The position numbers and the translations under genes were made by a program. Source: Pectobacterium aroidearum (lineage in GTDB: Bacteria; Pseudomonadota; Gammaproteobacteria; Enterobacterales; Enterobacteriaceae). Taken from it: a stretch of 64,000 nucleotides of DNA. The notes under the pieces were generated by a model. The model saw only the letters and a program-made list of their open reading frames with translations, did no database searches and had not been told where the DNA came from. The stretch spans positions 868,001-932,000 of the forward strand of contig NZ_CP065044.1 of NCBI RefSeq assembly GCF_015689195.1, in the 5' to 3' direction. Positions 1-64,000 of the stretch are shown piece after piece. Numbering within the stretch: the stretch's first letter is position 1; each line of letters starts with the position of its first letter.

Positions 1-310
1 GGAGCAGTTGCGTCAACAAGGCGTGAAACATCATCTGGCGGCAGGGATTGTGCTGACGGGCGGTGCCGCGCAAATAGACGGTCTGGCGGCCTGTGCGCAG
101 CGTGTGTTCCATACACAGGTGCGTATTGGACAACCAATGAATATAACAGGGCTGACGGATTATGCCCAAGAGCCTTATTACTCAACGGCGGTTGGGTTGC
201 TGCATTACGGAAAAGAATCTCATCTGGGCGGTGAGCATGAAGTCGAAAAACGAGCCTCAGTGAGCAACTGGTTCAAACGAATCAACAGCTGGTTGAGGAA
301 AGAATTTTAA
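1..310 (+). CDS. ftsA: Cell division protein FtsA, C-terminal part (5' end outside window)
   Basis: Open from the left edge (first full codon at base 2) to TAA at 308-310; about 102 residues of a protein usually near 420. FtsA is an actin-like ATPase that anchors FtsZ to the inner membrane and recruits later divisome proteins. The visible part holds the actin-fold segment GIVLTGGAAQIDGL, which is the adenosine-binding loop, and ends in an amphipathic tail (SNWFKRINSWLRKEF) with alternating Trp/Phe/Leu and Arg/Lys, the membrane-targeting helix of the family. It is followed 68 bases later by ftsZ in the same direction, as in the dcw cluster of other enterobacteria. Identification is secure; only the truncation by the window limits it. 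Confidence 0.97.
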   Translation, partial: EQLRQQGVKHHLAAGIVLTGGAAQIDGLAACAQRVFHTQVRIGQPMNITGLTDYAQEPYYSTAVGLLHYGKESHLGGEHEVEKRASVSNWFKRINSWLRKEF

Positions 311-378
311 TTTTATCAAAGAGATCACCTGGCACAGTTTTATGATCTCGCAGTTACAGGCACAAACGGAGAGAAATT

Positions 379-1530
379 ATGTTTGAACCAATGGAATTAA
401 CCAACGACGCGGTGATTAAAGTCATCGGCGTCGGTGGCGGCGGTGGTAATGCCGTCGAACACATGGTGCGTGAGCGCATCGAAGGCGTTGAATTCTTCGC
501 GGTTAACACGGATGCGCAGGCATTACGTAAAACGGCTGTTGGCCAGACGATTCAGATCGGTAGCGGCATTACTAAAGGTCTGGGCGCGGGTGCTAACCCG
601 GAAGTCGGTCGTAATTCGGCTGAAGAAGATCGCGAAGCGCTGCGTTCAGCACTGGAAGGTGCGGACATGGTGTTTATCGCCGCAGGTATGGGCGGTGGTA
701 CAGGTACCGGTGCTGCACCAGTTGTGGCCGAAGTCGCAAAAGACCTGGGTATCCTGACCGTCGCAGTGGTGACCAAGCCTTTCAACTTTGAAGGCAAAAA
801 GCGTATGGCGTTTGCGGAGCAGGGTATCGCCGAGCTGTCTAAGCACGTCGACTCGCTGATCACCATTCCAAACGACAAATTGCTGAAAGTGCTCGGACGC
901 GGTATTTCCCTGCTGGATGCATTTGGCGCGGCAAACGATGTGTTGAAAGGTGCGGTGCAAGGTATCGCCGAGCTGATCACGCGTCCGGGCCTGATGAACG
1001 TCGACTTTGCAGACGTGCGCACTGTGATGTCCGAAATGGGTTATGCCATGATGGGGTCCGGCGTTGCGCGCGGTGAAGACCGTGCAGAAGAAGCCGCTGA
1101 AATGGCAATCTCCAGCCCACTGCTGGAAGATATCGATCTGTCCGGCGCGCGCGGCGTGTTGGTCAACATCACTGCGGGCTTTGACCTGCGTCTGGATGAG
1201 TTTGAGACGGTAGGTAACACCATCCGTGCATTCGCGTCCGACAATGCGACCGTCGTAATCGGTACGTCGCTTGATCCGGAAATGAATGATGAACTGCGTG
1301 TAACGGTCGTTGCAACGGGTATCGGCATGGACAAACGTCCTGAGATTACGCTGGTGACGAACAAGCAGGCCAGCCAGCCTGTGATGGATCATCGCTATCA
1401 GCAGCACGGTATGACGCCACTGGCGCAAGAAAAACCAGCTGCCAAGGTGGTTAACGACCAAAATCCGCAGACGAATAAAGAGCCAGACTATCTGGATATC
1501 CCGGCGTTTCTGCGTAAGCAGGCAGACTAA
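379..1530 (+). CDS. ftsZ: Cell division GTPase FtsZ
   Basis: 383 residues, the normal enterobacterial length. FtsZ is the tubulin-like GTPase that polymerises into the Z-ring at midcell. The N-terminus has the glycine-rich nucleotide loop ([10 protein letters not shown]), the tubulin signature [11 protein letters not shown] is at about residues 103-113, and the T7-loop catalytic region ([11 protein letters not shown]) follows. The C-terminus ends with the conserved peptide [15 protein letters not shown] that binds FtsA and ZipA. ATG at 379 is preceded by GGAGAG at a good spacing. It lies between ftsA and lpxC. In E. coli most ftsZ promoters lie inside upstream genes, so the short ftsA-ftsZ gap fits co-transcription. 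Confidence 0.99.
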
Positions 1531-1593
1531 TTTGCTGCCAGATAACGTTGGAATCTCCGCTCTTTGTGCTAAACTGTGCCACCGAGCCTGGTG

Positions 1594-1599
1594 TATACT
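1594..1599 (+). promoter_or_regulatory. Candidate -10 box for lpxC
   Basis: TATACT lies 35 bases before the lpxC ATG in the 104-base ftsZ-lpxC gap. No good -35 hexamer is seen at 16-18 bases, so this is a weak, position-based prediction. Confidence 0.35.
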
Positions 1600-1601
1600 A
1601 G

Positions 1602-2552
<951 letters not shown>

Positions 2553-2564
2553 CGCTTAACGTCG

Positions 2565-3092
2565 TTACTTCTTATTACGACTGGTTTTACTGGTACTCTC
2601 TCCGGCCAGTGAAGCCAGTCGTTCTAATATCTTTCCGAGTTTTTCCGGGCTATTTCCTGCCAACGTCCTCAATGTCTCCGCACTTTGTTCGCTCAACTGA
2701 CGCAGCGGTTTATTATCGGTATTTTCCGGCGCTGAAATGTCACTATTTTTCACGATTTCATGCCCTTTTGCGGCAAGCGTTGGATTAATCCTGATGTCGA
2801 TTGAAGCCAATGATGGTAGTATTTGTGCGCGTAATGCAGAGAGCAGCGCAGGTTGTTCGTAACGTAACCGCATCAGCCAACTGGCGTTAGCGGTTTCCAG
2901 TATCAGTAAACCTTGCCGGTAATTAGCGACGCGGCACCATGGGTGCAACGGTGCAGGCAGTAATCCGCGCACGGCACGGTTAAGTTTTAATAAGGCGATA
3001 GCGCGCTGTTGCACATCTTGTAGCGGGCCTTTACCCGACTTAGATGCGCTATCAAACAGAAATTCCAGTGATTGTGGGCGGCTATCACGCAT
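2565..3092 (-). CDS. DUF721/DciA-family protein
   Basis: 175 residues if started at the ATG giving MRDSRPQSLEFLFD. The reading frame extends further upstream but those codons would run into secM on the other strand and do not look like the family. Residues 15-95 fit DUF721: a helix with KLNRAVRGLLPAPLHPWCRVANYRQGLLILETANASW, Leu/Ala-rich helices and the strand DIRINP. The C-terminal third is hydrophilic, has many Ser/Glu/Lys residues and is probably disordered. DciA proteins load or operate the DnaB helicase in bacteria lacking DnaC. Whether this copy does so in an enterobacterium, where DnaC normally serves, is unknown. It is divergent from secM with only 26 bases between start codons, so each promoter must overlap the other gene. 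Confidence 0.75.
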   Translation of the reverse strand: MRDSRPQSLEFLFDSASKSGKGPLQDVQQRAIALLKLNRAVRGLLPAPLHPWCRVANYRQGLLILETANASWLMRLRYEQPALLSALRAQILPSLASIDIRINPTLAAKGHEIVKNSDISAPENTDNKPLRQLSEQSAETLRTLAGNSPEKLGKILERLASLAGESTSKTSRNKK

Positions 3093-3118
3093 AGACCTGG
3101 CTCCGGTGGATGTTACTC

Positions 3119-3634
3119 GTGATTGGTATTCTAAATCGTTGGCGACAATTTGGCAGACGTTATTTCTGGCCGCATCTCTTATTAGGGATGGTCGCGGCGA
3201 GTCTTGGTCTGCCGACAAGCCTGAACGACTCACAGGACATCACTTCACTCCCCAATTCAAGCTCCAGCGTTAGTCGCCAGAATAACGTATCGCTGAGCCT
3301 TACCGATCTGGTCGCACTGAAAGAAGCGCATCGACGCTCATCCTACAGCGTAGATTATTGGCATCAGCATGCGATCCGTACGGTAATTCGCCATCTTTCT
3401 TTTGCGTTGACGACGCCACAAACGGTCAATGCCCAGCAGGCTGACGAATTAGAACCCCATTCTCTGGTTTTGTTGGATACGTTAAATGCGTTGCTGACGC
3501 AGGATTCCCAGTATCCCCTTGTGACCTCCTCCCATGCTGGGCGAGTCACTTTTTATCCCCAAGCTCATCATCAAGTCGGCATCTGGCTTGCTCAAATCCG
3601 CGGCATCCGCGCAGGGCCTTCTCTTCTCAGTTGA
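3119..3634 (+). CDS. secM: Secretion monitor SecM (arrest peptide regulator of SecA)
   Basis: 171 residues from a GTG start; this start gives MIGILNRWRQFGRRYFWPHLLLGM, which aligns with the N-terminus of E. coli SecM (170 residues), and GGTGG sits nine bases upstream. An ATG nine bases earlier is possible but has no ribosome site. SecM is a secreted leader whose C-terminal arrest sequence stalls the ribosome until SecA pulls the signal peptide, exposing the secA ribosome site. The N-terminus is a basic then hydrophobic signal sequence. The tail reads IWLAQIRGIRAGP and then four residues. Trp156 and the essential GIRAGP are kept, but the Phe150 position of E. coli is His here and Ile156 is Leu. 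secA follows after 113 bases. Confidence 0.93.
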   Translation: MIGILNRWRQFGRRYFWPHLLLGMVAASLGLPTSLNDSQDITSLPNSSSSVSRQNNVSLSLTDLVALKEAHRRSSYSVDYWHQHAIRTVIRHLSFALTTPQTVNAQQADELEPHSLVLLDTLNALLTQDSQYPLVTSSHAGRVTFYPQAHHQVGIWLAQIRGIRAGPSLLS

Positions 3635-3747
3635 ACGTGTAATGAATAATTAGCTGAAGAAATTTCTCCCGTTTTTCACTGAGTTTCTCAGATTTTCGAT
3701 GTTGTGTTGCCACTGGATACGTGGCACTTGTGAGATTAAAAATTATT
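3635..3747 (+). promoter_or_regulatory. secM-secA intergenic control region with hairpins
   Basis: 113 bases between the SecM stop and the SecA start. Two short perfect hairpins are seen: CTGAG-TTT-CTCAG (3679-3691) and TGCCAC-TGGATAC-GTGGCA (3708-3726), the second just ahead of a weak GTGAG ribosome site. In E. coli a hairpin here hides the secA ribosome site until a ribosome stalls on SecM; the same role is inferred. Confidence 0.65.
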
Positions 3748-6450
3748 ATGGTCATGAATATCCTAACCAAAATTTTTGGTAGCCGTAACGATCGTACGCT
3801 GCGCCGTATGCGTAAAAATGTCGACGTCATCAATCGCTTAGAACCTGAAATGGAAAAGCTGTCGGATGAGGAACTGCAAGCGAAAACGCTGGAGTTTCGT
3901 GTTCGTCTGGAAAAAGGTGAGTCGCTGGAGAACCTGCTGCCGGAAGCCTTCGCTGTCGTACGTGAATCCAGTAAGCGTGTATTTGGCATGCGCCACTTCG
4001 ATGTGCAGCTTATCGGCGGTATGGTACTGAACGAGCGTTGCATTGCGGAGATGCGTACTGGTGAAGGTAAAACGTTGACGGCAACGCTGCCTGCCTACCT
4101 GAATGCGCTGACTGGCCGCGGCGTACACGTGGTTACCGTGAACGACTATCTGGCACAGCGTGATGCCGAAAATAACCGTCCATTGTTTGAATTCCTTGGC
4201 CTGAGCGTTGGTATCAACCTGCCGGGAATGCCTGCGCCGGCGAAGCGCGAAGCCTATGCTGCTGATATCACCTACGGTACCAATAACGAATACGGTTTTG
4301 ACTACCTGCGTGACAACATGGCATTCAGCCCGGAAGAACGTGTGCAGCGTAAATTGTACTACGCGCTGGTGGATGAGGTTGACTCCATCCTGATCGATGA
4401 AGCGCGTACGCCGCTGATCATTTCCGGCCCGGCTGAAGATAGCTCCGAGCTGTATATCAGCGTTAACAAAATTATCCCTCACCTGATCCGTCAGGAGAAA
4501 GAAGATTCGGATACCTTCCACGGCGAAGGCCACTTCTCTGTTGATGAAAAAGCGCGTCAGGTTAACCTCACCGAGCGTGGTCTGGTTCTGGTCGAAGAAC
4601 TGTTGGTGAAAGAAGGCATTATGGAAGAGGGGGAATCTCTGTACTCCCCAACGAACATCATGCTGATGCACCATGTGACCGCCGCGTTGCGTGCGCATGT
4701 GTTGTTTACCCGCGATGTCGATTACATTGTGAAAGACGGTGAAGTGATCATCGTTGACGAACACACGGGCCGTACTATGCAGGGGCGTCGCTGGTCCGAT
4801 GGTCTGCATCAGGCGGTGGAAGCAAAAGAGAAGGTAACGATTCAGAATGAAAACCAGACGCTGGCTTCCATTACCTTCCAGAACTACTTCCGCCTGTATG
4901 AAAAACTGGCGGGGATGACCGGTACGGCAGATACTGAAGCGTTCGAATTCAGCTCTATCTACAAGCTGGATACCATTGTGGTGCCGACCAACCGTCCGAT
5001 GATTCGTAAAGACTTGCCTGATCTGGTCTACATGACTGAGCAGGAAAAAATCGATGCCATCATTGAAGATATCAAAGAGCGTTCAGTAAAAGGTCAGCCG
5101 ATCCTGGTCGGTACAATCTCCATCGAGAAATCCGAAGTGGTTTCTCATGCGCTGGAAAAAGCGGGCATCAAACATAATGTGTTGAATGCCAAATTCCACG
5201 CCATGGAAGCTGATATTGTTGCTCAGGCGGGTCAGGCTGGTGCGGTGACCATCGCGACCAACATGGCCGGTCGTGGTACGGATATCGTCTTGGGGGGGAG
5301 CTGGCAGGCGGAAGTGGCGCTTCTGGAAAACCCGAATGATGAGCAAATTGCGGAAATCAAAGCGGCCTGGAAAGTTCGCCATGATGCTGTTCTGGCTGCG
5401 GGTGGTTTACACATTATTGGTACAGAGCGCCATGAGTCTCGCCGTATCGATAACCAGCTGCGTGGCCGTTCCGGTCGTCAGGGGGATGCGGGTTCATCAC
5501 GATTCTATCTGTCGATGGAAGATGCGCTGATGCGTATTTTTGCCTCCGATCGTGTTTCCAATATGATGCGTAAACTGGGCATGAAGCCGGGTGAAGCCAT
5601 TGAGCACCCGTGGGTCACCAAGGCAATTGCTAACGCCCAGCGCAAAGTGGAAAGCCGCAACTTTGATATTCGTAAGCAATTGCTGGAATACGATGATGTG
5701 GCGAACGACCAGCGTCGTGCGATCTATACACAGCGTAACGAACTGCTGGATGTATCTGATATCAGCGAAACCATCACCAGCATTCGTGAAGATGTATTCA
5801 AAGCGACTATCGACAGCTATATTCCACCGGAGTCACTGGAAGAAATGTGGGATACGGAAGGTCTGGAACAGCGTCTGAAGAACGATTTCGATCTGGATAT
5901 GCCAGTCAAAGCGTGGCTGGATAAAGAGCCGGAGCTGCACGAAGAAACGCTGCGTGAGCGTATTTTCCAGCAGGCGCTTGAGGTTTATCATCGCAAAGAA
6001 GAAGTGGTCGGCAGCGAAGTCATGCGCAACTTTGAAAAAGGCGTCATGTTGCAGACGCTGGATTCTTTGTGGAAAGAGCATCTGGCCGCAATGGATTATC
6101 TGCGTCAGGGCATCCACCTGCGTGGCTATGCACAGAAAGATCCGAAGCAGGAATATAAGCGTGAGTCGTTCTCTATGTTTGCTGCGATGTTGGAATCACT
6201 GAAATATGAAGTGATCAGCACGCTGAGCAAAGTCCAGGTGAGAATGCCGGAAGAGATCGAAGCACTGGAGCAGCAGCGCCGTGAAGAAGCCGAACGTTTG
6301 GCACGGCAGCAGCAGTTGAGCCATCAGGAAGAAGATAGCCTGAACACCGGTTCACCGGCGCAGGCAGATCGTAAAATTGGACGTAACGATCCTTGTCCAT
6401 GTGGTTCAGGCAAAAAATATAAGCAGTGCCACGGCCGTTTACAGAAATAA
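3748..6450 (+). CDS. secA: Preprotein translocase ATPase SecA
   Basis: 900 residues from the ATG at 3748, which gives [21 protein letters not shown] and aligns residue for residue with the E. coli start; an ATG two codons later is the only close alternative. SecA is the motor that pushes unfolded preproteins through SecYEG. Visible elements are the Walker A motif [17 protein letters not shown] near residue 105, the DEAD-type [17 protein letters not shown] near residue 210, the second helicase half ([31 protein letters not shown]), and the C-terminal zinc and SecB-binding tail [18 protein letters not shown] with its Cys-Cys-Cys-His ligands. Translation is probably coupled to SecM arrest. Confidence 0.98.
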
Positions 6451-6493
6451 TTGGCCGCTGAAATCAGCGAATAAAATGTCATAAGTGCAAAGG

Positions 6494-6517
6494 AAAGGCG
6501 GTCATTGACCGCCTTTT
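6494..6517 (+). terminator. Rho-independent terminator after secA
   Basis: AAAGGCGGTC (6494-6503), loop ATT, GACCGCCTTT (6507-6516) and a short T run. It lies between secA and mutT, 29 bases before the mutT start. Confidence 0.8.
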
Positions 6518-6545
6518 ACTTAATAAGAACCTGATAGGAAGTGTC

Positions 6546-6941
6546 ATGACGCAAAAACAGTTATCCGTCGCGGTAGGCATCATCCGCAATGCTGAACAGC
6601 AATATTTCATTGCTCGTCGCCCTGATGGCGTTCATATGGCAGGGATGTGGGAGTTCCCCGGCGGGAAAATTGAAGAGGGGGAAACGCCAGAACAAGCATT
6701 GATTCGTGAACTGCGTGAAGAAACGGGCATCGATGCTAGCGCACCGCAGTCGCTAAACAACAAAACGTTTTCTACGCCGGAAAGAATTATTACGCTTCAT
6801 TTCTTCCTGGTTGAAACGTGGCAGGGTGAACCCTATGGTCGGGAAGGTCAGGAATCTCGCTGGGTGAGTGTAGAAGAATTACGTGAGGAAGAATTTCCGC
6901 CAGCGAATGCGGAGATGATCCGCTGGCTGAAATCGCTTTAA
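6546..6941 (+). CDS. mutT: 8-oxo-dGTP diphosphatase MutT
   Basis: 131 residues, close to the 129 of E. coli. MutT hydrolyses 8-oxo-dGTP to the monophosphate and prevents A:T to C:G transversions. The full Nudix box is visible around residues 38-60: GGKIEEGETPEQALIRELREE followed by TGI. AGGA lies seven bases before the ATG. It sits directly downstream of secA as in E. coli but behind a terminator, so a promoter of its own or read-through is needed. Confidence 0.97.
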   Translation: MTQKQLSVAVGIIRNAEQQYFIARRPDGVHMAGMWEFPGGKIEEGETPEQALIRELREETGIDASAPQSLNNKTFSTPERIITLHFFLVETWQGEPYGREGQESRWVSVEELREEEFPPANAEMIRWLKSL

Positions 6942-6991
6942 TCTAGCCTTACTTTTTCCTGTCTGAAAATCCCTGCCTGAAAACGATAGTG

Positions 6992-7019
6992 GCGAAACGT
7001 GGTCGTTACCGCGTTTCGC
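6992..7019. terminator. Strong hairpin between mutT and yacG, overlapping the yacG stop
   Basis: GCGAAACGTGGT (6992-7003) and ACCGCGTTTCGC (7008-7019) pair over 12 positions with one T-G wobble and a four-base loop. The genes are convergent, so it can serve both. The yacG stop codon (7006-7008) lies at the tip of the hairpin. No clear T run on either side. Confidence 0.55.
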
Positions 7020-7200
7020 TCCAGTCTTCACTATCAGACACCATATCATCACTTGGAATACGCTTTTCCTCATCAGCCCATTCACCTAAATCGATGAGCT
7101 GACAACGCTTGCTGCAAAATGGGCGATAGATGCTGGTTTCATCCCAGACGACCGCCTGCTTGCAGGTTGGGCACTTCACCGTCGTAATCTCTGTTGTCAT
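7006..7200 (-). CDS. yacG: DNA gyrase inhibitor YacG
   Basis: 64 residues. YacG is a small zinc protein that binds GyrB and blocks DNA binding by gyrase. The zinc motif is complete: [10 protein letters not shown] at residues 10-19, then [15 protein letters not shown] near 28-42, giving four Cys ligands. The acidic tail ([10 protein letters not shown]) is typical. It is downstream of zapD and coaE in the same direction, the usual coaE-zapD-yacG order. The gap to zapD is 55 bases. Confidence 0.95.
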
Positions 7201-7255
7201 AAATACTTTTCACTCTATTTGGTGCTTAACTCGTTTTCGTTTATCTGAGCTAAGT

Positions 7256-8008
7256 CTAGCAGCAGGCCAGTTCAAACGTTAAACGAGGTGGAATATGGCC
7301 ATTTTCGCTATCTAATGGTAGGAAACGGATGGCGTAACGTGTTTTATGGCCGGATATTTGCGGGTAGAGCTGGTGGGCCTGTTCAAGACGCAGACGCAGC
7401 AGATCGGCATCGGAGGCATTGTCCTGAAAGAACCCGTTCAGGCTGATCTGCGGACGGAATATACCAGAGTGGCGGATCAGTTCCAGGATCATATCCAGCG
7501 CTTGTTTGAGCGGAGACAGAGAACTAAGCCAGCCAGAAACCAGTTTCTCTCGGAGTTCCTGAGGCTGGTGCAGCCAACTATGCAGCGTCGGTAAATCGAA
7601 ACTGCAACACCCGCCGGGAATGCCGAGCCGCTGCCGCACCATACCAATTAAGCGATCTTCCCGTAAGAACTGCCCCATCCGCGGTGCCGCCATCAGCGTG
7701 CTGGCCAGATCTTTCAATTGGCGCCTTAACGTATGGATGCGTTCCATATCTACGCCGGGCACATCGCTCCACTGCAGTAGCTTTTGCTGTTGTCGCTCCA
7801 GCTCTTTCAGCAGTTCAGTACGCACATCTCCGCGTTCCAGCACATCAAGCAACTCGGCGATAGCACGAAAAAATGTCAGTGCGCTTCCCATATCGGTCAG
7901 GGAGTGGTTTTGATGCAACTGCTGTAATAATGATTCGATACGCAACCAGGTACGTGTTTTTTCGTTCAGCGGGTATTCGAATAAAATGGTTGAGGGGGCG
8001 TCACTCAT
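7256..8008 (-). CDS. zapD: Cell division protein ZapD
   Basis: 250 residues, near the 247 of E. coli (formerly YacF). ZapD binds the FtsZ C-terminal tail and cross-links FtsZ filaments. The N-terminal half is all-helical and coiled (residues 15-115, rich in Leu, Gln and Glu); the C-terminal half is beta-rich and ends [26 protein letters not shown]. The start codon overlaps the end of coaE by eight bases, which argues for translational coupling. Confidence 0.95.
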
Positions 8009-8627
8009 TATTAGTCATCCTGTCGGCTGCGGAGGCGGCTAGCTCAAGGTAATGGCGGTGTAATTCCGCAACCTGTTGTGCCAGCTCGCTTGGGCATCGA
8101 CTGTTATCAATAATATCATTGGCATAAGCCAGGCGCTGTTCTCGGGTAGCCTGTGCTGCCAGTATGTTTTCTGCTTGCTGTCGACTGATACCATCGCGGG
8201 CCAGCGTGCGTTCAAGCTGTGTGTCTCTGTCTACATCAACGACCAGAATACGCTGCGCTCGCTGTTGTAAACCGTTCTCCACCAGTAGGGGGACGACCCA
8301 TAGAATGTACGGTGCGGATGCAGCCTGAAACTGGGCCTGTGTTTCCTGATGGATCAACGGGTGGAGTAAATTATTCAGCCACTGTTTTTCCTCTGGCGAG
8401 GAAAAAATCCGTTGGCGTAGTGCAGTACGGTTCAATGAACCATCGGTATTGAGTATAGCGTCGCCAAACCGGAGCCTAATGGCATCCAGCGCGGGTTTCC
8501 CAGGCTCGACTACCTGACGTGCGATGATATCCGCGTCAACGATAGTGGCCCCTAATTTGGCAAATTCATCGGCTACGGTGCTTTTGCCGCTGCCGATACC
8601 GCCCGTTAAGGCTACGATGTATGTCAT
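8001..8627 (-). CDS. coaE: Dephospho-CoA kinase CoaE
   Basis: 208 residues, family length about 206. CoaE phosphorylates the 3'-hydroxyl of dephospho-CoA in the last step of coenzyme A synthesis. The P-loop GGIGSGKST lies at residues 9-17, followed by DADIIARQV of the substrate-binding region and the lid segment [13 protein letters not shown]. It is the first gene of the coaE-zapD-yacG set in this window; the next gene upstream (guaC) is divergent. Confidence 0.97.
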
Positions 8628-9190
8628 TGCACCCGTGTTGAAAAGTTAACATTGCTACTATTTTCAAGGAAGAGGAATACCTTCCCATTCCCCTGAAGTC
8701 AATCAGGCATAAACCGCAGTTTGCTTCACGCTATCACTTTGCTCGGTGATAGGTAAATTTCTCTGATTTTATCCCAAATAAAGTGAAAATCGCAGTCTTG
8801 CCGCAGGATTATTACTGCGTATGATAACGTCACTGGTAAAGGGCATTATTTTTTCAGAAATGATTATACCCGTCATACTTCAAGCTGCATGTGTGTTGAC
8901 AATACTCGGCTCATCACTGAGCCTCGCCCTGAAGGGCCGCCGTAAACGGCGTTCAAATTGGCTAAACCAATTTGTCCTTACTCACCCCAGTCACTTACTT
9001 GAGTAAGTTCCTGGGGATTGATGAACCTCATAAATGAGGTTCACCCTTCGGGCTAGTGCTTGCACTGTTCAAATCGGTCTGGAACCGATTTGTCGTGCGG
9101 TCGCCGCCTGCCTGCAACTCGAATTATTTAGGGTATCGCCCAGTAACGATACTGAGCATTCCGACGTCACTAACCAGGAACTCGAACCTC
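8628..9190. promoter_or_regulatory. coaE-guaC divergent intergenic region
   Basis: 563 bases with no credible gene. It holds the hairpin CTATCAC (8731-8737) / GTGATAG (8746-8752), the 271-base repeat element described separately (8866-9136), and the guaC leader. Promoters for coaE and guaC are expected here, but I could not define them with confidence. Confidence 0.6.
8866..9136. repeat. Intergenic palindromic repeat element (MITE-like)
   Basis: 271 bases bounded by imperfect terminal inverted repeats: ATACCCGTCATACTTCAAG at the left, and the reverse complement of the right end reads ATACCCTAAATAATTCGAG, each followed by (C/T)TGCA. Inside are four perfect small hairpins: CAAATTGG/CCAATTTG, TGAACCTCA/TGAGGTTCA, CAAATCGG/CCGATTTG and a short one around GCCGTAAACGGC. 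No transposase fits inside. The form matches the non-autonomous, transcribed intergenic repeats common in Pectobacterium, Serratia and Yersinia. Family assignment is from memory of the end motifs and not searched. Confidence 0.75.
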
Positions 9191-10231
9191 ATGCGTATTG
9201 AAGAAGATTTAAAGTTAGGCTTTAAAGACGTTCTCATCCGGCCAAAGCGTTCGACGCTGAAAAGCCGCTCCGACGTTGAACTGGAACGTCAATTCACCTT
9301 CCTCCATGCCGGCGGCAACTGGTCTGGTGTACCGATTATCGCGGCCAATATGGATACCGTGGGTACGTTTAGTATGGCGGAAGCTCTTGCCTCTTTTGAT
9401 GTGCTGACGGCCGTCCATAAACACTACTCTGTCGAGCAATGGTCCCAGTTCGTGCAACGTGTACCAGCATCGGTAATGCGCCATGTCATGGTTTCGACTG
9501 GGACGTCTGACGCTGATTTCGTCAAATTAAAGCAGATTCTTGCGCTGTCATCTGAGCTGAAATTTATCTGTATCGATGTGGCAAATGGCTACTCTGAACA
9601 CTTTGTGACTTTCCTGCAAAAAGCGCGTGAGGCCTGCCCAGACAAGGTTATCTGTGCTGGGAACGTCGTGACTGGCGAAATGGTGGAAGAACTGATCCTC
9701 TCCGGTGCGGACATCGTGAAAGTTGGTATTGGCCCCGGTTCTGTCTGTACGACACGGGTTAAAACGGGGGTTGGCTATCCTCAACTTTCCGCAGTGATTG
9801 AATGTGCCGATGCGGCGCATGGTCTCGGTGGGCAAATCGTGAGCGACGGCGGTTGTGCTATGCCGGGCGATGTAGCGAAAGCCTTTGGTGGTGGAGCCGA
9901 TTTTGTCATGTTGGGCGGTATGCTGGCAGGGCATGATGAATGTGAAGGAACCATCGTTGAAGAAAACGGTGAAAAGATGATGCTGTTCTACGGCATGAGT
10001 TCCGCATCTGCGATGGAGCGTCACGTCGGCGGTGTGGCGGAGTACCGTGCTGCAGAAGGAAAAACCGTGAAGCTGCCACTGCGCGGTCCGGTAGACAATA
10101 CCGTCCGCGATATTCTTGGCGGCCTGCGTTCGGCCTGTACTTATGTCGGTGCATCCCGTTTGAAAGAGCTAACGAAGCGTACAACGTTTATCCGTGTGGC
10201 CGAGCAGGAAAACCGTATTTTCAACGGATAG
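9191..10231 (+). CDS. guaC: GMP reductase GuaC
   Basis: 346 residues from ATG at 9191 ([20 protein letters not shown]), the E. coli start. The frame stays open upstream, but those codons are the right end of the repeat element. GuaC reduces GMP to IMP with NADPH, returning guanine nucleotides to the purine pool. Features seen: IMPDH-like barrel, the GPGSVCTTR loop with the catalytic Cys near residue 186, DGGC(A)[21 protein letters not shown] for phosphate binding, and the flap [13 protein letters not shown]. Downstream genes are convergent. Confidence 0.97.
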
Positions 10232-10243
10232 TTGCTGTTGTTC

Positions 10244-10292
10244 CACGCCATCTTTCTGCTGCTAATGGTGGTAGGTGGCGTGTAGCTTGTTG
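10244..10292 (+). terminator. Possible guaC terminator
   Basis: CACGCCA (10244-10250) pairs with TGGCGTG (10276-10282) across a 25-base loop and is followed by TAGCTTGTTGTTTTTT. The loop is long, so this is tentative. Confidence 0.4.
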
Positions 10293-10315
10293 TTTTTTGT
10301 ACGGTATTGGTCGGT

Positions 10316-11521
10316 TCAGGCTCCGGCCAATACATTTCCCAACTGGAAGATGGGCAAGTACATACCAACCACCAGTGCTCCGACCATCCCCCCGACGATC
10401 ATCATCAGCAGCGGTTCCAGCGTTTGAGTCAGCATATCAGCCTGCTGTTGTACCCGTCCTTCATGCCATTCCGCCAGCTGTGTAAAGATCGCATCCAACG
10501 CCCCGGTTTCTTCTCCAACCCGAATCAACTGCGGGCAGGGGGCAGGGAACAGCATGTCATGATGCTGTGTGGCATGGTAGAGCGATGTGCCTTGATGTAG
10601 CTGTGCCTGTATCTGTTGAATCGCATCCTGATACAGCGGGTGGCGGATTGTCGCTGCGGCATCCAGCCCCTCAGGCAGCGTCAAACCGGCCTGTTGTGTC
10701 ATAGACAGAATAGTGAATATCTGGTTCAGCGACTTACCGCGTAGCAGGCTGGATACGATGGGAAGCTTCAATAGCCATTCCTGTTCTATGGTTTTCCATA
10801 GGGGCTTTTTCTGCCTCAAACGGACGTATCCCACTATCAGACAACTAAGACACAGCAACCCAACGAAACCATCGTCAGCGATGACCTCTGCCAGAGAAAT
10901 CAACTGCCGGGTAAACCACGGTAATGGTGTATCAAATGAGGAGTAGAGCGTCGCAAATTCGGGCAGAACCAGCGTCAACATCATCATGCTGACCAACACC
11001 GCGATTGCCAAAACAAAGCAAGGGTAACGTAGTGCTTTGATGACTTTTTGTTGCAGTTTGGACTGCTTTTCTTGCTGCTGGGCGAGCTGTAGGCAGCATG
11101 TATCCAGCCTCCCGGTTAACTCGCCAACGGCAATGAGGGAATGATACAGAACGGGAAAGATATGCGGATATTCCTGTAACGCCTCAGAGAGCGAATTTCC
11201 CTGAGCAACGCGGGTACGAACATCCCGTAATACGCAGCGCCAACCGGGGCGCTCATGCTGTTCCGACACCAGTTTTAATGCTTCCAGCAGTGGTAACCCA
11301 GCGTTTAACAGGGCTGCAAGCTGCTTGATTAACTCGCCTAGCTGTTCACGTTTCCAATAACGAAGTGGCAAGTAATCGCCTGCTTTTACGATGAGCGGCT
11401 GGTAGCCCTGAGCAATCAGGCTGGCATAGGCATGCTGGCGTTGTGTACTAATGAGTTCTCCGTCGGCAAATTCGCCCTCGGACGTAATAGCCTGCCAGTG
11501 GTACAGACGCGCTAGTCTCAT
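10316..11521 (-). CDS. hofC: Type IV pilus inner-membrane platform protein HofC (PilC/GspF family)
   Basis: 401 residues. Members form the inner-membrane platform that works with the assembly ATPase in type IV pilus or type II secretion machines. Two repeated GspF domains are visible (roughly residues 60-185 and 265-385), each with the LLNAGLPLLEAL or QQAGLTLPEGLD type helix and the RVGEETGALD motif, and three hydrophobic membrane segments (near 165-190, 215-235 and 375-395). Its ATG overlaps the hofB stop by four bases (ATGA). Gene order ppdD-hofB-hofC matches E. coli. Confidence 0.93.
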   Translation of the reverse strand: MRLARLYHWQAITSEGEFADGELISTQRQHAYASLIAQGYQPLIVKAGDYLPLRYWKREQLGELIKQLAALLNAGLPLLEALKLVSEQHERPGWRCVLRDVRTRVAQGNSLSEALQEYPHIFPVLYHSLIAVGELTGRLDTCCLQLAQQQEKQSKLQQKVIKALRYPCFVLAIAVLVSMMMLTLVLPEFATLYSSFDTPLPWFTRQLISLAEVIADDGFVGLLCLSCLIVGYVRLRQKKPLWKTIEQEWLLKLPIVSSLLRGKSLNQIFTILSMTQQAGLTLPEGLDAAATIRHPLYQDAIQQIQAQLHQGTSLYHATQHHDMLFPAPCPQLIRVGEETGALDAIFTQLAEWHEGRVQQQADMLTQTLEPLLMMIVGGMVGALVVGMYLPIFQLGNVLAGA

Positions 11522-12990
11522 TGCGCCTCCTGATTCATAGCGTGTTCATCGCCCACAACACGATAGACTTCAGCGAGGGAGGTCAGGCCGTCGTTGACCA
11601 ACTCAAGACCCGCAGTCAGCAACGTTGGGAAACCGGAATGGCGAGACAATGCAGATAATTCCCCTGCGCTGGTATTGCCCGCTAGCGCTGCCTGAAAATC
11701 TGGCGTGATGGGAAGTAATTCATAGAGCGCGACTCGACCATAGTAGCCAGAAAAACAGTGGCTACAGCCGCGGGCTTGCCAATGGTGCAGTGGCCCTTGC
11801 CATATGTCGTTTGGCAGAGAAAGTAGTGGTTCTCCCGGTATTTTACAGTGTGGGCATAACCGACGTACAAGGCGTTGTGCGATGATGAGCTTTAGCGCCG
11901 CAGCTAACAGATAGCCGGGGATGCCCAGGTGACTGAGTCGGGTTAGCGTTTCTACGGCAGAGTTGGTATGCAACGTGGACATGACCAAATGACCGGTTTG
12001 TGCGGCTTTTACCGCAATTTCTGCGGTTTCGGCATCGCGGATTTCGCCGATCATAATCACGTCGGGATCCTGACGTAGCAGCGCACGTAACACTCGGCCA
12101 AATTCCAACTCGGCTTTAGGGTTGATTGCCGTTTGGTTGATACCCTGCAAGGGGATCTCGACGGGATCTTCTACGCTACAGATATTGCGGCTGCTATCGT
12201 TCAGCCAGCGTATCGCGCTGTAAAGCGTGACCGTTTTTCCACTGCCTGTCGGACCCGTCACTAACAGCATCCCCTGTGAGGCGCTCAGCACGTGAATCAC
12301 CTGCTGTAATGCTTTTGCGGTAAGCCCAAGTTTATCTAGCGCCAGCTCCTGCTGGTGCGTTTGCAAAATACGCAACACCACTTTTTCTCCCTGCTGTACA
12401 GGGAGCGTAGCGATACGTAACGAATAGGTTTGTTGATCCAGCATCAGGCTGAACTGGCCGTCTTGCGGCAATCGCCGTTCGGCGATGTTCAACTTACCCA
12501 TGACTTTCAGCCGCGCGGTAATACGGTTTGTCAGTTCGGGAGGCGGTGCGGATATTGCCTGTAACACGCCATCAATGCGTAGCCGTACGCGATAGTTGTC
12601 CAGTAACGGCTCAAAGTGAATATCCGAGGCGCGTCGCTGAACCGCGAGACGCAACGTTTGATGGATAAATTGTGCAACGGGGGAGTCGTCGTCATGATCT
12701 TGTTGCCCGGTGCCGTTGTTATAAATGCTGGTATGGTAAGTCTCTGTGGGCTCGGCAACGGCATTCACGGGGTTAAGCTGCTGTTCCATTCTGGCCTGCG
12801 GCCATTGCTCCACCATAATGCGGCGATTGCTGGCAAAACGCAGCGCGGCAATCATCTCCGCCGAAGGGGAGGTCGTGACTGCAACCGACAGTGTTTGTTC
12901 ATCGAGGTTAAGCAGTAATGCCTGATAACGCCGGCACAGCGTCTGTAGCTCGCTGAGCGAATGCTCGGAGGAGAAGGACGAGTCTGTCAT
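11518..12990 (-). CDS. hofB: Type IV pilus assembly ATPase HofB (PilB/GspE family)
   Basis: 490 residues. PilB-type ATPases power pilin polymerisation from the cytoplasmic face. Motifs in order: Walker A GPTGSGKTVTLYSAI, Asp box with CSVEDPVE, Walker B DPDVIMIGEIRDAETAEIAVKAAQ, His box TGHLVMSTLHTN, and a four-Cys zinc motif (CPHC about 25 residues before CSHC). The N-terminal part is shorter and more variable than in PilB. It lies two bases downstream of ppdD and overlaps hofC. The cluster lacks the outer-membrane secretin and pseudopilins here; those would lie elsewhere. Confidence 0.94.
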   Translation of the reverse strand: MTDSSFSSEHSLSELQTLCRRYQALLLNLDEQTLSVAVTTSPSAEMIAALRFASNRRIMVEQWPQARMEQQLNPVNAVAEPTETYHTSIYNNGTGQQDHDDDSPVAQFIHQTLRLAVQRRASDIHFEPLLDNYRVRLRIDGVLQAISAPPPELTNRITARLKVMGKLNIAERRLPQDGQFSLMLDQQTYSLRIATLPVQQGEKVVLRILQTHQQELALDKLGLTAKALQQVIHVLSASQGMLLVTGPTGSGKTVTLYSAIRWLNDSSRNICSVEDPVEIPLQGINQTAINPKAELEFGRVLRALLRQDPDVIMIGEIRDAETAEIAVKAAQTGHLVMSTLHTNSAVETLTRLSHLGIPGYLLAAALKLIIAQRLVRRLCPHCKIPGEPLLSLPNDIWQGPLHHWQARGCSHCFSGYYGRVALYELLPITPDFQAALAGNTSAGELSALSRHSGFPTLLTAGLELVNDGLTSLAEVYRVVGDEHAMNQEAQ

Positions 12991-12992
12991 GA

Positions 12993-13439
12993 TTAACCTG
13001 CCGTGTTATCGAAACGGAAAACGTCCTGACAGGCGGCTTGCAGGCTTTCTGCGCCATTATCCGTGGCACAGTTTTTCGTCCAGCGTGAGGCGCCGGTTTC
13101 GCTATCCCATGTTGGCGTCAGAATAACGCGTAGCCCTTGCAGAGTGGATTGTCCGGTCAGCGTAATTACCCCTTGGGTGACGCTAACGGCGCTGACATAG
13201 CGTGAAGATTTGCTGCCAGGAATCCCCTGATTACCTGCGCTACAGGCGGTAAACGCGGCATTTTCCAGTCCGCAGAGATCGACGGGTGTTTTATAAGACA
13301 CCATGGTTTGCAGCATGTCCGTCAGTGCCGCTTTTTGCAGATAGCCCTGATAGGCGGGAACGCCAATGGCGCTGAGGATGGCGACGATCGCAATGACGAT
13401 CATCAGTTCGATCAGTGTGAATCCTTGTTGTGTGGTCAT
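12993..13439 (-). CDS. ppdD: Prepilin PpdD (type IV major pilin-like)
   Basis: 148 residues from MTTQQGFTLIELMIVIAIVA; 16 further in-frame codons upstream do not fit a prepilin leader. The leader MTTQQG is cut before Phe by prepilin peptidase, with the essential Glu at position +5, and the N-terminal hydrophobic helix runs to about residue 30. Four Cys residues sit in the globular domain (LCGLENAAFTAC and NCATDNGAESLQAAC), allowing two disulfides. First gene of ppdD-hofB-hofC. In E. coli the homologue can form pili but is poorly expressed. Confidence 0.95.
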   Translation of the reverse strand: MTTQQGFTLIELMIVIAIVAILSAIGVPAYQGYLQKAALTDMLQTMVSYKTPVDLCGLENAAFTACSAGNQGIPGSKSSRYVSAVSVTQGVITLTGQSTLQGLRVILTPTWDSETGASRWTKNCATDNGAESLQAACQDVFRFDNTAG

Positions 13440-13746
13440 GTTGATTTCCCTGTTGTGGCGCATAAATATGGTGGCGCATAAATACATACGGACGGCTGGC
13501 AGAATAGAAAAGGGAATGAAAGCTGGCGAGCGGGGAAAATGAAAATAGGAAAGCGCTACGATATGTTTTTAGTCATTTGCAGAGGCGTGAAAAATTTTTG
13601 CGGACAGGTACGCATTATTCACATTATCAGGACAGAAAGTCCGGGCAGAGTAGGAAGGGCGTATTGGTACGGTGTGAGGGGAAGATGAGATAAATAAGCG
13701 AGAACGAGGTGCGAAAGGGCACCCCGTCGGAAGAAAAAGAGAACGC
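13440..13746. other. ppdD-nadC intergenic region
   Basis: 307 bases upstream of ppdD and downstream of nadC. I see no gene. A short hairpin with GGTGC/GCACC arms near 13709-13724 follows nadC and could help end its transcript, but it lacks a T run. Confidence 0.5.
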
Positions 13747-14685
<939 letters not shown>

Positions 14686-14735
14686 TCAGGACATCCATAA
14701 TGAATAATTATTAAAATTCAATATGTTACTTTCAT

Positions 14736-14775
14736 TACCCTTTCCGGCGAACATCCGTGGTCACTGGAAAGGGTA
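14736..14775 (-). terminator. Hairpin between tsx and nadC
   Basis: TACCCTTTCC (14736-14745) and GGAAAGGGTA (14766-14775) form a perfect 10-base-pair stem eight bases after the tsx stop codon. No strong T run follows, but its position suggests the tsx terminator. Confidence 0.5.
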
Positions 14776-14782
14776 TACGGTT

Positions 14783-15643
14783 TTAGAAGTTGTAACCGAC
14801 GACCAGGTAGTATCCCCAGCCGGTAGATTTCACTTCAAACGGACCTTTGCCGAAATTGAGTTCTGCGCCATCAGCCCATTGGCCGCCGTTGTGGAAATAA
14901 CGTGCGACGAAAGAGTAGTGCCAGTGGTCGTAGCCCAGCGCCAGAATATGGCTGGAGGCAATAGAGTTGTTGGTACGGCTTGCATTTGATTTATCACGCA
15001 GCTCTGAACCAAAATCGAAATTGGTGAAGCTGATATACGAGACGTTTCCGCCCAGCAGAGAGCCCAGTGGGTAAGAGTATTTCACTTTTACACGGTAGCC
15101 GTCCCACTCGTTTTCGTTAGCGGCGCCGTAGTTTTGCCATTGGTATTTGGCATAGCCGTTCACTGACAGAGACAGGTCGGTGCCAGTATCAATATCGGTG
15201 CCTAACCCCATGTACCAGGTGCTCTGGCGTGAACCGCTGTTACGACCCTGATCGTAAATAACGTTATTGGCGATGTACCACTCTTTAAACGGACCAAAGC
15301 TGAGGTCAGTTCCCGTCAGTTTATCAATGGAGAAGCGTGGTTCGATCTCGACAAACAGAGGAGAGCCTTTGTCCCAAATACCGCGGCTAGCGGGATCGCC
15401 ACCAAAAAACTTCGGCGCATCGGCGTAACCGTAGAAATCGAACCAGTCTTTACGTGCAAACGCTTCGTATTCCAGATAGGTCGTGCTGTTCAGTTGCGGT
15501 CCAAAACGCGTGTGGGCGCTGCCGACGACGTTAATACTCTGGTGCCACCAGTCGGAGAGGTATTCGGCTTTATTGCTGTCGGCAAGGGCAGGCATTGAGC
15601 ATGACAGTGCGAGCAAGGCGCCTGCGGCGAAAGTTTTTTTCAT
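14783..15643 (-). CDS. tsx: Nucleoside-specific outer-membrane channel Tsx
   Basis: 286 residues from [21 protein letters not shown]; an ATG four codons upstream is also possible and neither has a strong ribosome site. Tsx is a 12-strand outer-membrane barrel for nucleosides. The signal peptide is cut after ALA, giving [20 protein letters not shown]. Family signatures are plain: [72 protein letters not shown] region and the terminal [10 protein letters not shown] ending in Phe, as needed for barrel assembly. A near-perfect CRP site lies upstream, in keeping with cAMP-CRP and CytR control known in E. coli. Confidence 0.96.
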
Positions 15644-15810
15644 CTTAAGTACCATAGTGTTAGAGATGTCATTGACGTCGTGCGTAAGAGCGCGGAATAA
15701 GTTTTGGCAATATCTAAAAAAATCAGAAGATAATTTTGGTATGCATTTTAAGTAAAAATAGACGCAATGCACGAAAACGATTGCCTTTTGTTGCTCTATT
15801 ACATTTCTAA

Positions 15811-15826
15811 TGTGATTTTTGTCACA
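15811..15826. promoter_or_regulatory. CRP-binding site upstream of tsx
   Basis: TGTGA-TTTTTG-TCACA, a perfect match to the TGTGA-N6-TCACA consensus, with flanking AA/AT. It lies 168 bases from the tsx start. tsx is a known CRP target in E. coli. Confidence 0.75.
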
Positions 15827-15995
15827 TAATGAGGTTAGGGACTTCACATGACTAAAAAAGCGGCGGAGAGTGATTACGGATAGGAAAGCGACGAGAACAT
15901 CACAAAATGAACGGTAAAACCTATTGATATCCGGTTGGATAGATAGGATGGCGCGAAACATGGTATCTTGGATACAAGGACCTTCTGGTTACCCT

Positions 15996-16046
15996 TGTTT
16001 TTACACCTGACATTGTTTTTACTCCTGAAGGTGTTTTTACGCCTGA
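15996..16046. repeat. Three tandem 18-base repeats upstream of ampD
   Basis: TGTTTTTAC(A/T/G)CCTGA occurs at 15996-16010, 16014-16028 and 16032-16046, a strict 18-base period with 3-base spacers. The array lies in the tsx-ampD divergent region, 38 bases before the ampD start. Confidence 0.85.
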
Positions 16047-16083
16047 TTCAGCCGGCAAACGACACGATGCGAGGTTATCGCCG

Positions 16084-16656
16084 ATGCTTTTGGAAAATGG
16101 CTGGTTATCCGACATTACACACACGCCTTCACCGCATTATGATGGTCGCCCGAATAACGAGGTGCCTTCCTTATTGGTGATCCACAATATCAGTTTGCCG
16201 CCCGGTGAGTTTGGTGGACCCTATATTGATCAACTGTTTACAGCGACGCTGGATCCCACTGCGCATCCCTATTTTGCCGATATTTCCCATTTACGCGTTG
16301 CGGCACACTGCCTGATTCGCCGTGACGGGCAAATCACACAGTATGTGTCGTTCGATCAGCGTGCCTGGCATGCTGGTGTTTCGATGTTTGAAGGCCGCGA
16401 GCGCTGTAATGATTTCTCTATTGGGATTGAGCTGGAAGGGACGGATACGCTGCCTTTTACCATGGAGCAGTATCATTCGCTGGTGGCGATTACACGCCTA
16501 TTAATGCAGGCTTACCCCATCACTTTATCGCGAATTACCGGGCACAGTGACATCGCACCGGGCCGTAAAACCGATCCCGGCCCGGCATTTGACTGGGATG
16601 GCTATCATCGTCAGCTACAAGAAAATCGGACAGAGAACAAAGGGAGCCTAGATTAA
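16084..16656 (+). CDS. ampD: 1,6-anhydro-N-acetylmuramyl-L-alanine amidase AmpD
   Basis: 190 residues. AmpD is the cytoplasmic zinc amidase of peptidoglycan recycling; it cuts the peptide from anhydromuramyl peptides and so keeps the AmpR-activating signal low. Zinc ligands His34 (VIHNISLPP), His154 and Asp164 ([20 protein letters not shown]) are at the exact E. coli positions; Glu116 and Lys162 of the active site are also there. The C-terminus is some residues longer than in E. coli. Its stop codon overlaps the ampE start (TAATG). Confidence 0.97.
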
Positions 16657-17510
16657 TGACGCTGTTTACACTGTTGTTTACGCTGGCCTGGGAGCGCTTG
16701 TTCAAACAGGGGGAGCACTGGCAGATCGATCATCGACTTGAGGTGGTGTTCCGGCACGTTCCATCTCCGTCTTTATTTCAAACGTTGTTCCTGACGCTAT
16801 GCAGCATGGGCATCGTGGCTGGCCTGCTGTGGCTCACAAGCGGCATTCTGTTCGGTCTGATTTCTCTTCTGCTATGGATTGTTATCAGCCTGATGTGCAT
16901 CGGCGCGGGTGAAATTCGTCAGCACTATCGGCGCTATTTGCAGGCGGCGCAACGCGGCGAGGCAGATGCCCGCCGGGAAATGGCGACGGAGCTGGCGTTG
17001 ATTCACGGGCTGCCCGTCGGCACGGGCGAAAGCGAGCAGTTGAAAGAACTGCAAAACGCGTTGCTGTGGATAAATTTCCGGTTTTATTTAGCGCCGCTGT
17101 TCTGGTTCATCGCAGCCGGGCCATATGGGCCGATTGCGCTGATGGGATACGCATTTCTACGTGCCAGACAGACCTGGCTGGCGCGGCACAACACGCCGCT
17201 GGAACGTGCGCAGTCCGGCGTTGATAGCTTGCTGCATTGGCTTGACTGGATTCCCGCGCGTTTGGCCGGTGCGGCTTACGCACTATTGGGTCATGGTGAA
17301 AAAGCGTTGCCAGCCTGGTTCGCGTCGCTAGGGGATTTCCGCAGTTCGCAATATTGGGTGTTAACGCAGTTGGCTCAATTTTCTCTGGCGCGTGAACCCC
17401 ACATTGAGCCGGTAGAGACGCCCAAAGCTGCTGTGACGTTAGCGAAAAAGGTGACATTGGTGCTGGTAGTGGTGGTCGCACTTCTGACGATATACGGCGC
17501 GTTGGTCTGA
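16656..17510 (+). CDS. ampE: Inner-membrane protein AmpE
   Basis: 284 residues, same length as E. coli AmpE. An integral inner-membrane protein co-transcribed with ampD; its role (linked to beta-lactamase regulation) remains poorly defined. Four hydrophobic segments are visible: about 45-90 (two close ones), 140-170 and a C-terminal one near 262-283. The N-terminal [22 protein letters not shown] block is typical. Starts on the ampD stop codon, so translation is coupled. Confidence 0.95.
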
Positions 17511-17538
17511 TGTTTGTTGTGGGTTGGTAGGAAAAATA

Positions 17539-17559
17539 ATGGCCGACAGCGTCGGCCAT
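17539..17559 (-). terminator. Terminator of aroP (between ampE and aroP)
   Basis: ATGGCCGAC-AGC-GTCGGCCAT, a perfect nine-base-pair stem. Read on the minus strand it is followed by TATTTTTCC, so it ends aroP transcripts, and the convergent ampE transcript may use it too. Confidence 0.8.
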
Positions 17560-17589
17560 GGAAAAGGATACGGTGAAGGTGGGAACGGC

Positions 17590-18948
17590 TTAGTTCACCT
17601 GGTTTTTCTTTTTGATGAAGTAGCCTACACCCAGAATAATCAGCCAGACCGGAATCAGCATGACGGAAATCTGAATGCCCGGTGTCAGGAACATGATGAC
17701 CAGTATACCGGCCAGGAACAGCAGGCAGAGGTAGTTACCCAACGGGTAAAACAGCGCCTTAAACTTGGTCACGGTGCCTTCTTTGTCCTTTTGCGTGCGG
17801 AACTTCAGGTGCGCCAGACTGATCATCGCCCAGTTAATCACAAGCGCGGACACGACCAGCGCCATCAGCAGCTCGAAGGCTTTACCAGGAATGAGGTAGT
17901 TGATCAGTACGCACAGCGCTGTCGCCAGTGCGGAGATACCGATAGCGACAACCGGCACGCCACGGCGATCGACGGTTTGCAGTACTTTTGGTCCATTACC
18001 CTGTTTCGCCAGACCGAACAGCATGCGACTGTTACAGTACACACAGCTGTTGTAAACGGACAGCGCGGCGGTCAGTACCACGATGTTCAGCACCGTTGCT
18101 ACGACGTTACTGTTCAGTTCATGGAAAATCATGACGAACGGGCTACCGCCTTCTACAACCTTGCCCCATGGGTAAAGTGACAGCAGGATAGCGAGTGAAC
18201 CGATGTAGAAAATCAGGATGCGGTAGATAACCTGATTGGTCGCGCGTGGAATGCTTTTCTCTGGGTCATCCGCTTCTGCTGCGGTAATCCCCACCAGTTC
18301 CAGCCCGCCAAATGAGAACATGATAACGGCCATTGCCATCACCAGGCCGAGCACGCCGTTCGGGAAGAACCCGCCCTGGGCCCACAGGTTGGTCACGGTG
18401 GCTTCCGGCCCGCCCGTACCGCTGAGCAACAACCAGCCGCCGAAGACGATCATGCCAATAATCGCGGCGACTTTGATGATGGCAAACCAGAACTCCATCT
18501 CACCGTAGACTTTGACGTTTGCCAGATTGATGGCGTTAATCAACAGGAAGAACACGGCAGCGGAGACCCACGTTGGGATGTCTGGCCACCAGTACTGGAC
18601 GTAAATCCCCACGGCGCTGAGCTCGGCCATGGCGACAAGAACATACAGTACCCAGTAGTTCCATCCCGATGCAAAGCCCGCGAAATCGCCCCAGTATTTA
18701 TAAGCAAAGTGGCTGAACGATCCGGCTACCGGTTCTTCAACCACCATTTCGCCTAACTGGCGCATAATGAGAAATGCGATCAGGCCGCCAATCGCATAGC
18801 CTAGCAGGACCGATGGTCCGGCCATTTTGATCGTTTGCGCAATACCAAGAAAGAGGCCAGTACCTACCGCGCCACCCAAGGCAATCAACTGAATATGACG
18901 GTTTTTCAAACCACGCTTTAGCGTGCCGTCCGTTTGTTGATTATCCAT
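17590..18948 (-). CDS. aroP: Aromatic amino acid permease AroP
   Basis: 452 residues starting MDNQQTDGTLKRGLKNRH (E. coli AroP 457). Seventeen extra in-frame codons upstream do not belong to the family. AroP is an APC-family proton symporter for Phe, Tyr and Trp in the inner membrane. Twelve hydrophobic segments; the first contains the substrate-binding GGAVGTGLFLG, and the loop ITAAEADDPEKSIPRATN is conserved. A TyrR-like box lies in the leader. Located next to ampDE and pdhR as in E. coli. Confidence 0.96.
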   Translation of the reverse strand: MDNQQTDGTLKRGLKNRHIQLIALGGAVGTGLFLGIAQTIKMAGPSVLLGYAIGGLIAFLIMRQLGEMVVEEPVAGSFSHFAYKYWGDFAGFASGWNYWVLYVLVAMAELSAVGIYVQYWWPDIPTWVSAAVFFLLINAINLANVKVYGEMEFWFAIIKVAAIIGMIVFGGWLLLSGTGGPEATVTNLWAQGGFFPNGVLGLVMAMAVIMFSFGGLELVGITAAEADDPEKSIPRATNQVIYRILIFYIGSLAILLSLYPWGKVVEGGSPFVMIFHELNSNVVATVLNIVVLTAALSVYNSCVYCNSRMLFGLAKQGNGPKVLQTVDRRGVPVVAIGISALATALCVLINYLIPGKAFELLMALVVSALVINWAMISLAHLKFRTQKDKEGTVTKFKALFYPLGNYLCLLFLAGILVIMFLTPGIQISVMLIPVWLIILGVGYFIKKKNQVN

Positions 18949-19022
18949 CCAATTTAACCCTCTGCCAGTGCAAGTAAAAAACACGGTGTGAACGAACACG
19001 CGTATTAGTGACTGTACGTTTG

Positions 19023-19040
19023 TGTAATTTTATTTTTACG
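19023..19040. promoter_or_regulatory. TyrR-like box in the aroP leader
   Basis: TGTAAT-TTTATT-TTTACG matches TGTAAA-N6-TTTACA with two end mismatches and keeps the essential G-N14-C spacing. It lies 75 bases before the aroP start. TyrR represses aroP in E. coli. Confidence 0.6.
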
Positions 19041-19569
19041 GAGTGGTATTTCTTAAAATAAGAAAACGGCTACCGTTTGCCAGAGAATAGTGGTAAGTGC
19101 ACAAGATTGCACTGATTTCTTATAGCCTGATAATTAAAAACTATCGCTACATCAAAATTCTTACCTTTTATTGATTAAGCCCCTGAGTAGGAGAAGCTGA
19201 AGGTGATTTAGGGAGGGAGTACCTCTTTGGGTTTACTCCCTTTTATTATCTCGTTATCCCCGCTGTAAAAATGGTGCTAACCACGATGAGGAGTGTCGAG
19301 GTATCTCCTTTTTCTTATAAGAATAAAAATTCTTATATTTTGAATTAAAATTCACTATTTGCGCATTTAAACGGTTCAGCAATGCCTGCTTTACGTTTCA
19401 AAAAAGTTAAAATATAGACAGGGGGGATTAATGGTCATACCACAGGCGGGCTATCACTTTGCCGCATGTTTCTCGTGCATTTGTTAAAATCTGGTGGGAT
19501 TGGTGATTTAGCTCAAGGTCCTTATGGACAGAAGGTGAATACTTTGTTACTTTAGCGTCACGTTTTTTA

Positions 19570-19586
19570 AATTGGTATTACCAATT
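19570..19586. promoter_or_regulatory. PdhR operator
   Basis: AATTGGTATTACCAATT, a perfect 17-base palindrome matching the PdhR consensus ATTGGTNNNACCAAT. It lies 33 bases before pdhR, so PdhR is expected to repress the whole pdhR-aceEF-lpd operon when pyruvate is low. Confidence 0.92.
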
Positions 19587-19618
19587 GACTCCGCGCCATT
19601 CGCAGAGAAGAATTCACT

Positions 19619-20383
19619 ATGGCATACAGCAAGATCCGTCAGCCCAAACTGTCAGATGTGATTGAGCAGCAGTTGGAGTTTCTGATACTTGAGGGAACCT
19701 TGCGCCCCGGCGAGAAGCTCCCACCGGAGCGCGAACTGGCAAAACAGTTCGATGTTTCCCGCCCTTCTCTGAGAGAAGCCATTCAACGCCTGGAAGCCAA
19801 AGGTCTCCTTTTGCGCCGTCAGGGTGGTGGTACCTTCGTTCAAGCCAATCTATGGCAAAGCGTCAGCGATCCGCTGGCAGAATTACTGAGCACTCATCCC
19901 GAATCACAGTTCGATCTTCTGGAAACGCGTCATGCGCTGGAAGGCATTGCTGCCTACTACGCTGCACTGCGTGGCACAGAGTCGGATCTGCAGCGTATCC
20001 GGGATTGCCATGCCGTGATTGAGAAGGCGAGGGAAGCGGGCGATCTGAACGCCGAGTCAGAAGCCGTTATGCAGTATCAGGTTGCTGTAACAGAAGCCAC
20101 GCATAATGTGGTTTTGCTGCATTTGGTACGCTGTATGGGGCCGATGCTCGAACAGAACGTGAGGCAGAATTTTGAATTGCTTTATTTGAGCCGCGAAGTG
20201 TTGGCTCAGGTGAGCATTCATCGCGCCAGCATTTTTGAGGCGATTGTTGCCCGTGAGCCAGAGAAGGCGCGCGAAGCATCACACCGTCATCTGGCGTTTA
20301 TTGAGGAAGTATTGCTGGATCTTAACCGGGAACATAGTCGGCGCGAGAGATCGCTGCGTCGGCTCCAGCAACGCAAGGACTGA
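19619..20383 (+). CDS. pdhR: Pyruvate-sensing repressor PdhR
   Basis: 254 residues, same as E. coli. FadR-type GntR regulator: winged HTH at about residues 10-75 ([20 protein letters not shown], then [16 protein letters not shown]) and an all-helical FCD effector domain after residue 90. It represses the pdh operon and releases DNA on binding pyruvate. Its own operator is upstream of the start. aceE follows after 142 bases that contain a large stem-loop. Confidence 0.97.
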
Positions 20384-20425
20384 GCACCTATATTTTGGTG
20401 CTCCGAATGCGGTAATCACGACGAT

Positions 20426-20488
20426 GAGCCTGTCTTCATGCGTTTTGCTTATGGCCAAATCTAAGCCAGAATGCAGGAAGACAGGCTC
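20426..20488 (+). other. Large stem-loop between pdhR and aceE
   Basis: GAGCCTGTCTTC (20426-20437) and GAAGACAGGCTC (20477-20488) form a perfect 12-base-pair stem; the 39-base loop can pair further (ATGC...GGC with GCC...GCA). It lies within the operon transcript, 37 bases before the aceE start, and has no T run. Likely an RNA processing or stability element rather than a terminator; this is inferred. Confidence 0.7.
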
Positions 20489-20525
20489 CAACAAACCAAC
20501 TTATTAGAGAAGATAAGGAATAACC

Positions 20526-23189
20526 ATGTCAGATCGTTTAAATAATGACGTGGATCCGATCGAAACCCGCGACTGGCTGCAGGCGATCGAATCGGTCATC
20601 CGTGAAGAGGGTGTTGAACGCGCCCAGTTCCTGATTGATCAGGTTCTGAGTGAAGCACGTAAAGGCGGTGTCAGCGTTGCTGCTGGTACGGCTGCACGTC
20701 AATACATCAACACCATCGCAGTGGAAGACGAGCCGGAGTACCCTGGTAATCTGGATCTGGAACGTCGTATTCGCTCAGCAATCCGCTGGAACGCGATCAT
20801 GACGGTACTGCGTGCTTCGAAAAAAGATCTGGATCTGGGTGGCCACATGGCTTCTTTCCAGTCTTCCGCCACTTTCTATGAAGTGTGCTTTAACCACTTC
20901 TTCCGTGCTCGCACTGCGCAGGACGGCGGCGACCTGGTCTACTTCCAGGGCCACATTTCTCCGGGCGTTTACGCTCGTGCCTTCCTTGAAGGCCGTCTGA
21001 CCGAAGACCAGATGAATAACTTCCGTCAGGAAGTTCACGGTAACGGTCTGTCTTCTTATCCGCACCCTAAACTGATGCCAGACTTCTGGCAGTTCCCGAC
21101 CGTATCTATGGGTCTGGGCCCGATTGGTGCTATCTACCAGGCTAAATTCCTGAAGTATCTGGAAAACCGTGGCCTGAAAGATACCTCTAAGCAAACCGTT
21201 TATGCCTTCCTGGGCGACGGTGAAATGGACGAACCAGAATCCAAAGGTGCGATCACCATCGCGACCCGTGAAAAACTGGATAACCTGGTATTCGTTATCA
21301 ACTGTAACTTGCAGCGCTTGGATGGTCCGGTTACTGGTAACGGTAAGATCATCAACGAACTGGAAGGCATCTTCAGCGGCGCTGGCTGGGATGTGATTAA
21401 AGTGATGTGGGGCGACCGTTGGGATGAACTGCTGCGTAAAGACACCAGCGGTAAACTGATCCAACTGATGGAAGAAACCGTTGACGGTGACTACCAGACC
21501 TTCAAATCCAAAAACGGTGCCTATGTGCGTGAGCACTTCTTCGGTAAATACCCGGAGACGGCTGAACTGGTTAAAGACTGGACCGACGATCAGATTTGGT
21601 CACTGAACCGTGGTGGTCACGATCCGAAGAAAGTCTACGCTGCACTGAAAAAAGCACAGGATACCAAAGGCAAACCAACCGTTATTCTGGCGCATACCAT
21701 TAAAGGTTATGGTATGGGCGACGCGGCTGAAGGTAAGAACATCGCTCACCAGGTTAAGAAAGTTAACATGGATGGCGTGCGTTACTTCCGTGACCGCTTC
21801 AACGTGCCAGTATCTGATGCCGACATCGAAAGCCTGCCGTACATCACTTTCGATAAAGATTCTGCAGAGTACAAATACCTGCACGAACGTCGTCAGGCGC
21901 TGGGTGGCTACCTGCCGTCTCGTCAGCCGAACTTTGATGAGAAGCTGGAACTGCCAACGCTGGAAGATTTCAGTACTCTTCTGGAAGAGCAGAACAAAGA
22001 AATCTCTACCACTATCGCGTTTGTTCGTGCCCTGAACGTGATGCTGAAGAACCAATCTATCAAAGATCGTCTGGTTCCAATCATCGCTGACGAAGCGCGT
22101 ACCTTCGGTATGGAAGGTCTGTTCCGCCAGATCGGTATTTATAGCCCGAAAGGCCAACAGTACACTCCGCAGGACCGTGAGCAGGTTGCTTACTACAAAG
22201 AAGACCAGAAAGGTCAGATTCTGCAGGAAGGTATCAACGAACTGGGCGCAGGTTCATCCTGGCTGGCGGCGGCAACGTCTTACAGCACCAACAACCTGCC
22301 TATGATCCCGTTCTACATCTACTACTCCATGTTCGGTTTCCAACGTATCGGCGATCTGTGCTGGGCAGCGGGTGACCAACAGGCGCGTGGCTTCCTGATC
22401 GGTGGTACTTCAGGCCGTACGACGCTGAACGGTGAAGGTCTGCAGCACGAAGATGGTCACAGCCACATTCAGTCGCTGACCATCCCGAACTGTATCTCCT
22501 ACGATCCAGCATTCGCCTATGAAGTTGCGGTCATCATGCATGACGGCCTGCACCGCATGTACGGTGAAGCGCAGGAAAACATTTACTACTACATCACCAC
22601 GCTGAACGAAAACTACCACATGCCTGCGATGCCGCAGGGTGCGGAAGAAGGTATCCGTAAGGGTATCTACAAGCTGGAAACGGTTGAAGGTAGCAAAGGT
22701 AAAGTGCAGCTGCTGGGCTCAGGTTCTATCCTGCGTCACGTACGCGAAGCCGCTCAGATTCTGGCGAAAGACTACGGCATCGGTTCTGACGTATTCAGCG
22801 TAACCTCCTTCACTGAACTGGCTCGCGAAGGCCAGGATTGTGAGCGTTGGAACATGCTGCATCCGACCGAAACGCCGCGCGTACCTTACGTGGCTCAGGT
22901 ACTGAGCGATGCGCCAGCGGTTGCATCTACTGACTATATGAAGCTGTTTGCTGAGCAAATCCGTAACTTCATCCCAGCGAGCGATTACCGCGTACTGGGT
23001 ACTGACGGTTTCGGTCGTTCTGACAGCCGTGAGAACCTGCGTCACCACTTCGAAGTGGACGCGTCTTACGTTGTTGTTGCGGCTCTGGGTGAACTGGCTA
23101 AACGCGGTGAAATCGATAAGAAAGTGGTTGCTGATGCCATCACTAAATTCAACATCGATGCAGATAAAGTTAACCCGCGTCTGGCATAA
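20526..23189 (+). CDS. aceE: Pyruvate dehydrogenase E1 component AceE
   Basis: 887 residues, the E. coli length. Homodimeric thiamin-diphosphate E1 that decarboxylates pyruvate and reductively acetylates the lipoyl groups of AceF. The thiamin motif [21 protein letters not shown] with the later NCN lies at about residues 230-262. Other conserved blocks: [50 protein letters not shown] and [22 protein letters not shown]. Second gene of pdhR-aceE-aceF-lpd; aceF starts 14 bases after its stop. Confidence 0.99.
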
Positions 23190-23203
23190 GAGGTAAAGAT
23201 TAC

Positions 23204-25093
23204 ATGGCTATCGAAATCAACGTACCGGACATCGGTGCAGATGAAGTTGAAGTCACCGAAGTGCTGGTGAAGGTTGGCGACAAAGTTGAAGCTGAACAGT
23301 CGCTGATCACGGTGGAAGGTGATAAGGCTTCTATGGAAGTCCCTTCTCCGCAGGCTGGTGTCATTAAAGAGATTAAAGTCTCTGTGGGTGACAAAGTTGA
23401 AACTGGCAAACTGATCATGATTTTCGATTCCGCCGACGGTGCAGCTGACGCTGCGCCTGCCAAGGCAGAAGAGAAGAAAGAAGCGGCGCCGGCTGCAGCA
23501 CCTGCTGCAGCGGCAGCGAAAGACGTCAACGTACCGGATATCGGCGGCGACGAAGTCGAAGTGACAGAAGTGCTGGTTAAAGTGGGCGACACCGTTGCTG
23601 CTGAACAGTCTCTGATCACCGTAGAAGGCGACAAAGCCTCTATGGAAGTTCCGGCACCTTTCGCAGGTACGGTTAAAGAGATCAAAATCAGCACCGGCGA
23701 TAAAGTCTCTACCGGTTCTCTGATCATGGTATTCGAAGTGGCGGGTGCTGCACCTGCTGCCGCTCCGGCACAAGCCGCTGCTCCAGCAGCAGCTGCGCCA
23801 GCGGCCTCTGCCGCTAAAGAAGTGAACGTACCGGATATCGGCGGTGACGAAGTCGAAGTGACTGAAGTGATGGTTAAAGTTGGCGATAAAATCGCGGCTG
23901 AGCAATCACTGATCACCGTAGAAGGCGACAAGGCTTCGATGGAAGTGCCTGCGCCATTCGCGGGTACGGTTAAAGAAATCAAAATCAGCACCGGCGATAA
24001 AGTGAAAACCGGCTCACTGATCATGGTCTTCGAAGTAGAAGGCGCTGCGCCTGCTGCGGCCCCGGCTGCCAAGCAAGAAGCGGCGGCTGCACCGGCTCCG
24101 GCGGCAAAATCTGCTGCGCCAGCACCGGCTGCAAAAGCGGAAGGCAAGAGCGAATTCGCAGAGAACGACGCTTACGTTCACGCGACGCCGGTTATCCGTC
24201 GTCTGGCACGTGAATTCGGCGTGAATCTGGCGAAAGTGAAAGGTTCTGGTCGTAAAGGCCGTATCCTGCGCGAAGACGTTCAGGCTTACGTGAAAGATGC
24301 CGTGAAACGCGCTGAGTCTGCACCAGCAGCTGCCGCTGGCGGCGGTCTGCCGGGCATGCTGCCATGGCCGAAAGTCGATTTCAGCAAGTTTGGTGAAGTG
24401 GAAGAAGTGGAACTGGGCCGCATCCAGAAAATCTCTGGTGCTAACCTGAGCCGTAACTGGGTGATGATCCCGCACGTTACGCACTTCGATAAAACTGACA
24501 TCACCGATCTGGAAGCGTTCCGCAAACAGCAGAACGCCGAAGCTGAGAAGCGCAAACTGGATGTGAAATTCACCCCAGTTGTCTTCATCATGAAAGCTGT
24601 TGCCGCTGCGCTTGAGCAGATGCCACGCTTCAACAGTTCCCTGTCTGAAGATGCGCAACGTCTGACGCTGAAGAAATACATCAACATCGGTGTTGCGGTT
24701 GATACCCCGAACGGTCTGGTGGTTCCGGTCTTTAAAGACGTGAACAAGAAGAGCATCACTGAGCTGTCTCGCGAACTGATGGCGATCTCCAAGAAAGCCC
24801 GTGATGGTAAGCTGACTGCTGGCGAAATGCAGGGCGGATGCTTCACGATCTCCAGCCTGGGTGGCATCGGAACTACGCACTTTGCGCCGATCGTCAACGC
24901 GCCTGAAGTGGCTATTTTGGGTGTGTCTAAGTCCGCGATGGAACCGGTCTGGAATGGTAAAGAGTTCACGCCGCGTCTGATGATGCCGATGTCTCTGTCC
25001 TTCGACCACCGTGTCATTGACGGTGCTGATGGTGCACGCTTCATTACCATCATTAACAACACGTTGTCTGACATCCGCCGTCTGGTGATGTAA
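23204..25093 (+). CDS. aceF: Dihydrolipoamide acetyltransferase AceF (E2 of pyruvate dehydrogenase)
   Basis: 629 residues. E2 forms the core of the complex and passes acetyl groups to CoA. Three tandem lipoyl domains are present, with modified lysines Lys41, Lys144 and Lys243, each in EGDKASMEV. They are joined by long Ala/Pro-rich flexible linkers. Then come the E1/E3-binding domain ([20 protein letters not shown]) and the catalytic domain with [15 protein letters not shown] containing the active His and Asp. Three lipoyl domains is the normal enteric arrangement. The repetitive Ala-rich linkers cause long open frames on the other strand that are not genes. Confidence 0.99.
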
Positions 25094-25096
25094 TCG

Positions 25097-25124
25097 AAAA
25101 GCCGGCCTGACGGCCGGCTTTTTT
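25097..25124 (+). terminator. Terminator after aceF
   Basis: AAAAGCCGGCC (25097-25107), loop TGAC, GGCCGGCTTTT, then more T. A strong rho-independent structure between aceF and lpd; lpd therefore probably also has its own promoter, as in E. coli. Confidence 0.88.
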
Positions 25125-25329
25125 CTGATAAGCTGTTATTTGTTACAGCAATCAGTGATTAAGGACAAATCGTTAGTCGCTTGTTGTTTCAAAATTGTTA
25201 ACGATTTTGTAAACTACTGCGGCAAAGACACGTCCCGGTGGAAGAGGGCGTTATTAAAAATACACCCTCAATCAGAATGATGACGGGTGTGACGTCACAG
25301 ACCCGCCGGAAATCAATTAAGAGGTCATG

Positions 25330-26754
25330 ATGAGTACTGAAATTAAAGCTCAGGTAGTGGTACTTGGTGCCGGCCCCGCGGGTTACTCTGCTGCATTCCG
25401 CGCGGCGGATTTGGGTCTGGAAACCGTACTGGTAGAGCGCTACTCCACGCTGGGTGGGGTGTGTCTGAATGTTGGCTGTATTCCTTCCAAAGCCCTGCTG
25501 CACGTTGCTAAAGTCATTGAAGAAGCTAAAGCGCTGGCGGAACACGGTATCGTGTTCGGTGAACCTAAAACCGACATTGATAAAATCCGTCTGTGGAAAG
25601 AAAAAGTCATCACCCAACTGACCGGTGGTCTGGCTGGTATGGCGAAAGGCCGTAAAGTTAAAGTCGTTAACGGTCTGGGCAAATTTACCGGTGCTAACAC
25701 GCTGGAAGTCGACGGTGAAAACGGCAAAACGACGATCAACTTCGATAACGCCATTATCGCTGCGGGTTCACGTCCGATCCAACTGCCTTTCATTCCTCAT
25801 GATGACCCACGCGTATGGGATTCTACCGATGCGCTGGAGCTGAAAAGCGTCCCAGGACGTCTGTTGGTCATGGGCGGCGGTATCATCGGTCTGGAAATGG
25901 GTACCGTTTACCACGCTCTGGGTTCACAGATCGACGTTGTTGAAATGTTCGATCAGGTGATCCCGGCAGCTGACAAAGACATCATCAAAGTCTTCACCAA
26001 GCGTATCAGCAAGCAGTTTAATCTGATGCTGGAAACCAAAGTGACGGCGGTAGAAGCCAAAGAAGACGGCATCTATGTGACGATGGAAGGTAAAAAAGCG
26101 CCAGCCGAACCACAGCGTTACGACGCGGTTCTGGTCGCTATCGGCCGTGTGCCGAACGGCAAAAACCTGGATGCTGGCAAAGCGGGCGTGGAAGTTGACG
26201 ATCGCGGCTTCATCCATGTTGATAAGCAAATGCGCACCAACGTGCCACACATCTATGCTATCGGCGACATCGTCGGTCAGCCGATGCTGGCGCACAAAGG
26301 CGTGCATGAAGGCCACGTTGCTGCTGAAGTCATCTCTGGTAAGAAACACTACTTCGATCCGAAAGTGATTCCTTCTATTGCCTATACCGAACCGGAAGTG
26401 GCATGGGTGGGTCTGACTGAGAAAGAAGCGAAAGAGAAAGGCATCAGCTACGAAACCGCGACCTTCCCATGGGCGGCGTCTGGCCGTGCGATCGCGTCTG
26501 ACTGCGCTGACGGTATGACCAAACTGATTTTCGACAAAGAAACTCACCGTGTTATCGGTGGTGCGATTGTCGGTACTAACGGTGGTGAACTGTTAGGTGA
26601 AATCGGTCTGGCGATCGAAATGGGCTGTGATGCGGAAGATATCGCGTTGACCATCCATGCGCACCCAACGCTGCATGAGTCTGTTGGTCTGGCTGCTGAA
26701 ATCTTTGAAGGTAGCATCACCGACCTGCCGAACCCGAAAGCGAAGAAGAAGTAA
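25330..26754 (+). CDS. lpd: Dihydrolipoamide dehydrogenase Lpd (E3)
   Basis: 474 residues starting MSTEIKAQVV; an ATG directly before it is only two bases from GAGG, so the second ATG with five-base spacing is preferred. Lpd is the FAD enzyme that reoxidises lipoyl groups in pyruvate and 2-oxoglutarate dehydrogenases and the glycine cleavage system. FAD motif GAGPAGYSAA at 13-22, redox disulfide Cys45/Cys50 in GGVCLNVGCIPSK, NAD motif MGGGIIGLEMG, and the catalytic His-Glu pair in HAHPTLHESVG. The 236-base gap to aceF holds a terminator and presumably a separate lpd promoter. Confidence 0.98.
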   Translation: MSTEIKAQVVVLGAGPAGYSAAFRAADLGLETVLVERYSTLGGVCLNVGCIPSKALLHVAKVIEEAKALAEHGIVFGEPKTDIDKIRLWKEKVITQLTGGLAGMAKGRKVKVVNGLGKFTGANTLEVDGENGKTTINFDNAIIAAGSRPIQLPFIPHDDPRVWDSTDALELKSVPGRLLVMGGGIIGLEMGTVYHALGSQIDVVEMFDQVIPAADKDIIKVFTKRISKQFNLMLETKVTAVEAKEDGIYVTMEGKKAPAEPQRYDAVLVAIGRVPNGKNLDAGKAGVEVDDRGFIHVDKQMRTNVPHIYAIGDIVGQPMLAHKGVHEGHVAAEVISGKKHYFDPKVIPSIAYTEPEVAWVGLTEKEAKEKGISYETATFPWAASGRAIASDCADGMTKLIFDKETHRVIGGAIVGTNGGELLGEIGLAIEMGCDAEDIALTIHAHPTLHESVGLAAEIFEGSITDLPNPKAKKK

Positions 26755-26783
26755 GTTCTCTCAGGTTCGCATAGCGTGAATTC

Positions 26784-26817
26784 AATCCGGCACCTATACA
26801 GGTGCCGGATTTTTTTT
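26784..26817 (+). terminator. Terminator of lpd
   Basis: AATCCGGCACCT, loop ATAC, AGGTGCCGGATT, then a T run to 26817. The last T residues are also the first two bases of the lysR stop codon on the opposite strand (26816-26818). Confidence 0.92.
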
Positions 26818-27712
26818 ATGTATCAGAAGCGGGAAATACTCGCGCGCAGAGGAAATCTACGAATGCCCGTACTTTTGGTGATGGGTGCTTGCTGGCTGGC
26901 CATAGCACATGGAAGACGCCGCTGCGTTCCACGTAGTCGGTCAGGATCGGCTGTAGTTGCCCTCCTGCCAACTGCTCACGGATAGAGAAATCCGGCAGGT
27001 AAGCGATTCCCAGCCCTTGTAGTGCAAAACAAACGCGCGTTTCGATATTGTTGCAGATCATCGAGGTGGGCAATGGTAACTCTGGTTCGCCGGGGAGAAG
27101 CCGCAGCGCCCACGGCTCCAGTTTGCCGCTGTTGGGAAAGCGATAGTGCAGACAGGCATGCTGCATCAGGTCGACAGGTGTCTGGGGGCAACCGTAACGG
27201 GTAAGGTAGTCTGGCGCTGCCACCACCAGAAAACGGAAAGTGCCCAGCCTGCGCGCGGTGAGGCGTGAATCCACGGGGTCACCTGTCCGTACGACGGCAT
27301 CGAAACCTTCCTCAATCACATCCACCATGCGGTCAGTAAAGTCCAGATCCAGTTCGATTTCGGGGTATTCACGCATGAATTCGCCGAGTACGGGTAGCAC
27401 CAGTGAACTGACCAGCGGCAGGCTTACCCGCAGGCGTCCGCGCGGTACGGCTTTGGTCTGTGACAGTTCCAGTTCTGCGGCTTCGATTTCGGCCAGAATA
27501 CGTCGGCTACGCGCCAGAAACAGTGAGCCTTCGGCGGTCAATGTGATGCTGCGCGTACTGCGGTGAAACAGTCTCACACCCAGTTTTTCTTCGAGCCGTG
27601 CGACGCTTTTGCCTACTGCCGACGCTGATACGCCCAGTAATCGACCCGCCGCAACGAAACTGCGCGTTTCTGCCACTTGCACAAACACCATGAAGCCATT
27701 CAGGCTATCCAT
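26816..27712 (-). CDS. LysR-family transcriptional regulator
   Basis: 298 residues. N-terminal LysR HTH at residues 3-62 (MVFVQVAETRSFVAAGRLLGVSASAVGKSVARLE pattern) and a periplasmic-binding-like effector domain from about 90. Closest in layout to the CrgA/AaeR/DmlR group that contains YafC-type regulators. It is divergent from a serine hydrolase and an MFS exporter, which it probably controls. The 116-base gap carries GTTCC-N9-GGAAC, a dyad of the LysR kind. Effector unknown. Confidence 0.9.
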   Translation of the reverse strand: MDSLNGFMVFVQVAETRSFVAAGRLLGVSASAVGKSVARLEEKLGVRLFHRSTRSITLTAEGSLFLARSRRILAEIEAAELELSQTKAVPRGRLRVSLPLVSSLVLPVLGEFMREYPEIELDLDFTDRMVDVIEEGFDAVVRTGDPVDSRLTARRLGTFRFLVVAAPDYLTRYGCPQTPVDLMQHACLHYRFPNSGKLEPWALRLLPGEPELPLPTSMICNNIETRVCFALQGLGIAYLPDFSIREQLAGGQLQPILTDYVERSGVFHVLWPASKHPSPKVRAFVDFLCARVFPASDT

Positions 27713-27737
27713 ACTCTCTCTCTATTGCGGACGATTT

Positions 27738-27756
27738 GTTCCGTATATCGAGGAAC
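27738..27756. promoter_or_regulatory. Candidate LysR operator
   Basis: GTTCC (27738-27742) - nine bases - GGAAC (27752-27756), an interrupted palindrome midway between the divergent lysR and serine hydrolase genes. Confidence 0.5.
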
Positions 27757-27828
27757 TGTAGCCCACTTTTTCTTTAATTGCTGATTTTTTATCGTAACGG
27801 GAACGCTCATTGATGAAAGGAACATGTC

Positions 27829-29022
27829 GTGATAACTCCCGTATTCCCTCTGGGTACCGATGCGCCATCAACGCATTTCTCCGCCCGAATTCAGTCTACC
27901 GTCCAGCAGGCATTGGACGATCGGCGTTTGGTTGGCGCCGTTGTGTTGGTCGCGCGTAACGGCGAATTGATTCATCAGCAAGCAGCAGGGTGGGCTGACC
28001 GGGAGAATACCCGCCCGATGGCGCTGGACGCTATCTTCCGGTTTGCTTCTGTCAGCAAGCCCATCGTGTCTGTGGCGGCTATGGTGCTGGTGGCGCAAGG
28101 TCGGCTCGATCTGGATGAAGATATTACTCGCTGGATACCAACGTTCCAGACCCGACTGCTCGACGGCAGCCCAGCGAACATTACCGTGCGGCAGTTACTC
28201 AGCCACACTGCGGGTTTGGGCTACCGTTTTTTTGAAGCTCATGCGGACGGCCCCTATGCGCTGGCGGGGGTCTCAGACGGTATGGATGCTTCCGACATAA
28301 GTTTGAATGAGAACCTGAGTCGTATCGCCAGCGTCCCCCTGCAATACGTGCCGGGAACAGCCTGGGGTTATTCGCTGGCAACGGACGTATTGGGAGCTTT
28401 GATCGAACGCGTTCAGGGCTCGCCATTGGATGAGGCTGTGCGCCAACTGGTGACCGAGTCGCTGGGCATGCACGATACGGGCTTCACTGTGCGTGATCCA
28501 TTGCGCCTGACGACGGCCTACGTGAACGACATTCCACAGCCACATCGCCTGACTGAAGGCGAAATGGTTTCTCCTTTCGAGGGGGCCATCGGCATCGCGT
28601 ATAGCCCCGCTCGTATCTGTAATGCACAGGCCTTTCCATCCGGTGGAGCAGGCATGGCAGGGACGGCCTGGGATCTGCTGCGCCTGCTGGAAGCCCTGCG
28701 TAAAGGGGGAGGCGTGCTGCTGCCTGACGCGTTGATCGAGGAGATGGGGCGCGATCAAACACAAGGGCTGGAGCTGCCTAATGCACCGGGCTGCGGTTTT
28801 GGCCTCGGTTTCTCGGTCTTGCGCGATCCGCAGTTAGCCGAGTCGCCAGAATCGTCAGGCACCTGGCGCTGGGGGGGAGCTTACGGTCATTCATGGTTTG
28901 TCGACCGACAACAAGGTTTGAGCGTGGTGGCTTTCACCAACACGATGTACGAGGGAATGTCGGGGCGTTTTGTCACCGATCTGCGTGATGCCGTGTATAG
29001 CTCGTTGGAGGCAATACGATGA
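27829..29022 (+). CDS. Serine hydrolase of the beta-lactamase/class C esterase family
   Basis: 397 residues from GTG (27829) with AAGGA seven bases upstream. Serine-hydrolase (PF00144) fold: the nucleophile motif SxxK is FASVSKPIV near residue 75, the HTAGLGY loop follows, and a Tyr near AWGYSLATDVL fits the second (YxN-like) motif, although the Asn is not kept. The C-terminal HSWF region replaces the KTG box. No signal peptide, so probably a cytoplasmic esterase (EstB-like) rather than a periplasmic beta-lactamase. Stop codon overlaps the following MFS gene by four bases. Substrate unknown. Confidence 0.85.
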   Translation: MITPVFPLGTDAPSTHFSARIQSTVQQALDDRRLVGAVVLVARNGELIHQQAAGWADRENTRPMALDAIFRFASVSKPIVSVAAMVLVAQGRLDLDEDITRWIPTFQTRLLDGSPANITVRQLLSHTAGLGYRFFEAHADGPYALAGVSDGMDASDISLNENLSRIASVPLQYVPGTAWGYSLATDVLGALIERVQGSPLDEAVRQLVTESLGMHDTGFTVRDPLRLTTAYVNDIPQPHRLTEGEMVSPFEGAIGIAYSPARICNAQAFPSGGAGMAGTAWDLLRLLEALRKGGGVLLPDALIEEMGRDQTQGLELPNAPGCGFGLGFSVLRDPQLAESPESSGTWRWGGAYGHSWFVDRQQGLSVVAFTNTMYEGMSGRFVTDLRDAVYSSLEAIR

Positions 29023-30203
29023 CGGCCTCAATGACGGATACACATCATGGCAGACTGCCCCTTGCATCATTGCTGGCGTTAGCCACAGCAGCCTTCATCA
29101 CTATCCTGACCGAAGCGCTGCCTGCGGGCCTGTTGCCGCAGATGGCGCAAGGGCTGGCGGTGTCTGAAGCCTGGGTCGGGCAGACGGTGACTATCTATGC
29201 CGTGGGGTCTTTAGTGGCCGCGATCCCGTTGACCGCGGCGACGCAAGGTGTGCGTCGCCGCCTGCTGCTGCTATCAGCCATCGCAGGCTTCGTCGTTGCC
29301 AATACGATTACCGCGTTTTCCGGCAGCTATGTATTGACGATGGCGGCGCGTTTTCTGGCGGGTGTTTCAGCCGGGTTGCTGTGGGCGCTACTGGCAGGCT
29401 ACGCGGCGCGTATGGTGCCTGAACATCAGAAGGGGCGCGCTATTGCGATAGCGATGGTGGGCACTCCCTTGGCGCTGTCGCTCGGTGTGCCCGCTGGCAC
29501 CTTTCTGGGTAACTTACTCGGCTGGCGCATGTGCTTCGGTATGATGAGTGGTTTGGCATTAATACTCATGCTGTGGGTTCGTATTCAGGTGCCGGATTTC
29601 GCTGGGCAATCGGCAGATAAGAGGCTGTCGCTGGGGCAGGTGTTCACGGTGGCAGGCGTGCGATCCGTATTATGCGTCGTGTTGGCCTTTGTGCTGGCGC
29701 ATAACATCCTCTACACCTATATTGCGTCGTTTCTCGCGGCGGTGGGTATGGTCGCACAGACCGGTCTGGTGCTGCTGGTATTCGGTGTTGCATCGTTACT
29801 GGGTATCTGGATGATTGGCGTGCTGATTGACCGCTATTTACGAGCCCTGACGCTTGCCTGTTCGGCATTGTTCTGCGTATCTGTGCTGGCACTTGGCGTG
29901 GCGGGTGAGATACATGCAGTGGTCTATGCGGCCGTTTGCGTCTGGGGGCTTGCTTTCGGCGGCGCGGCGACATTGTTCCAAACGGCAATCGTCAGAACCG
30001 CTGGGGAAGGAGCCGATGTGGCGCAGTCCATGTTGGTCACTGTCTGGAATATGGCTATCGCAGGAGGCGGTATCATCGGCGGTGTGCTGCTGGAGCATTT
30101 CGGTGTCGTCGCATTCTCTCCGGTGCTGCTGGTGCTGTTATTGATTGCGCTCGTTGTGGTGTGGTCTGCCAGACAACATGGTTTCCCCGTGGCGCGACGG
30201 TAA
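29019..30203 (+). CDS. MFS transporter (drug or metabolite exporter type)
   Basis: 394 residues, twelve hydrophobic segments. The first helix (AAFITILTEALPAGLLPQMAQGL) and the motif C-like VGTPLALSLGVPAGTFLG in helix 5 place it in the DHA1 (12-TM drug/arabinose efflux) group. Motif A in the loop between helices 2 and 3 is weak (TQGVRRRLLLL). Starts inside the end of the upstream serine hydrolase gene, so the two are translationally coupled; a shared substrate is likely but unknown. Divergent LysR regulator upstream. Confidence 0.88.
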   Translation: MTASMTDTHHGRLPLASLLALATAAFITILTEALPAGLLPQMAQGLAVSEAWVGQTVTIYAVGSLVAAIPLTAATQGVRRRLLLLSAIAGFVVANTITAFSGSYVLTMAARFLAGVSAGLLWALLAGYAARMVPEHQKGRAIAIAMVGTPLALSLGVPAGTFLGNLLGWRMCFGMMSGLALILMLWVRIQVPDFAGQSADKRLSLGQVFTVAGVRSVLCVVLAFVLAHNILYTYIASFLAAVGMVAQTGLVLLVFGVASLLGIWMIGVLIDRYLRALTLACSALFCVSVLALGVAGEIHAVVYAAVCVWGLAFGGAATLFQTAIVRTAGEGADVAQSMLVTVWNMAIAGGGIIGGVLLEHFGVVAFSPVLLVLLLIALVVVWSARQHGFPVARR

Positions 30204-30326
30204 AGTACTTGGGTGCGATTTTTTGCCGGACGCTTCGCAGAATGCGCGTTCCGTCCGTTTATTTTTAGCTGCGTCAATTACAATCAAACCTCAAAAAAGA
30301 AACGTTGTTTTATTTTTGAGGTTATG

Positions 30327-31505
30327 ATGAATCTTAATACCTTACGCTCCTCTGTCTGGCTATTGGCGGCGTTGCTGGCCAGCCCTTCACTGATGGCGAA
30401 CGATATGAACCCTACGATTCAACCCGCGACGAATCAGGCGGTCACGGATGAAGGGCTGCCTTCGTTTTATCCGCAGCTTAAACAGCAGATGACCTACTCG
30501 GATTCCTGGCTATCCGGAAATTTTTCGGATTTTAGCCAGTGGCAATCCCAGTCGCGAAAAACACTGCGTTCGCTGCTCCTGACGCCGGATTCCACCAAAG
30601 ACTTTGCGCCGCAGGCGATTGAAAAACAGGATCGCGGTAGCTACACGGCGGAGAAAGTCGCGTTCAATCTGACGGATGAAAGTCGCGTAGATGCGTTGCT
30701 CCTGACGCCAAAAAGTGCGGGGCCGCATCCTGCGGTCATCCTGCTGCACGATCACGGCGCGAAGTTTGATATCGGCAAGGAGAAGATGATCAAGCCGTGG
30801 GGCAATGACGAACAGCTCGTTTCTGCACAGGCTTGGGCGGATAAGTTTTTCACTGGTCGTTTTGTCGGGGATGAACTGGCGAAGCGGGGCTATGTGGTGC
30901 TGGCGGTTGATGCGCTAGGTTGGGGATCGCGCGGGCCGATCAAATATGAGCAGCAGCAGGCGCTGGCAAGTAACTTCTTTAATCTGGGGCGTTCGCTCGC
31001 GGGTCTGATGGCCTATGAAGACATGCGGGCAACGGACTTTCTGGCATCGCTTGAGCAGGTGGATAAGCAACGTATTGGCGTCGTAGGGTTCTCAATGGGG
31101 GCCTATCGTGCCTGGCAGCTTGCCGCACTATCGGACAAGGTGGCAGCAACGGCGGCAGTCTCCTGGATTGGTACATACGAAGGGCTGATGACGCCGGGCA
31201 ATAATGTGCTGAGAGGCCAGTCGGCATTCTATATGCTGCATCCGGGGCAACCGACACGCTTTGACTTCCCGGATGTGGCGAGCGTTGCTGCACCAAAACC
31301 GATGCTGTTATTTAACGGCGGCCAAGACAAGCTGTTCCCGACGAAATCGGTTGAGGATGCTTACGCCAAAATGCATGAGGTATGGCAATCCCAACGGGCG
31401 GGTAGCAAACTGCAAACCAAAATATGGCCTGAGCTAGGGCACGTGTTCTATCAGGAACAGCAGGAAGAGGTGTTTCGCTTTCTGGACCAATGGCTAAAAC
31501 CCTAG
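30327..31505 (+). CDS. Secreted alpha/beta hydrolase (dienelactone hydrolase-like)
   Basis: 392 residues from the ATG at 30327, which has GAGG five bases upstream; the ATG three bases earlier is too close to it. Signal peptide at residues 1-24 (MNLNTLRSSVWLLAALLASPS, cleavage near LMA-ND), so probably periplasmic. The fold shows the oxyanion segment HPAVILLHDHGAKFD, the nucleophile elbow GVVGFSMGAYRAW, an Asp near NGGQDKLFP and His in PELGHVFYQE. A long insertion (GKEKMIKPWGNDEQ...) before the elbow resembles the large plant-wall or acetyl esterase-like group. Substrate unknown; no sugar-degradation neighbours. Confidence 0.85.
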   Translation: MNLNTLRSSVWLLAALLASPSLMANDMNPTIQPATNQAVTDEGLPSFYPQLKQQMTYSDSWLSGNFSDFSQWQSQSRKTLRSLLLTPDSTKDFAPQAIEKQDRGSYTAEKVAFNLTDESRVDALLLTPKSAGPHPAVILLHDHGAKFDIGKEKMIKPWGNDEQLVSAQAWADKFFTGRFVGDELAKRGYVVLAVDALGWGSRGPIKYEQQQALASNFFNLGRSLAGLMAYEDMRATDFLASLEQVDKQRIGVVGFSMGAYRAWQLAALSDKVAATAAVSWIGTYEGLMTPGNNVLRGQSAFYMLHPGQPTRFDFPDVASVAAPKPMLLFNGGQDKLFPTKSVEDAYAKMHEVWQSQRAGSKLQTKIWPELGHVFYQEQQEEVFRFLDQWLKP

Positions 31506-31564
31506 TCGGTAGTGCCTGAATTGTAATAAATTTTTTGATAACATCAGCTTACTGATGCATTGCT

Positions 31565-31599
31565 AGCCTCTGCGTGCCGCGGCATTCAGAGGCTTTTTT
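31565..31599 (+). terminator. Hairpin with T run before the first lipoprotein gene
   Basis: AGCCTCTG (31565-31572) and CAGAGGCT (31587-31594) with a 14-base loop and TTTTT. It ends 21 bases before the lipoprotein ATG. It can serve as terminator of the upstream hydrolase or as a leader attenuator; a near copy precedes the next gene. Confidence 0.7.
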
Positions 31600-31620
31600 A
31601 CGTTAACAAGGATGGATGAA

Positions 31621-32079
31621 ATGAAGAAATACCTCGGTGTTGTCATCATGGCGCTATGGCTGTCTGGCTGTAATGGCGAAGAAAAATTTTATCGAATTGA
31701 TGACATTAATCTCAAATTTGATAATAGCAAGGAGACGATGAGTCAAAAGGAGCTGTCTGTCATTCAGGAAGGCATTACTAAAAAAGCCGTCGACAGTAAG
31801 GGGGATATTTATTTTAGTTTCACCCCTGAACAGGGAGCTTATTATCTTCAGGGTGAAAAGCATGATGCGAACCTGAAAGGCGGGCGGATGCAGCTTAATG
31901 ACATTATGTTGACGGTTAAATCTGATGGAAAGGATACGATCCAACTGATATCAGACAAAGAGACCAATTGTGATTTTTTTGACTGTGAGATCACGATGAC
32001 ATTGAAGAGAGTTGAGGAAAAATCGCCTGACTTCGTAAAAATTAAACAAATTCTTGATAAGCAGAAAAAAAGTGAGTAG
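31621..32079 (+). CDS. Lipoprotein of unknown function, short paralogue
   Basis: 152 residues from the ATG at 31621 (AAGGA eight bases upstream; an ATG three codons earlier overlaps that site). Lipoprotein signal MKKYLGVVIMALWLSGCNG with lipobox LSGC, Cys19. The mature part is hydrophilic, probably beta-rich, with a second Cys pair in CDFFDCEITMTLK. It aligns over its whole length with the first 150 residues of the next gene (same lipobox, DxxFxNSK, DIYFxxTP, FxxCEITMxLK, EExSPxxxKxKQ). I do not recognise the family. Not linked to other genes except its paralogue, 118 bases downstream. Confidence 0.8.
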   Translation: MKKYLGVVIMALWLSGCNGEEKFYRIDDINLKFDNSKETMSQKELSVIQEGITKKAVDSKGDIYFSFTPEQGAYYLQGEKHDANLKGGRMQLNDIMLTVKSDGKDTIQLISDKETNCDFFDCEITMTLKRVEEKSPDFVKIKQILDKQKKSE

Positions 32080-32145
32080 GCCAGTCTATTCAGAACAGAG
32101 ATGTGTTAACAGCATAATCAATTTTATTAAAGTTGATGTGTTATT

Positions 32146-32177
32146 AGCCTCTGTATTTCCTATATTCAGAGGTTTTT
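32146..32177 (+). terminator. Second copy of the leader hairpin, before the long lipoprotein gene
   Basis: AGCCTCTG and CAGAGG(T) arms with loop TATTTCCTATATT, followed by TTTTT. Sequence and distance to the next start codon closely match the hairpin at 31565-31599. Confidence 0.7.
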
Positions 32178-32197
32178 AATTTTACAGGGATGAAGTG

Positions 32198-33910
32198 ATG
32201 AAGAAATATCTGGGTATTATCATGATGGCGTTATGGTTGTCGGGCTGTAACGCAGAAGAAAAGCTGAACGAGGGGAAATACCTGGTTGAGGATATCAGCG
32301 TGGTGTTTGATAACAGTAAAAATCCTGAAGCCAATAAAAACAGAGATAACCTTCAGGAACATATCACGCAAAACCTCAAAGGCATTAAAAACGATATCTA
32401 TTTCAATCTGACGCCGACGCAGGTGAGTTACTATAACGTCGATGGCGAATATACCGAGGAGATGAAAGACAACCGTATACAGGTCAACGGTATGTGGCAC
32501 ACGCTAAAAATCACCGGGAAAAACACGGTTACGTTCGTATCGGATAAAAGCGCTGCCTGTGCGTTTTATTATTGTGAAATCACTATGGTCTTGAAAAAGA
32601 CGGAAGAACAGTCACCCGCTTTACTCAAGCTCAAGCAACGTTTTGACGATCGCAAAAAAGCCTATCAGGCGCGGCTTCTTGAAAAGAAAGAAACATTTAA
32701 CCGCGCGCCGATGGATGATTTCCCCGGTATCCCTTTTTATCCTGAAGACGACTTTACGATTAAGCTGCCTTTTGCCATGTTCGACAAGCTGAGTTTGTGG
32801 GAACACGGGACTTATGTGCGCAGAATGGGGCGTCTGCTTATCGATCGGGAAAATAAAGACACGCAGATCTACACCTATCGGGATAAGCAGAATAACACCG
32901 ATTTTGACCTGTTTACCGTTAGCGCGGCAAAAGAGGATTTTAATCTGGCATCGTGGCTGGAGGGGCAAAAGGGCGTGTTGTTCCAGTCTGAAAACGGCGC
33001 GGCATATGCTAATCAACAGGGAAAATTGGAAGCCGTCTATTTTCAATATGATGAGGCTAAGCAACGCTACTTTATCGGGTTAGCGAATGCTGAAGACACC
33101 GTCGCATTAGCCAACGCGTTTGCTGTACTGCGTACCATGGATGAACGTTACCGTGGCGAGCAGGCGTTGTCGATGTACGATTTGGCATTATCTCAGCAGG
33201 AACTGGAAGCGAAGTATGGAGTAAAGATCGCTGATGTATTTAATATTTCAGAAATGCATCAGGCTATCTGGAAAACGCTCGAACAGCGCATGGAAAAGCC
33301 TGAACGCTTTATTAAACGGAGCATGTCAAAAACGCGCATTGAAATACGGTTCCCGTCGGAAGTGTTTAAGTACGATATTTATTTTACGATCGCTCCCCAA
33401 TCGATTCCTGAACTCATGGCTGAAACCAAAGAGATCGTCCCCGAAGGTAAAGAAGTTGATAACATTTTTATTTATGGCGACAGCGCGTTTGTCGGCTATG
33501 AATACAATGTGAATGTGGGAAGTGGACTCACATTACAATTTTTAGTCCCGAAAGATGCAGGAACGCCGCTGGAGCGCCTGATGTTCCTGCATGTATTACG
33601 TCAGCTTGATGTGACGCGTTTCCCTGCTATTGCTGCACAAGAGAAAAAGCACCTGTTTACGTATGGCGAAGCGACGTCTTTTAAAAACAACCTTGATAAT
33701 CGCTACTTCAAAATAGAAGAAGGCCTCATCGACAGCATAGGCAAGCTGATCGTCAAGAACCCTGATGATGGCTACTTTGAGTTTAAGTATCTCCCTCCCC
33801 ATATACTGGCGACCCACTATAAATCAGAAGGGGAAGGGAATTACTCCAGAGTGCCGGGCGTGACGGTATTTGATGAAAAAGGGAAATGGCTTTCCCATCA
33901 GGCAGACTAA
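32198..33910 (+). CDS. Large lipoprotein of unknown function
   Basis: 570 residues from the ATG at 32198 (AGGGA seven bases upstream; a GTG one codon earlier is the alternative). Lipoprotein signal MKKYLGIIMMALWLSGCNA, lipobox Cys19. Residues 1-150 repeat the short paralogue next door. From about 165 there is a separate region (PMDDFPGIPFYPEDDFTIKLPFAMFDKLSLWEHGTY) followed by further mixed alpha/beta sequence without Cys clusters or recognisable enzyme motifs. The outer-membrane sorting position +2 is Asn and not Asp, so it should go to the outer membrane. I do not recognise it. Confidence 0.8.
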   Translation: MKKYLGIIMMALWLSGCNAEEKLNEGKYLVEDISVVFDNSKNPEANKNRDNLQEHITQNLKGIKNDIYFNLTPTQVSYYNVDGEYTEEMKDNRIQVNGMWHTLKITGKNTVTFVSDKSAACAFYYCEITMVLKKTEEQSPALLKLKQRFDDRKKAYQARLLEKKETFNRAPMDDFPGIPFYPEDDFTIKLPFAMFDKLSLWEHGTYVRRMGRLLIDRENKDTQIYTYRDKQNNTDFDLFTVSAAKEDFNLASWLEGQKGVLFQSENGAAYANQQGKLEAVYFQYDEAKQRYFIGLANAEDTVALANAFAVLRTMDERYRGEQALSMYDLALSQQELEAKYGVKIADVFNISEMHQAIWKTLEQRMEKPERFIKRSMSKTRIEIRFPSEVFKYDIYFTIAPQSIPELMAETKEIVPEGKEVDNIFIYGDSAFVGYEYNVNVGSGLTLQFLVPKDAGTPLERLMFLHVLRQLDVTRFPAIAAQEKKHLFTYGEATSFKNNLDNRYFKIEEGLIDSIGKLIVKNPDDGYFEFKYLPPHILATHYKSEGEGNYSRVPGVTVFDEKGKWLSHQAD

Positions 33911-33925
33911 TTCGATCTGACGGCG

Positions 33926-34015
33926 TGGTGGTTGTCGGCAAGGGTATTGGCGTTCATGGTATTGCCAGTAATAGTATTGTCGGTAATAGAGCTGTCGATA
34001 ATGAGGGTTATCGAC
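33926..34015. repeat. Degenerate 15-base tandem repeats
   Basis: Six 15-base units with consensus close to ATGGTATTGTCGGTA (33926, 33941, 33956, 33971, 33986, 34001). The last two units also create the perfect inverted repeat GCTGTCGATAA (33991-34001) / TTATCGACAGC (34008-34018). Confidence 0.75.
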
Positions 34016-34031
34016 AGCACCTCGCATCCTG

Positions 34032-34095
34032 TTAAAACATTATCCTTTTAAAACAGCATCTTGTTAAAACAATACCGTTTTAAAACAATAGCCCG
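34032..34095. repeat. Four 16-base tandem repeats overlapping the end of the MmgE/PrpD gene
   Basis: TTAAAACA recurs at 34032, 34048, 34064 and 34080, an exact 16-base period with variable second halves. The last unit contains the stop codon (TAA on the minus strand, 34080-34082) of the PrpD-family gene. Confidence 0.88.
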
Positions 34096-35408
34096 AGCAA
34101 ATAGCGTAAATCGCCGTCATGCCGTAATGCGCAGCGGTCGGCGATCTGGTCGCTGTCGAGATGCGTCAGCGAGCCGAGAGTTTGCCGCAGCTTGGCACGG
34201 AGATTGGTGGGGCGTGCGGAAGTTTCCTGACGAGTCGTGCGCTGGATTAACGTGTTGCCGTTACGCAAGTGCAGCGTAACTTCATGAAAACGTGCTTCCG
34301 GGTCAAGCTCATCGGGTGGGGCGGTTTCATCGGCGCGGCGTATGACGCGATTTGCCAGCGCTGAGATCGTGGTTTCAACCGGAGCTTCCGAGAAATGTGC
34401 CAGCTTCAGCTCCCCTTCAATCAACGCCGCCGCAATCACATATTCCAGACTGAACCGCGCCTCTACGCCGTTTGTCGCGTTACGGATAAACGGTGCAACA
34501 TCGCCACCCGGTGGGAACGTCACCGTGATCTGTTCGATGGCATCAGCCAGATCGGCATTTGCACCATTCTGCTTATGCCACTGTTCCCGCAGAGCAAAAG
34601 CCGCCTCGGCAGCGCTGTGGGTGCCGCCACAGGTTGGATAGCGCTTGAACTCCAGACCGGGAGAAAGTATGCGCCACGGCGCACCCCAGTTTTTAACCAG
34701 CAGCTCCGGCTGCTGTTTTTGATCGCCGTGCGCGGCAAGAAAGGCGTCAATCACCTGCTGTGTGTTGCCCTCGAAACCCGCCAAGCCTAGCTTGACGGCG
34801 GTTAGCCCCGCTCTGGCTGAAAGCCCTGCATGTAGCGGTTTGACCGCTGAACCAAACTGCGCCCGTAGCCCTGCGGCCTGCGTGGCAGCCAGACCAAGAA
34901 TGGTCTGTGTCTGTTCCACCGACGCGCCAGCCAGACGTGCCGCGGCGGCAGCGGCGGCGATAGCGCCGAGCGTGGCGGTGTTATGGTAGCCGAGGCTGTA
35001 ATGACGTGGGCCGCATGCCAGCCCGATTCTGCCCGCCGCTTCCACGCCGATCACATACGCCGTCAAAAACGCCTCTTCCGTTACGGATGAAGCCTCAGCG
35101 GCAAGGGCAAACAGCGCTGGTAGAATGACGGTGCTGGGGTGTCCACGAAACGCCGGATGGTAATCGTCAAAGTCCAGTACGTGGCCGGAATAGCCCAGAA
35201 TCAGACTACGCGTCAGGCTGTCCGTGCCGCTGAACACTTGCTTTAATGGCGCGAGCCCGCTATCGGCAATCGCTCCCTGTGCGATCGGGAGCGCGGTAGA
35301 GATGAAGTCAGTGACTCCGTCACGGGCGGCATCAATCGCTTCCCGATTGGGTTCGCTATGGATGATGTGGTGGGCAAGCGCTGCGGTGATATCAGTCTGA
35401 TTGGTCAT
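34080..35408 (-). CDS. MmgE/PrpD family protein
   Basis: 442 residues. MmgE/PrpD enzymes include 2-methylcitrate dehydratase and cis-aconitate decarboxylase. The all-helical domain contains HVLDFDDYHPAFRGHPSTVILPALFALAAE (conserved Asp/Asp/His active-site region) and GYHNTATLGAIAAAAAAARLAG; the small domain begins near KRYPTCGGTHSAAEAAFALR. There are no prpB, prpC or acnD genes alongside, so propionate metabolism is not indicated and the substrate is open. Downstream of an AraC regulator on the same strand but separated by a strong hairpin. Confidence 0.85.
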   Translation of the reverse strand: MTNQTDITAALAHHIIHSEPNREAIDAARDGVTDFISTALPIAQGAIADSGLAPLKQVFSGTDSLTRSLILGYSGHVLDFDDYHPAFRGHPSTVILPALFALAAEASSVTEEAFLTAYVIGVEAAGRIGLACGPRHYSLGYHNTATLGAIAAAAAAARLAGASVEQTQTILGLAATQAAGLRAQFGSAVKPLHAGLSARAGLTAVKLGLAGFEGNTQQVIDAFLAAHGDQKQQPELLVKNWGAPWRILSPGLEFKRYPTCGGTHSAAEAAFALREQWHKQNGANADLADAIEQITVTFPPGGDVAPFIRNATNGVEARFSLEYVIAAALIEGELKLAHFSEAPVETTISALANRVIRRADETAPPDELDPEARFHEVTLHLRNGNTLIQRTTRQETSARPTNLRAKLRQTLGSLTHLDSDQIADRCALRHDGDLRYLLGLLF

Positions 35409-35467
35409 GGGTTGTCATGTGTGCTGGCAGAAAAGCACTAATTTACTGTGCATCGCTGAAGAGCTAT

Positions 35468-35506
35468 TAATAACCAAACGGAATAACAAATTCCATTTGG
35501 TTATTA
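35468..35506. terminator. Strong hairpin between the AraC and PrpD-family genes
   Basis: TAATAACCAAA-C-GGAAT, loop AACAA, ATTCC-A-TTTGGTTATTA: 16 pairs with one mismatch, 12 bases after the stop codon of the AraC gene. Likely its terminator; no clean T run. Confidence 0.6.
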
Positions 35507-35517
35507 GTGATTCAGAA

Positions 35518-36501
35518 TCAGAAGCGGTCTTTCAACTGCCCCGGTGTAATCCCGAATGCACGGCGCAGCGCCGTGGCAAAGTTGGCGGGGCTGTTGTAAC
35601 CGGCGATGCTGGCCGCCTGCGCAATACCGATGCCGTCTTTTTGCAAGGCCAGCATGGCGCGCTGCAAGCGGCTGTTACGCAGGTACTCAAACACGCTCAT
35701 ATTGAATGTTTGGCGAAAATGGCGCTGTAGCGTGCTTTCACTCATATTGACGCTTTTGGCTATCTCACTCATCGAAAGCTGATCGGCGCTGCCGCTTTCC
35801 AGCATCTCTCTGACCTGTTGAATGCGATGGTAGCCGCGCAGGGTGACGCCGCTACTTTTTTCCTGCGCTACGCTGGCGGTCAATGACGTAAAGGCCTCGA
35901 TAATCAGGCCCATACACTGCGTTTCCAGATAAAGGCGCTGGAGCGGCGTTTGGCAAGGTTCAGCGTCCAGAGTTTGTAAGGCAATGGCCAGTGCCTGTCG
36001 GGACGGCGTCCATAGATGCGTTGCCAGATGGGTCTGTGTGAAATCGTGGATGGCCTGCCAGTCGCCAACGGTATCCATCATATTGCCGTACAGCCATTCT
36101 CTGTCGAATGTTAGCGTAATCGTTCGCTCATATTCATCACGCTTGCCGATACGGGTAAACATCGTTGGTTCTGTCAACGCAATCAGCGAAGCTGGCTGTT
36201 TCTCCCCCAGATGTAGCTCCTGATGGCCAAATGAGATGTGCGCATTACCGCTCACCACGATGGCGATCTTGATAGCGTCATCCAGCAGATTTTGGGTTTT
36301 CATGTTGTGGCGATTAATCACATCCGCCGTATGCAGGATCAGATGCGGATTGAGCTGCACGACGCTGAACGAGCCGAACAGCACCGGCGTGTTATCGATC
36401 AGCCGGGGGCCGATAAAACGGTAATTGTTCGCGACCAGGCTGGATTGCTGAACGATGTGATCTTTATAGATCGGCTTTGATGACTGTGTGAAGCTGCGCA
36501 C
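35518..36501 (-). CDS. AraC-family regulator (PchR-like), probably of the siderophore receptor
   Basis: 327 residues from a GTG start, chosen because AGGTAGG stands seven bases upstream; the frame stays open 50 codons further but with no ribosome site and unlike the family. The C-terminal 100 residues hold the double HTH (LSMSEIAKSVNMSESTLQRHFRQ, and IGIAQAASIAGYNSPANFATALRRAFG). The N-terminal two-thirds resemble PchR/YbtA-type ligand domains. It is divergent from a catecholate receptor gene, the usual arrangement for activators that sense the ferric siderophore. Confidence 0.88.
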   Translation of the reverse strand: MRSFTQSSKPIYKDHIVQQSSLVANNYRFIGPRLIDNTPVLFGSFSVVQLNPHLILHTADVINRHNMKTQNLLDDAIKIAIVVSGNAHISFGHQELHLGEKQPASLIALTEPTMFTRIGKRDEYERTITLTFDREWLYGNMMDTVGDWQAIHDFTQTHLATHLWTPSRQALAIALQTLDAEPCQTPLQRLYLETQCMGLIIEAFTSLTASVAQEKSSGVTLRGYHRIQQVREMLESGSADQLSMSEIAKSVNMSESTLQRHFRQTFNMSVFEYLRNSRLQRAMLALQKDGIGIAQAASIAGYNSPANFATALRRAFGITPGQLKDRF

Positions 36502-36926
36502 GTGATTACCTACCTGATTAAACCCTTCGACCTGCGCCTTCCATTTTGATGCTTTGGCAAAACATTTTGCTGCTAGAGCAAACCCCGTCCTGAATGACAA
36601 ATGTAACAATGACCGCGCCAAAATGGTAATGCAAATACTTCTCAATAGCATTTTTCGTTGGGGACGTCACATTGCACGATAAATGCATTTTCCATTTCCG
36701 GCAATGCGGAGAAAAGGGCTGATTGATGACAGACCGTATTTCATAACAACACCACGTGATGCCCGTCGGCATGACGCTTCTCTCCCGATAACCGCCATAT
36801 CTGCGCGTTTTATCTCCGCCGTTATTCAGCACTTTTGCTGATTGTCGTTAGGTGTCGCTGTACCAGCTGCGATGTTGCTCCTTTTTCAGGCTACTTATTC
36901 ATTTCTTACAGGGCAGGATAATTTTG
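36502..36926. promoter_or_regulatory. Divergent regulatory region between AraC regulator and TonB receptor
   Basis: 425 bases without a gene. Contains a 25-base imperfect palindrome AATGC...GCATT at 36628-36652, described separately. Promoters for both genes are expected here. Confidence 0.6.
36628..36652. promoter_or_regulatory. Candidate Fur or AraC-regulator operator
   Basis: AATGC and GCATT frame an AT-rich core (AAATACTTCTCAATA). On the minus strand TTGAGAAGTATTTGCATT is a partial match to Fur hexamer arrays. Tentative. Confidence 0.4.
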
Positions 36927-39227
36927 ATGAAACTACCACAATCGCGTCGTTATCTGGCGACGCTCATTGGCGTTAGCTGCGGGATGACATCGTTTCTGAG
37001 CGCTGCGCAGACCTCGACCACTCCTTCTACAGAACCTGCTCCTCAGGTGCAGAATCAGGCGGAAAGTAAAGCATCGGGCGATACGATGGTGGTGACGGCC
37101 GCAGAGCAAACCCGTCAGGCACCGGGCGTATCGGTGATTACGGCTGAGGATATCAGCAAGCGTCCGCCCGCTAACGACCTGTCAGATCTGATTCGCACCA
37201 TGCCGGGCGTCAATCTGTCCGGTAACTCAACCAGTGGCCAGCGCGGTAACAATCGCCAGATCGATATCCGCGGTATGGGGCCGGAAAACACGCTGATTCT
37301 GGTAGATGGCAAGCCAGTATCGAGCCGTACAGCCGTGCGTTACGGCTGGCGCGGTGAACGTGATACCCGCGGTGACACCAACTGGGTGCCTGCCGATATG
37401 GTGGAGCGCATTGAAGTGCTACGTGGTCCGGCGGCGGCGCGCTATGGTAATGGTGCCGCGGGCGGTGTGGTTAACATCATCACCAAGCAGCCGAGTCAGG
37501 AATGGCACGGTACCTGGAACACCTACCTGAATGCGCCGGAACATAGCTCGGAAGGCGCAACCAAGCGTACCGACTTCAGCCTGATGGGCGGCCTGACCGA
37601 CAGTCTGAGTTTCCGTCTGTACGGCAACCTGAATAAAACTCAGGCTGATGCACGCGATATTAACCAAGGGCATCAGTCTGCACGTGCGGGTAATCAGTCA
37701 GCTTCACTGCCTTCCGGACGCGAAGGGGTGCGTAATAAAGATATCAACGGCCTGTTGCGTTGGGATATGACCAAGCAGCAGTCGCTGGAATTCGAAGCGG
37801 GTTCCAGCCGTCAGGGCAACATCTATGCGGGTGATTCGCAAAATACCAACACGAACCCGCTCGTTGTTAGCAATTACGGTAAGGAAACCAACCGCATGTA
37901 CCGCCAGAATTTTGCGGTAACGCATCGCGGCTACTGGGACAGCGGCGTCAGCTCTACGTCGTATCTGCAATACGAGCGTACGCACAATACCCGTATCCTT
38001 GAGGGGTTGTCCGGCGGTTTAGAAGGGATTTTTGATACAACGAGTCCGAACCAATATGGCACGATAAAACTGGATAACTTCACCGCGCACAACGAAGTGA
38101 ATATTCCGCTGAATCTCTGGGTCGATCAGGTACTCACGCTCGGGGTTGAGTGGAACGAGCAGAAGATGACAGATCCGGTTTCGAACACGCAGACGACGAC
38201 CGAAGCGGGGAGTGTGGGTTCGTTGAGCAGCAGTGGTCGCAGTGAGAAATCCGCCGCTCGTCTGGCTTCCGCCTTTGTGGAAGATAACGTTCAATTGACA
38301 GACAGCACCATGTTGACGCCGGCGCTACGTGTCGATCATCACAGCACGGCAGGCACTAACTGGAGCCCGTCGCTTAACCTGTCGCAGGAACTGGGTGACG
38401 ATTACACGCTGAAGCTGGGTATCGCCCGTGCTTACAAAGCGCCGAATCTGTACCAGACCAACGAGAATTACCTCCTCTATAGCCGTGGACAGGGTTGTGC
38501 CGGCGGTACGTCTTGCTACCTGATCGGTAATGAAGACCTGAAAGCGGAAACCAGCCTGAATAAAGAGATCGGTCTGGAGTTTCACCGTGATGGGTTGATC
38601 GCTGGTATTACCTACTTCCATAACGATTACCGTAACAAGATTGAAGCAGGCAACAATGTCATCGGTAAAGCGGTGGGCGGGAGTGATTCAAGATATGCCA
38701 ACGCCAATATCTTCCAGTGGGGCAATGTACCGAAAGCCGTCATTCAGGGGTTGGAAGGTAACCTGACCGTTCCTGTCACGGAGACCATCAACTGGCGTAA
38801 CAACCTGACCTGGATGCTGGAGTCGAAGAATAAAACCACGGGTGATTATTTGTCGATTACGCCGGAGTTTACCCTGAATTCATCAGTGGACTGGCAGGCG
38901 ACAGAGAACCTTTCCTTCCTGGCCGATGTGACCTGGTATGGTCGCCAGAAGCCGAAGAAGTATAACTACAAAGGTGAGCGCGTAACGGGTAGCGCGACCA
39001 ATGAGTTAAGCCCTTATGCGCTGTTCGGGTTAAGCAGTACCTATACGTTTAATAAGAACCTGAGCGTGACGGGTGGTGTCGATAACCTGTTTGATAAACG
39101 TCTGTTCCGTGCCGGTAATGCGCAGGATGTGGTGAACAATAACGTGGTTACCATCGCGGGTGCGGGTGCTGCAACCTATAACGAACCGGGGCGGACTTTC
39201 TTTGTTAACGTGAAGACGTCGTTCTAA
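36927..39227 (+). CDS. TonB-dependent catecholate siderophore receptor (FepA/PfeA-like)
   Basis: 766 residues from ATG at 36927 (AGGA upstream), giving the signal peptide MKLPQSRRYLATLIGVSCGM...LSAAQ. A TonB box (DTMVVTAAEQ) follows, then the plug domain with IDIRGMGPENTLILVDGKP and IEVLRGPAAARYGNGAAGGVVNIITK, and a 22-strand barrel ending in VNVKTSF with the terminal Phe. The block GNEDLKAETSLNKEIGLEF is typical of FepA, PfeA and IroN receptors. It takes up ferric catecholates such as enterobactin-type siderophores. Neighbouring PchR-like regulator; no biosynthesis genes in view. Confidence 0.92.
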   Translation: MKLPQSRRYLATLIGVSCGMTSFLSAAQTSTTPSTEPAPQVQNQAESKASGDTMVVTAAEQTRQAPGVSVITAEDISKRPPANDLSDLIRTMPGVNLSGNSTSGQRGNNRQIDIRGMGPENTLILVDGKPVSSRTAVRYGWRGERDTRGDTNWVPADMVERIEVLRGPAAARYGNGAAGGVVNIITKQPSQEWHGTWNTYLNAPEHSSEGATKRTDFSLMGGLTDSLSFRLYGNLNKTQADARDINQGHQSARAGNQSASLPSGREGVRNKDINGLLRWDMTKQQSLEFEAGSSRQGNIYAGDSQNTNTNPLVVSNYGKETNRMYRQNFAVTHRGYWDSGVSSTSYLQYERTHNTRILEGLSGGLEGIFDTTSPNQYGTIKLDNFTAHNEVNIPLNLWVDQVLTLGVEWNEQKMTDPVSNTQTTTEAGSVGSLSSSGRSEKSAARLASAFVEDNVQLTDSTMLTPALRVDHHSTAGTNWSPSLNLSQELGDDYTLKLGIARAYKAPNLYQTNENYLLYSRGQGCAGGTSCYLIGNEDLKAETSLNKEIGLEFHRDGLIAGITYFHNDYRNKIEAGNNVIGKAVGGSDSRYANANIFQWGNVPKAVIQGLEGNLTVPVTETINWRNNLTWMLESKNKTTGDYLSITPEFTLNSSVDWQATENLSFLADVTWYGRQKPKKYNYKGERVTGSATNELSPYALFGLSSTYTFNKNLSVTGGVDNLFDKRLFRAGNAQDVVNNNVVTIAGAGAATYNEPGRTFFVNVKTSF

Positions 39228-39252
39228 GTCGTACCGTTTTTGTTCTAGTGTT

Positions 39253-39284
39253 AACGCCACGGGGAACTCCCTGTGGCGTTTTTT
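39253..39284 (+). terminator. Terminator of the TonB receptor gene
   Basis: AACGCCACGGGG, loop AACT, CCCTGTGGCGTT, then TTTT: about 12 pairs, 25 bases after the stop codon. Confidence 0.85.
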
Positions 39285-39318
39285 ATGTCGTGCCATCTCT
39301 GGCCACCACCCTGTGGGC

Positions 39319-39358
39319 CGTTGCTGCGCAACGTTAAAAATTTCTCCCAGAAATTTTT
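39319..39358. repeat. Two adjacent hairpins between receptor and ArsR genes
   Basis: CGTTGC-TGC-GCAACG (39319-39333) and AAAAATTTCT-CCC-AGAAATTTTT (39336-39358), both perfect. They resemble the hairpin series inside the repeat element upstream of guaC and may be a remnant of that kind of element or a terminator for the ArsR gene. Confidence 0.55.
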
Positions 39359-39368
39359 ATTGCCCTGT

Positions 39369-39686
39369 TCAGGGACAGAAAATGGTTTTTAAGGTGGCGA
39401 CGATCGTTTCTACATTCTGATTTTCGATGCGGTAGTGCAGCGTTTGAGATTCGCGTCGATAGCTAATCAATCCTTCTTCACGCATTTTCGCCAGATGCTG
39501 TGAGAGGGCGGACTGGCTGAGCGGGATGTGTTCAAGCAGCGCACCCACCGGCATTTCACCGTGTTCGATAAGCAGGCAAAGCACCAGCAACCTGTTCTCG
39601 TTGCCAATCGCGCGCAGCAGTGCCGCGGCTTTTTTCGCACCGTCCTGCATGAATTCCCGATCCGAATTGCTCAACGTCATGTTCAT
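39369..39686 (-). CDS. ArsR-family repressor, BigR/YgaV-like persulfide sensor
   Basis: 105 residues. ArsR/SmtB winged helix: PVGALLEHIPLSQSALSQHLAKMREEGLISYRRES is the recognition helix and wing. It lacks the CxC arsenic site but has two cysteines, Cys37 (RLLVLCLLIEHG) and Cys104 (TIFCP at the C-terminus), placed as in BigR, SqrR and YgaV, which sense reactive sulfur by forming a bridge between them. The usual target genes (sulfide oxidation, rhodanese, YgaP) are not adjacent, so it is an orphan here. Start may be ATG at 39686 or 39680. Confidence 0.83.
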   Translation of the reverse strand: MNMTLSNSDREFMQDGAKKAAALLRAIGNENRLLVLCLLIEHGEMPVGALLEHIPLSQSALSQHLAKMREEGLISYRRESQTLHYRIENQNVETIVATLKTIFCP

Positions 39687-39928
39687 ACCGTCCTGCGTGA
39701 CTGGCTAATTTAGAGATGACTAATGTAGTCAGTTTACTATACCGTGCGCACAATGACGACGCTCGGCAACGTTGCGGATGGGGCACCCGCGCGACGCTGT
39801 AGCGGTTTACAATCAGGGCGTTCCTCCTTAGAATAATCGGACATCCTTTCCTGAATCTGCTGCTGCAGGAAAAACAACCTTCTCCTCGAAACGGGAGGAG
39901 CGATTTTCTGTTTTTTCCAGGTAGCATC
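39687..39928. other. ArsR-RtcB divergent intergenic region
   Basis: 242 bases. Contains a hairpin CTCCTC (39882-39887) / GAGGAG (39895-39900) in the rtcB-like leader and AT-rich inverted bits near the ArsR start (GACTAATGTAGTC at 39719-39731) that could be the ArsR-type operator. No gene seen. Confidence 0.5.
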
Positions 39929-41329
39929 ATGTCTACATTCACTCGTTTACAAAAACGTTTATCCCGTTTGGGGATAGACACCGATTACCAACATTCTATT
40001 TATCATCTTCGCAGGCAGCATGCAGAAGCGCAGGTTCTGTTGCCGGAAGCGTTGCCGCTGGAAGAAAAGGCGGTTCAGCAACTGCTGGATTTCGCCTCAG
40101 TACACCTACCGGGTAGCGATGCGCACGTCTGCGCCGCTCGCGCGACACCGGATTTCCACCCCGGCACGCTTGCGCCTGTCGGCAGCATTGTTGCCACTAC
40201 GGAGAACTTTGTTATCCCTGCGGCGATTGGGACCGATATCAACTGCGGGATGCGCTTGCTGACGACGGGCGTACATCATACTGATGCTGACGCACATAAA
40301 CCGGCGCTGATTCAGGCGCTCAAGAACACATTGCTGCTGGATCAGCGTGATGTTCCTGTGACGCCGGATTCGTTTTCCGCACTCTTTGATGAAGGACTCG
40401 CGGCATGGCTTGCGGCGCTGCCCTTGCAGGGGCTCTGGCAGGACGTAGACTTCCGACGCTTGTCGGCGGAACTTGCCTCCATTGCCGGAACTGAGGCGGT
40501 TCGCGCCGATAGTCGACATGCGCCTGAACCGTTTTTTGCACCGCGCGAGATTCTGCGGCCTTCCAGTCTGGGTACTGTCGGGTCGGGTAACCATTTCGTT
40601 GAGCTGCAAATTGTCGATGCGGTTTTGGATCGGCATGCGGCGTATCAGGCTGGCGTACAAGAAGGTGAAGTCGTCATTATGATTCATACCGGTTCACGGG
40701 ACGTGGGCTTTTATGTCGGCCAGCGTGGGATCGATAAAGCGCGAGCCTGCTGGCCTGCTGGAGAAAAATACCCGGCGTCTGGACTGTTTGGTCTGGTTGA
40801 TGAGCAGGCGACGGACTATATGGAAGCGATGGGCGTTGCTGCTCGCTATGCGTGGATCAACCGGATCGTGCTGGCTGAACTGATTCGTTCCTCCTGGAAG
40901 CAGGTGTTTACGCGGGATACCAGCAAGCTGGTGGTCGATCTCTCGCATAACATTATTCTGCCGGAGCACGGAATGAACCTGCATCGCAAAGGCGCGACGC
41001 CTGCCAAAGCCGGAGAATTCGCGCTGATCCCCGGCTCAATGGGGGACTACTCTTATCTTGTCACTGGGAAGGGGAACCCTGATTGGCTGTGGTCGTGTTC
41101 ACACGGCGCAGGGCGTGCCGAACGTCGGCAAAGTATGCGCAATAAGATCGATACGGCCAAACAGGCAGAGACGTTGCCCTGGCAATGCATCACGCTGAAG
41201 GATGAGCGCCTGCGGGAAGAAGCGCCGGCGGCTTATAAGCCGGTTACGCCCGTGATTGATATTCAGGAACAGTCAGGGTTGATTCAACCCGTGGCACGGC
41301 TGCGACCGTGGCTGACGTTTAAGGCCTGA
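39929..41329 (+). CDS. RtcB-family RNA ligase homologue
   Basis: 466 residues, against 408 for E. coli RtcB. RtcB joins 2',3'-cyclic phosphate and 5'-OH RNA ends with GTP and manganese. All metal ligands and the guanylated His are kept: Asp103/Cys106 (GTDINCGM), His222 (GSGNHFVE), His253 (IHTGSRDVG), His340 (SHNI) and His392 (CSHGAGR). The HTGSRDVG and GSGNHF motifs differ from the canonical SHGSRGLG and GGGNHF, so this is a divergent subgroup. There is no rtcA, rtcR or prfH next to it and no sigma-54 promoter that I can see. Function in repair rather than tRNA splicing is inferred. Confidence 0.87.
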   Translation: MSTFTRLQKRLSRLGIDTDYQHSIYHLRRQHAEAQVLLPEALPLEEKAVQQLLDFASVHLPGSDAHVCAARATPDFHPGTLAPVGSIVATTENFVIPAAIGTDINCGMRLLTTGVHHTDADAHKPALIQALKNTLLLDQRDVPVTPDSFSALFDEGLAAWLAALPLQGLWQDVDFRRLSAELASIAGTEAVRADSRHAPEPFFAPREILRPSSLGTVGSGNHFVELQIVDAVLDRHAAYQAGVQEGEVVIMIHTGSRDVGFYVGQRGIDKARACWPAGEKYPASGLFGLVDEQATDYMEAMGVAARYAWINRIVLAELIRSSWKQVFTRDTSKLVVDLSHNIILPEHGMNLHRKGATPAKAGEFALIPGSMGDYSYLVTGKGNPDWLWSCSHGAGRAERRQSMRNKIDTAKQAETLPWQCITLKDERLREEAPAAYKPVTPVIDIQEQSGLIQPVARLRPWLTFKA

Positions 41330-41471
41330 TGTGATCTCTCCCTAAGGGGAGAGATGCGATATTTTTGTCCTAAACATGGCGACCCAATCGGTCAGTGATC
41401 GATTGGGTCGTCTGTTTTTCATCGCAGAGGCCCATTTGTCGGGTGTCTCTCCGAGGAAAGAATAGGGCGCG

Positions 41472-41978
41472 TTATGGTTTTTGTTTAATGACGTTATTGG
41501 CACCGCTAGAGGAGAGGCGTGGTTCTGTTCCTCCCCACGAGAGGTGGTTGCTGATGCCATTGAAAGAAACCACTGTGGGCCCCTTAAAATCCAGGTCGAG
41601 ATGATGTTCTGTGCCTGTTACGTTTACCTTTACTGGCTTATCATCGGCAACAATGTGTGTACGGATGGTGTTTTTATACGCGGCAACGGTCAGGTTGCCC
41701 GTTGATTGACCTGTAACGGCAATCTCAGAACCGGTCACGGTGAGCGATGTCGCGGTATCGAATGTGACATTATGCTCGGAACCCATGATGGAAATCGCGG
41801 CGCATTCGCCGGTTAGTACAATGTTGTTGCCGTTACCTGAAATAGTGACATCATTGCCATTGCAAGGAATATCACGTGTTAAACTGAACCCCTCCAGTTC
41901 AATGGGGGCGGCATAGACAGATGCGGTGAACGCGAAGGCCGTGACGAAGGCCATTTGCAGATACCGGTTTATCTTCAT
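41472..41978 (-). CDS. Secreted DUF3060-type protein
   Basis: 168 residues from MKINRYLQMAFVTAFAFTASVYA (signal peptide, cleavage after VYA); AGGA lies before this ATG, while the frame continues 20 codons upstream without a ribosome site. The mature part is a run of short beta repeats with Asn/Gly turns (ISGNGNNIVLTG, ISIMGSEHNVTF, ITVTGS-like, VTGTEHHLDLDF, FNGISNHLSWGG), typical of DUF3060 parallel-beta structures. Periplasmic or surface; function unknown. Only one Cys pair (C in DIPCNG and GECAA). Confidence 0.75.
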   Translation of the reverse strand: MKINRYLQMAFVTAFAFTASVYAAPIELEGFSLTRDIPCNGNDVTISGNGNNIVLTGECAAISIMGSEHNVTFDTATSLTVTGSEIAVTGQSTGNLTVAAYKNTIRTHIVADDKPVKVNVTGTEHHLDLDFKGPTVVSFNGISNHLSWGGTEPRLSSSGANNVIKQKP

Positions 41979-42421
41979 GAAGTCTTTTCCTGAGTCAAAG
42001 AGGTCATCCGGCATCGTTGCCGTAGGGGCTCTTATCATCTGTTAACACTTTTCCTGACTCTATTGCGAACATTCTGATTATCACTGCGCCACCGGGTGAT
42101 GATGAATTGCCTTACGTTGTTAAAAACCCACATATTGTATGGTTAACTCAGCATAGTTAGTGTGCGCCGTCGGGGACATGCTATTCTGCTGATGTCGGTA
42201 TTTTTCAGTGATAGTGAAATGGGGCACATAGCGTAGTTGAATAAAAATTAATGTTGCTATTATGTGAACGAATTAACAATCAATTCAAATCCTGATATGC
42301 TGACGAGGCTGGACCGGACACTCTACTACCTTACATCCACACGCTGACACCCAGGCATGGACACCACAATTGGGAACAAGAGCGCCGGCATAATGAAGAC
42401 AATGAGAGCGAGGAGAACGTC
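41979..42421. promoter_or_regulatory. Upstream region of acnB
   Basis: 443 bases divergent between the DUF3060 gene and acnB. No gene. A CRP-like site TGTGA-ACGAAT-TAACA lies at 42263-42278, 144 bases before the acnB start. AT-rich sequence next to it (AATTAACAATCAATTC) could hold an ArcA site. Confidence 0.55.
42263..42278. promoter_or_regulatory. CRP-like site upstream of acnB
   Basis: TGTGA-ACGAAT-TAACA, nine of ten consensus bases. E. coli acnB is activated by CRP. Confidence 0.5.
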
Positions 42422-45019
42422 GTGCTAGAAGAATATCGTAAGCACGTAGCCGAGCGGGCTGCGCAGGGGATTGTTCCTAAACCGTTAGATGCCACGCAGA
42501 TGGCCGCGCTGGTTGAGTCACTCAAGAATCCCCCGGCAGGCGAAGAAGAAGCATTGCTTGATCTGCTGATTAATCGCGTCCCTCCCGGTGTTGATGAAGC
42601 CGCCTATGTGAAGGCTGGTTTTTTGGCTGCCGTCGCTAAAGGCGAAGCCACTTCCCCTTTGGTTAGCCAGGAAAAAGCGGTTGAGCTGCTGGGTACCATG
42701 CAGGGTGGATATAACATCCATCCGCTGATTGATGCGTTAGACAACGACAAACTGGCACCGATTGCCGCTGAAGCGCTGTCCCACACGCTGCTGATGTTTG
42801 ATAACTTCTACGATGTGGAAGAAAAAGCGAAAGCAGGCAATGCGCACGCCAAGAAAGTGATTCAATCCTGGGCTGATGCTGAGTGGTTCCTGTCCCGCCC
42901 GAAACTGGCGGAAAAAATTACCGTTACCGTCTTTAAAGTCACCGGTGAAACCAACACGGATGACTTGTCTCCGGCACCTGATGCCTGGTCACGCCCTGAT
43001 ATTCCGCTGCACGCGCTGGCGATGCTGAAAAACGCGCGTGAAGGCATCGATCCCGATCAGCCTGGTGCCGTCGGCCCGATCAAACAGATCGAAGAACTGA
43101 ACAAGAAAGGCTTCCCGCTGGCTTACGTCGGCGACGTCGTCGGTACAGGTTCATCGCGTAAATCCGCAACCAACTCCGTGCTGTGGTTCATGGGCGAAGA
43201 TATCCCTTACGTTCCGAACAAACGCGGCGGTGGCGTGGTGCTGGGCGGCAAGATCGCCCCGATCTTCTTCAACACCATGGAAGATGCCGGTGCGCTGCCG
43301 ATCGAAGTGGATGTGAACGATCTGAATATGGGCGATGTGATCGACATTTACCCGTATGAAGGTGAAGTACGCCGTCATGACACCAATGAAGTGCTGGCGA
43401 CGTTCGCACTGAAGACCGACGTATTGCTGGATGAAGTTCGCGCCGGTGGCCGTATTCCACTGATTATCGGCCGCGGTCTGACCTCTAAAGCGCGTGAGTC
43501 ACTGGGCTTGCCGCACAGCGATGTGTTCCGTATCTCCAAAGCAGTGGAGGCCAGCAAAAAAGGCTTCTCGCTGGCGCAGAAAATGGTAGGCCGTGCCTGT
43601 GGCGTTGCGGGTATTCGTCCTGACGAATACTGCGAACCGAAGATGACCTCTGTAGGTTCACAGGACACCACTGGGCCGATGACCCGTGATGAGCTGAAAG
43701 ACCTGGCCTGTCTGGGCTTCTCCGCCGATTTGGTGATGCAGTCATTCTGTCACACCGCCGCCTATCCGAAGCCGGTTGACGTGACCACGCACCACACGCT
43801 GCCTGATTTCATCATGAACCGTGGCGGCGTCTCACTGCGTCCGGGCGATGGTGTTATCCACTCCTGGCTGAACCGTATGCTGCTGCCGGATACCGTTGGT
43901 ACGGGCGGTGACTCCCATACTCGTTTCCCAATCGGTATCTCTTTCCCTGCGGGCTCCGGTCTGGTGGCGTTTGCTGCCGCGACGGGCGTGATGCCACTGG
44001 ATATGCCGGAATCCGTTCTGGTACGTTTCAAAGGCAAAATGCAACCGGGCATTACCCTGCGCGATCTGGTTCACGCCATCCCGCTATATGCCATCAAGCA
44101 AGGCCTGCTGACCGTTGAGAAGAAAGGGAAGAAGAACATCTTCTCTGGCCGTATTCTGGAAATCGAAGGTCTGCCGGATCTGAAAGTCGAGCAGGCGTTT
44201 GAACTGACCGACGCCTCGGCGGAACGTTCTGCGGCTGGCTGTACGATCAAGCTGGATAAAGAGCCGATCATCGAGTATCTGAACTCTAACATCGTGCTGC
44301 TGAAGTGGATGATCTCCGAAGGTTACGGCGATCGCCGTACGCTGGAGCGCCGTATTCAGGGCATGGAAAAATGGCTGGCCGATCCGCAACTGCTGGAAGC
44401 GGATACTGATGCCGAGTATGCCGCGGTGATCGACATCGATCTGGCTGACATCAAAGAGCCGATCCTGTGTGCGCCGAACGATCCAGACGATGCGCGCTGG
44501 CTGTCTGACGTGCAGGGCGAGAAGATTGATGAAGTCTTCATCGGTTCCTGTATGACTAACATCGGGCACTTCCGTGCGGCAGGTAAACTGCTGGATAGCC
44601 ACAAAGGCCAGCTGCCGACCCGCCTGTGGGTTGCGCCGCCAACCAAGATGGATGCGGCGCAGCTGACGGAAGAAGGGTACTACAGCGTGTTTGGTAAGAG
44701 CGGAGCGCGTATCGAGATCCCAGGCTGTTCGCTGTGTATGGGTAACCAGGCGCGCGTGGCGGATGGTGCGACGGTCGTTTCTACCTCGACCCGTAACTTC
44801 CCGAACCGTTTGGGCACCGGTGCTAACGTGTATCTGGCCTCTGCTGAGCTGGCTGCGGTCGCTTCTCTGCTGGGTCGTTTGCCGACGTCAGAAGAGTACC
44901 AGACCTACATGTCGCAGGTGGATAAAACCGCGCAGGACACCTATCGCTATCTGAATTTTGACCAGTTAGGTCAATATACCGAGAAAGCTGACGGCGTGAT
45001 CTTCCAGACGACTGTCTAA
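42422..45019 (+). CDS. acnB: Aconitate hydratase B (AcnB)
   Basis: 865 residues from a GTG start, with GAGGAG seven bases upstream; translation [22 protein letters not shown] matches E. coli AcnB exactly in register. AcnB is the main TCA-cycle aconitase, interconverting citrate and isocitrate, and binds its own mRNA when its cluster is lost. N-terminal HEAT-like domain (1-160), swivel domain, then the catalytic domains. The [4Fe-4S] ligands are Cys in [12 protein letters not shown] and the two in [10 protein letters not shown]. Terminator follows directly. Confidence 0.98.
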
Positions 45020-45046
45020 CTCGCTATAGTTCGCATCTCTACACCG

Positions 45047-45072
45047 AAGGAGGCCTTGTGCCTCCTTTTTTT
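45047..45072 (+). terminator. Terminator of acnB
   Basis: AAGGAGGC, loop CTTGT, GCCTCCTT, then a T run. Confidence 0.9.
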
Positions 45073-45124
45073 CTGCCTGTTTTCATACTTCACGTTGCCT
45101 GTTCGCTGGCCGTTGGCTGCGGGC

Positions 45125-45164
45125 ATTGTGCATCTGCAACATCAATTGTGCATCTGCAACATCA
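45125..45164. repeat. Exact 20-base tandem duplication upstream of yacL
   Basis: ATTGTGCATCTGCAACATCA occurs twice in succession (45125-45144 and 45145-45164) without mismatch, 79 bases before yacL. Confidence 0.95.
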
Positions 45165-45243
45165 AAGGTGAAGGTGCGTCACGACGGTGGGGCGCATAGG
45201 CGACTAAACTGAACAGAAGAAACATCACAGTGAGGATGGCATC

Positions 45244-45603
45244 ATGGACTATGAATTTTTGCGGGATGTGACAGGCCAGGTCATCGTTCGTATGTCGATG
45301 GGACATGAAGCGATCGGGCACTGGTTCAATGAAGAAGTAAAAGGCCAGCTAACGGTATTAACGGACGTTGAAGAAGCAGCGCGCTCTGTTGCGGGCAGTG
45401 AGCGGCAGTGGCGGCGCGTGGGTCATGAATATACGCTGTCGCTGGATGAAGAAGAAGTGATGGTGCAGGCAAATCAGCTGTCTTTTACCACGGATGAGCT
45501 AGAAGAAGGCATGAGTTATTACGACGAAGAGAGCCTGTCTTTATGCGGCCTGGATGATTTTCTGACGCTGGTGGAAAAATACCGCGAGTTCGTCCTGCAT
45601 TGA
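45244..45603 (+). CDS. yacL: UPF0231 family protein YacL
   Basis: 119 residues (E. coli 120). Small acidic protein of unknown function found only in gammaproteobacteria next to acnB. Conserved start [34 protein letters not shown] and acidic middle ([37 protein letters not shown]). GAGGAT precedes the ATG. Synteny acnB-yacL supports the assignment. Confidence 0.95.
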
Positions 45604-45702
45604 TGCTTTTGGCAAAACGACCGCATGTGGCAATGCGATCGTTTTGAGAACACGGTTATGTTGGACGCACCACCCGACAAGCGGGTGATGTTTTGCCATC
45701 AG

Positions 45703-46368
45703 TCAGCCTAGATCGGCATGACCGAAACGTGCCTGCCAGTCATGATCGAACCGGTTAAGTGCATCGTCAACCGCGGGGTCTTGCAGGAACAGCTCGGCAA
45801 CGGCAGGGTCAACGGTAATCGCCCGACACCCGGCCAGCAGACAGTCCAGAACCTGACGTGGTGTCCTAAAGCTGGCTGCTAGCACCTGAGTTTGCGGGCT
45901 GTGCAGGTTAATCAGGGTTTGCAGCTCTTTCACCAGTGCAATCCCATCTCCTCCCTGTGCATCAATACGGTTGACGTAAGGCGCGATATAGCGAGCCCCC
46001 GCCAGTGCGGCATAAAATCCTTGCCCCGCGCCGTAGACGGCGGTGCCGAGGGTGGGAACATCCAGCTCTGTCAATCGCTTAATTGCCACTAAACCTGCAT
46101 GTGTCACTGGTACTTTGACGACCAGAGAAGGAATCACGTCTCTGAGCTTCAGCGCTTCTGCCACCATCACGTCAGGATCGCGCGCCATCACCTGAGCAAA
46201 CAGCTGTCCTTCTGGGCCGACAACGGCTTGCATCTCACGTAGCACGGTATAAATATCGGCTTTTCCGCGTGCGACAATACTCGGGTTGGTGGTCACGCCT
46301 TTAATCGGTAACACGCCAGCAAGCCGTTCTACTGCGGCCACATCAGCCGTATCTAAATAGAATTCCAT
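45703..46368 (-). CDS. Fructose-6-phosphate aldolase (FSA / small transaldolase family)
   Basis: 221 residues from the second of two adjacent ATG codons (GGAGG five bases upstream). FSA splits or forms fructose 6-phosphate from dihydroxyacetone and glyceraldehyde 3-phosphate. Schiff-base Lys85 lies in [17 protein letters not shown] and [27 protein letters not shown] are typical of FsaA/FsaB. Last gene of a PTS operon, 50 bases after the IIC gene. Its role in this operon is probably to act on a PTS-derived sugar phosphate, inferred only from linkage. Confidence 0.88.
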
Positions 46369-46418
46369 CATTGCCTCCGTAAACTAAAACTGGTGTCGGA
46401 TGAGATTAATCATGCGGC

Positions 46419-47678
46419 TTAGCGCACGATAATGCCCAGCAGAATCCCCACCGCGCCGAAATCGGAATCGCTGAATGTCGTGTTTGCCAGTCCGATACTG
46501 CCCAGCACTGGCAGCAGGAAAACGGGCAGGAAGGTAATCAGCAGTCCGTTGGCAAAAGAGCCTAAAATTGCGCCGCGACGCCCGCCAGTAGCGTTACCGA
46601 AAACCCCGGCTGCTGCGCCGACGAAGAAGTGCGGCACCACGCCAGGAATGATCACCGTCATACCCAACAGATAGAGCAGCACCATACCGACCACTCCAGC
46701 CGCAAAGCTGCTCAGGAAGCCGACCAGAACCGCATTCGGCGCATAAGGGAAGACGACGGGGCAATCCAATGCCGGTTTAGCATTGGGAACCAGTTTGTCC
46801 GAAATGCCTTTAAACGCGGGCACGATTTCCGCAATCACCATACGCACGCCTTGCAGCACGATGTACACGCCGGCGGCAAAGGTAATGGATTGAATCAGCG
46901 AAAACATGAACCAGTTTTTCCCACCGGCGTTCATTGTTTTCACCGCTTCAGGGCCGGCAAACAGACAGGTGAAAATGAAGATGAAAAACATGGTAAACGC
47001 GATGGCGACCGGCGTATCACGCAGGAACAGCAGACTCTTCGGCACTTCCATGTCTTCGGTTGATTTCTCTTTATTACCAAATTTGCTGCCGATAAACGCT
47101 GACAGCAGCTGTGATATCGCAGAGAAGTGACCAAAGGCGACGTCATCCGAGCCTGTGACTTTCTTCATATACGGGTGAATAATGGCAGGGAACAGCACCA
47201 TCGATACCCCGACGACCAGCGACCCAACGGTAATCAGCAGCACACCTTTCATCCCTGCTGTCGCCAGAATCACCGCGACCATCATCGACATAAACAGCGT
47301 GTGGTGTCCGGTCAGGAAGATGTATTTCCACGGCGTAAAGCGGGCGATGGCGATATTAATGACCATCGCAAAGAACATAATCATCGCCATCTCGGTGCCG
47401 AAGTTCTTTTGCGCGACGGCGACAATGGCTTCATTGTTAGGGACTACACCGGCAATACCAAATGCATGGTGGAAAATCTCGGCGAAATCGCCCAGCGAGG
47501 ACACAATCAGGCTGGCGCCTGCTCCGAGGATCAGGAAACCCATCACGGTTTTCACGGTGCCTTTGATGCACTCCGTGGCAGGTTTCTTTTGTGCAATCAG
47601 GCCGATAAGGGCGATCAAACCCACCAGTATTGAGGGTTCAGACAGCACATCACTCATTAAAAAACGGAAGAATTCCAT
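46419..47678 (-). CDS. PTS system IIC component, UlaA/SgaT family
   Basis: 419 residues, about ten membrane segments. UlaA-type IIC proteins carry L-ascorbate or related acids/polyols across the inner membrane while phosphorylating them. Signature regions: FMGFLILGAGASLI-like start, AIARFTPWKYIFLTGHHTLFMSMM, PAIIHPYMKKVTGSDDVAFGHF, and GVVPHFFVGAAAGVFGNATGGRRGA. Encoded between IIB and the aldolase. The true sugar is not certain, since no ascorbate-phosphate pathway genes (ulaDEFG) are present. Confidence 0.9.
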   Translation of the reverse strand: MEFFRFLMSDVLSEPSILVGLIALIGLIAQKKPATECIKGTVKTVMGFLILGAGASLIVSSLGDFAEIFHHAFGIAGVVPNNEAIVAVAQKNFGTEMAMIMFFAMVINIAIARFTPWKYIFLTGHHTLFMSMMVAVILATAGMKGVLLITVGSLVVGVSMVLFPAIIHPYMKKVTGSDDVAFGHFSAISQLLSAFIGSKFGNKEKSTEDMEVPKSLLFLRDTPVAIAFTMFFIFIFTCLFAGPEAVKTMNAGGKNWFMFSLIQSITFAAGVYIVLQGVRMVIAEIVPAFKGISDKLVPNAKPALDCPVVFPYAPNAVLVGFLSSFAAGVVGMVLLYLLGMTVIIPGVVPHFFVGAAAGVFGNATGGRRGAILGSFANGLLITFLPVFLLPVLGSIGLANTTFSDSDFGAVGILLGIIVR

Positions 47679-47692
47679 TTTTGATCCTCCGC

Positions 47693-47980
47693 TTATAAAG
47701 CGCCAAGTTCTGTCAGGGCGACCGACAGGCGTTCTTTCATCGCCACTTTGTCGATCATGTTATTCAGGGACACAATTTTCCCTCCCACCGCCTGCGCGAT
47801 GAGCTGATCGGCAATATCTTTGGTGCCGACAAAAATGTCGCTGTCCGTGCCTTTCGCCGAACCTAAATCCACGTGATCCACATCAGCAACCACGCCGAGT
47901 TCTTTCACAATGTTTTTAATGCTCATTTCCATCATCAGGCTGGTACCCAGACCGTTACCGCATACGACTGTAATTTTCAT
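47693..47980 (-). CDS. PTS system IIB component, UlaB family
   Basis: 95 residues. Cytoplasmic phosphocarrier; the active Cys7 is in MKITVVCGNGLGTSLMMEM. Lactose/ascorbate IIB fold. Fourteen bases before the IIC start and 23 after the IIA stop, in one operon. Confidence 0.93.
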   Translation of the reverse strand: MKITVVCGNGLGTSLMMEMSIKNIVKELGVVADVDHVDLGSAKGTDSDIFVGTKDIADQLIAQAVGGKIVSLNNMIDKVAMKERLSVALTELGAL

Positions 47981-48003
47981 AATGTGTGTCCCTCTGGTGG
48001 CAA

Positions 48004-48447
48004 TTAATAACGAGAAATAACGGAAAGCACCTGTTCGATATCCGTTGCACGGAGTAACGCGGCGACGTCATCAGGTGTGTCGAACAACTGAGCGAGCTGT
48101 GAAATAATATCGATATGGCTATTGCTGTCCGTGGCGGCTAAAACAATCAACAAATGCACGGGGTCGTTACCGTCAGAATGGAAAACCACGCCGTCACGAA
48201 TCAGCGTCAGGCTGACAGCGAGTTGATTCACGCCGTCTTCCGGACGGGCATGCGGCATGGCAATGCCGGGGCCGACGACATAGTAAGGACCGATGGCTTC
48301 ATGAGAGCGATAGATAGCCTCAATATAGGTAGGTTCAATCGAACCGTTATCCAATAAAGGCTTACAGGACAAGGCGATAGCGTGACGCCAATCATCACAG
48401 GCAGGCAAAATCTGAACAACGTCTGGTGTTAGTAAAGTGTTAAGCAT
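48004..48447 (-). CDS. PTS system IIA component, UlaC / mannitol-fructose type
   Basis: 147 residues from MLNTLLTPDVVQ with GAGGTG upstream; the frame continues 41 codons upstream without support. It accepts phosphate from HPr on His66 in GPGIAMPHARPEDGV and passes it to IIB. First gene of the IIA-IIB-IIC-aldolase operon, divergent from a LacI-type regulator gene; the gap between the two start codons is 263 bases. Confidence 0.92.
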   Translation of the reverse strand: MLNTLLTPDVVQILPACDDWRHAIALSCKPLLDNGSIEPTYIEAIYRSHEAIGPYYVVGPGIAMPHARPEDGVNQLAVSLTLIRDGVVFHSDGNDPVHLLIVLAATDSNSHIDIISQLAQLFDTPDDVAALLRATDIEQVLSVISRY

Positions 48448-48710
48448 TAGAGTCACCTCTGTATCATTCTGAACGCAGGATAGTGTGCTGATTGCGAAAA
48501 TAATGTGATTAACATCTAAAAAGATAGCGCTAACTGATATGTGTATCATTAACTGTGACCGGCTTAGCACAAGCGGGGCCTTTATTTGTCCACTCGAACC
48601 GGCACAGGCACACTATCAACGGTGATGACAGGGCGTGAATGACGCAGCATGTTCGGACGGTGTAATACCGCTGTGCGATGAGAAAAATGACGAATGGAGA
48701 GGAAGTGAGC
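48448..48710. promoter_or_regulatory. Divergent control region of the PTS operon and lacI-type gene
   Basis: 263 bases without a gene. It contains TAGCGCTA (48525-48532) in GATAGCGCTAAC, the CG-centred palindrome typical of LacI-family operators, and a half-conserved CRP site TGTGA-TTAACA-TCTAA (48504-48519). Confidence 0.55.
48525..48532. promoter_or_regulatory. Candidate LacI-family operator core
   Basis: Perfect palindrome TAGCGCTA with central CG, 78 bases before the PTS operon start. Only one full site is seen; a double-HTH regulator may use more. Confidence 0.45.
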
Positions 48711-49901
48711 ATGCGTAAGCGTCGCAGTACCGGTAAGGTTACGCTACAGGATGTCGCTGACTACGCGGGCGTAGGAACGATGACGGTATCGCGCGTGATG
48801 CGTAAGCCCGATCTGGTTTCTGAGAAGCTACGCAGCAAAGTGGAACTGGCCGCCAGAACATTAGGCTATGAACCTAATCAGGAGGCTAGCCAGCTCACCG
48901 AGAGCACGAATCGCGTCACGCTACAGGACATTGCGAGTCACGCCGGTGTTGGTGCGATGACAGTGTCCCGCGCGTTGCGGGAGCCGGGGCTGGTTTCCGA
49001 TGCCACACAGAAGAAAATCCATGATGCGATCAAAACGCTGGGCTATGTACCGAACCACGCCGCAGGGGCGTTGGCCTCATCCTATCAACCCGCTATCGCG
49101 GTGCTTTATCCTTTTCAGCAAGATCGCGCCAGCGTGCGTTTTGTGCAGGCATTACAGCAGGCGGTGGGCAAACATAATGTGTCGATAATTATGGGCTGCC
49201 ATGAATATCGCCAGCACACCGAAGCAGGCATGGTTGAAAAACTCTTGCAGCAGCGGCCAGCGGCGCTGGTGTTATTCAGCGCGCAGCTTTCACAACGAAC
49301 CCAGGACATCATCCAGGCCAGCAACGTCATTACGGTGAATGTGTCCGGCGTAGCCGCGCTGAATGCGAATATCAACATTGATATTGCCCTTGCCGAAGCG
49401 GCGGAACAGCTGACGATGTCACTGCTGGAAAAGGGATATCGCCACGTCGCTTATATTGGTGCGCATACGGATAATCGTTTGCAAAAACAGCAGTTGAACG
49501 GCTGGAATAAAGCCATGCTGGCGCATTATCACAATGCGGATTTGAAAATTACGATCCCGGAAGCTCCCAGCCTACAGTTTGGTCGCTATGCCATGACGGA
49601 GCTACTGCAAAACCAGCCGGAGCTGGATGCGATTATCTGTAGTCATGAGGAAATTGCGCTAGGCGCGCTCTTTGAATGCCAGCGCCGCCTTATGAAAGTT
49701 CCTTACGATCTGGCGATTGCCTGTCTGGATGGTTCTGAACAATGTGAGCATACGTTCCCGACGCTGACGGCGATGCAGCTTGACTATGAAAAGCTGGGCG
49801 CGGAGGTCGGGCGTCTGGTGCTTGCCATGATGGACAATGACGAGCATCCACCGGTAGTGGAAAAAGTGAAGTTTATCTTTGAACCCCGCGCCAGCAGCTA
49901 A
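48711..49901 (+). CDS. LacI-family regulator with two tandem HTH domains
   Basis: 396 residues from ATG at 48711 (GGAGAGGA upstream); family members are normally 330-345. Residues 10-62 and 69-121 are both complete LacI HTH units (VTLQDVADYAGVGTMTVSRV and VTLQDIASHAGVGAMTVSRA), 30 of 53 positions identical, ending in LGYEPNQEASQL and LGYVPNHAAGAL. Only the second keeps a normal hinge helix (NHAAGAL). After this follows one periplasmic-binding-type effector domain (QPAIAVLYPFQQD... to the end). Effector unknown; divergent PTS operon is the likely target. The two DNA copies differ, so it is an old duplication and not an assembly slip. Confidence 0.93.
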   Translation: MRKRRSTGKVTLQDVADYAGVGTMTVSRVMRKPDLVSEKLRSKVELAARTLGYEPNQEASQLTESTNRVTLQDIASHAGVGAMTVSRALREPGLVSDATQKKIHDAIKTLGYVPNHAAGALASSYQPAIAVLYPFQQDRASVRFVQALQQAVGKHNVSIIMGCHEYRQHTEAGMVEKLLQQRPAALVLFSAQLSQRTQDIIQASNVITVNVSGVAALNANINIDIALAEAAEQLTMSLLEKGYRHVAYIGAHTDNRLQKQQLNGWNKAMLAHYHNADLKITIPEAPSLQFGRYAMTELLQNQPELDAIICSHEEIALGALFECQRRLMKVPYDLAIACLDGSEQCEHTFPTLTAMQLDYEKLGAEVGRLVLAMMDNDEHPPVVEKVKFIFEPRASS

Positions 49902-49926
49902 CAAGGGAATATCACGCAGCATAGAA

Positions 49927-49953
49927 AAGCCTGCGTATTTCTGACGCAGGCTT
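49927..49953. terminator. Bidirectional terminator after the lacI-type gene
   Basis: AAGCCTGCG, nine-base loop, CGCAGGCTT, located between convergent genes. Confidence 0.75.
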
Positions 49954-49974
49954 CTGATACGCGTTGCCAGGCAG

Positions 49975-51036
49975 CTAGCTGCCCGCCTCGATGTGCTTAT
50001 CGTCAAAGAAATAATCTTTGACGGACTCCGGCTTGTTTTTAATCGCCCCAACACGATACAGGAATTGACCAAGCTGCAAGGTATTGTGCGGCGTAACGCT
50101 GAACGATACTTCTGGGCTTTTCAGAATGCTCAGCAGCAGTTCGCGATCGATACGGGATTTTGTCACGCGAATAAAGGCGTCAGCGGCCTCTTCGGGATGA
50201 GCGCTGGCAAAATCTGCCGCTTCCGCGATAGCGTTGACGAAGGCGCGGTAGGTCCGTGGGTTATCCTGGCGGAATTTTTCAGTGGCGTAGAGCACCACGG
50301 GGGAGTTTGGTCCGCCAGTAACCTGATAGGAGTTCAGGATGATATGTGCGTTGGGGTTGCCTGCCAGTGCTTGTTCCTGAAAAGGGGAGTTGGAAAAGTG
50401 CGTAGTGATTTCCGTGCCGCCGCTGATAATTGCGGCGGTAGCTTCTGGATGCGGGATAGCGACCTGAAGTTTATCCAGACGATTGTAAGCTTTATCGCCC
50501 CACTGTTCGGCGGAGGCTTGCTGGAGAAAACGCGACTGTACGGAAACGCCCACTGCCGGGATGGCGATGCGATCTTTGTCCGTCAGATCCGCAATGGTTT
50601 TGACGTTAGGGTTATTACTGATCAGGTAATAAGGGAAATTACCAGTTGCCACCACCGCGCGGACATTCTGACGCCCTTTGGTACGATCCCACAGCGTGAA
50701 CAGCGGTCCGGTGCCAGCCCCGGCGATATCCACCGAGCCGGAGAGTAAGGCATCGTTCACCGCGGCGCCACCGGAAAGTTGCAGATACTCGACCTTGATA
50801 TCCACTCCTTCTTCCTTGCCATGTTTCTCAATCAACTTTTGATCCTGTGCGACATTCAGCAGCAGATAAACGATCCCGAATTGCTGCGCAATACGAAGCT
50901 GTCCTTCCGCCTGTGCCAGCGCTGGCAGACCGAGCCCCGACAACAAAACGGCGCTGGCTAGCGTCAGGCCAAGCCCTTTACGACGCAACGTGTTCCCAGG
51001 GTGCAAGGTGTGAGTGGTATGACTTTTATTATGCAT
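49975..51036 (-). CDS. ABC transporter substrate-binding protein, sulfonate/nitrate (SsuA/TauA/NMT1) family
   Basis: 353 residues. Signal peptide with a long basic N-region (MHNKSHTTHTLHPGNTLRRK, hydrophobic stretch, cleavage near AQA-EGQ). The mature domain begins with LRIAQQFGIVYLLLNVAQDQKLIEKHG and has LLSGSVDIAGAGTGPLFTLWDR and ISNNPNVKTIADLTDKDRIAIPA, the SsuA/NMT1 layout. Periplasmic binding of an aliphatic sulfonate or similar compound. No permease or ATPase genes are adjacent, so it is an orphan and must use a transporter encoded elsewhere. Confidence 0.87.
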   Translation of the reverse strand: MHNKSHTTHTLHPGNTLRRKGLGLTLASAVLLSGLGLPALAQAEGQLRIAQQFGIVYLLLNVAQDQKLIEKHGKEEGVDIKVEYLQLSGGAAVNDALLSGSVDIAGAGTGPLFTLWDRTKGRQNVRAVVATGNFPYYLISNNPNVKTIADLTDKDRIAIPAVGVSVQSRFLQQASAEQWGDKAYNRLDKLQVAIPHPEATAAIISGGTEITTHFSNSPFQEQALAGNPNAHIILNSYQVTGGPNSPVVLYATEKFRQDNPRTYRAFVNAIAEAADFASAHPEEAADAFIRVTKSRIDRELLLSILKSPEVSFSVTPHNTLQLGQFLYRVGAIKNKPESVKDYFFDDKHIEAGS

Positions 51037-51525
51037 AATGATCTGTCCATCAATAGGTTAGGGCTGTGTGTAGCCTGATAAAATATAAGGGTGAAAATAT
51101 TGCCTTTTTGAGAGTAAGGAAGCATTCGACGCTTGATAAAGAGTTTTTTGACATAAGCTAGATGGGGAATGCAGGGAGAGAAAAATTTATTTTCTTTAAT
51201 TAACTTGGTTTCTTCTGATTGTTCTGATGTTGGAAAAATGAAGTTATTATTGGAGCGTTTATCTTTTTGTTTTTTATCTGTAAATAATAAAATTTGTGGA
51301 TGTTTATGTGGGATGGAATGCCATTTATTTCATTTAGCGGTATTCAGACAAATAAATCCCCCAGAGGGTATATGCCGTTTTCTTCATTTGTTTAGCGATA
51401 ATTTATCTAGGCGGCCATATCGCCGGGAGCGATAGAATTCCCCCGGTGATATGTTTGTGCAGAATAAGGCCATCTCTATGGCTGGCGTTAACCCGTGACA
51501 GTAAGAAAAAATGTACTCGATGATG
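51037..51525. other. AT-rich intergenic region
   Basis: 489 bases, AT-rich in 51060-51400. No convincing gene; one 88-codon plus-strand frame has no ribosome site and a composition unlike the neighbours. Upstream signals for the binding-protein gene should lie near 51040-51150. Confidence 0.6.
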
Positions 51526-51852
51526 TTACATGCTCGAATACATATTCATGATAATTCCCCCGCTGATAATTAACGCCATAGAGAAGACGGCGGGGAGATC
51601 CGGTTTCTGTTTATAAAGCAGCATTGAAATAAACGTTACGCCGACGATGCCAAAACCGCACCAGAGGGAATAGGCAACCCCTACGGGTAAGTAGCCCATT
51701 GCCCGCGTTAATGAAAAATAGCAAAGGCAATAAGCGACGATCACGATAACGGAAGGTGAGAGTTTTTTAAATCCATCGGTTTTTTTGATCATTGACGTGC
51801 CGGTAATTTCTGAACCAATGGAAAGTGCCAGCCAGAGGAATCCGTTTAACAT
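51526..51852 (-). CDS. Small multidrug-resistance (SMR) transporter, second of a pair
   Basis: 108 residues, four membrane helices. The conserved membrane Glu lies at residue 15 (SIGSEITGTSMIKKTDGF), and GVAYSLWCGFGIVGVTFIS is the helix-3 signature. SMR pairs act as heterodimers. This one follows the 138-residue partner by 17 bases and belongs to the cutC-cutD cluster; such SMR genes accompany other choline-lyase clusters and are thought to move choline or amines. Confidence 0.85.
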   Translation of the reverse strand: MLNGFLWLALSIGSEITGTSMIKKTDGFKKLSPSVIVIVAYCLCYFSLTRAMGYLPVGVAYSLWCGFGIVGVTFISMLLYKQKPDLPAVFSMALIISGGIIMNMYSSM

Positions 51853-51869
51853 GATGGGTATCCTTACGT

Positions 51870-52286
51870 TTAATGGATGATTTTGGTGTTTAACGGTGGG
51901 TTCTGAACACTGTCCGTGAGTATTTCGGGCTGTTCATCAGCGCCCATCTTAGAGAAGAGGTTCATGATTGCTATGCCAGCGGCAATCACGCTCATGCCAA
52001 TGATGGCCGGAATATCAGGACGCTGGCCGTAAAAGATAATACTGAGCGTCGAAACCAATAAGATCCCCGTACCGGACCAGGTTGCATAGGCTAATCCCAC
52101 GGGAAGATGTTTTACCGCTTTTGATAGCGAATAATAGCAAACGCAGTACAGCAGAATAATTACCGCTAATAACGCTACTTTTGTTATCCCTTGACTATTA
52201 TCAAACATTTTTAACGTAGAGGTAGCAGACGTTTCTGACAGGATAACTAATAACATCCAAAGCCATGATTGCTTTCTCAGTGACAT
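51870..52286 (-). CDS. Small multidrug-resistance (SMR) transporter, first of a pair, with C-terminal tail
   Basis: 138 residues, four membrane helices in the first 112 plus a hydrophilic tail (DEQPEILTDSVQNPPLNTKIIH) not found in EmrE. Membrane Glu at residue 18 (VILSETSATSTLKMF) and GLAYATWSGTGILLVSTL in helix 3. Downstream of cutD by 46 bases on the same strand. MdtJ is the nearest paired model, but linkage points to choline or trimethylamine transport. Confidence 0.85.
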   Translation of the reverse strand: MSLRKQSWLWMLLVILSETSATSTLKMFDNSQGITKVALLAVIILLYCVCYYSLSKAVKHLPVGLAYATWSGTGILLVSTLSIIFYGQRPDIPAIIGMSVIAAGIAIMNLFSKMGADEQPEILTDSVQNPPLNTKIIH

Positions 52287-52332
52287 ATATTGCTCCCGAC
52301 TTATGTTAAGAATACGCTATTTGGTTTTCTCT

Positions 52333-53283
52333 TTAATGACGAACCAGACGAATATCGAAATCAAATTCGTTAAAGAACGTCTCCAAACGATTTAACTCTT
52401 CTTCGTTGTAACTGGGGTCCTCGTTTATTGGGTAAATCATCCCCAGCCTGTCGTATTTTTTGCGGCCTAGCTGGTGGTAGGGCAGTACGTCGATGCGCCG
52501 TATATTGCCGCGCTGTGCCAGCGTCTGGACATAGTGAATGGCGTCGGTAACCGCATCGTACGAATCGTTATAGCCGCGAACGAGTGGCATACGAATGACG
52601 ATATCGGCTCCCAGCCCGACCAAATGTTCCAGATTTCGCCGTATGTTTTCATTCCCAACGCCAAACAGCGCCTTGTGCTGCTGGGTATCAATGTGTTTGA
52701 TATCAAAAAGGAATAAATCCGTTACGGCGGCTAATCTGCTGTAGTGGGATTTCAGGGTTGTGCCCTGTGTTTCGACCGCGGTGTGAATCATCATGCGTTT
52801 GCAGGCGGTGAGCAGATCGACAGCGAAATCCGTTTGTAGACTCATTTCTCCGCCGCTCAGGGTGACGCCGCCGCCAGAGGACAGATAAAAAGGGTAATCC
52901 TGCATGATGATTTCCATCAATTCCGTAACCGTCATCTCTTGTCCTATGACGTCCAGCGCGCCGGACAGACAGGCTGTTTCACACTTTCGGCAACCAATGC
53001 AGTCCGCTGTGCGATCGAGATGATGGTGCCATTGGCCGCTGCTGTCTGCTTGCATGCGGTGAACACCCGTCGGGCAAGCCTCCGCACATTTTCCGCAGTC
53101 GATGCATTTATCCTGAGAGAACATGATCTGATAGGCGTTGCTGATCCCCTCTGGGTTTGCGCACCAGGGGCAACGGATATTGCAACCTTTCATAAAGATC
53201 AGCGTGCGGACGCCTTCCCCGTCGTAGATCGAATACTTCTGAATGTTGAAGAGTCGTCCTGTGGTTTTCTGCGCGTGTTGCAT
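52333..53283 (-). CDS. cutD: Choline trimethylamine-lyase activating enzyme CutD
   Basis: 316 residues from ATG at 53283, with AGGAGG seven bases upstream; a GTG seven codons earlier is less likely. Radical-SAM glycyl-radical activase: cluster motif CNIRCPWC (Cys34, 38, 41), then two ferredoxin-type sites (Cys60/63/66/70 and Cys95/98/101/105), and TLSGGEMSLQ, the SAM-binding GGE. It generates the glycyl radical on CutC. Lies 75 bases after cutC. Oxygen-labile enzyme, so expression is expected without oxygen. Confidence 0.92.
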   Translation of the reverse strand: MQHAQKTTGRLFNIQKYSIYDGEGVRTLIFMKGCNIRCPWCANPEGISNAYQIMFSQDKCIDCGKCAEACPTGVHRMQADSSGQWHHHLDRTADCIGCRKCETACLSGALDVIGQEMTVTELMEIIMQDYPFYLSSGGGVTLSGGEMSLQTDFAVDLLTACKRMMIHTAVETQGTTLKSHYSRLAAVTDLFLFDIKHIDTQQHKALFGVGNENIRRNLEHLVGLGADIVIRMPLVRGYNDSYDAVTDAIHYVQTLAQRGNIRRIDVLPYHQLGRKKYDRLGMIYPINEDPSYNEEELNRLETFFNEFDFDIRLVRH

Positions 53284-53358
53284 TGCGATGCCTCCTTCTG
53301 TCACCGTCAGCGTCCCTGCCCGACGATATGCGGCGAATTCCTTTAGGCGCTGTGGCGA

Positions 53359-55854
53359 TCAGAACTTATCGATCATGGTGCGGCTAATGATCTCATCCTG
53401 AACTTCCTTGCATAATTCAACGAAGTAGGCGCTGTATCCCGCGACACGCACGATCAAGTCACGATATTGCTCCGGCGTTTGTTGGGCTTTTCTCAAGACT
53501 TCATCGTCAACGTAGCTGAATTGCATCTGCCCATTACCCAGAATGGACGATGTTCTCAGCAGGGAAATCAAGCCGTTGCGGCCTTCTGGCGTATCCAGCA
53601 TGCCTTTAAGGAATTTGAAGTTATGCACCATGCCGATGTTCATGCTTTCCACATTCATTTTGCTGACAGATTTGATGCTCGCTGTTGGCCCTTTTTTGTC
53701 AGCCCCTTGCGTTGGGCTGATCCCATCGGAGAGTGGTGCCCATGCCAGTCGGTCATTCGCGCTGGCTGCGGTCAGTTCACCGATTGGGGTGTTGTTCGAG
53801 ATCGATAATGTGCCGTGGCTAAACGTGGAGTAGAGCATCTTGTACTGACGGCACTCCTTTTCCGTCCATTCGGTGATATCCCGCGCAAGCTGGTCGGCTG
53901 CGTTATCATCATTGCCGTATTTCGGCGCATTCAGGCAGTCTCTTCTTAGTTCGTCATAGCCTGAAAAATTAGCCAACAGGCCGTCACGTAGCTGTTCCAG
54001 CGTGTATTGGCGGTCTTCATAAACGAGCTTGCGGATAGCCGCCATGGAGTCAACGTAAGTCGCCAGCCCGGAGAAAATGAGCCCCGGCCCGTGATTGACG
54101 ACGGCACCACCGGCCGCCACATCCCGTCCTTTTTCCATACAGCCTTCGACCAGCAGGGACATCAGCGGCTTGGGCGCGACATCACGATGCACGCGCTGGC
54201 TGATCACGGTGCCAATCGCGGACAGACGGATAATGTGTGCGATCTGCGTTTTCACTGCGCGATCAAAATCTTCAAAAGTCTCCAGCGTGCTCAAGTCGCC
54301 AGTATCCAGCCCCTGAACGCGATCGAACAGGATCATACGGCCGCGGTTTAAGACAAACTCGATGGCGATCGGCCACTGGGTGTAGCCCGTGGAGGTCCAT
54401 TGATAAATGCGGCCTGATTTTTGCGGTTCGACGCAGCCCATCAGGCAGTAGTCGCGCGCATCTTCAAAGTCGAAGCCTTTGCGCAGCATCATCTTGATAT
54501 GGGAATCATCAAAGTGACACGCCGGAAAGCCCATCCCTGATTTAACGACGTCGACAATTTTCTCCAGATACGCCTGAGGGGATTGGTTGTGAATACGGCA
54601 GGCCAGTGACGGCTGGTACACTTTCACGAAGCGCACCGCATCCATGATCAGGTAAGTCAGATCGTTACAGGCATCGCCTCCGCTACGCTTCTGCCCGCCG
54701 ACCGTCAGGTTGATGAACGGCTGATAGCCCGCGAAATATTTCGCACCGCTTTCGCTGGACATCCACATCAGTTCCGCGCATTTCAGAATGAACATCTGCA
54801 TCATTTCCAGTGCCTGTTCGCGCGTCAGGCGACCGGACTGAATGTCCGCTTCATACATCGGGTAACAGTATTGGTCTACACGCCCCAGTGAAATCCCTGT
54901 CTGGTTCTCTTCCACTTCAAACAGTGACTCCAGCGTCCAGATGCTTTGCAGTGCTTCCTGCAACGTTTTGGGAGGATGGGCTGGCACGTTCTCGTTGATT
55001 TCTGCAATGGTCAGCAGTTCAGCGCGCCGTGAAGCATCTGTCTCCTGTGCCGCCAGTTCACGTGCGTGTGCCGCCATGCGGCGGGCATACGCCATGACGC
55101 CGTCGCAGGTTTCAATCGCAGCCTTATAAAAATAGATACGATCGATATTATCCGGCTCTTCCATATCAAGCTGAGCCAGATTCGCCTGCGCATCAGCTTT
55201 GATGCCCTCCATGCCTTTGGTGAACAGCAGCACATCGTAACCGGGGCAGGTGTCGCCGCCGCCGTTGATCTGGTGGTAAGAAAGATCGCTGACGAAGGTT
55301 TCTCCGCTGAATGCCCAGACGCCCGCTTCACGGTATTGTGTCTCGCAAATCTCATCCAGCGAGCGGCCTTGCCAAAACGGGACTATCTCATCACGGATGG
55401 TTTTTTTATCTTCTTCTGAAATTTGAAAAGGATCCTGAGGACGGGTACTCATGGTGTCCAGTTCGTCTCGTACCCAGCGCCAGGCAATATCGGGAGAGAA
55501 CGCCCCCGCACGCGGTTTACCGCAGGGATGCCCGACGATCAGCTCCTCATCCTGAATCAGTATCGGAGCGGTTTCGCAGGCTTTACGAAAGGATTTTGCC
55601 CGTAACAGAATAGGCGGCAGGCCAGGATTGTGCTTCGCCACCTCGGTGAAGGCCAGTGCGCGATAAATAGAAATACTGGGGCGCGCTTCTAAATAACGGG
55701 CGCGAAGACGTTGCATGCGTGGGGTAAGGGGCTCTTGCTCCGCGACGCTGGAGGTTTTTTTTACGCCACCCAACGTAGCCATTTTTTCATTATTCAATAT
55801 GCTGTTATTAAACGGGAAATGATTTCTTTCTGGTGCTAATGCGTCATTATCCAT
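53359..55854 (-). CDS. cutC: Choline trimethylamine-lyase CutC (glycyl radical enzyme)
   Basis: 831 residues; AGGAGA stands seven bases before the ATG. CutC cleaves choline to trimethylamine and acetaldehyde by radical chemistry. Offset by a constant 15 residues, every active-site position known from the Desulfovibrio enzyme is present: Tyr193, Asp201 ([10 protein letters not shown]), Phe380, Cys474 and Glu476 ([12 protein letters not shown]), Thr487 and Tyr491 ([10 protein letters not shown]), and the radical Gly806 (RVAGYSAYF). It is the short form, without the 300-residue N-terminal extension of the microcompartment type. No shell, aldehyde dehydrogenase or alcohol dehydrogenase genes adjoin it. 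Confidence 0.95.
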
Positions 55855-56179
55855 ACGAAAATCTCCTGCGGTTATTTTTCTACATCAGTAAAGCGCTATA
55901 AGAGAAACCTAATTCGTCATCTCTGAATGGAGGAATAGGCAGGAAAATACCGGCACTGAATATTAGTGCCGCTATTTATTCTGGTTCTTTATTTTTTTTA
56001 AACTTTTTATTTGTTAAATATCAATGTATTGGTTTTGTTTATTTGTCTTTGAGAAACATGAGAGGTAAATTATTATTAGTTAAGGAATGTTTTTTTAGGT
56101 TGCTGTTTTTATTATTTTCATGCGTTCAGATAGTGTAGGTGATGTTTAATTTTCGGTAGTTAATAATAATGTTGATAAG

Positions 56180-56193
56180 TTGACTAAGATCAA
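56180..56193. promoter_or_regulatory. FNR-like site upstream of cutC
   Basis: TTGAC-TAAG-ATCAA, nine of ten bases of the consensus TTGAT-N4-ATCAA. It lies 326 bases before cutC, an oxygen-sensitive enzyme; the distance would need a start point far upstream of the gene. Confidence 0.5.
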
Positions 56194-56371
56194 TTGATTC
56201 TATTTTATTGGGCGGTGTTTCTTTATTATTCTTTTGTTAATTATTTCGGATGGATGTATTCATAATAAAAGAGAGTGATATCTCTCTACATAATGCGAGT
56301 TACAGGAGGCGTAAGGGAGGGAGAAATAATTCAGGCCAATCTCCGTTTAAGAATCTTGGCCTGTAGTTATA

Positions 56372-56434
56372 AACAATGAGTTATGAACAATGAGTTATAA
56401 GCAATGAGTTAGGAATTATGAACTACGAGTTATG
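56372..56434. repeat. 14-base tandem repeats downstream of the SDR gene
   Basis: AACAATGAGTTATG (56372-56385), AACAATGAGTTATA (56386-56399), AGCAATGAGTTAGG (56400-56413), a half-unit AATTATG, then AACTACGAGTTATG (56421-56434). Located between the cutC leader and the end of the SDR gene. Confidence 0.85.
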
Positions 56435-56448
56435 GAAATCGTGATGAA

Positions 56449-57138
56449 TTACAGCGATGCGCCGCCGCACATCACCAACTGCTGGCCGGTAATGGCTGCG
56501 GCAGATGGGGAGAGCAGGTAGCCCACCAGATCGGCCACTTCTTGCGGCTGGATGAAGCGCCCAATCGGCGGCAGCTTCGGTGGTGAGCTCTGACGGCCCG
56601 GCATTGTTAGCATTGGGGTTTCTGTGGCGCCCGGTGCGACGATGTTCACTGTAATGCCGCGTGGCGCCAGTTCCGCCGCCCAGCTTCTTGCCATGCCGAT
56701 CATCGCGGATTTGGTCGTGACGTATTGGCTGCGCCCTGCTGCACCGCTTGAGGTGCGACTGCCCAGCAGCACGATGCGCCCACCTTGTGGCAGCTTATCG
56801 ACCAGACGGTCGGCAAGTACCTGTGCCGCATGGATATGCAATCGCCATAGCGTTTCACCATCTTCCAGCGAAAGTTGGCCGAGCGGGGCGGATTTCATAA
56901 TGCCAGCAGCATGGATAACGGCATCAACCTGCGTAATTTCGTCCAGAATGGCCGTCAACGCGGGCGTATCCATGATATCCACCGCGCGGTGGGTAAAGTG
57001 TGGATGTGAATAGTCACCCGGCTTGCGCGACAGGCCGGTTACCCGCCAGCCTTCCGCCAGTAATTTTTGTGTGATGGCGGCACCGATCCCTGAGCTGCTA
57101 CCGGTAATCAGGGCGTGTTTAGGGGCTGTAGCTGACAT
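56449..57138 (-). CDS. Short-chain dehydrogenase/reductase
   Basis: 229 residues. Rossmann motif TGSSSGIG (12-19), NAG-like IHAAGIM, and catalytic Tyr138/Lys142 in SQYVTTKSAM. Ends with GQQLVMCGGASL as in classical SDRs. Likely an NAD(P)-dependent sugar or sugar-acid dehydrogenase, judged from its place as last gene of a sugar-acid catabolic cluster; 64 bases after the YhcH-type gene. Substrate not known. Confidence 0.85.
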   Translation of the reverse strand: MSATAPKHALITGSSSGIGAAITQKLLAEGWRVTGLSRKPGDYSHPHFTHRAVDIMDTPALTAILDEITQVDAVIHAAGIMKSAPLGQLSLEDGETLWRLHIHAAQVLADRLVDKLPQGGRIVLLGSRTSSGAAGRSQYVTTKSAMIGMARSWAAELAPRGITVNIVAPGATETPMLTMPGRQSSPPKLPPIGRFIQPQEVADLVGYLLSPSAAAITGQQLVMCGGASL

Positions 57139-57202
57139 GCAATGTCTCCTTCGTTCGGACTTAACGGTTTTGATGCAACCGTGTTAATGACAACGCTATG
57201 AT

Positions 57203-57670
57203 TTACAACAACGCGACGGGAATTTTAAACACGGCTTTTTTGACCGGAGCAGGGCTGTCGTTAATCGCACATAGCGCCTGATGGGCTTCGCCCGGATAGA
57301 ACGTGACGAAGTCGCCTGCCCGCAGATGGATCTGATGCGGCACCTGTGGGTTATCCAGAATGTAGAGATCCGGCTTACGCTCGGTCGCGGGTTGACCATG
57401 CACATCATTCAGACCGTAACCGATAATTTCCTCGCCTTCCAGAATCAACTGAATATCGAGGTAGTTGCTGTGAAATTCGGTATGTCGCGTGGCACGCGGT
57501 GCGGTATTCACGGTACCGATATTGTAAAACCAGTCGGCACCTTCCGGCTGATAGCGGCCTTCGGGCAGCGCATTCAGTTCAGCTAACGACATACCGGGTG
57601 CAGACAGAATGGTCCAGAGTGCATCAGGCAGCGTAGCGAGTTTGAGGGCGTTAAGGTTTCCTGCAATCAT
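57203..57670 (-). CDS. YhcH/YjgK/YiaL family protein (possible sugar anomerase)
   Basis: 155 residues. DUF386 cupin-like fold; the metal-binding positions are in HTEFHSNYLDIQLILEGEEIIGY and FYPGEAHQALCA. One member (NanQ/YhcH) has been described as an anomerase for sialic acid. Here it stands between an SDR and a BNR protein, so a role on the cluster sugar is likely. Confidence 0.88.
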   Translation of the reverse strand: MIAGNLNALKLATLPDALWTILSAPGMSLAELNALPEGRYQPEGADWFYNIGTVNTAPRATRHTEFHSNYLDIQLILEGEEIIGYGLNDVHGQPATERKPDLYILDNPQVPHQIHLRAGDFVTFYPGEAHQALCAINDSPAPVKKAVFKIPVALL

Positions 57671-57733
57671 AATAGTGTCCTGAAGGTAGCGGGGGAGCGC
57701 CCCCCCGCTGACAAAGAGAAAAAGTAGCGTGGT

Positions 57734-58921
57734 TTAGTTCGCCTTGACCCACTCTTCACTTACCACGACGTGCTTGATCGCCTGACGGAAGTAGGTGAAC
57801 GCCACGTGCAATTTACCGTCCTGCGCCTGTTTGACGCTGGGGTAAGAGAACTCGCGATTCAGCTTCTCGGTTGAGTTGTTGGTCATGCAGTAGCCGTCGC
57901 CCACTTCAATATTACGCTGCCACGGCCAGCTCTTACCGCCGTCTTCCGAAATGGCGAGCGTCATCGGTGCACGCGGGGCACCCCAGAAGGCGCTGCGGCT
58001 GCCCGCCTGAACTTCCGGCATTTTGGCATTGCTGGCTTTGTCTTCTTCATCCTCGATTTCATCGTACAGCGACAGACGGCGCTCGGTGGCATCGGCGGCG
58101 CTCATGTGGTTGAACACCAGCGCCAGATGGCCATTCTCCAGCGTAGTCACCTGAATAGATGAGTTGTTGTTGGGCAAATCGGTCGGCACGGGATCTGACC
58201 AGGTTTTACCGCCATCCGTTGAACGACTTTGGTAGATGAAATCAGCCCAGCGGCTGCGGTATAGCGCCAGCAGCGTGCCATCCTGCAACGGGGTGATGTT
58301 CATATGTACGCAGCCCGTGCTGTTTGGCACCGGATATTCCCGCCAGGTTTTACCCTGATCGCTGGAAATTTTCACGGCGCTGTCATCGTTGTTGCCGACC
58401 CACTTCTCACCCGGCTGAACGCGGCAGTAGAACACCGGTAGCAGCCAGTCGCCGTTTGCCAGCACGGTGATTGGCTGGCGGATGAACGTTCCCGGCTGGT
58501 CGAGCAATGTGCCGATCTCGCCCCAGGTGGTGCCGAAATCCGTGGATTGGCGGTAGCGCACAATGGCGGTGTCCTGATTACCGGATTTCTGCGCGGTATA
58601 CAGTAGCCACAGCACATTATCTGGCGCGAGGAACAGAACCGGGTTCTGTTCGGAACGCGTGGCATCTTCAGACAGCTTAACGGCTTTGCTCCAGTTATCA
58701 CTGCCTTTCACCAGACGGGACATGTAGATAGAGATATCTGCAATCCCTTCCTGTGTGCCGCCGAACCAGACGCACAGTACATCGCCGTTTGGCAGATGGA
58801 GCAGGTTGGCCGCATGATTCTGCGGGCATTCCGACGGAATGTAGGCATCCAGACGCGCGGCATCGCCTTCTGCGTGATGAACTTTTCCGCTACGTTCCAC
58901 GGTAATGATTTCGCTACTCAT
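57734..58921 (-). CDS. BNR-repeat (sialidase-like) protein, cytoplasmic
   Basis: 395 residues. Four Asp boxes (S-x-D-x-G-x-T-W) are visible: STDFGTTW near 126, SSDQGKTW near 187, STDGGKTW near 234 and SEDGGKSW near 325. This is a six-bladed propeller of the BNR_2 family. There is no signal peptide, unlike secreted sialidases, and the Arg triad of true sialidases is not evident to me. It starts four bases after the symporter stop. Activity is open; hydrolase, isomerase or lyase on the imported sugar are all possible. Confidence 0.8.
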   Translation of the reverse strand: MSSEIITVERSGKVHHAEGDAARLDAYIPSECPQNHAANLLHLPNGDVLCVWFGGTQEGIADISIYMSRLVKGSDNWSKAVKLSEDATRSEQNPVLFLAPDNVLWLLYTAQKSGNQDTAIVRYRQSTDFGTTWGEIGTLLDQPGTFIRQPITVLANGDWLLPVFYCRVQPGEKWVGNNDDSAVKISSDQGKTWREYPVPNSTGCVHMNITPLQDGTLLALYRSRWADFIYQSRSTDGGKTWSDPVPTDLPNNNSSIQVTTLENGHLALVFNHMSAADATERRLSLYDEIEDEEDKASNAKMPEVQAGSRSAFWGAPRAPMTLAISEDGGKSWPWQRNIEVGDGYCMTNNSTEKLNREFSYPSVKQAQDGKLHVAFTYFRQAIKHVVVSEEWVKAN

Positions 58922-58924
58922 GAC

Positions 58925-60340
58925 TCAGGCTCCTGATTTATTTTCAGTTTGAGAAATTTTGATTTTGTTCGCTTTGTTCGGAATCATGCGGTCGAGCAGC
59001 ATGACGATCGCTGGCGTGGCCAATGCGACGTACATATTATCGATGCCGTATGGGTTACCGAGTATGTACCAGACCGAGGTGACGACACAGGCTGATATCA
59101 AGCTGGCGTTTGCACCACGTGCGCTGTTGAAAAACGGCAGGTAGAACGCAATCACCGCAACCACGGAAATCGACAGACGAATAGCACGGGTAAAGAACGA
59201 CAGCTTCAGAATTTCAGGAACGAACAGCACGAAGACGAGTGGCGCGAAACCTACGACAAGCGACAGGATTCGGGTCATTTTCATCTCTTTTTCTGGTGTC
59301 GGTTTCCAGTAAGGAACGTAGAAGTCCTTAATCAGCAGGGAAACGATAGCCAGTGCCACCATACTCACGCTGATGAAGATAGACGCGACCAGTGACGTGG
59401 TGACCAGACCAGCGAGCCACGGATTCATGTCTTGCAGGAAAACCGGCATCGCGTACAGGCTGTTGATTTCAGGGTGAGCAAACTTCGCTGCGACACCGAT
59501 GACCGCGATAGCCAGTGCAATCGGCATACAGAAGAAGAAGGCAACCCAGGTGGCACGTTTGGCGCTGGTGGCATCTTTTGTTGACGAAATGGCCTGAATG
59601 ACGAACTGCGTACAGAAGATAGAACCGATAGTCCCGATCAGCCAGGCGAAGATGGTGCTGGCACCGAGTTTACCGTCCCACGTCCAGTAGTAATCCGGCA
59701 TTTGTTCGATCATTGGCTTGAAGCCGCCGGTCATTTTCAATGCCACGAACAGGATGATCATGACGCCAGCGTACTTCACGGCGCTGTGGATCAACGTGAT
59801 GTAGGCTGTTCCTTTCAGACCACCGAAGTAGTAGTAGAAGGTACTGACGACCGCAGTGATCAATGCGGCAACAGGCAGGGAGACTTTCAGCACCGTGGCA
59901 ATCGCCGCCGCGCCGCTGACGTAGTTGCCCACGTTTACCAGCAACAGCGCATAGATCATGATGATCGAAATGATGTTTTTGGTGCTGGTACCGTATTTCT
60001 CGGCAATCGCGCCAGAGATGGTGATCTTCCCGGTGTTATAAATCTTCTTCACCAGAATAATACCAAACAGCGGGAAGCCGATGGCGGCACCAATCACCGA
60101 CCAGGATGCGGCAAAGCCGTTCTCAAAGGCAGACTGTGCCGTACCGATGGTGGATTTAGCACCGATGAATTCAGTCATCAGCAGGATACCGACGATAAAC
60201 GCCGGTAGCGCGCGTGACCCTTCCATGAACTCGGTGTTCGATTTACTGCGGAGCTTGTAGGTTAACCATGAGGTGAATGCGATATAAAACACAATCATCC
60301 CAACGATTATGAGAGTGTCAGTAAGGTTAAAATGGTTCAT
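58925..60340 (-). CDS. Sodium:solute symporter (SSS family)
   Basis: 471 residues with about 13 hydrophobic segments. SSS fold: FYIAFTSWLTYK, the GNYVSGAAAIATVLKVSL region of helix 4 and FSFFTRAIRLSISVVAVIAF-type helices near the C-terminus. Members of this branch carry sialic acids, glycosides or other sugar acids with sodium. Encoded between the DapA-type aldolase and the BNR protein, so it is the likely uptake system of the cluster. Confidence 0.87.
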   Translation of the reverse strand: MNHFNLTDTLIIVGMIVFYIAFTSWLTYKLRSKSNTEFMEGSRALPAFIVGILLMTEFIGAKSTIGTAQSAFENGFAASWSVIGAAIGFPLFGIILVKKIYNTGKITISGAIAEKYGTSTKNIISIIMIYALLLVNVGNYVSGAAAIATVLKVSLPVAALITAVVSTFYYYFGGLKGTAYITLIHSAVKYAGVMIILFVALKMTGGFKPMIEQMPDYYWTWDGKLGASTIFAWLIGTIGSIFCTQFVIQAISSTKDATSAKRATWVAFFFCMPIALAIAVIGVAAKFAHPEINSLYAMPVFLQDMNPWLAGLVTTSLVASIFISVSMVALAIVSLLIKDFYVPYWKPTPEKEMKMTRILSLVVGFAPLVFVLFVPEILKLSFFTRAIRLSISVVAVIAFYLPFFNSARGANASLISACVVTSVWYILGNPYGIDNMYVALATPAIVMLLDRMIPNKANKIKISQTENKSGA

Positions 60341-60378
60341 ATCTTCTCGGCCTATAAGTGGAAATTGATATTTCTCTG

Positions 60379-61263
60379 TTACTGCGAGAATTGACTAAGT
60401 ATGTTGCGGATGTTGTCTTCATCCTGTGCGGAAAACTGGATCGGATAGCGGCTGACGCCGACATCTTCACCCATGATCGCCAGCGCTTTTTTCACCACAG
60501 CAGGTGAGAATGCGATGGCATACAGTGTCTTACGCAACTCGGCAACCTGTTCTTGTGCCTGACGCGAGCCTTCAATGTCACCGGCGTGGAAACGATGCCA
60601 AATCTGGCTGATCGGTTCCGGTGCCACGTTAGCCAGCCCGGAAATACAGGCGGAGCAGCCGTCAACAAAGCCCTGGTGAATGAGCGAGTCTGGGCCATTC
60701 AATACGTTAAAGCCCTGTACACCTTTCACCGCTTGCACATAGCCGCTCAGGCTTTCATAGCTGCCTGCGCTGTCTTTGATGCCGATGATGTTCGGGTGAT
60801 CCGCCAGCGTGCGGACGGTTTCCGGCGCCAGCGTATTCCCCGTGCGTGCAGGAATGTTGTAGAGAAACACCGGCACAGTCAGCGCATCGGCGACGGCGGT
60901 GTAGTGGGCGATCAGTTCTTCCTGTTTGAGTGGGATGAAATACGGTGTGATGACCGAAACGGCATCAACACCCAGCGCGGCGATGCGCTTGCCGAGCTTG
61001 ATGGTTTCCCGCGTGGAGATTTCACCGATATGGCCGACAACCGGCACTTTTCCGGCGACTTCATCAACGCAGGTTTCAGTGACGGCGACCTTTTCATCGG
61101 TGTGCAGTACGAAAAACTCACCGTTGGTGCCGTTACAAAAGATACCGTTGCCGTAGCGCATCTGGCGCTGAACCTGAAGACGCATGGCAGCGGGGTTAAA
61201 TTCGCCCTGGTTATCAAACGGCGTGACGATGGCGGTCAGGACGCCGGTAATATTTTTACTCAT
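60379..61263 (-). CDS. DapA-family (class I) pyruvate aldolase
   Basis: 294 residues from MSKNITGVLTAIVTPFD with GAGGAA upstream; six more codons are open but not needed. The Schiff-base Lys is in IIGIKDSAGSYESL and the catalytic Tyr in PVFLYNIPARTGN. The entry motif NGTNGEFFVL differs from the GSTGEAF of N-acetylneuraminate lyase and from the GTTGES of DapA, so a keto-deoxy sugar acid aldolase (YagE/YjhH type) is more likely. It would give pyruvate and an aldehyde that the neighbouring alcohol dehydrogenase could reduce. Confidence 0.87.
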   Translation of the reverse strand: MSKNITGVLTAIVTPFDNQGEFNPAAMRLQVQRQMRYGNGIFCNGTNGEFFVLHTDEKVAVTETCVDEVAGKVPVVGHIGEISTRETIKLGKRIAALGVDAVSVITPYFIPLKQEELIAHYTAVADALTVPVFLYNIPARTGNTLAPETVRTLADHPNIIGIKDSAGSYESLSGYVQAVKGVQGFNVLNGPDSLIHQGFVDGCSACISGLANVAPEPISQIWHRFHAGDIEGSRQAQEQVAELRKTLYAIAFSPAVVKKALAIMGEDVGVSRYPIQFSAQDEDNIRNILSQFSQ

Positions 61264-61329
61264 TGTTCTTCCTCGTGACACGTAATCAAAAAGATGAAAA
61301 CTTAAAACCGTTTTGCCGAAACCCGCGCT

Positions 61330-62466
61330 TTAAAAGAGGGTCAGATACACCTCGCGGACATCGTCGGCGCTGACCTGTGTCGGCACGTTTTTCATCAGGC
61401 GCTGAACCTGTAACGCGGCATCAACCAGATACGGCAGGTGGTCTTTTTCCACGCCGAGCTGCTGTAAGGTATTGGGCAGGTTGAGACGTTTAACCAACTC
61501 GCTGAAATAGGTCACCAGCGCCTGCGCTTTTTCCGCAGTACCCAGTGTCAGATCGGCATCCGGCAGCAGGTCATACGCCTGTGCGAATTTGTCCTGTGCG
61601 GCGTCCTGCACGAAACGCATGCAAGGGGCGAGCAGGATGGCGTTCGCCACGCCGTGTGGGATGTGGTATTTGCCGCCCAGCGGGTAAGACATGGCGTGAA
61701 CCAGATGCGTACCGGAGTGGGCAATAGCGGCACCGCCGTAATAGGACGCCCACAGCATGTTCAGCTTGGCTTCCATATTGCTTGGCTCGCGTACGGAGGT
61801 TTCGAGGTTGGCAAACAGCTTTTTCAGGCCAATCAGCGCGTAGTTGTCGCTGACCGGATTGGCAATCGTTGAGGTGAAACACTCAATCAGGTGACAGAGC
61901 GCATCAATACCCGTTGAAGCGGCGATGTGCGATGGCATGCTGATGGTCAGCTCTGGCACCAGCGCAACGTAGTCCGGCAGCATCACGGGCGTAATAATAC
62001 CGACTTTGGTTTCTTTTTCTGGGATCGCCAGAATGGCATTCGGCGTGGCTTCTGAGCCCGTTCCTGCGGTGGTTGGGATGAGCAGCGATGTCGTGCGGCG
62101 AGTCGGTTTTTCCCCTGCCAGCAGGCTATCCAGCGTGACGGTATCGTCGCCTGCGCACAGTACGGAAAGCAGTTTGGCGACATCCAGCACGCTACCGCCG
62201 CCGACGCCGATCACCAGATCGGTCTGAGTTTGTGTGAGCTGGCTCAGTATCTTGGCAACGTCGTGCTGGCTTGGCTCGGCAGGAACATTATCAACTAACA
62301 GAACCTGCGGAACGGCTTGCTTAACTTGTGCGATCAGCGCCTGAACGTCAGGCAGCCCGACGATGTTTTTGTCGGTGACAAATAAAACGTGCTGTTTTCC
62401 TGCCAACAGGTGACTGATGTCCTGAAGTACCCGGTAACCGCTGAGGATAGTGCTATTGATATTCAT
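61330..62466 (-). CDS. Iron-containing alcohol dehydrogenase
   Basis: 378 residues from MNINSTILSGYRVLQ (AAGG upstream; 27 further open codons upstream are basic and unlike the family). Group III dehydrogenase: NAD motif IGVGGGSVLDVAK, and metal ligands Asp/His in GIDALCHLIECF, His in GTHLVHAMSYPLGG and His in HIPHGVANAILL. First gene of the minus-strand cluster. Probably reduces or oxidises a small aldehyde released by the aldolase; inferred from context. Confidence 0.9.
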   Translation of the reverse strand: MNINSTILSGYRVLQDISHLLAGKQHVLFVTDKNIVGLPDVQALIAQVKQAVPQVLLVDNVPAEPSQHDVAKILSQLTQTQTDLVIGVGGGSVLDVAKLLSVLCAGDDTVTLDSLLAGEKPTRRTTSLLIPTTAGTGSEATPNAILAIPEKETKVGIITPVMLPDYVALVPELTISMPSHIAASTGIDALCHLIECFTSTIANPVSDNYALIGLKKLFANLETSVREPSNMEAKLNMLWASYYGGAAIAHSGTHLVHAMSYPLGGKYHIPHGVANAILLAPCMRFVQDAAQDKFAQAYDLLPDADLTLGTAEKAQALVTYFSELVKRLNLPNTLQQLGVEKDHLPYLVDAALQVQRLMKNVPTQVSADDVREVYLTLF

Positions 62467-62700
62467 GCTTATTACCTTGCCTTTTCTCTTCTTCGCCAGA
62501 GCGTTATCACTATGATAATGGTTGCGATGGTGATTACTTTCAGTCAAATGGAGTGATTTTGGTTACTGCTAAACGCCATTTGCCACATCGTGGTGATAAT
62601 TTATAGGTGAAATTCCTTTTAAATAATTTGATATTGCTCACATATAATCAAATGTGATTCAATATAATCATTATCAGGTAATCTGAATCGGGGATGGAGT
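62467..62700. promoter_or_regulatory. Divergent control region of the acid-sugar cluster
   Basis: 234 bases without a gene. Contains a 35-base interrupted palindrome (62631-62665): ATATTG-C-TCACAT-ATAATCAA-ATGTGA-TT-CAATAT. It lies 35 bases before the kinase start and 165 before the dehydrogenase start, well placed for a common repressor or activator. Confidence 0.65.
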
Positions 62701-64000
62701 ATGTCAAACGTGCAGCAATCAGCAGAACAGGTCTTAGTGGTCGCTGATGACTTTACGGGTGCCAATGATGCGGGCGTCGGTCTGGCGCAGCATGGCGCAC
62801 GGGTTAGCGTCGTCTTTGACGTTAATAAACTGCACGCGGACTTACTGGGTGATGCGGTGGTGATCAACACCGATAGCCGTGCGGCGCGTGACGACATGGC
62901 GTCTCAACGTACTGCAGAAGCGGTTGCAGCCTGGCAGGCAGCAGGCGGACAAGGCTGGATTATCAAGAAGATTGACTCGACGTTGCGTGGAAATCTAGGC
63001 GCGGAAATTGCCGCTGCGCTGTCTGCGGCAGAGGTGCCCGTCGCGCTGATTGCCGCTGCGTCGCCAACGCTGGGACGCGTGACCCGCAAAGGCGAAGTCT
63101 GGGTGAATGGACGTCTACTTACCGATACGGAGTTTGCCAGCGATCCCAAAACGCCGGTGACCTCGGCTTCTATTGCAGCCCGTCTGGCGGAGCAAACCGC
63201 GTTACCGGTGGCGGAAATACACCTTGATGACGTCCGTCAGGCCAATTTAGCTCACCGTTTGCAGCAGTTGGCGGACGAGGGCGTACGTCTGATTATTCTT
63301 GATACGGATGTGCAGGACGATCTGGAGAAGATCGTAGATGCCGCCAGCGCGTTACCGTTTCGTCCTTTGCTGGTCGGTTCGGCAGGCCTGAGCGAAGCGC
63401 TGGCGAATACGCAGGATTTTACGCGCAAAACGGCGAAGCCGTTGCTGGCTATCGTCGGGTCAATGAGCGATATCGCTCAAAAACAGATTGCGGCCGCCAA
63501 ATTGCGCAGCAATGTCACGCTGGTTGAGATAGATATCAACGCGCTCTTTTCACCCCACTCATCCACCGTCATGGCATCCCAGTGTGAGGAGGCGGTGGCG
63601 GCGCTGCTGAACGGCCACCATTGCATTATTCGTACCTGTCACAACGAAAATCAGCGCTTCGAAATCGACGCGCGGTGCCAGCAGCTTGGGCTTAGCCGAC
63701 AGCAGCTTGGCGAAACGATCAGCCACTATCTGGGGGAACTTACGCGCAACCTTGTTCAGGCGCTAGACAGCCTGACAGCGGACGGTACTCACCAGCGCGA
63801 GCTGGGAGGACTGTATTTATCCGGTGGTGACATTGCGATTGCCGTGGCAACCGCATTGGGTGCTACCGGCTTTCAGATTAAGGGGCAAATCGCATCCTGT
63901 GTGCCCTGGGGATACCTGCTGAACAGCGTTGTCGGCACGACCCCTGTGATGACTAAAGCGGGGGGTTTTGGCAACGAAACTACTTTGCTCGACGTTTTAC
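62701..64000 (+). CDS. Four-carbon acid sugar kinase family protein (DUF1537), 3' end outside window
   Basis: About 433 residues to the window edge; no stop codon, but the family is 420-440 so it is nearly complete. ATG at 62701 (GGGATGGAG nearby). Motifs: [18 protein letters not shown] at the N-terminus, [43 protein letters not shown] and the C-terminal [15 protein letters not shown]. OtnK/DtnK relatives phosphorylate erythronate, threonate or similar acids with ATP. A PdxA-like dehydrogenase often follows and may lie just outside the window. Confidence 0.9.

Follow-up and report, generated by a model that had tools for sequence, protein, structure and literature searches.

The window analysed here (the whole stretch of 64,000 nucleotides from Pectobacterium aroidearum, contig NZ_CP065044.1) contains a gene (P0001) for a LacI-family regulator that lies divergently from genes for the EIIA, EIIB and EIIC components of a PTS (Table 1). 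The preliminary description had proposed that this regulator carries two complete helix-turn-helix (HTH) units and a single core, and its open reading frame, coordinates and residue ranges all proved correct: both HTHs matched the Pfam LacI model, and in the one core per chain PF13377 and PF00532 both scored above their cut-offs. Residues 10-62 and 69-121 are identical at 30 of 53 positions and their DNA at 97 of 159. Among the 20 matches to PF00356 found genome-wide, the regulator was the only open reading frame with a pair. By domain content the protein is a LacI-family member, with an N-terminal HTH (PF00356 twice), a periplasmic-binding-like core and a hinge motif (that of HTH2); it departs from the LacI/GalR pattern in having two HTHs, a single HTH per chain being usual in this family but not demanded by the family models. 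The best NCBIfam matches were to GntR and IdnR models and fell below the curated cut-offs (287, 210 and 189 bits, with cut-offs of 400, 500 and 433, respectively).

Table 1. Features of the two-HTH regulator locus. Positions are those of the window; the cut-off of PF00356 is 27 bits.
Feature	Position	Strand	Remarks
Fructose-6-phosphate aldolase-like gene, possible operon end	45703..46371	-	TIGR00875 over cut-off
PTS EIIC gene (GAT/ascorbate type)	46419..47678	-	PF03611; NF006919 over cut-off
PTS EIIB gene	47693..47980	-	PF02302
Divergent PTS EIIA gene, presumed target	48004..48447	-	PF00359; start codon
Conserved CRP-like block, AATGTGATTAACATCT	48502..48517	+	Sequence conservation
Putative operator site A, GATAGCGCTAAC, central CpG	48523..48534	+	CpG in 25/25 two-HTH loci
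Putative operator site B, TGATATGTGTATCA, lacking the central CpG; centre-to-centre distance to A 13 bp	48535..48548	+	Half-sites near-invariant, centre hypervariable
Two-HTH LacI-family regulator gene (P0001)	48711..49901	+	396 aa, one open frame
HTH1, residues 10-56	48738..48878	+	PF00356, 67.2 bits; dN/dS 0.049 (21 genus sequences)
Linker (residues 57-68) whose hinge is altered, with Glu58 at the LacI Val52 position	48879..48914	+	D/E in 25/25 two-HTH loci
HTH2, residues 69-115	48915..49055	+	PF00356, 66.7 bits
Canonical hinge of HTH2, PNHAAGALAS	49050..49079	+	Sequence
Single effector-binding core (Peripla_BP)	49089..49898	+	Peripla_BP_3 and Peripla_BP_1

Genomic context analysis revealed that homologues of EIIA, EIIB and EIIC (42-100% identity) adjoin the regulator in all 22 loci listed, single-HTH and double-HTH alike. 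Among the loci taken with 5 kb flanks, the aldolase gene was seen in two (L078 and L084) but not in those of Samsonia (L088) and Brenneria izbisi (L089). Within the genus, a close EIIC (98-100% identity) is present in exactly the 21 genomes that have the regulator; in the other four, two hold a relative of 59% identity and two have none at E 1e-150. The regulator is most likely a repressor that responds to a sugar and acts both on the divergent EIIA-EIIB-EIIC operon and on its own gene; we infer both the repressor role and the sugar ligand. No gluconate or idonate genes were present among the neighbours examined, which were those of EIIA, EIIB, EIIC, the aldolase and an NMT1-like protein. Elsewhere in the window, positions 51526-55854 hold genes for CutC, a choline trimethylamine-lyase (1530.7 bits against a cut-off of 1050), and its activase (401.5 bits against 360); after these come two small genes for transporters of the multidrug-resistance type, which score below every cut-off listed. 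Positions 56449-60340 carry what we take, by eye from the translations, to be a cluster for sialic-acid-type or similar sugars, with genes resembling those of a short-chain dehydrogenase, YhcH, a sialidase and a sodium-solute symporter.

The search for the two-HTH architecture in other genomes, proposed in the preliminary description, revealed full-length relatives (91-100% identity) in 21 of the 25 Pectobacterium genomes, the window's own included; the remaining four (G011, G014, G018 and G023) gave matches of only about 26-30% identity. Beyond the genus, the two-HTH form was found in Samsonia erythrinae (86% identity), in B. izbisi (78%) and in two genomes of the genus g120 (58% in G143 and 66% in G1429). 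A search of 392 genomes of the family at E 1e-100 matched 31, with two HTHs in 8 and one in 23. Pairwise counting among the 21 genus sequences gave dN/dS values of 0.049 for HTH1, 0.063 for HTH2 and 0.044 for the core, and the recognition-helix residues M24, T25, V26, S27 and R28 of HTH1 were invariant in nine aligned sequences. The value for HTH1 indicates that this domain is under purifying selection and is not a decaying copy, and the earlier view that selection retains both copies was therefore upheld. With two HTHs per chain and a likely DNA target that differs in step with them, this probable repressor of sugar transport in soft-rot bacteria and some relatives gives the impression of a functional form within a textbook protein family, not of a sequencing error. 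A separate observation in the same 21 sequences was a low synonymous divergence at the 5' end of the gene, positions 48711-48878 (pS 0.20 for HTH1, about half the 0.40 of the core, and 0.11 for codons 1-9), which suggests a constraint acting on the coding DNA itself.

Wider searches were made with an N-terminal profile (A1), with part of the candidates per genome scored. In 398 genomes of the phylum, at E 1e-25, it matched four, namely three two-HTH genomes of Pectobacterium and the single-HTH relative G043; in 369 genomes of the class, at E 1e-17, it matched two, the window's own and G180, whose gene reads by eye as single-HTH. Among plasmids, the 40 matches listed, out of 2261 records with a match, each spanned at most 210 bases and hence represent one HTH each, and no recognisable two-HTH match was present among the 10 phage matches listed of 70. 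Searches of the open-access literature listed no two-HTH LacI protein.

Phylogenetic analysis of HTH2 plus the core (32 rows) placed the nine two-HTH rows in one group with support of 100/100, in a tree for which the program warned of long branches meeting, G143 among them. The two-HTH form is one clade among single-HTH relatives that lie beside homologous PTS genes, and an internal duplication of the DNA-binding domain, with changes in both copies since, is for this reason its likely origin. The distribution of ancestral features argues in the same direction, because HTH1 shares the N-terminal tail and helix 4 with the single-HTH relatives, HTH2 shares the join between hinge and core, and the two copies in the window are at nearly equal distances from 23 single-HTH domains (mean identities of 33.6 and 34.9 of 54). 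The earlier suggestion that HTH1 may have been added on finds no support in that form, given this division of features and the near-equal distances; a gain of HTH1 from another LacI gene is likewise not favoured, given that HTH1 keeps the relatives' N-terminal tail, and the tree of the HTH domains, midpoint-rooted and of 54 columns, cannot settle the source of HTH1. Both forms occur in the genus g115 (double in G1301, single in G138 and G1369), which suggests that the whole locus may have been exchanged or moved between lineages. At the g115 loci L036, L105 and L097, the identity of EIIA to that of the window was 66% for L036 and 85% for L097.

The intergenic region, in which the preliminary description had noted no operator, was scanned for dyads of the form G-[AGT]-T-A, four bases and the mirror (GDTA-N4-TAHC), a definition chosen after the first set of loci had been viewed. 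Upstream of the single-HTH relatives listed lie two or three CpG-centred palindromes of the GATAGCGCTATC type per locus. In 58 single-HTH loci (25 from close and 33 from more distant relatives) the scan found 148 dyads, 145 of which have a central CpG, and a pair of dyads 13 bp apart at 29 loci. The 25 two-HTH loci hold two dyads each, 50 altogether, 25 with the CpG and 25 without, and the 13-bp pair is present at all of them; site A has the CpG in 25/25 and site B in 0/25, so that the state of the second site correlates with the number of HTHs. One of these loci, L098 of G1429, was obtained after the pattern had been formulated and fits it (A, GATAACGCTAAC; B, TGTTATAGCTATCA), as do 14 single-HTH loci obtained later (L099-L112). 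L098 had been missed by a scan of 330 bases because its intergenic region is longer, and was found with a longer one; repeats with GGTCAGGCATGCCTGACCC enlarge the regulator side of this region, and the operator consequently lies farther from the regulator start in G1429. In several single-HTH relatives the palindromes number only two and lie 34-35 bp apart, so it is not certain that the double form has lost a third.

Parsimony on the codon tree of the 25 two-HTH loci gave 2 changes in the half-sites of B (10 columns) and 4, 14 and 11 changes in the three columns of its centre (29 in total), as compared to an average of 3.5 for third codon positions on the same tree. The outer arm of B (TATCA) showed no change. 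CGCTAAC of site A also showed none, an invariance that is partly built in since the loci were aligned on it; the dyad scan of the 58 and 25 loci was not anchored in this way. By this footprint, constraint acts on the arms of site B and not on its centre. The 14 and 11 changes in columns 48542-48543 are more than simple drift explains, and hairpin-loop mutation or recombination might lie behind this fast change. Site B shares its half-sites and register with the CpG-centred sites of related loci. Promoter elements, judged by eye, are not favoured as the cause of its conservation; the block preceding site A we take, by eye from the CRP consensus, to be CRP-like. The conserved half-sites of B over 25 loci provide independent evidence, of a sequence-footprint kind, consistent with the earlier idea that HTH1 may serve a second site.

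The exact composite site occurs once in each of the 13 gene-bearing genus genomes (of 21) for which matches were fully listed, about 250 bases or less from the regulator start, and no copies with one mismatch were present in these 13 genomes. With up to three mismatches, matches in the same genomes were at about the control level except for the exact cognate site. The single-site pattern GRTANCGCTANC was uninformative, with 28 genome matches vs 52 for the reversed control. These counts do not favour a wide regulon, and the regulon looks local; the relaxed specificity once suggested for the protein found no support, the composite site being single in the fully listed genomes.

The dimer interface of the LacI DNA-binding domain is made by the hinge, and two such domains have been linked through a V52C disulfide (PMC9743208). 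In the window's protein, the hinge of HTH1 retains the P-N-x-x-A-x-x-L frame but has Glu at what we take to be the position of LacI Val52. The preliminary description had considered this hinge lost; it is indeed altered, but outright loss overstated the case, because the frame remains. At the Val52 position HTH1 has Asp or Glu in 25/25 two-HTH loci, and an acidic residue is found there in 0/25 of the HTH2s, which have Ala (24) or His (1), and in 0/58 single-HTH relatives, which have Ala (53), Thr (4) or Ser (1). The linker between the HTHs is variable in sequence, and that of B. izbisi is 10 residues longer with the same site spacing. In LacI the hinge helices work at the CpG step in the middle of the operator. 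We propose that the acidic residue may weaken the pairing of HTH1 hinges; a point against such an impairment is that HTH1 retains the hinge Ala and Leu. The correspondence between a hinge-altered HTH1 and the CpG-less site B is the central point of the argument.

The reading that we consider best, with a probability of roughly one half, is that the HTH2s with their hinge bind site A and the hinge-impaired HTH1s bind site B, after a duplication in a single-HTH ancestor. This ancestor would have bound CpG-centred palindromes in the normal LacI mode, and the internal duplication of its DNA-binding domain would have given four HTHs per dimer. The two HTH2s, joined to the core by intact hinges, would bind site A and bend it sharply in a kink at its central CpG. 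The two HTH1s, held by a flexible linker, their hinges pairing less well because of the acidic residue, would bind the TGATA half-sites of B without the hinge step. Since binding by HTH1 would need no hinge step, the centre of B would be free to change. Duplication, hinge change and loss of the CpG all fall on one stem branch, and should for that reason be counted as one correlated event.

That a single dimer covers both sites is a further part of the proposal. With four HTHs per dimer and four half-sites in 26 bp, A and B could both be occupied by one dimer. A crude helix model gives a distance of 47-51 Angstrom between equivalent points at a 13-bp separation vs a linker contour of at most ~49 Angstrom, so that such a span would be possible but tight. 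The 13-bp spacing alone is no argument for tethering, because 29 of the 58 single-HTH loci have such a pair. We put forward, at somewhat less than even odds, that one four-HTH dimer may read two overlapping operators 13 bp apart, hinge-kinked at A and hinge-free at B, which would be a natural, tethered answer to the 13-bp sites of GntR-type regulators. The same occurrence of the pair at 29/58 single-HTH loci, together with a linker that barely reaches, speaks for two separate dimers on A and B, as may occur in the single-HTH relatives, with HTH1 adding only contacts or cooperativity. This is a serious rival and the main one, which we judge rather unlikely, as it leaves unexplained both why the centre of B alone is CpG-less in 25/25 two-HTH loci and why the hinge of HTH1 is acidic.

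Other arrangements of the four HTHs appear improbable. Each chain might sit in cis on neighbouring half-sites (e.g., HTH2 on the inner half-site of A and HTH1 on that of B), an arrangement favoured by the short distance between the inner half-sites, which at 6 bp and, in the crude model, 34-44 Angstrom rank with the closest pairs, or the assignment might be reversed, with HTH1 on A and HTH2 on B; against these, the absence of change in the outer arm of B over 25 loci implies that something reads this arm, and the core sits on HTH2, where the working hinge is expected. A still smaller chance is given to HTH1 as a source of general, non-specific DNA affinity with the footprint at B kept by another factor. 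The evidence on B is sequence-based and so far compatible with this, but B has the half-sites and register of the CpG-centred sites in related loci, and M24 to R28 do not vary in the nine aligned sequences. An assembly artefact or a decaying passenger domain is hardly credible and both are rejected, as 21/25 genus genomes and other genera carry the gene, the dN/dS of HTH1 is 0.049, and nothing was found in favour.

Among known systems, the GntR/IdnR branch of gluconate and idonate repressors supplies the nearest named models, and the 13-bp overlapping sites of GntR-type regulators parallel the spacing of A and B; the regulator differs from this branch in its two HTHs, its PTS neighbours, its CpG-less site B and its sub-cut-off scores. 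A survey of LacI regulators reports 13-bp overlapping sites at over half of the operons belonging to GntR and its orthologues, and counts 110 operons with upstream sites spaced by about 13 bp; it describes tetramer binding at such sites as hard to square with structures and suggests that binding there may follow a special mode (PMC4052901). In the same survey, 1251 of 1303 regulators have even palindromes and 1173 a CG centre, which is the rule among even palindromes (PMC4052901). The even palindrome with a CG centre fits the sequence at A in 25/25 loci and at B in 0/25. The single-HTH relatives in Enterobacterales (46-54% identity to the regulator for the 11 closest loci first obtained) resemble the locus in the window in gene order, in the homologous EIIA-EIIB-EIIC genes and in GATA-type half-sites, and differ from it in having one HTH, CpG-centred palindromes and no acidic residue at the Val52 position; one of them lies beside homologous EIIA-EIIB-EIIC genes on the E. 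coli plasmid NZ_CP061765.1. Regulators of the AraC/XylS family also have two HTHs per chain, which read adjacent DNA as an old fixed unit, but they belong to an unrelated family, in which the pair does not represent a domain copied inside a LacI-type protein.

In the textbook repressor LacI, each chain bears one HTH. A two-HTH form that is conserved and has a CpG-less second site would separate, in a natural system, the reading of the major groove from hinge kinking, and would also give a clear example of joint change in a regulator and its operator. The two-HTH regulator offers a natural test case for the unexplained 13-bp overlapping sites of GntR-type regulators.
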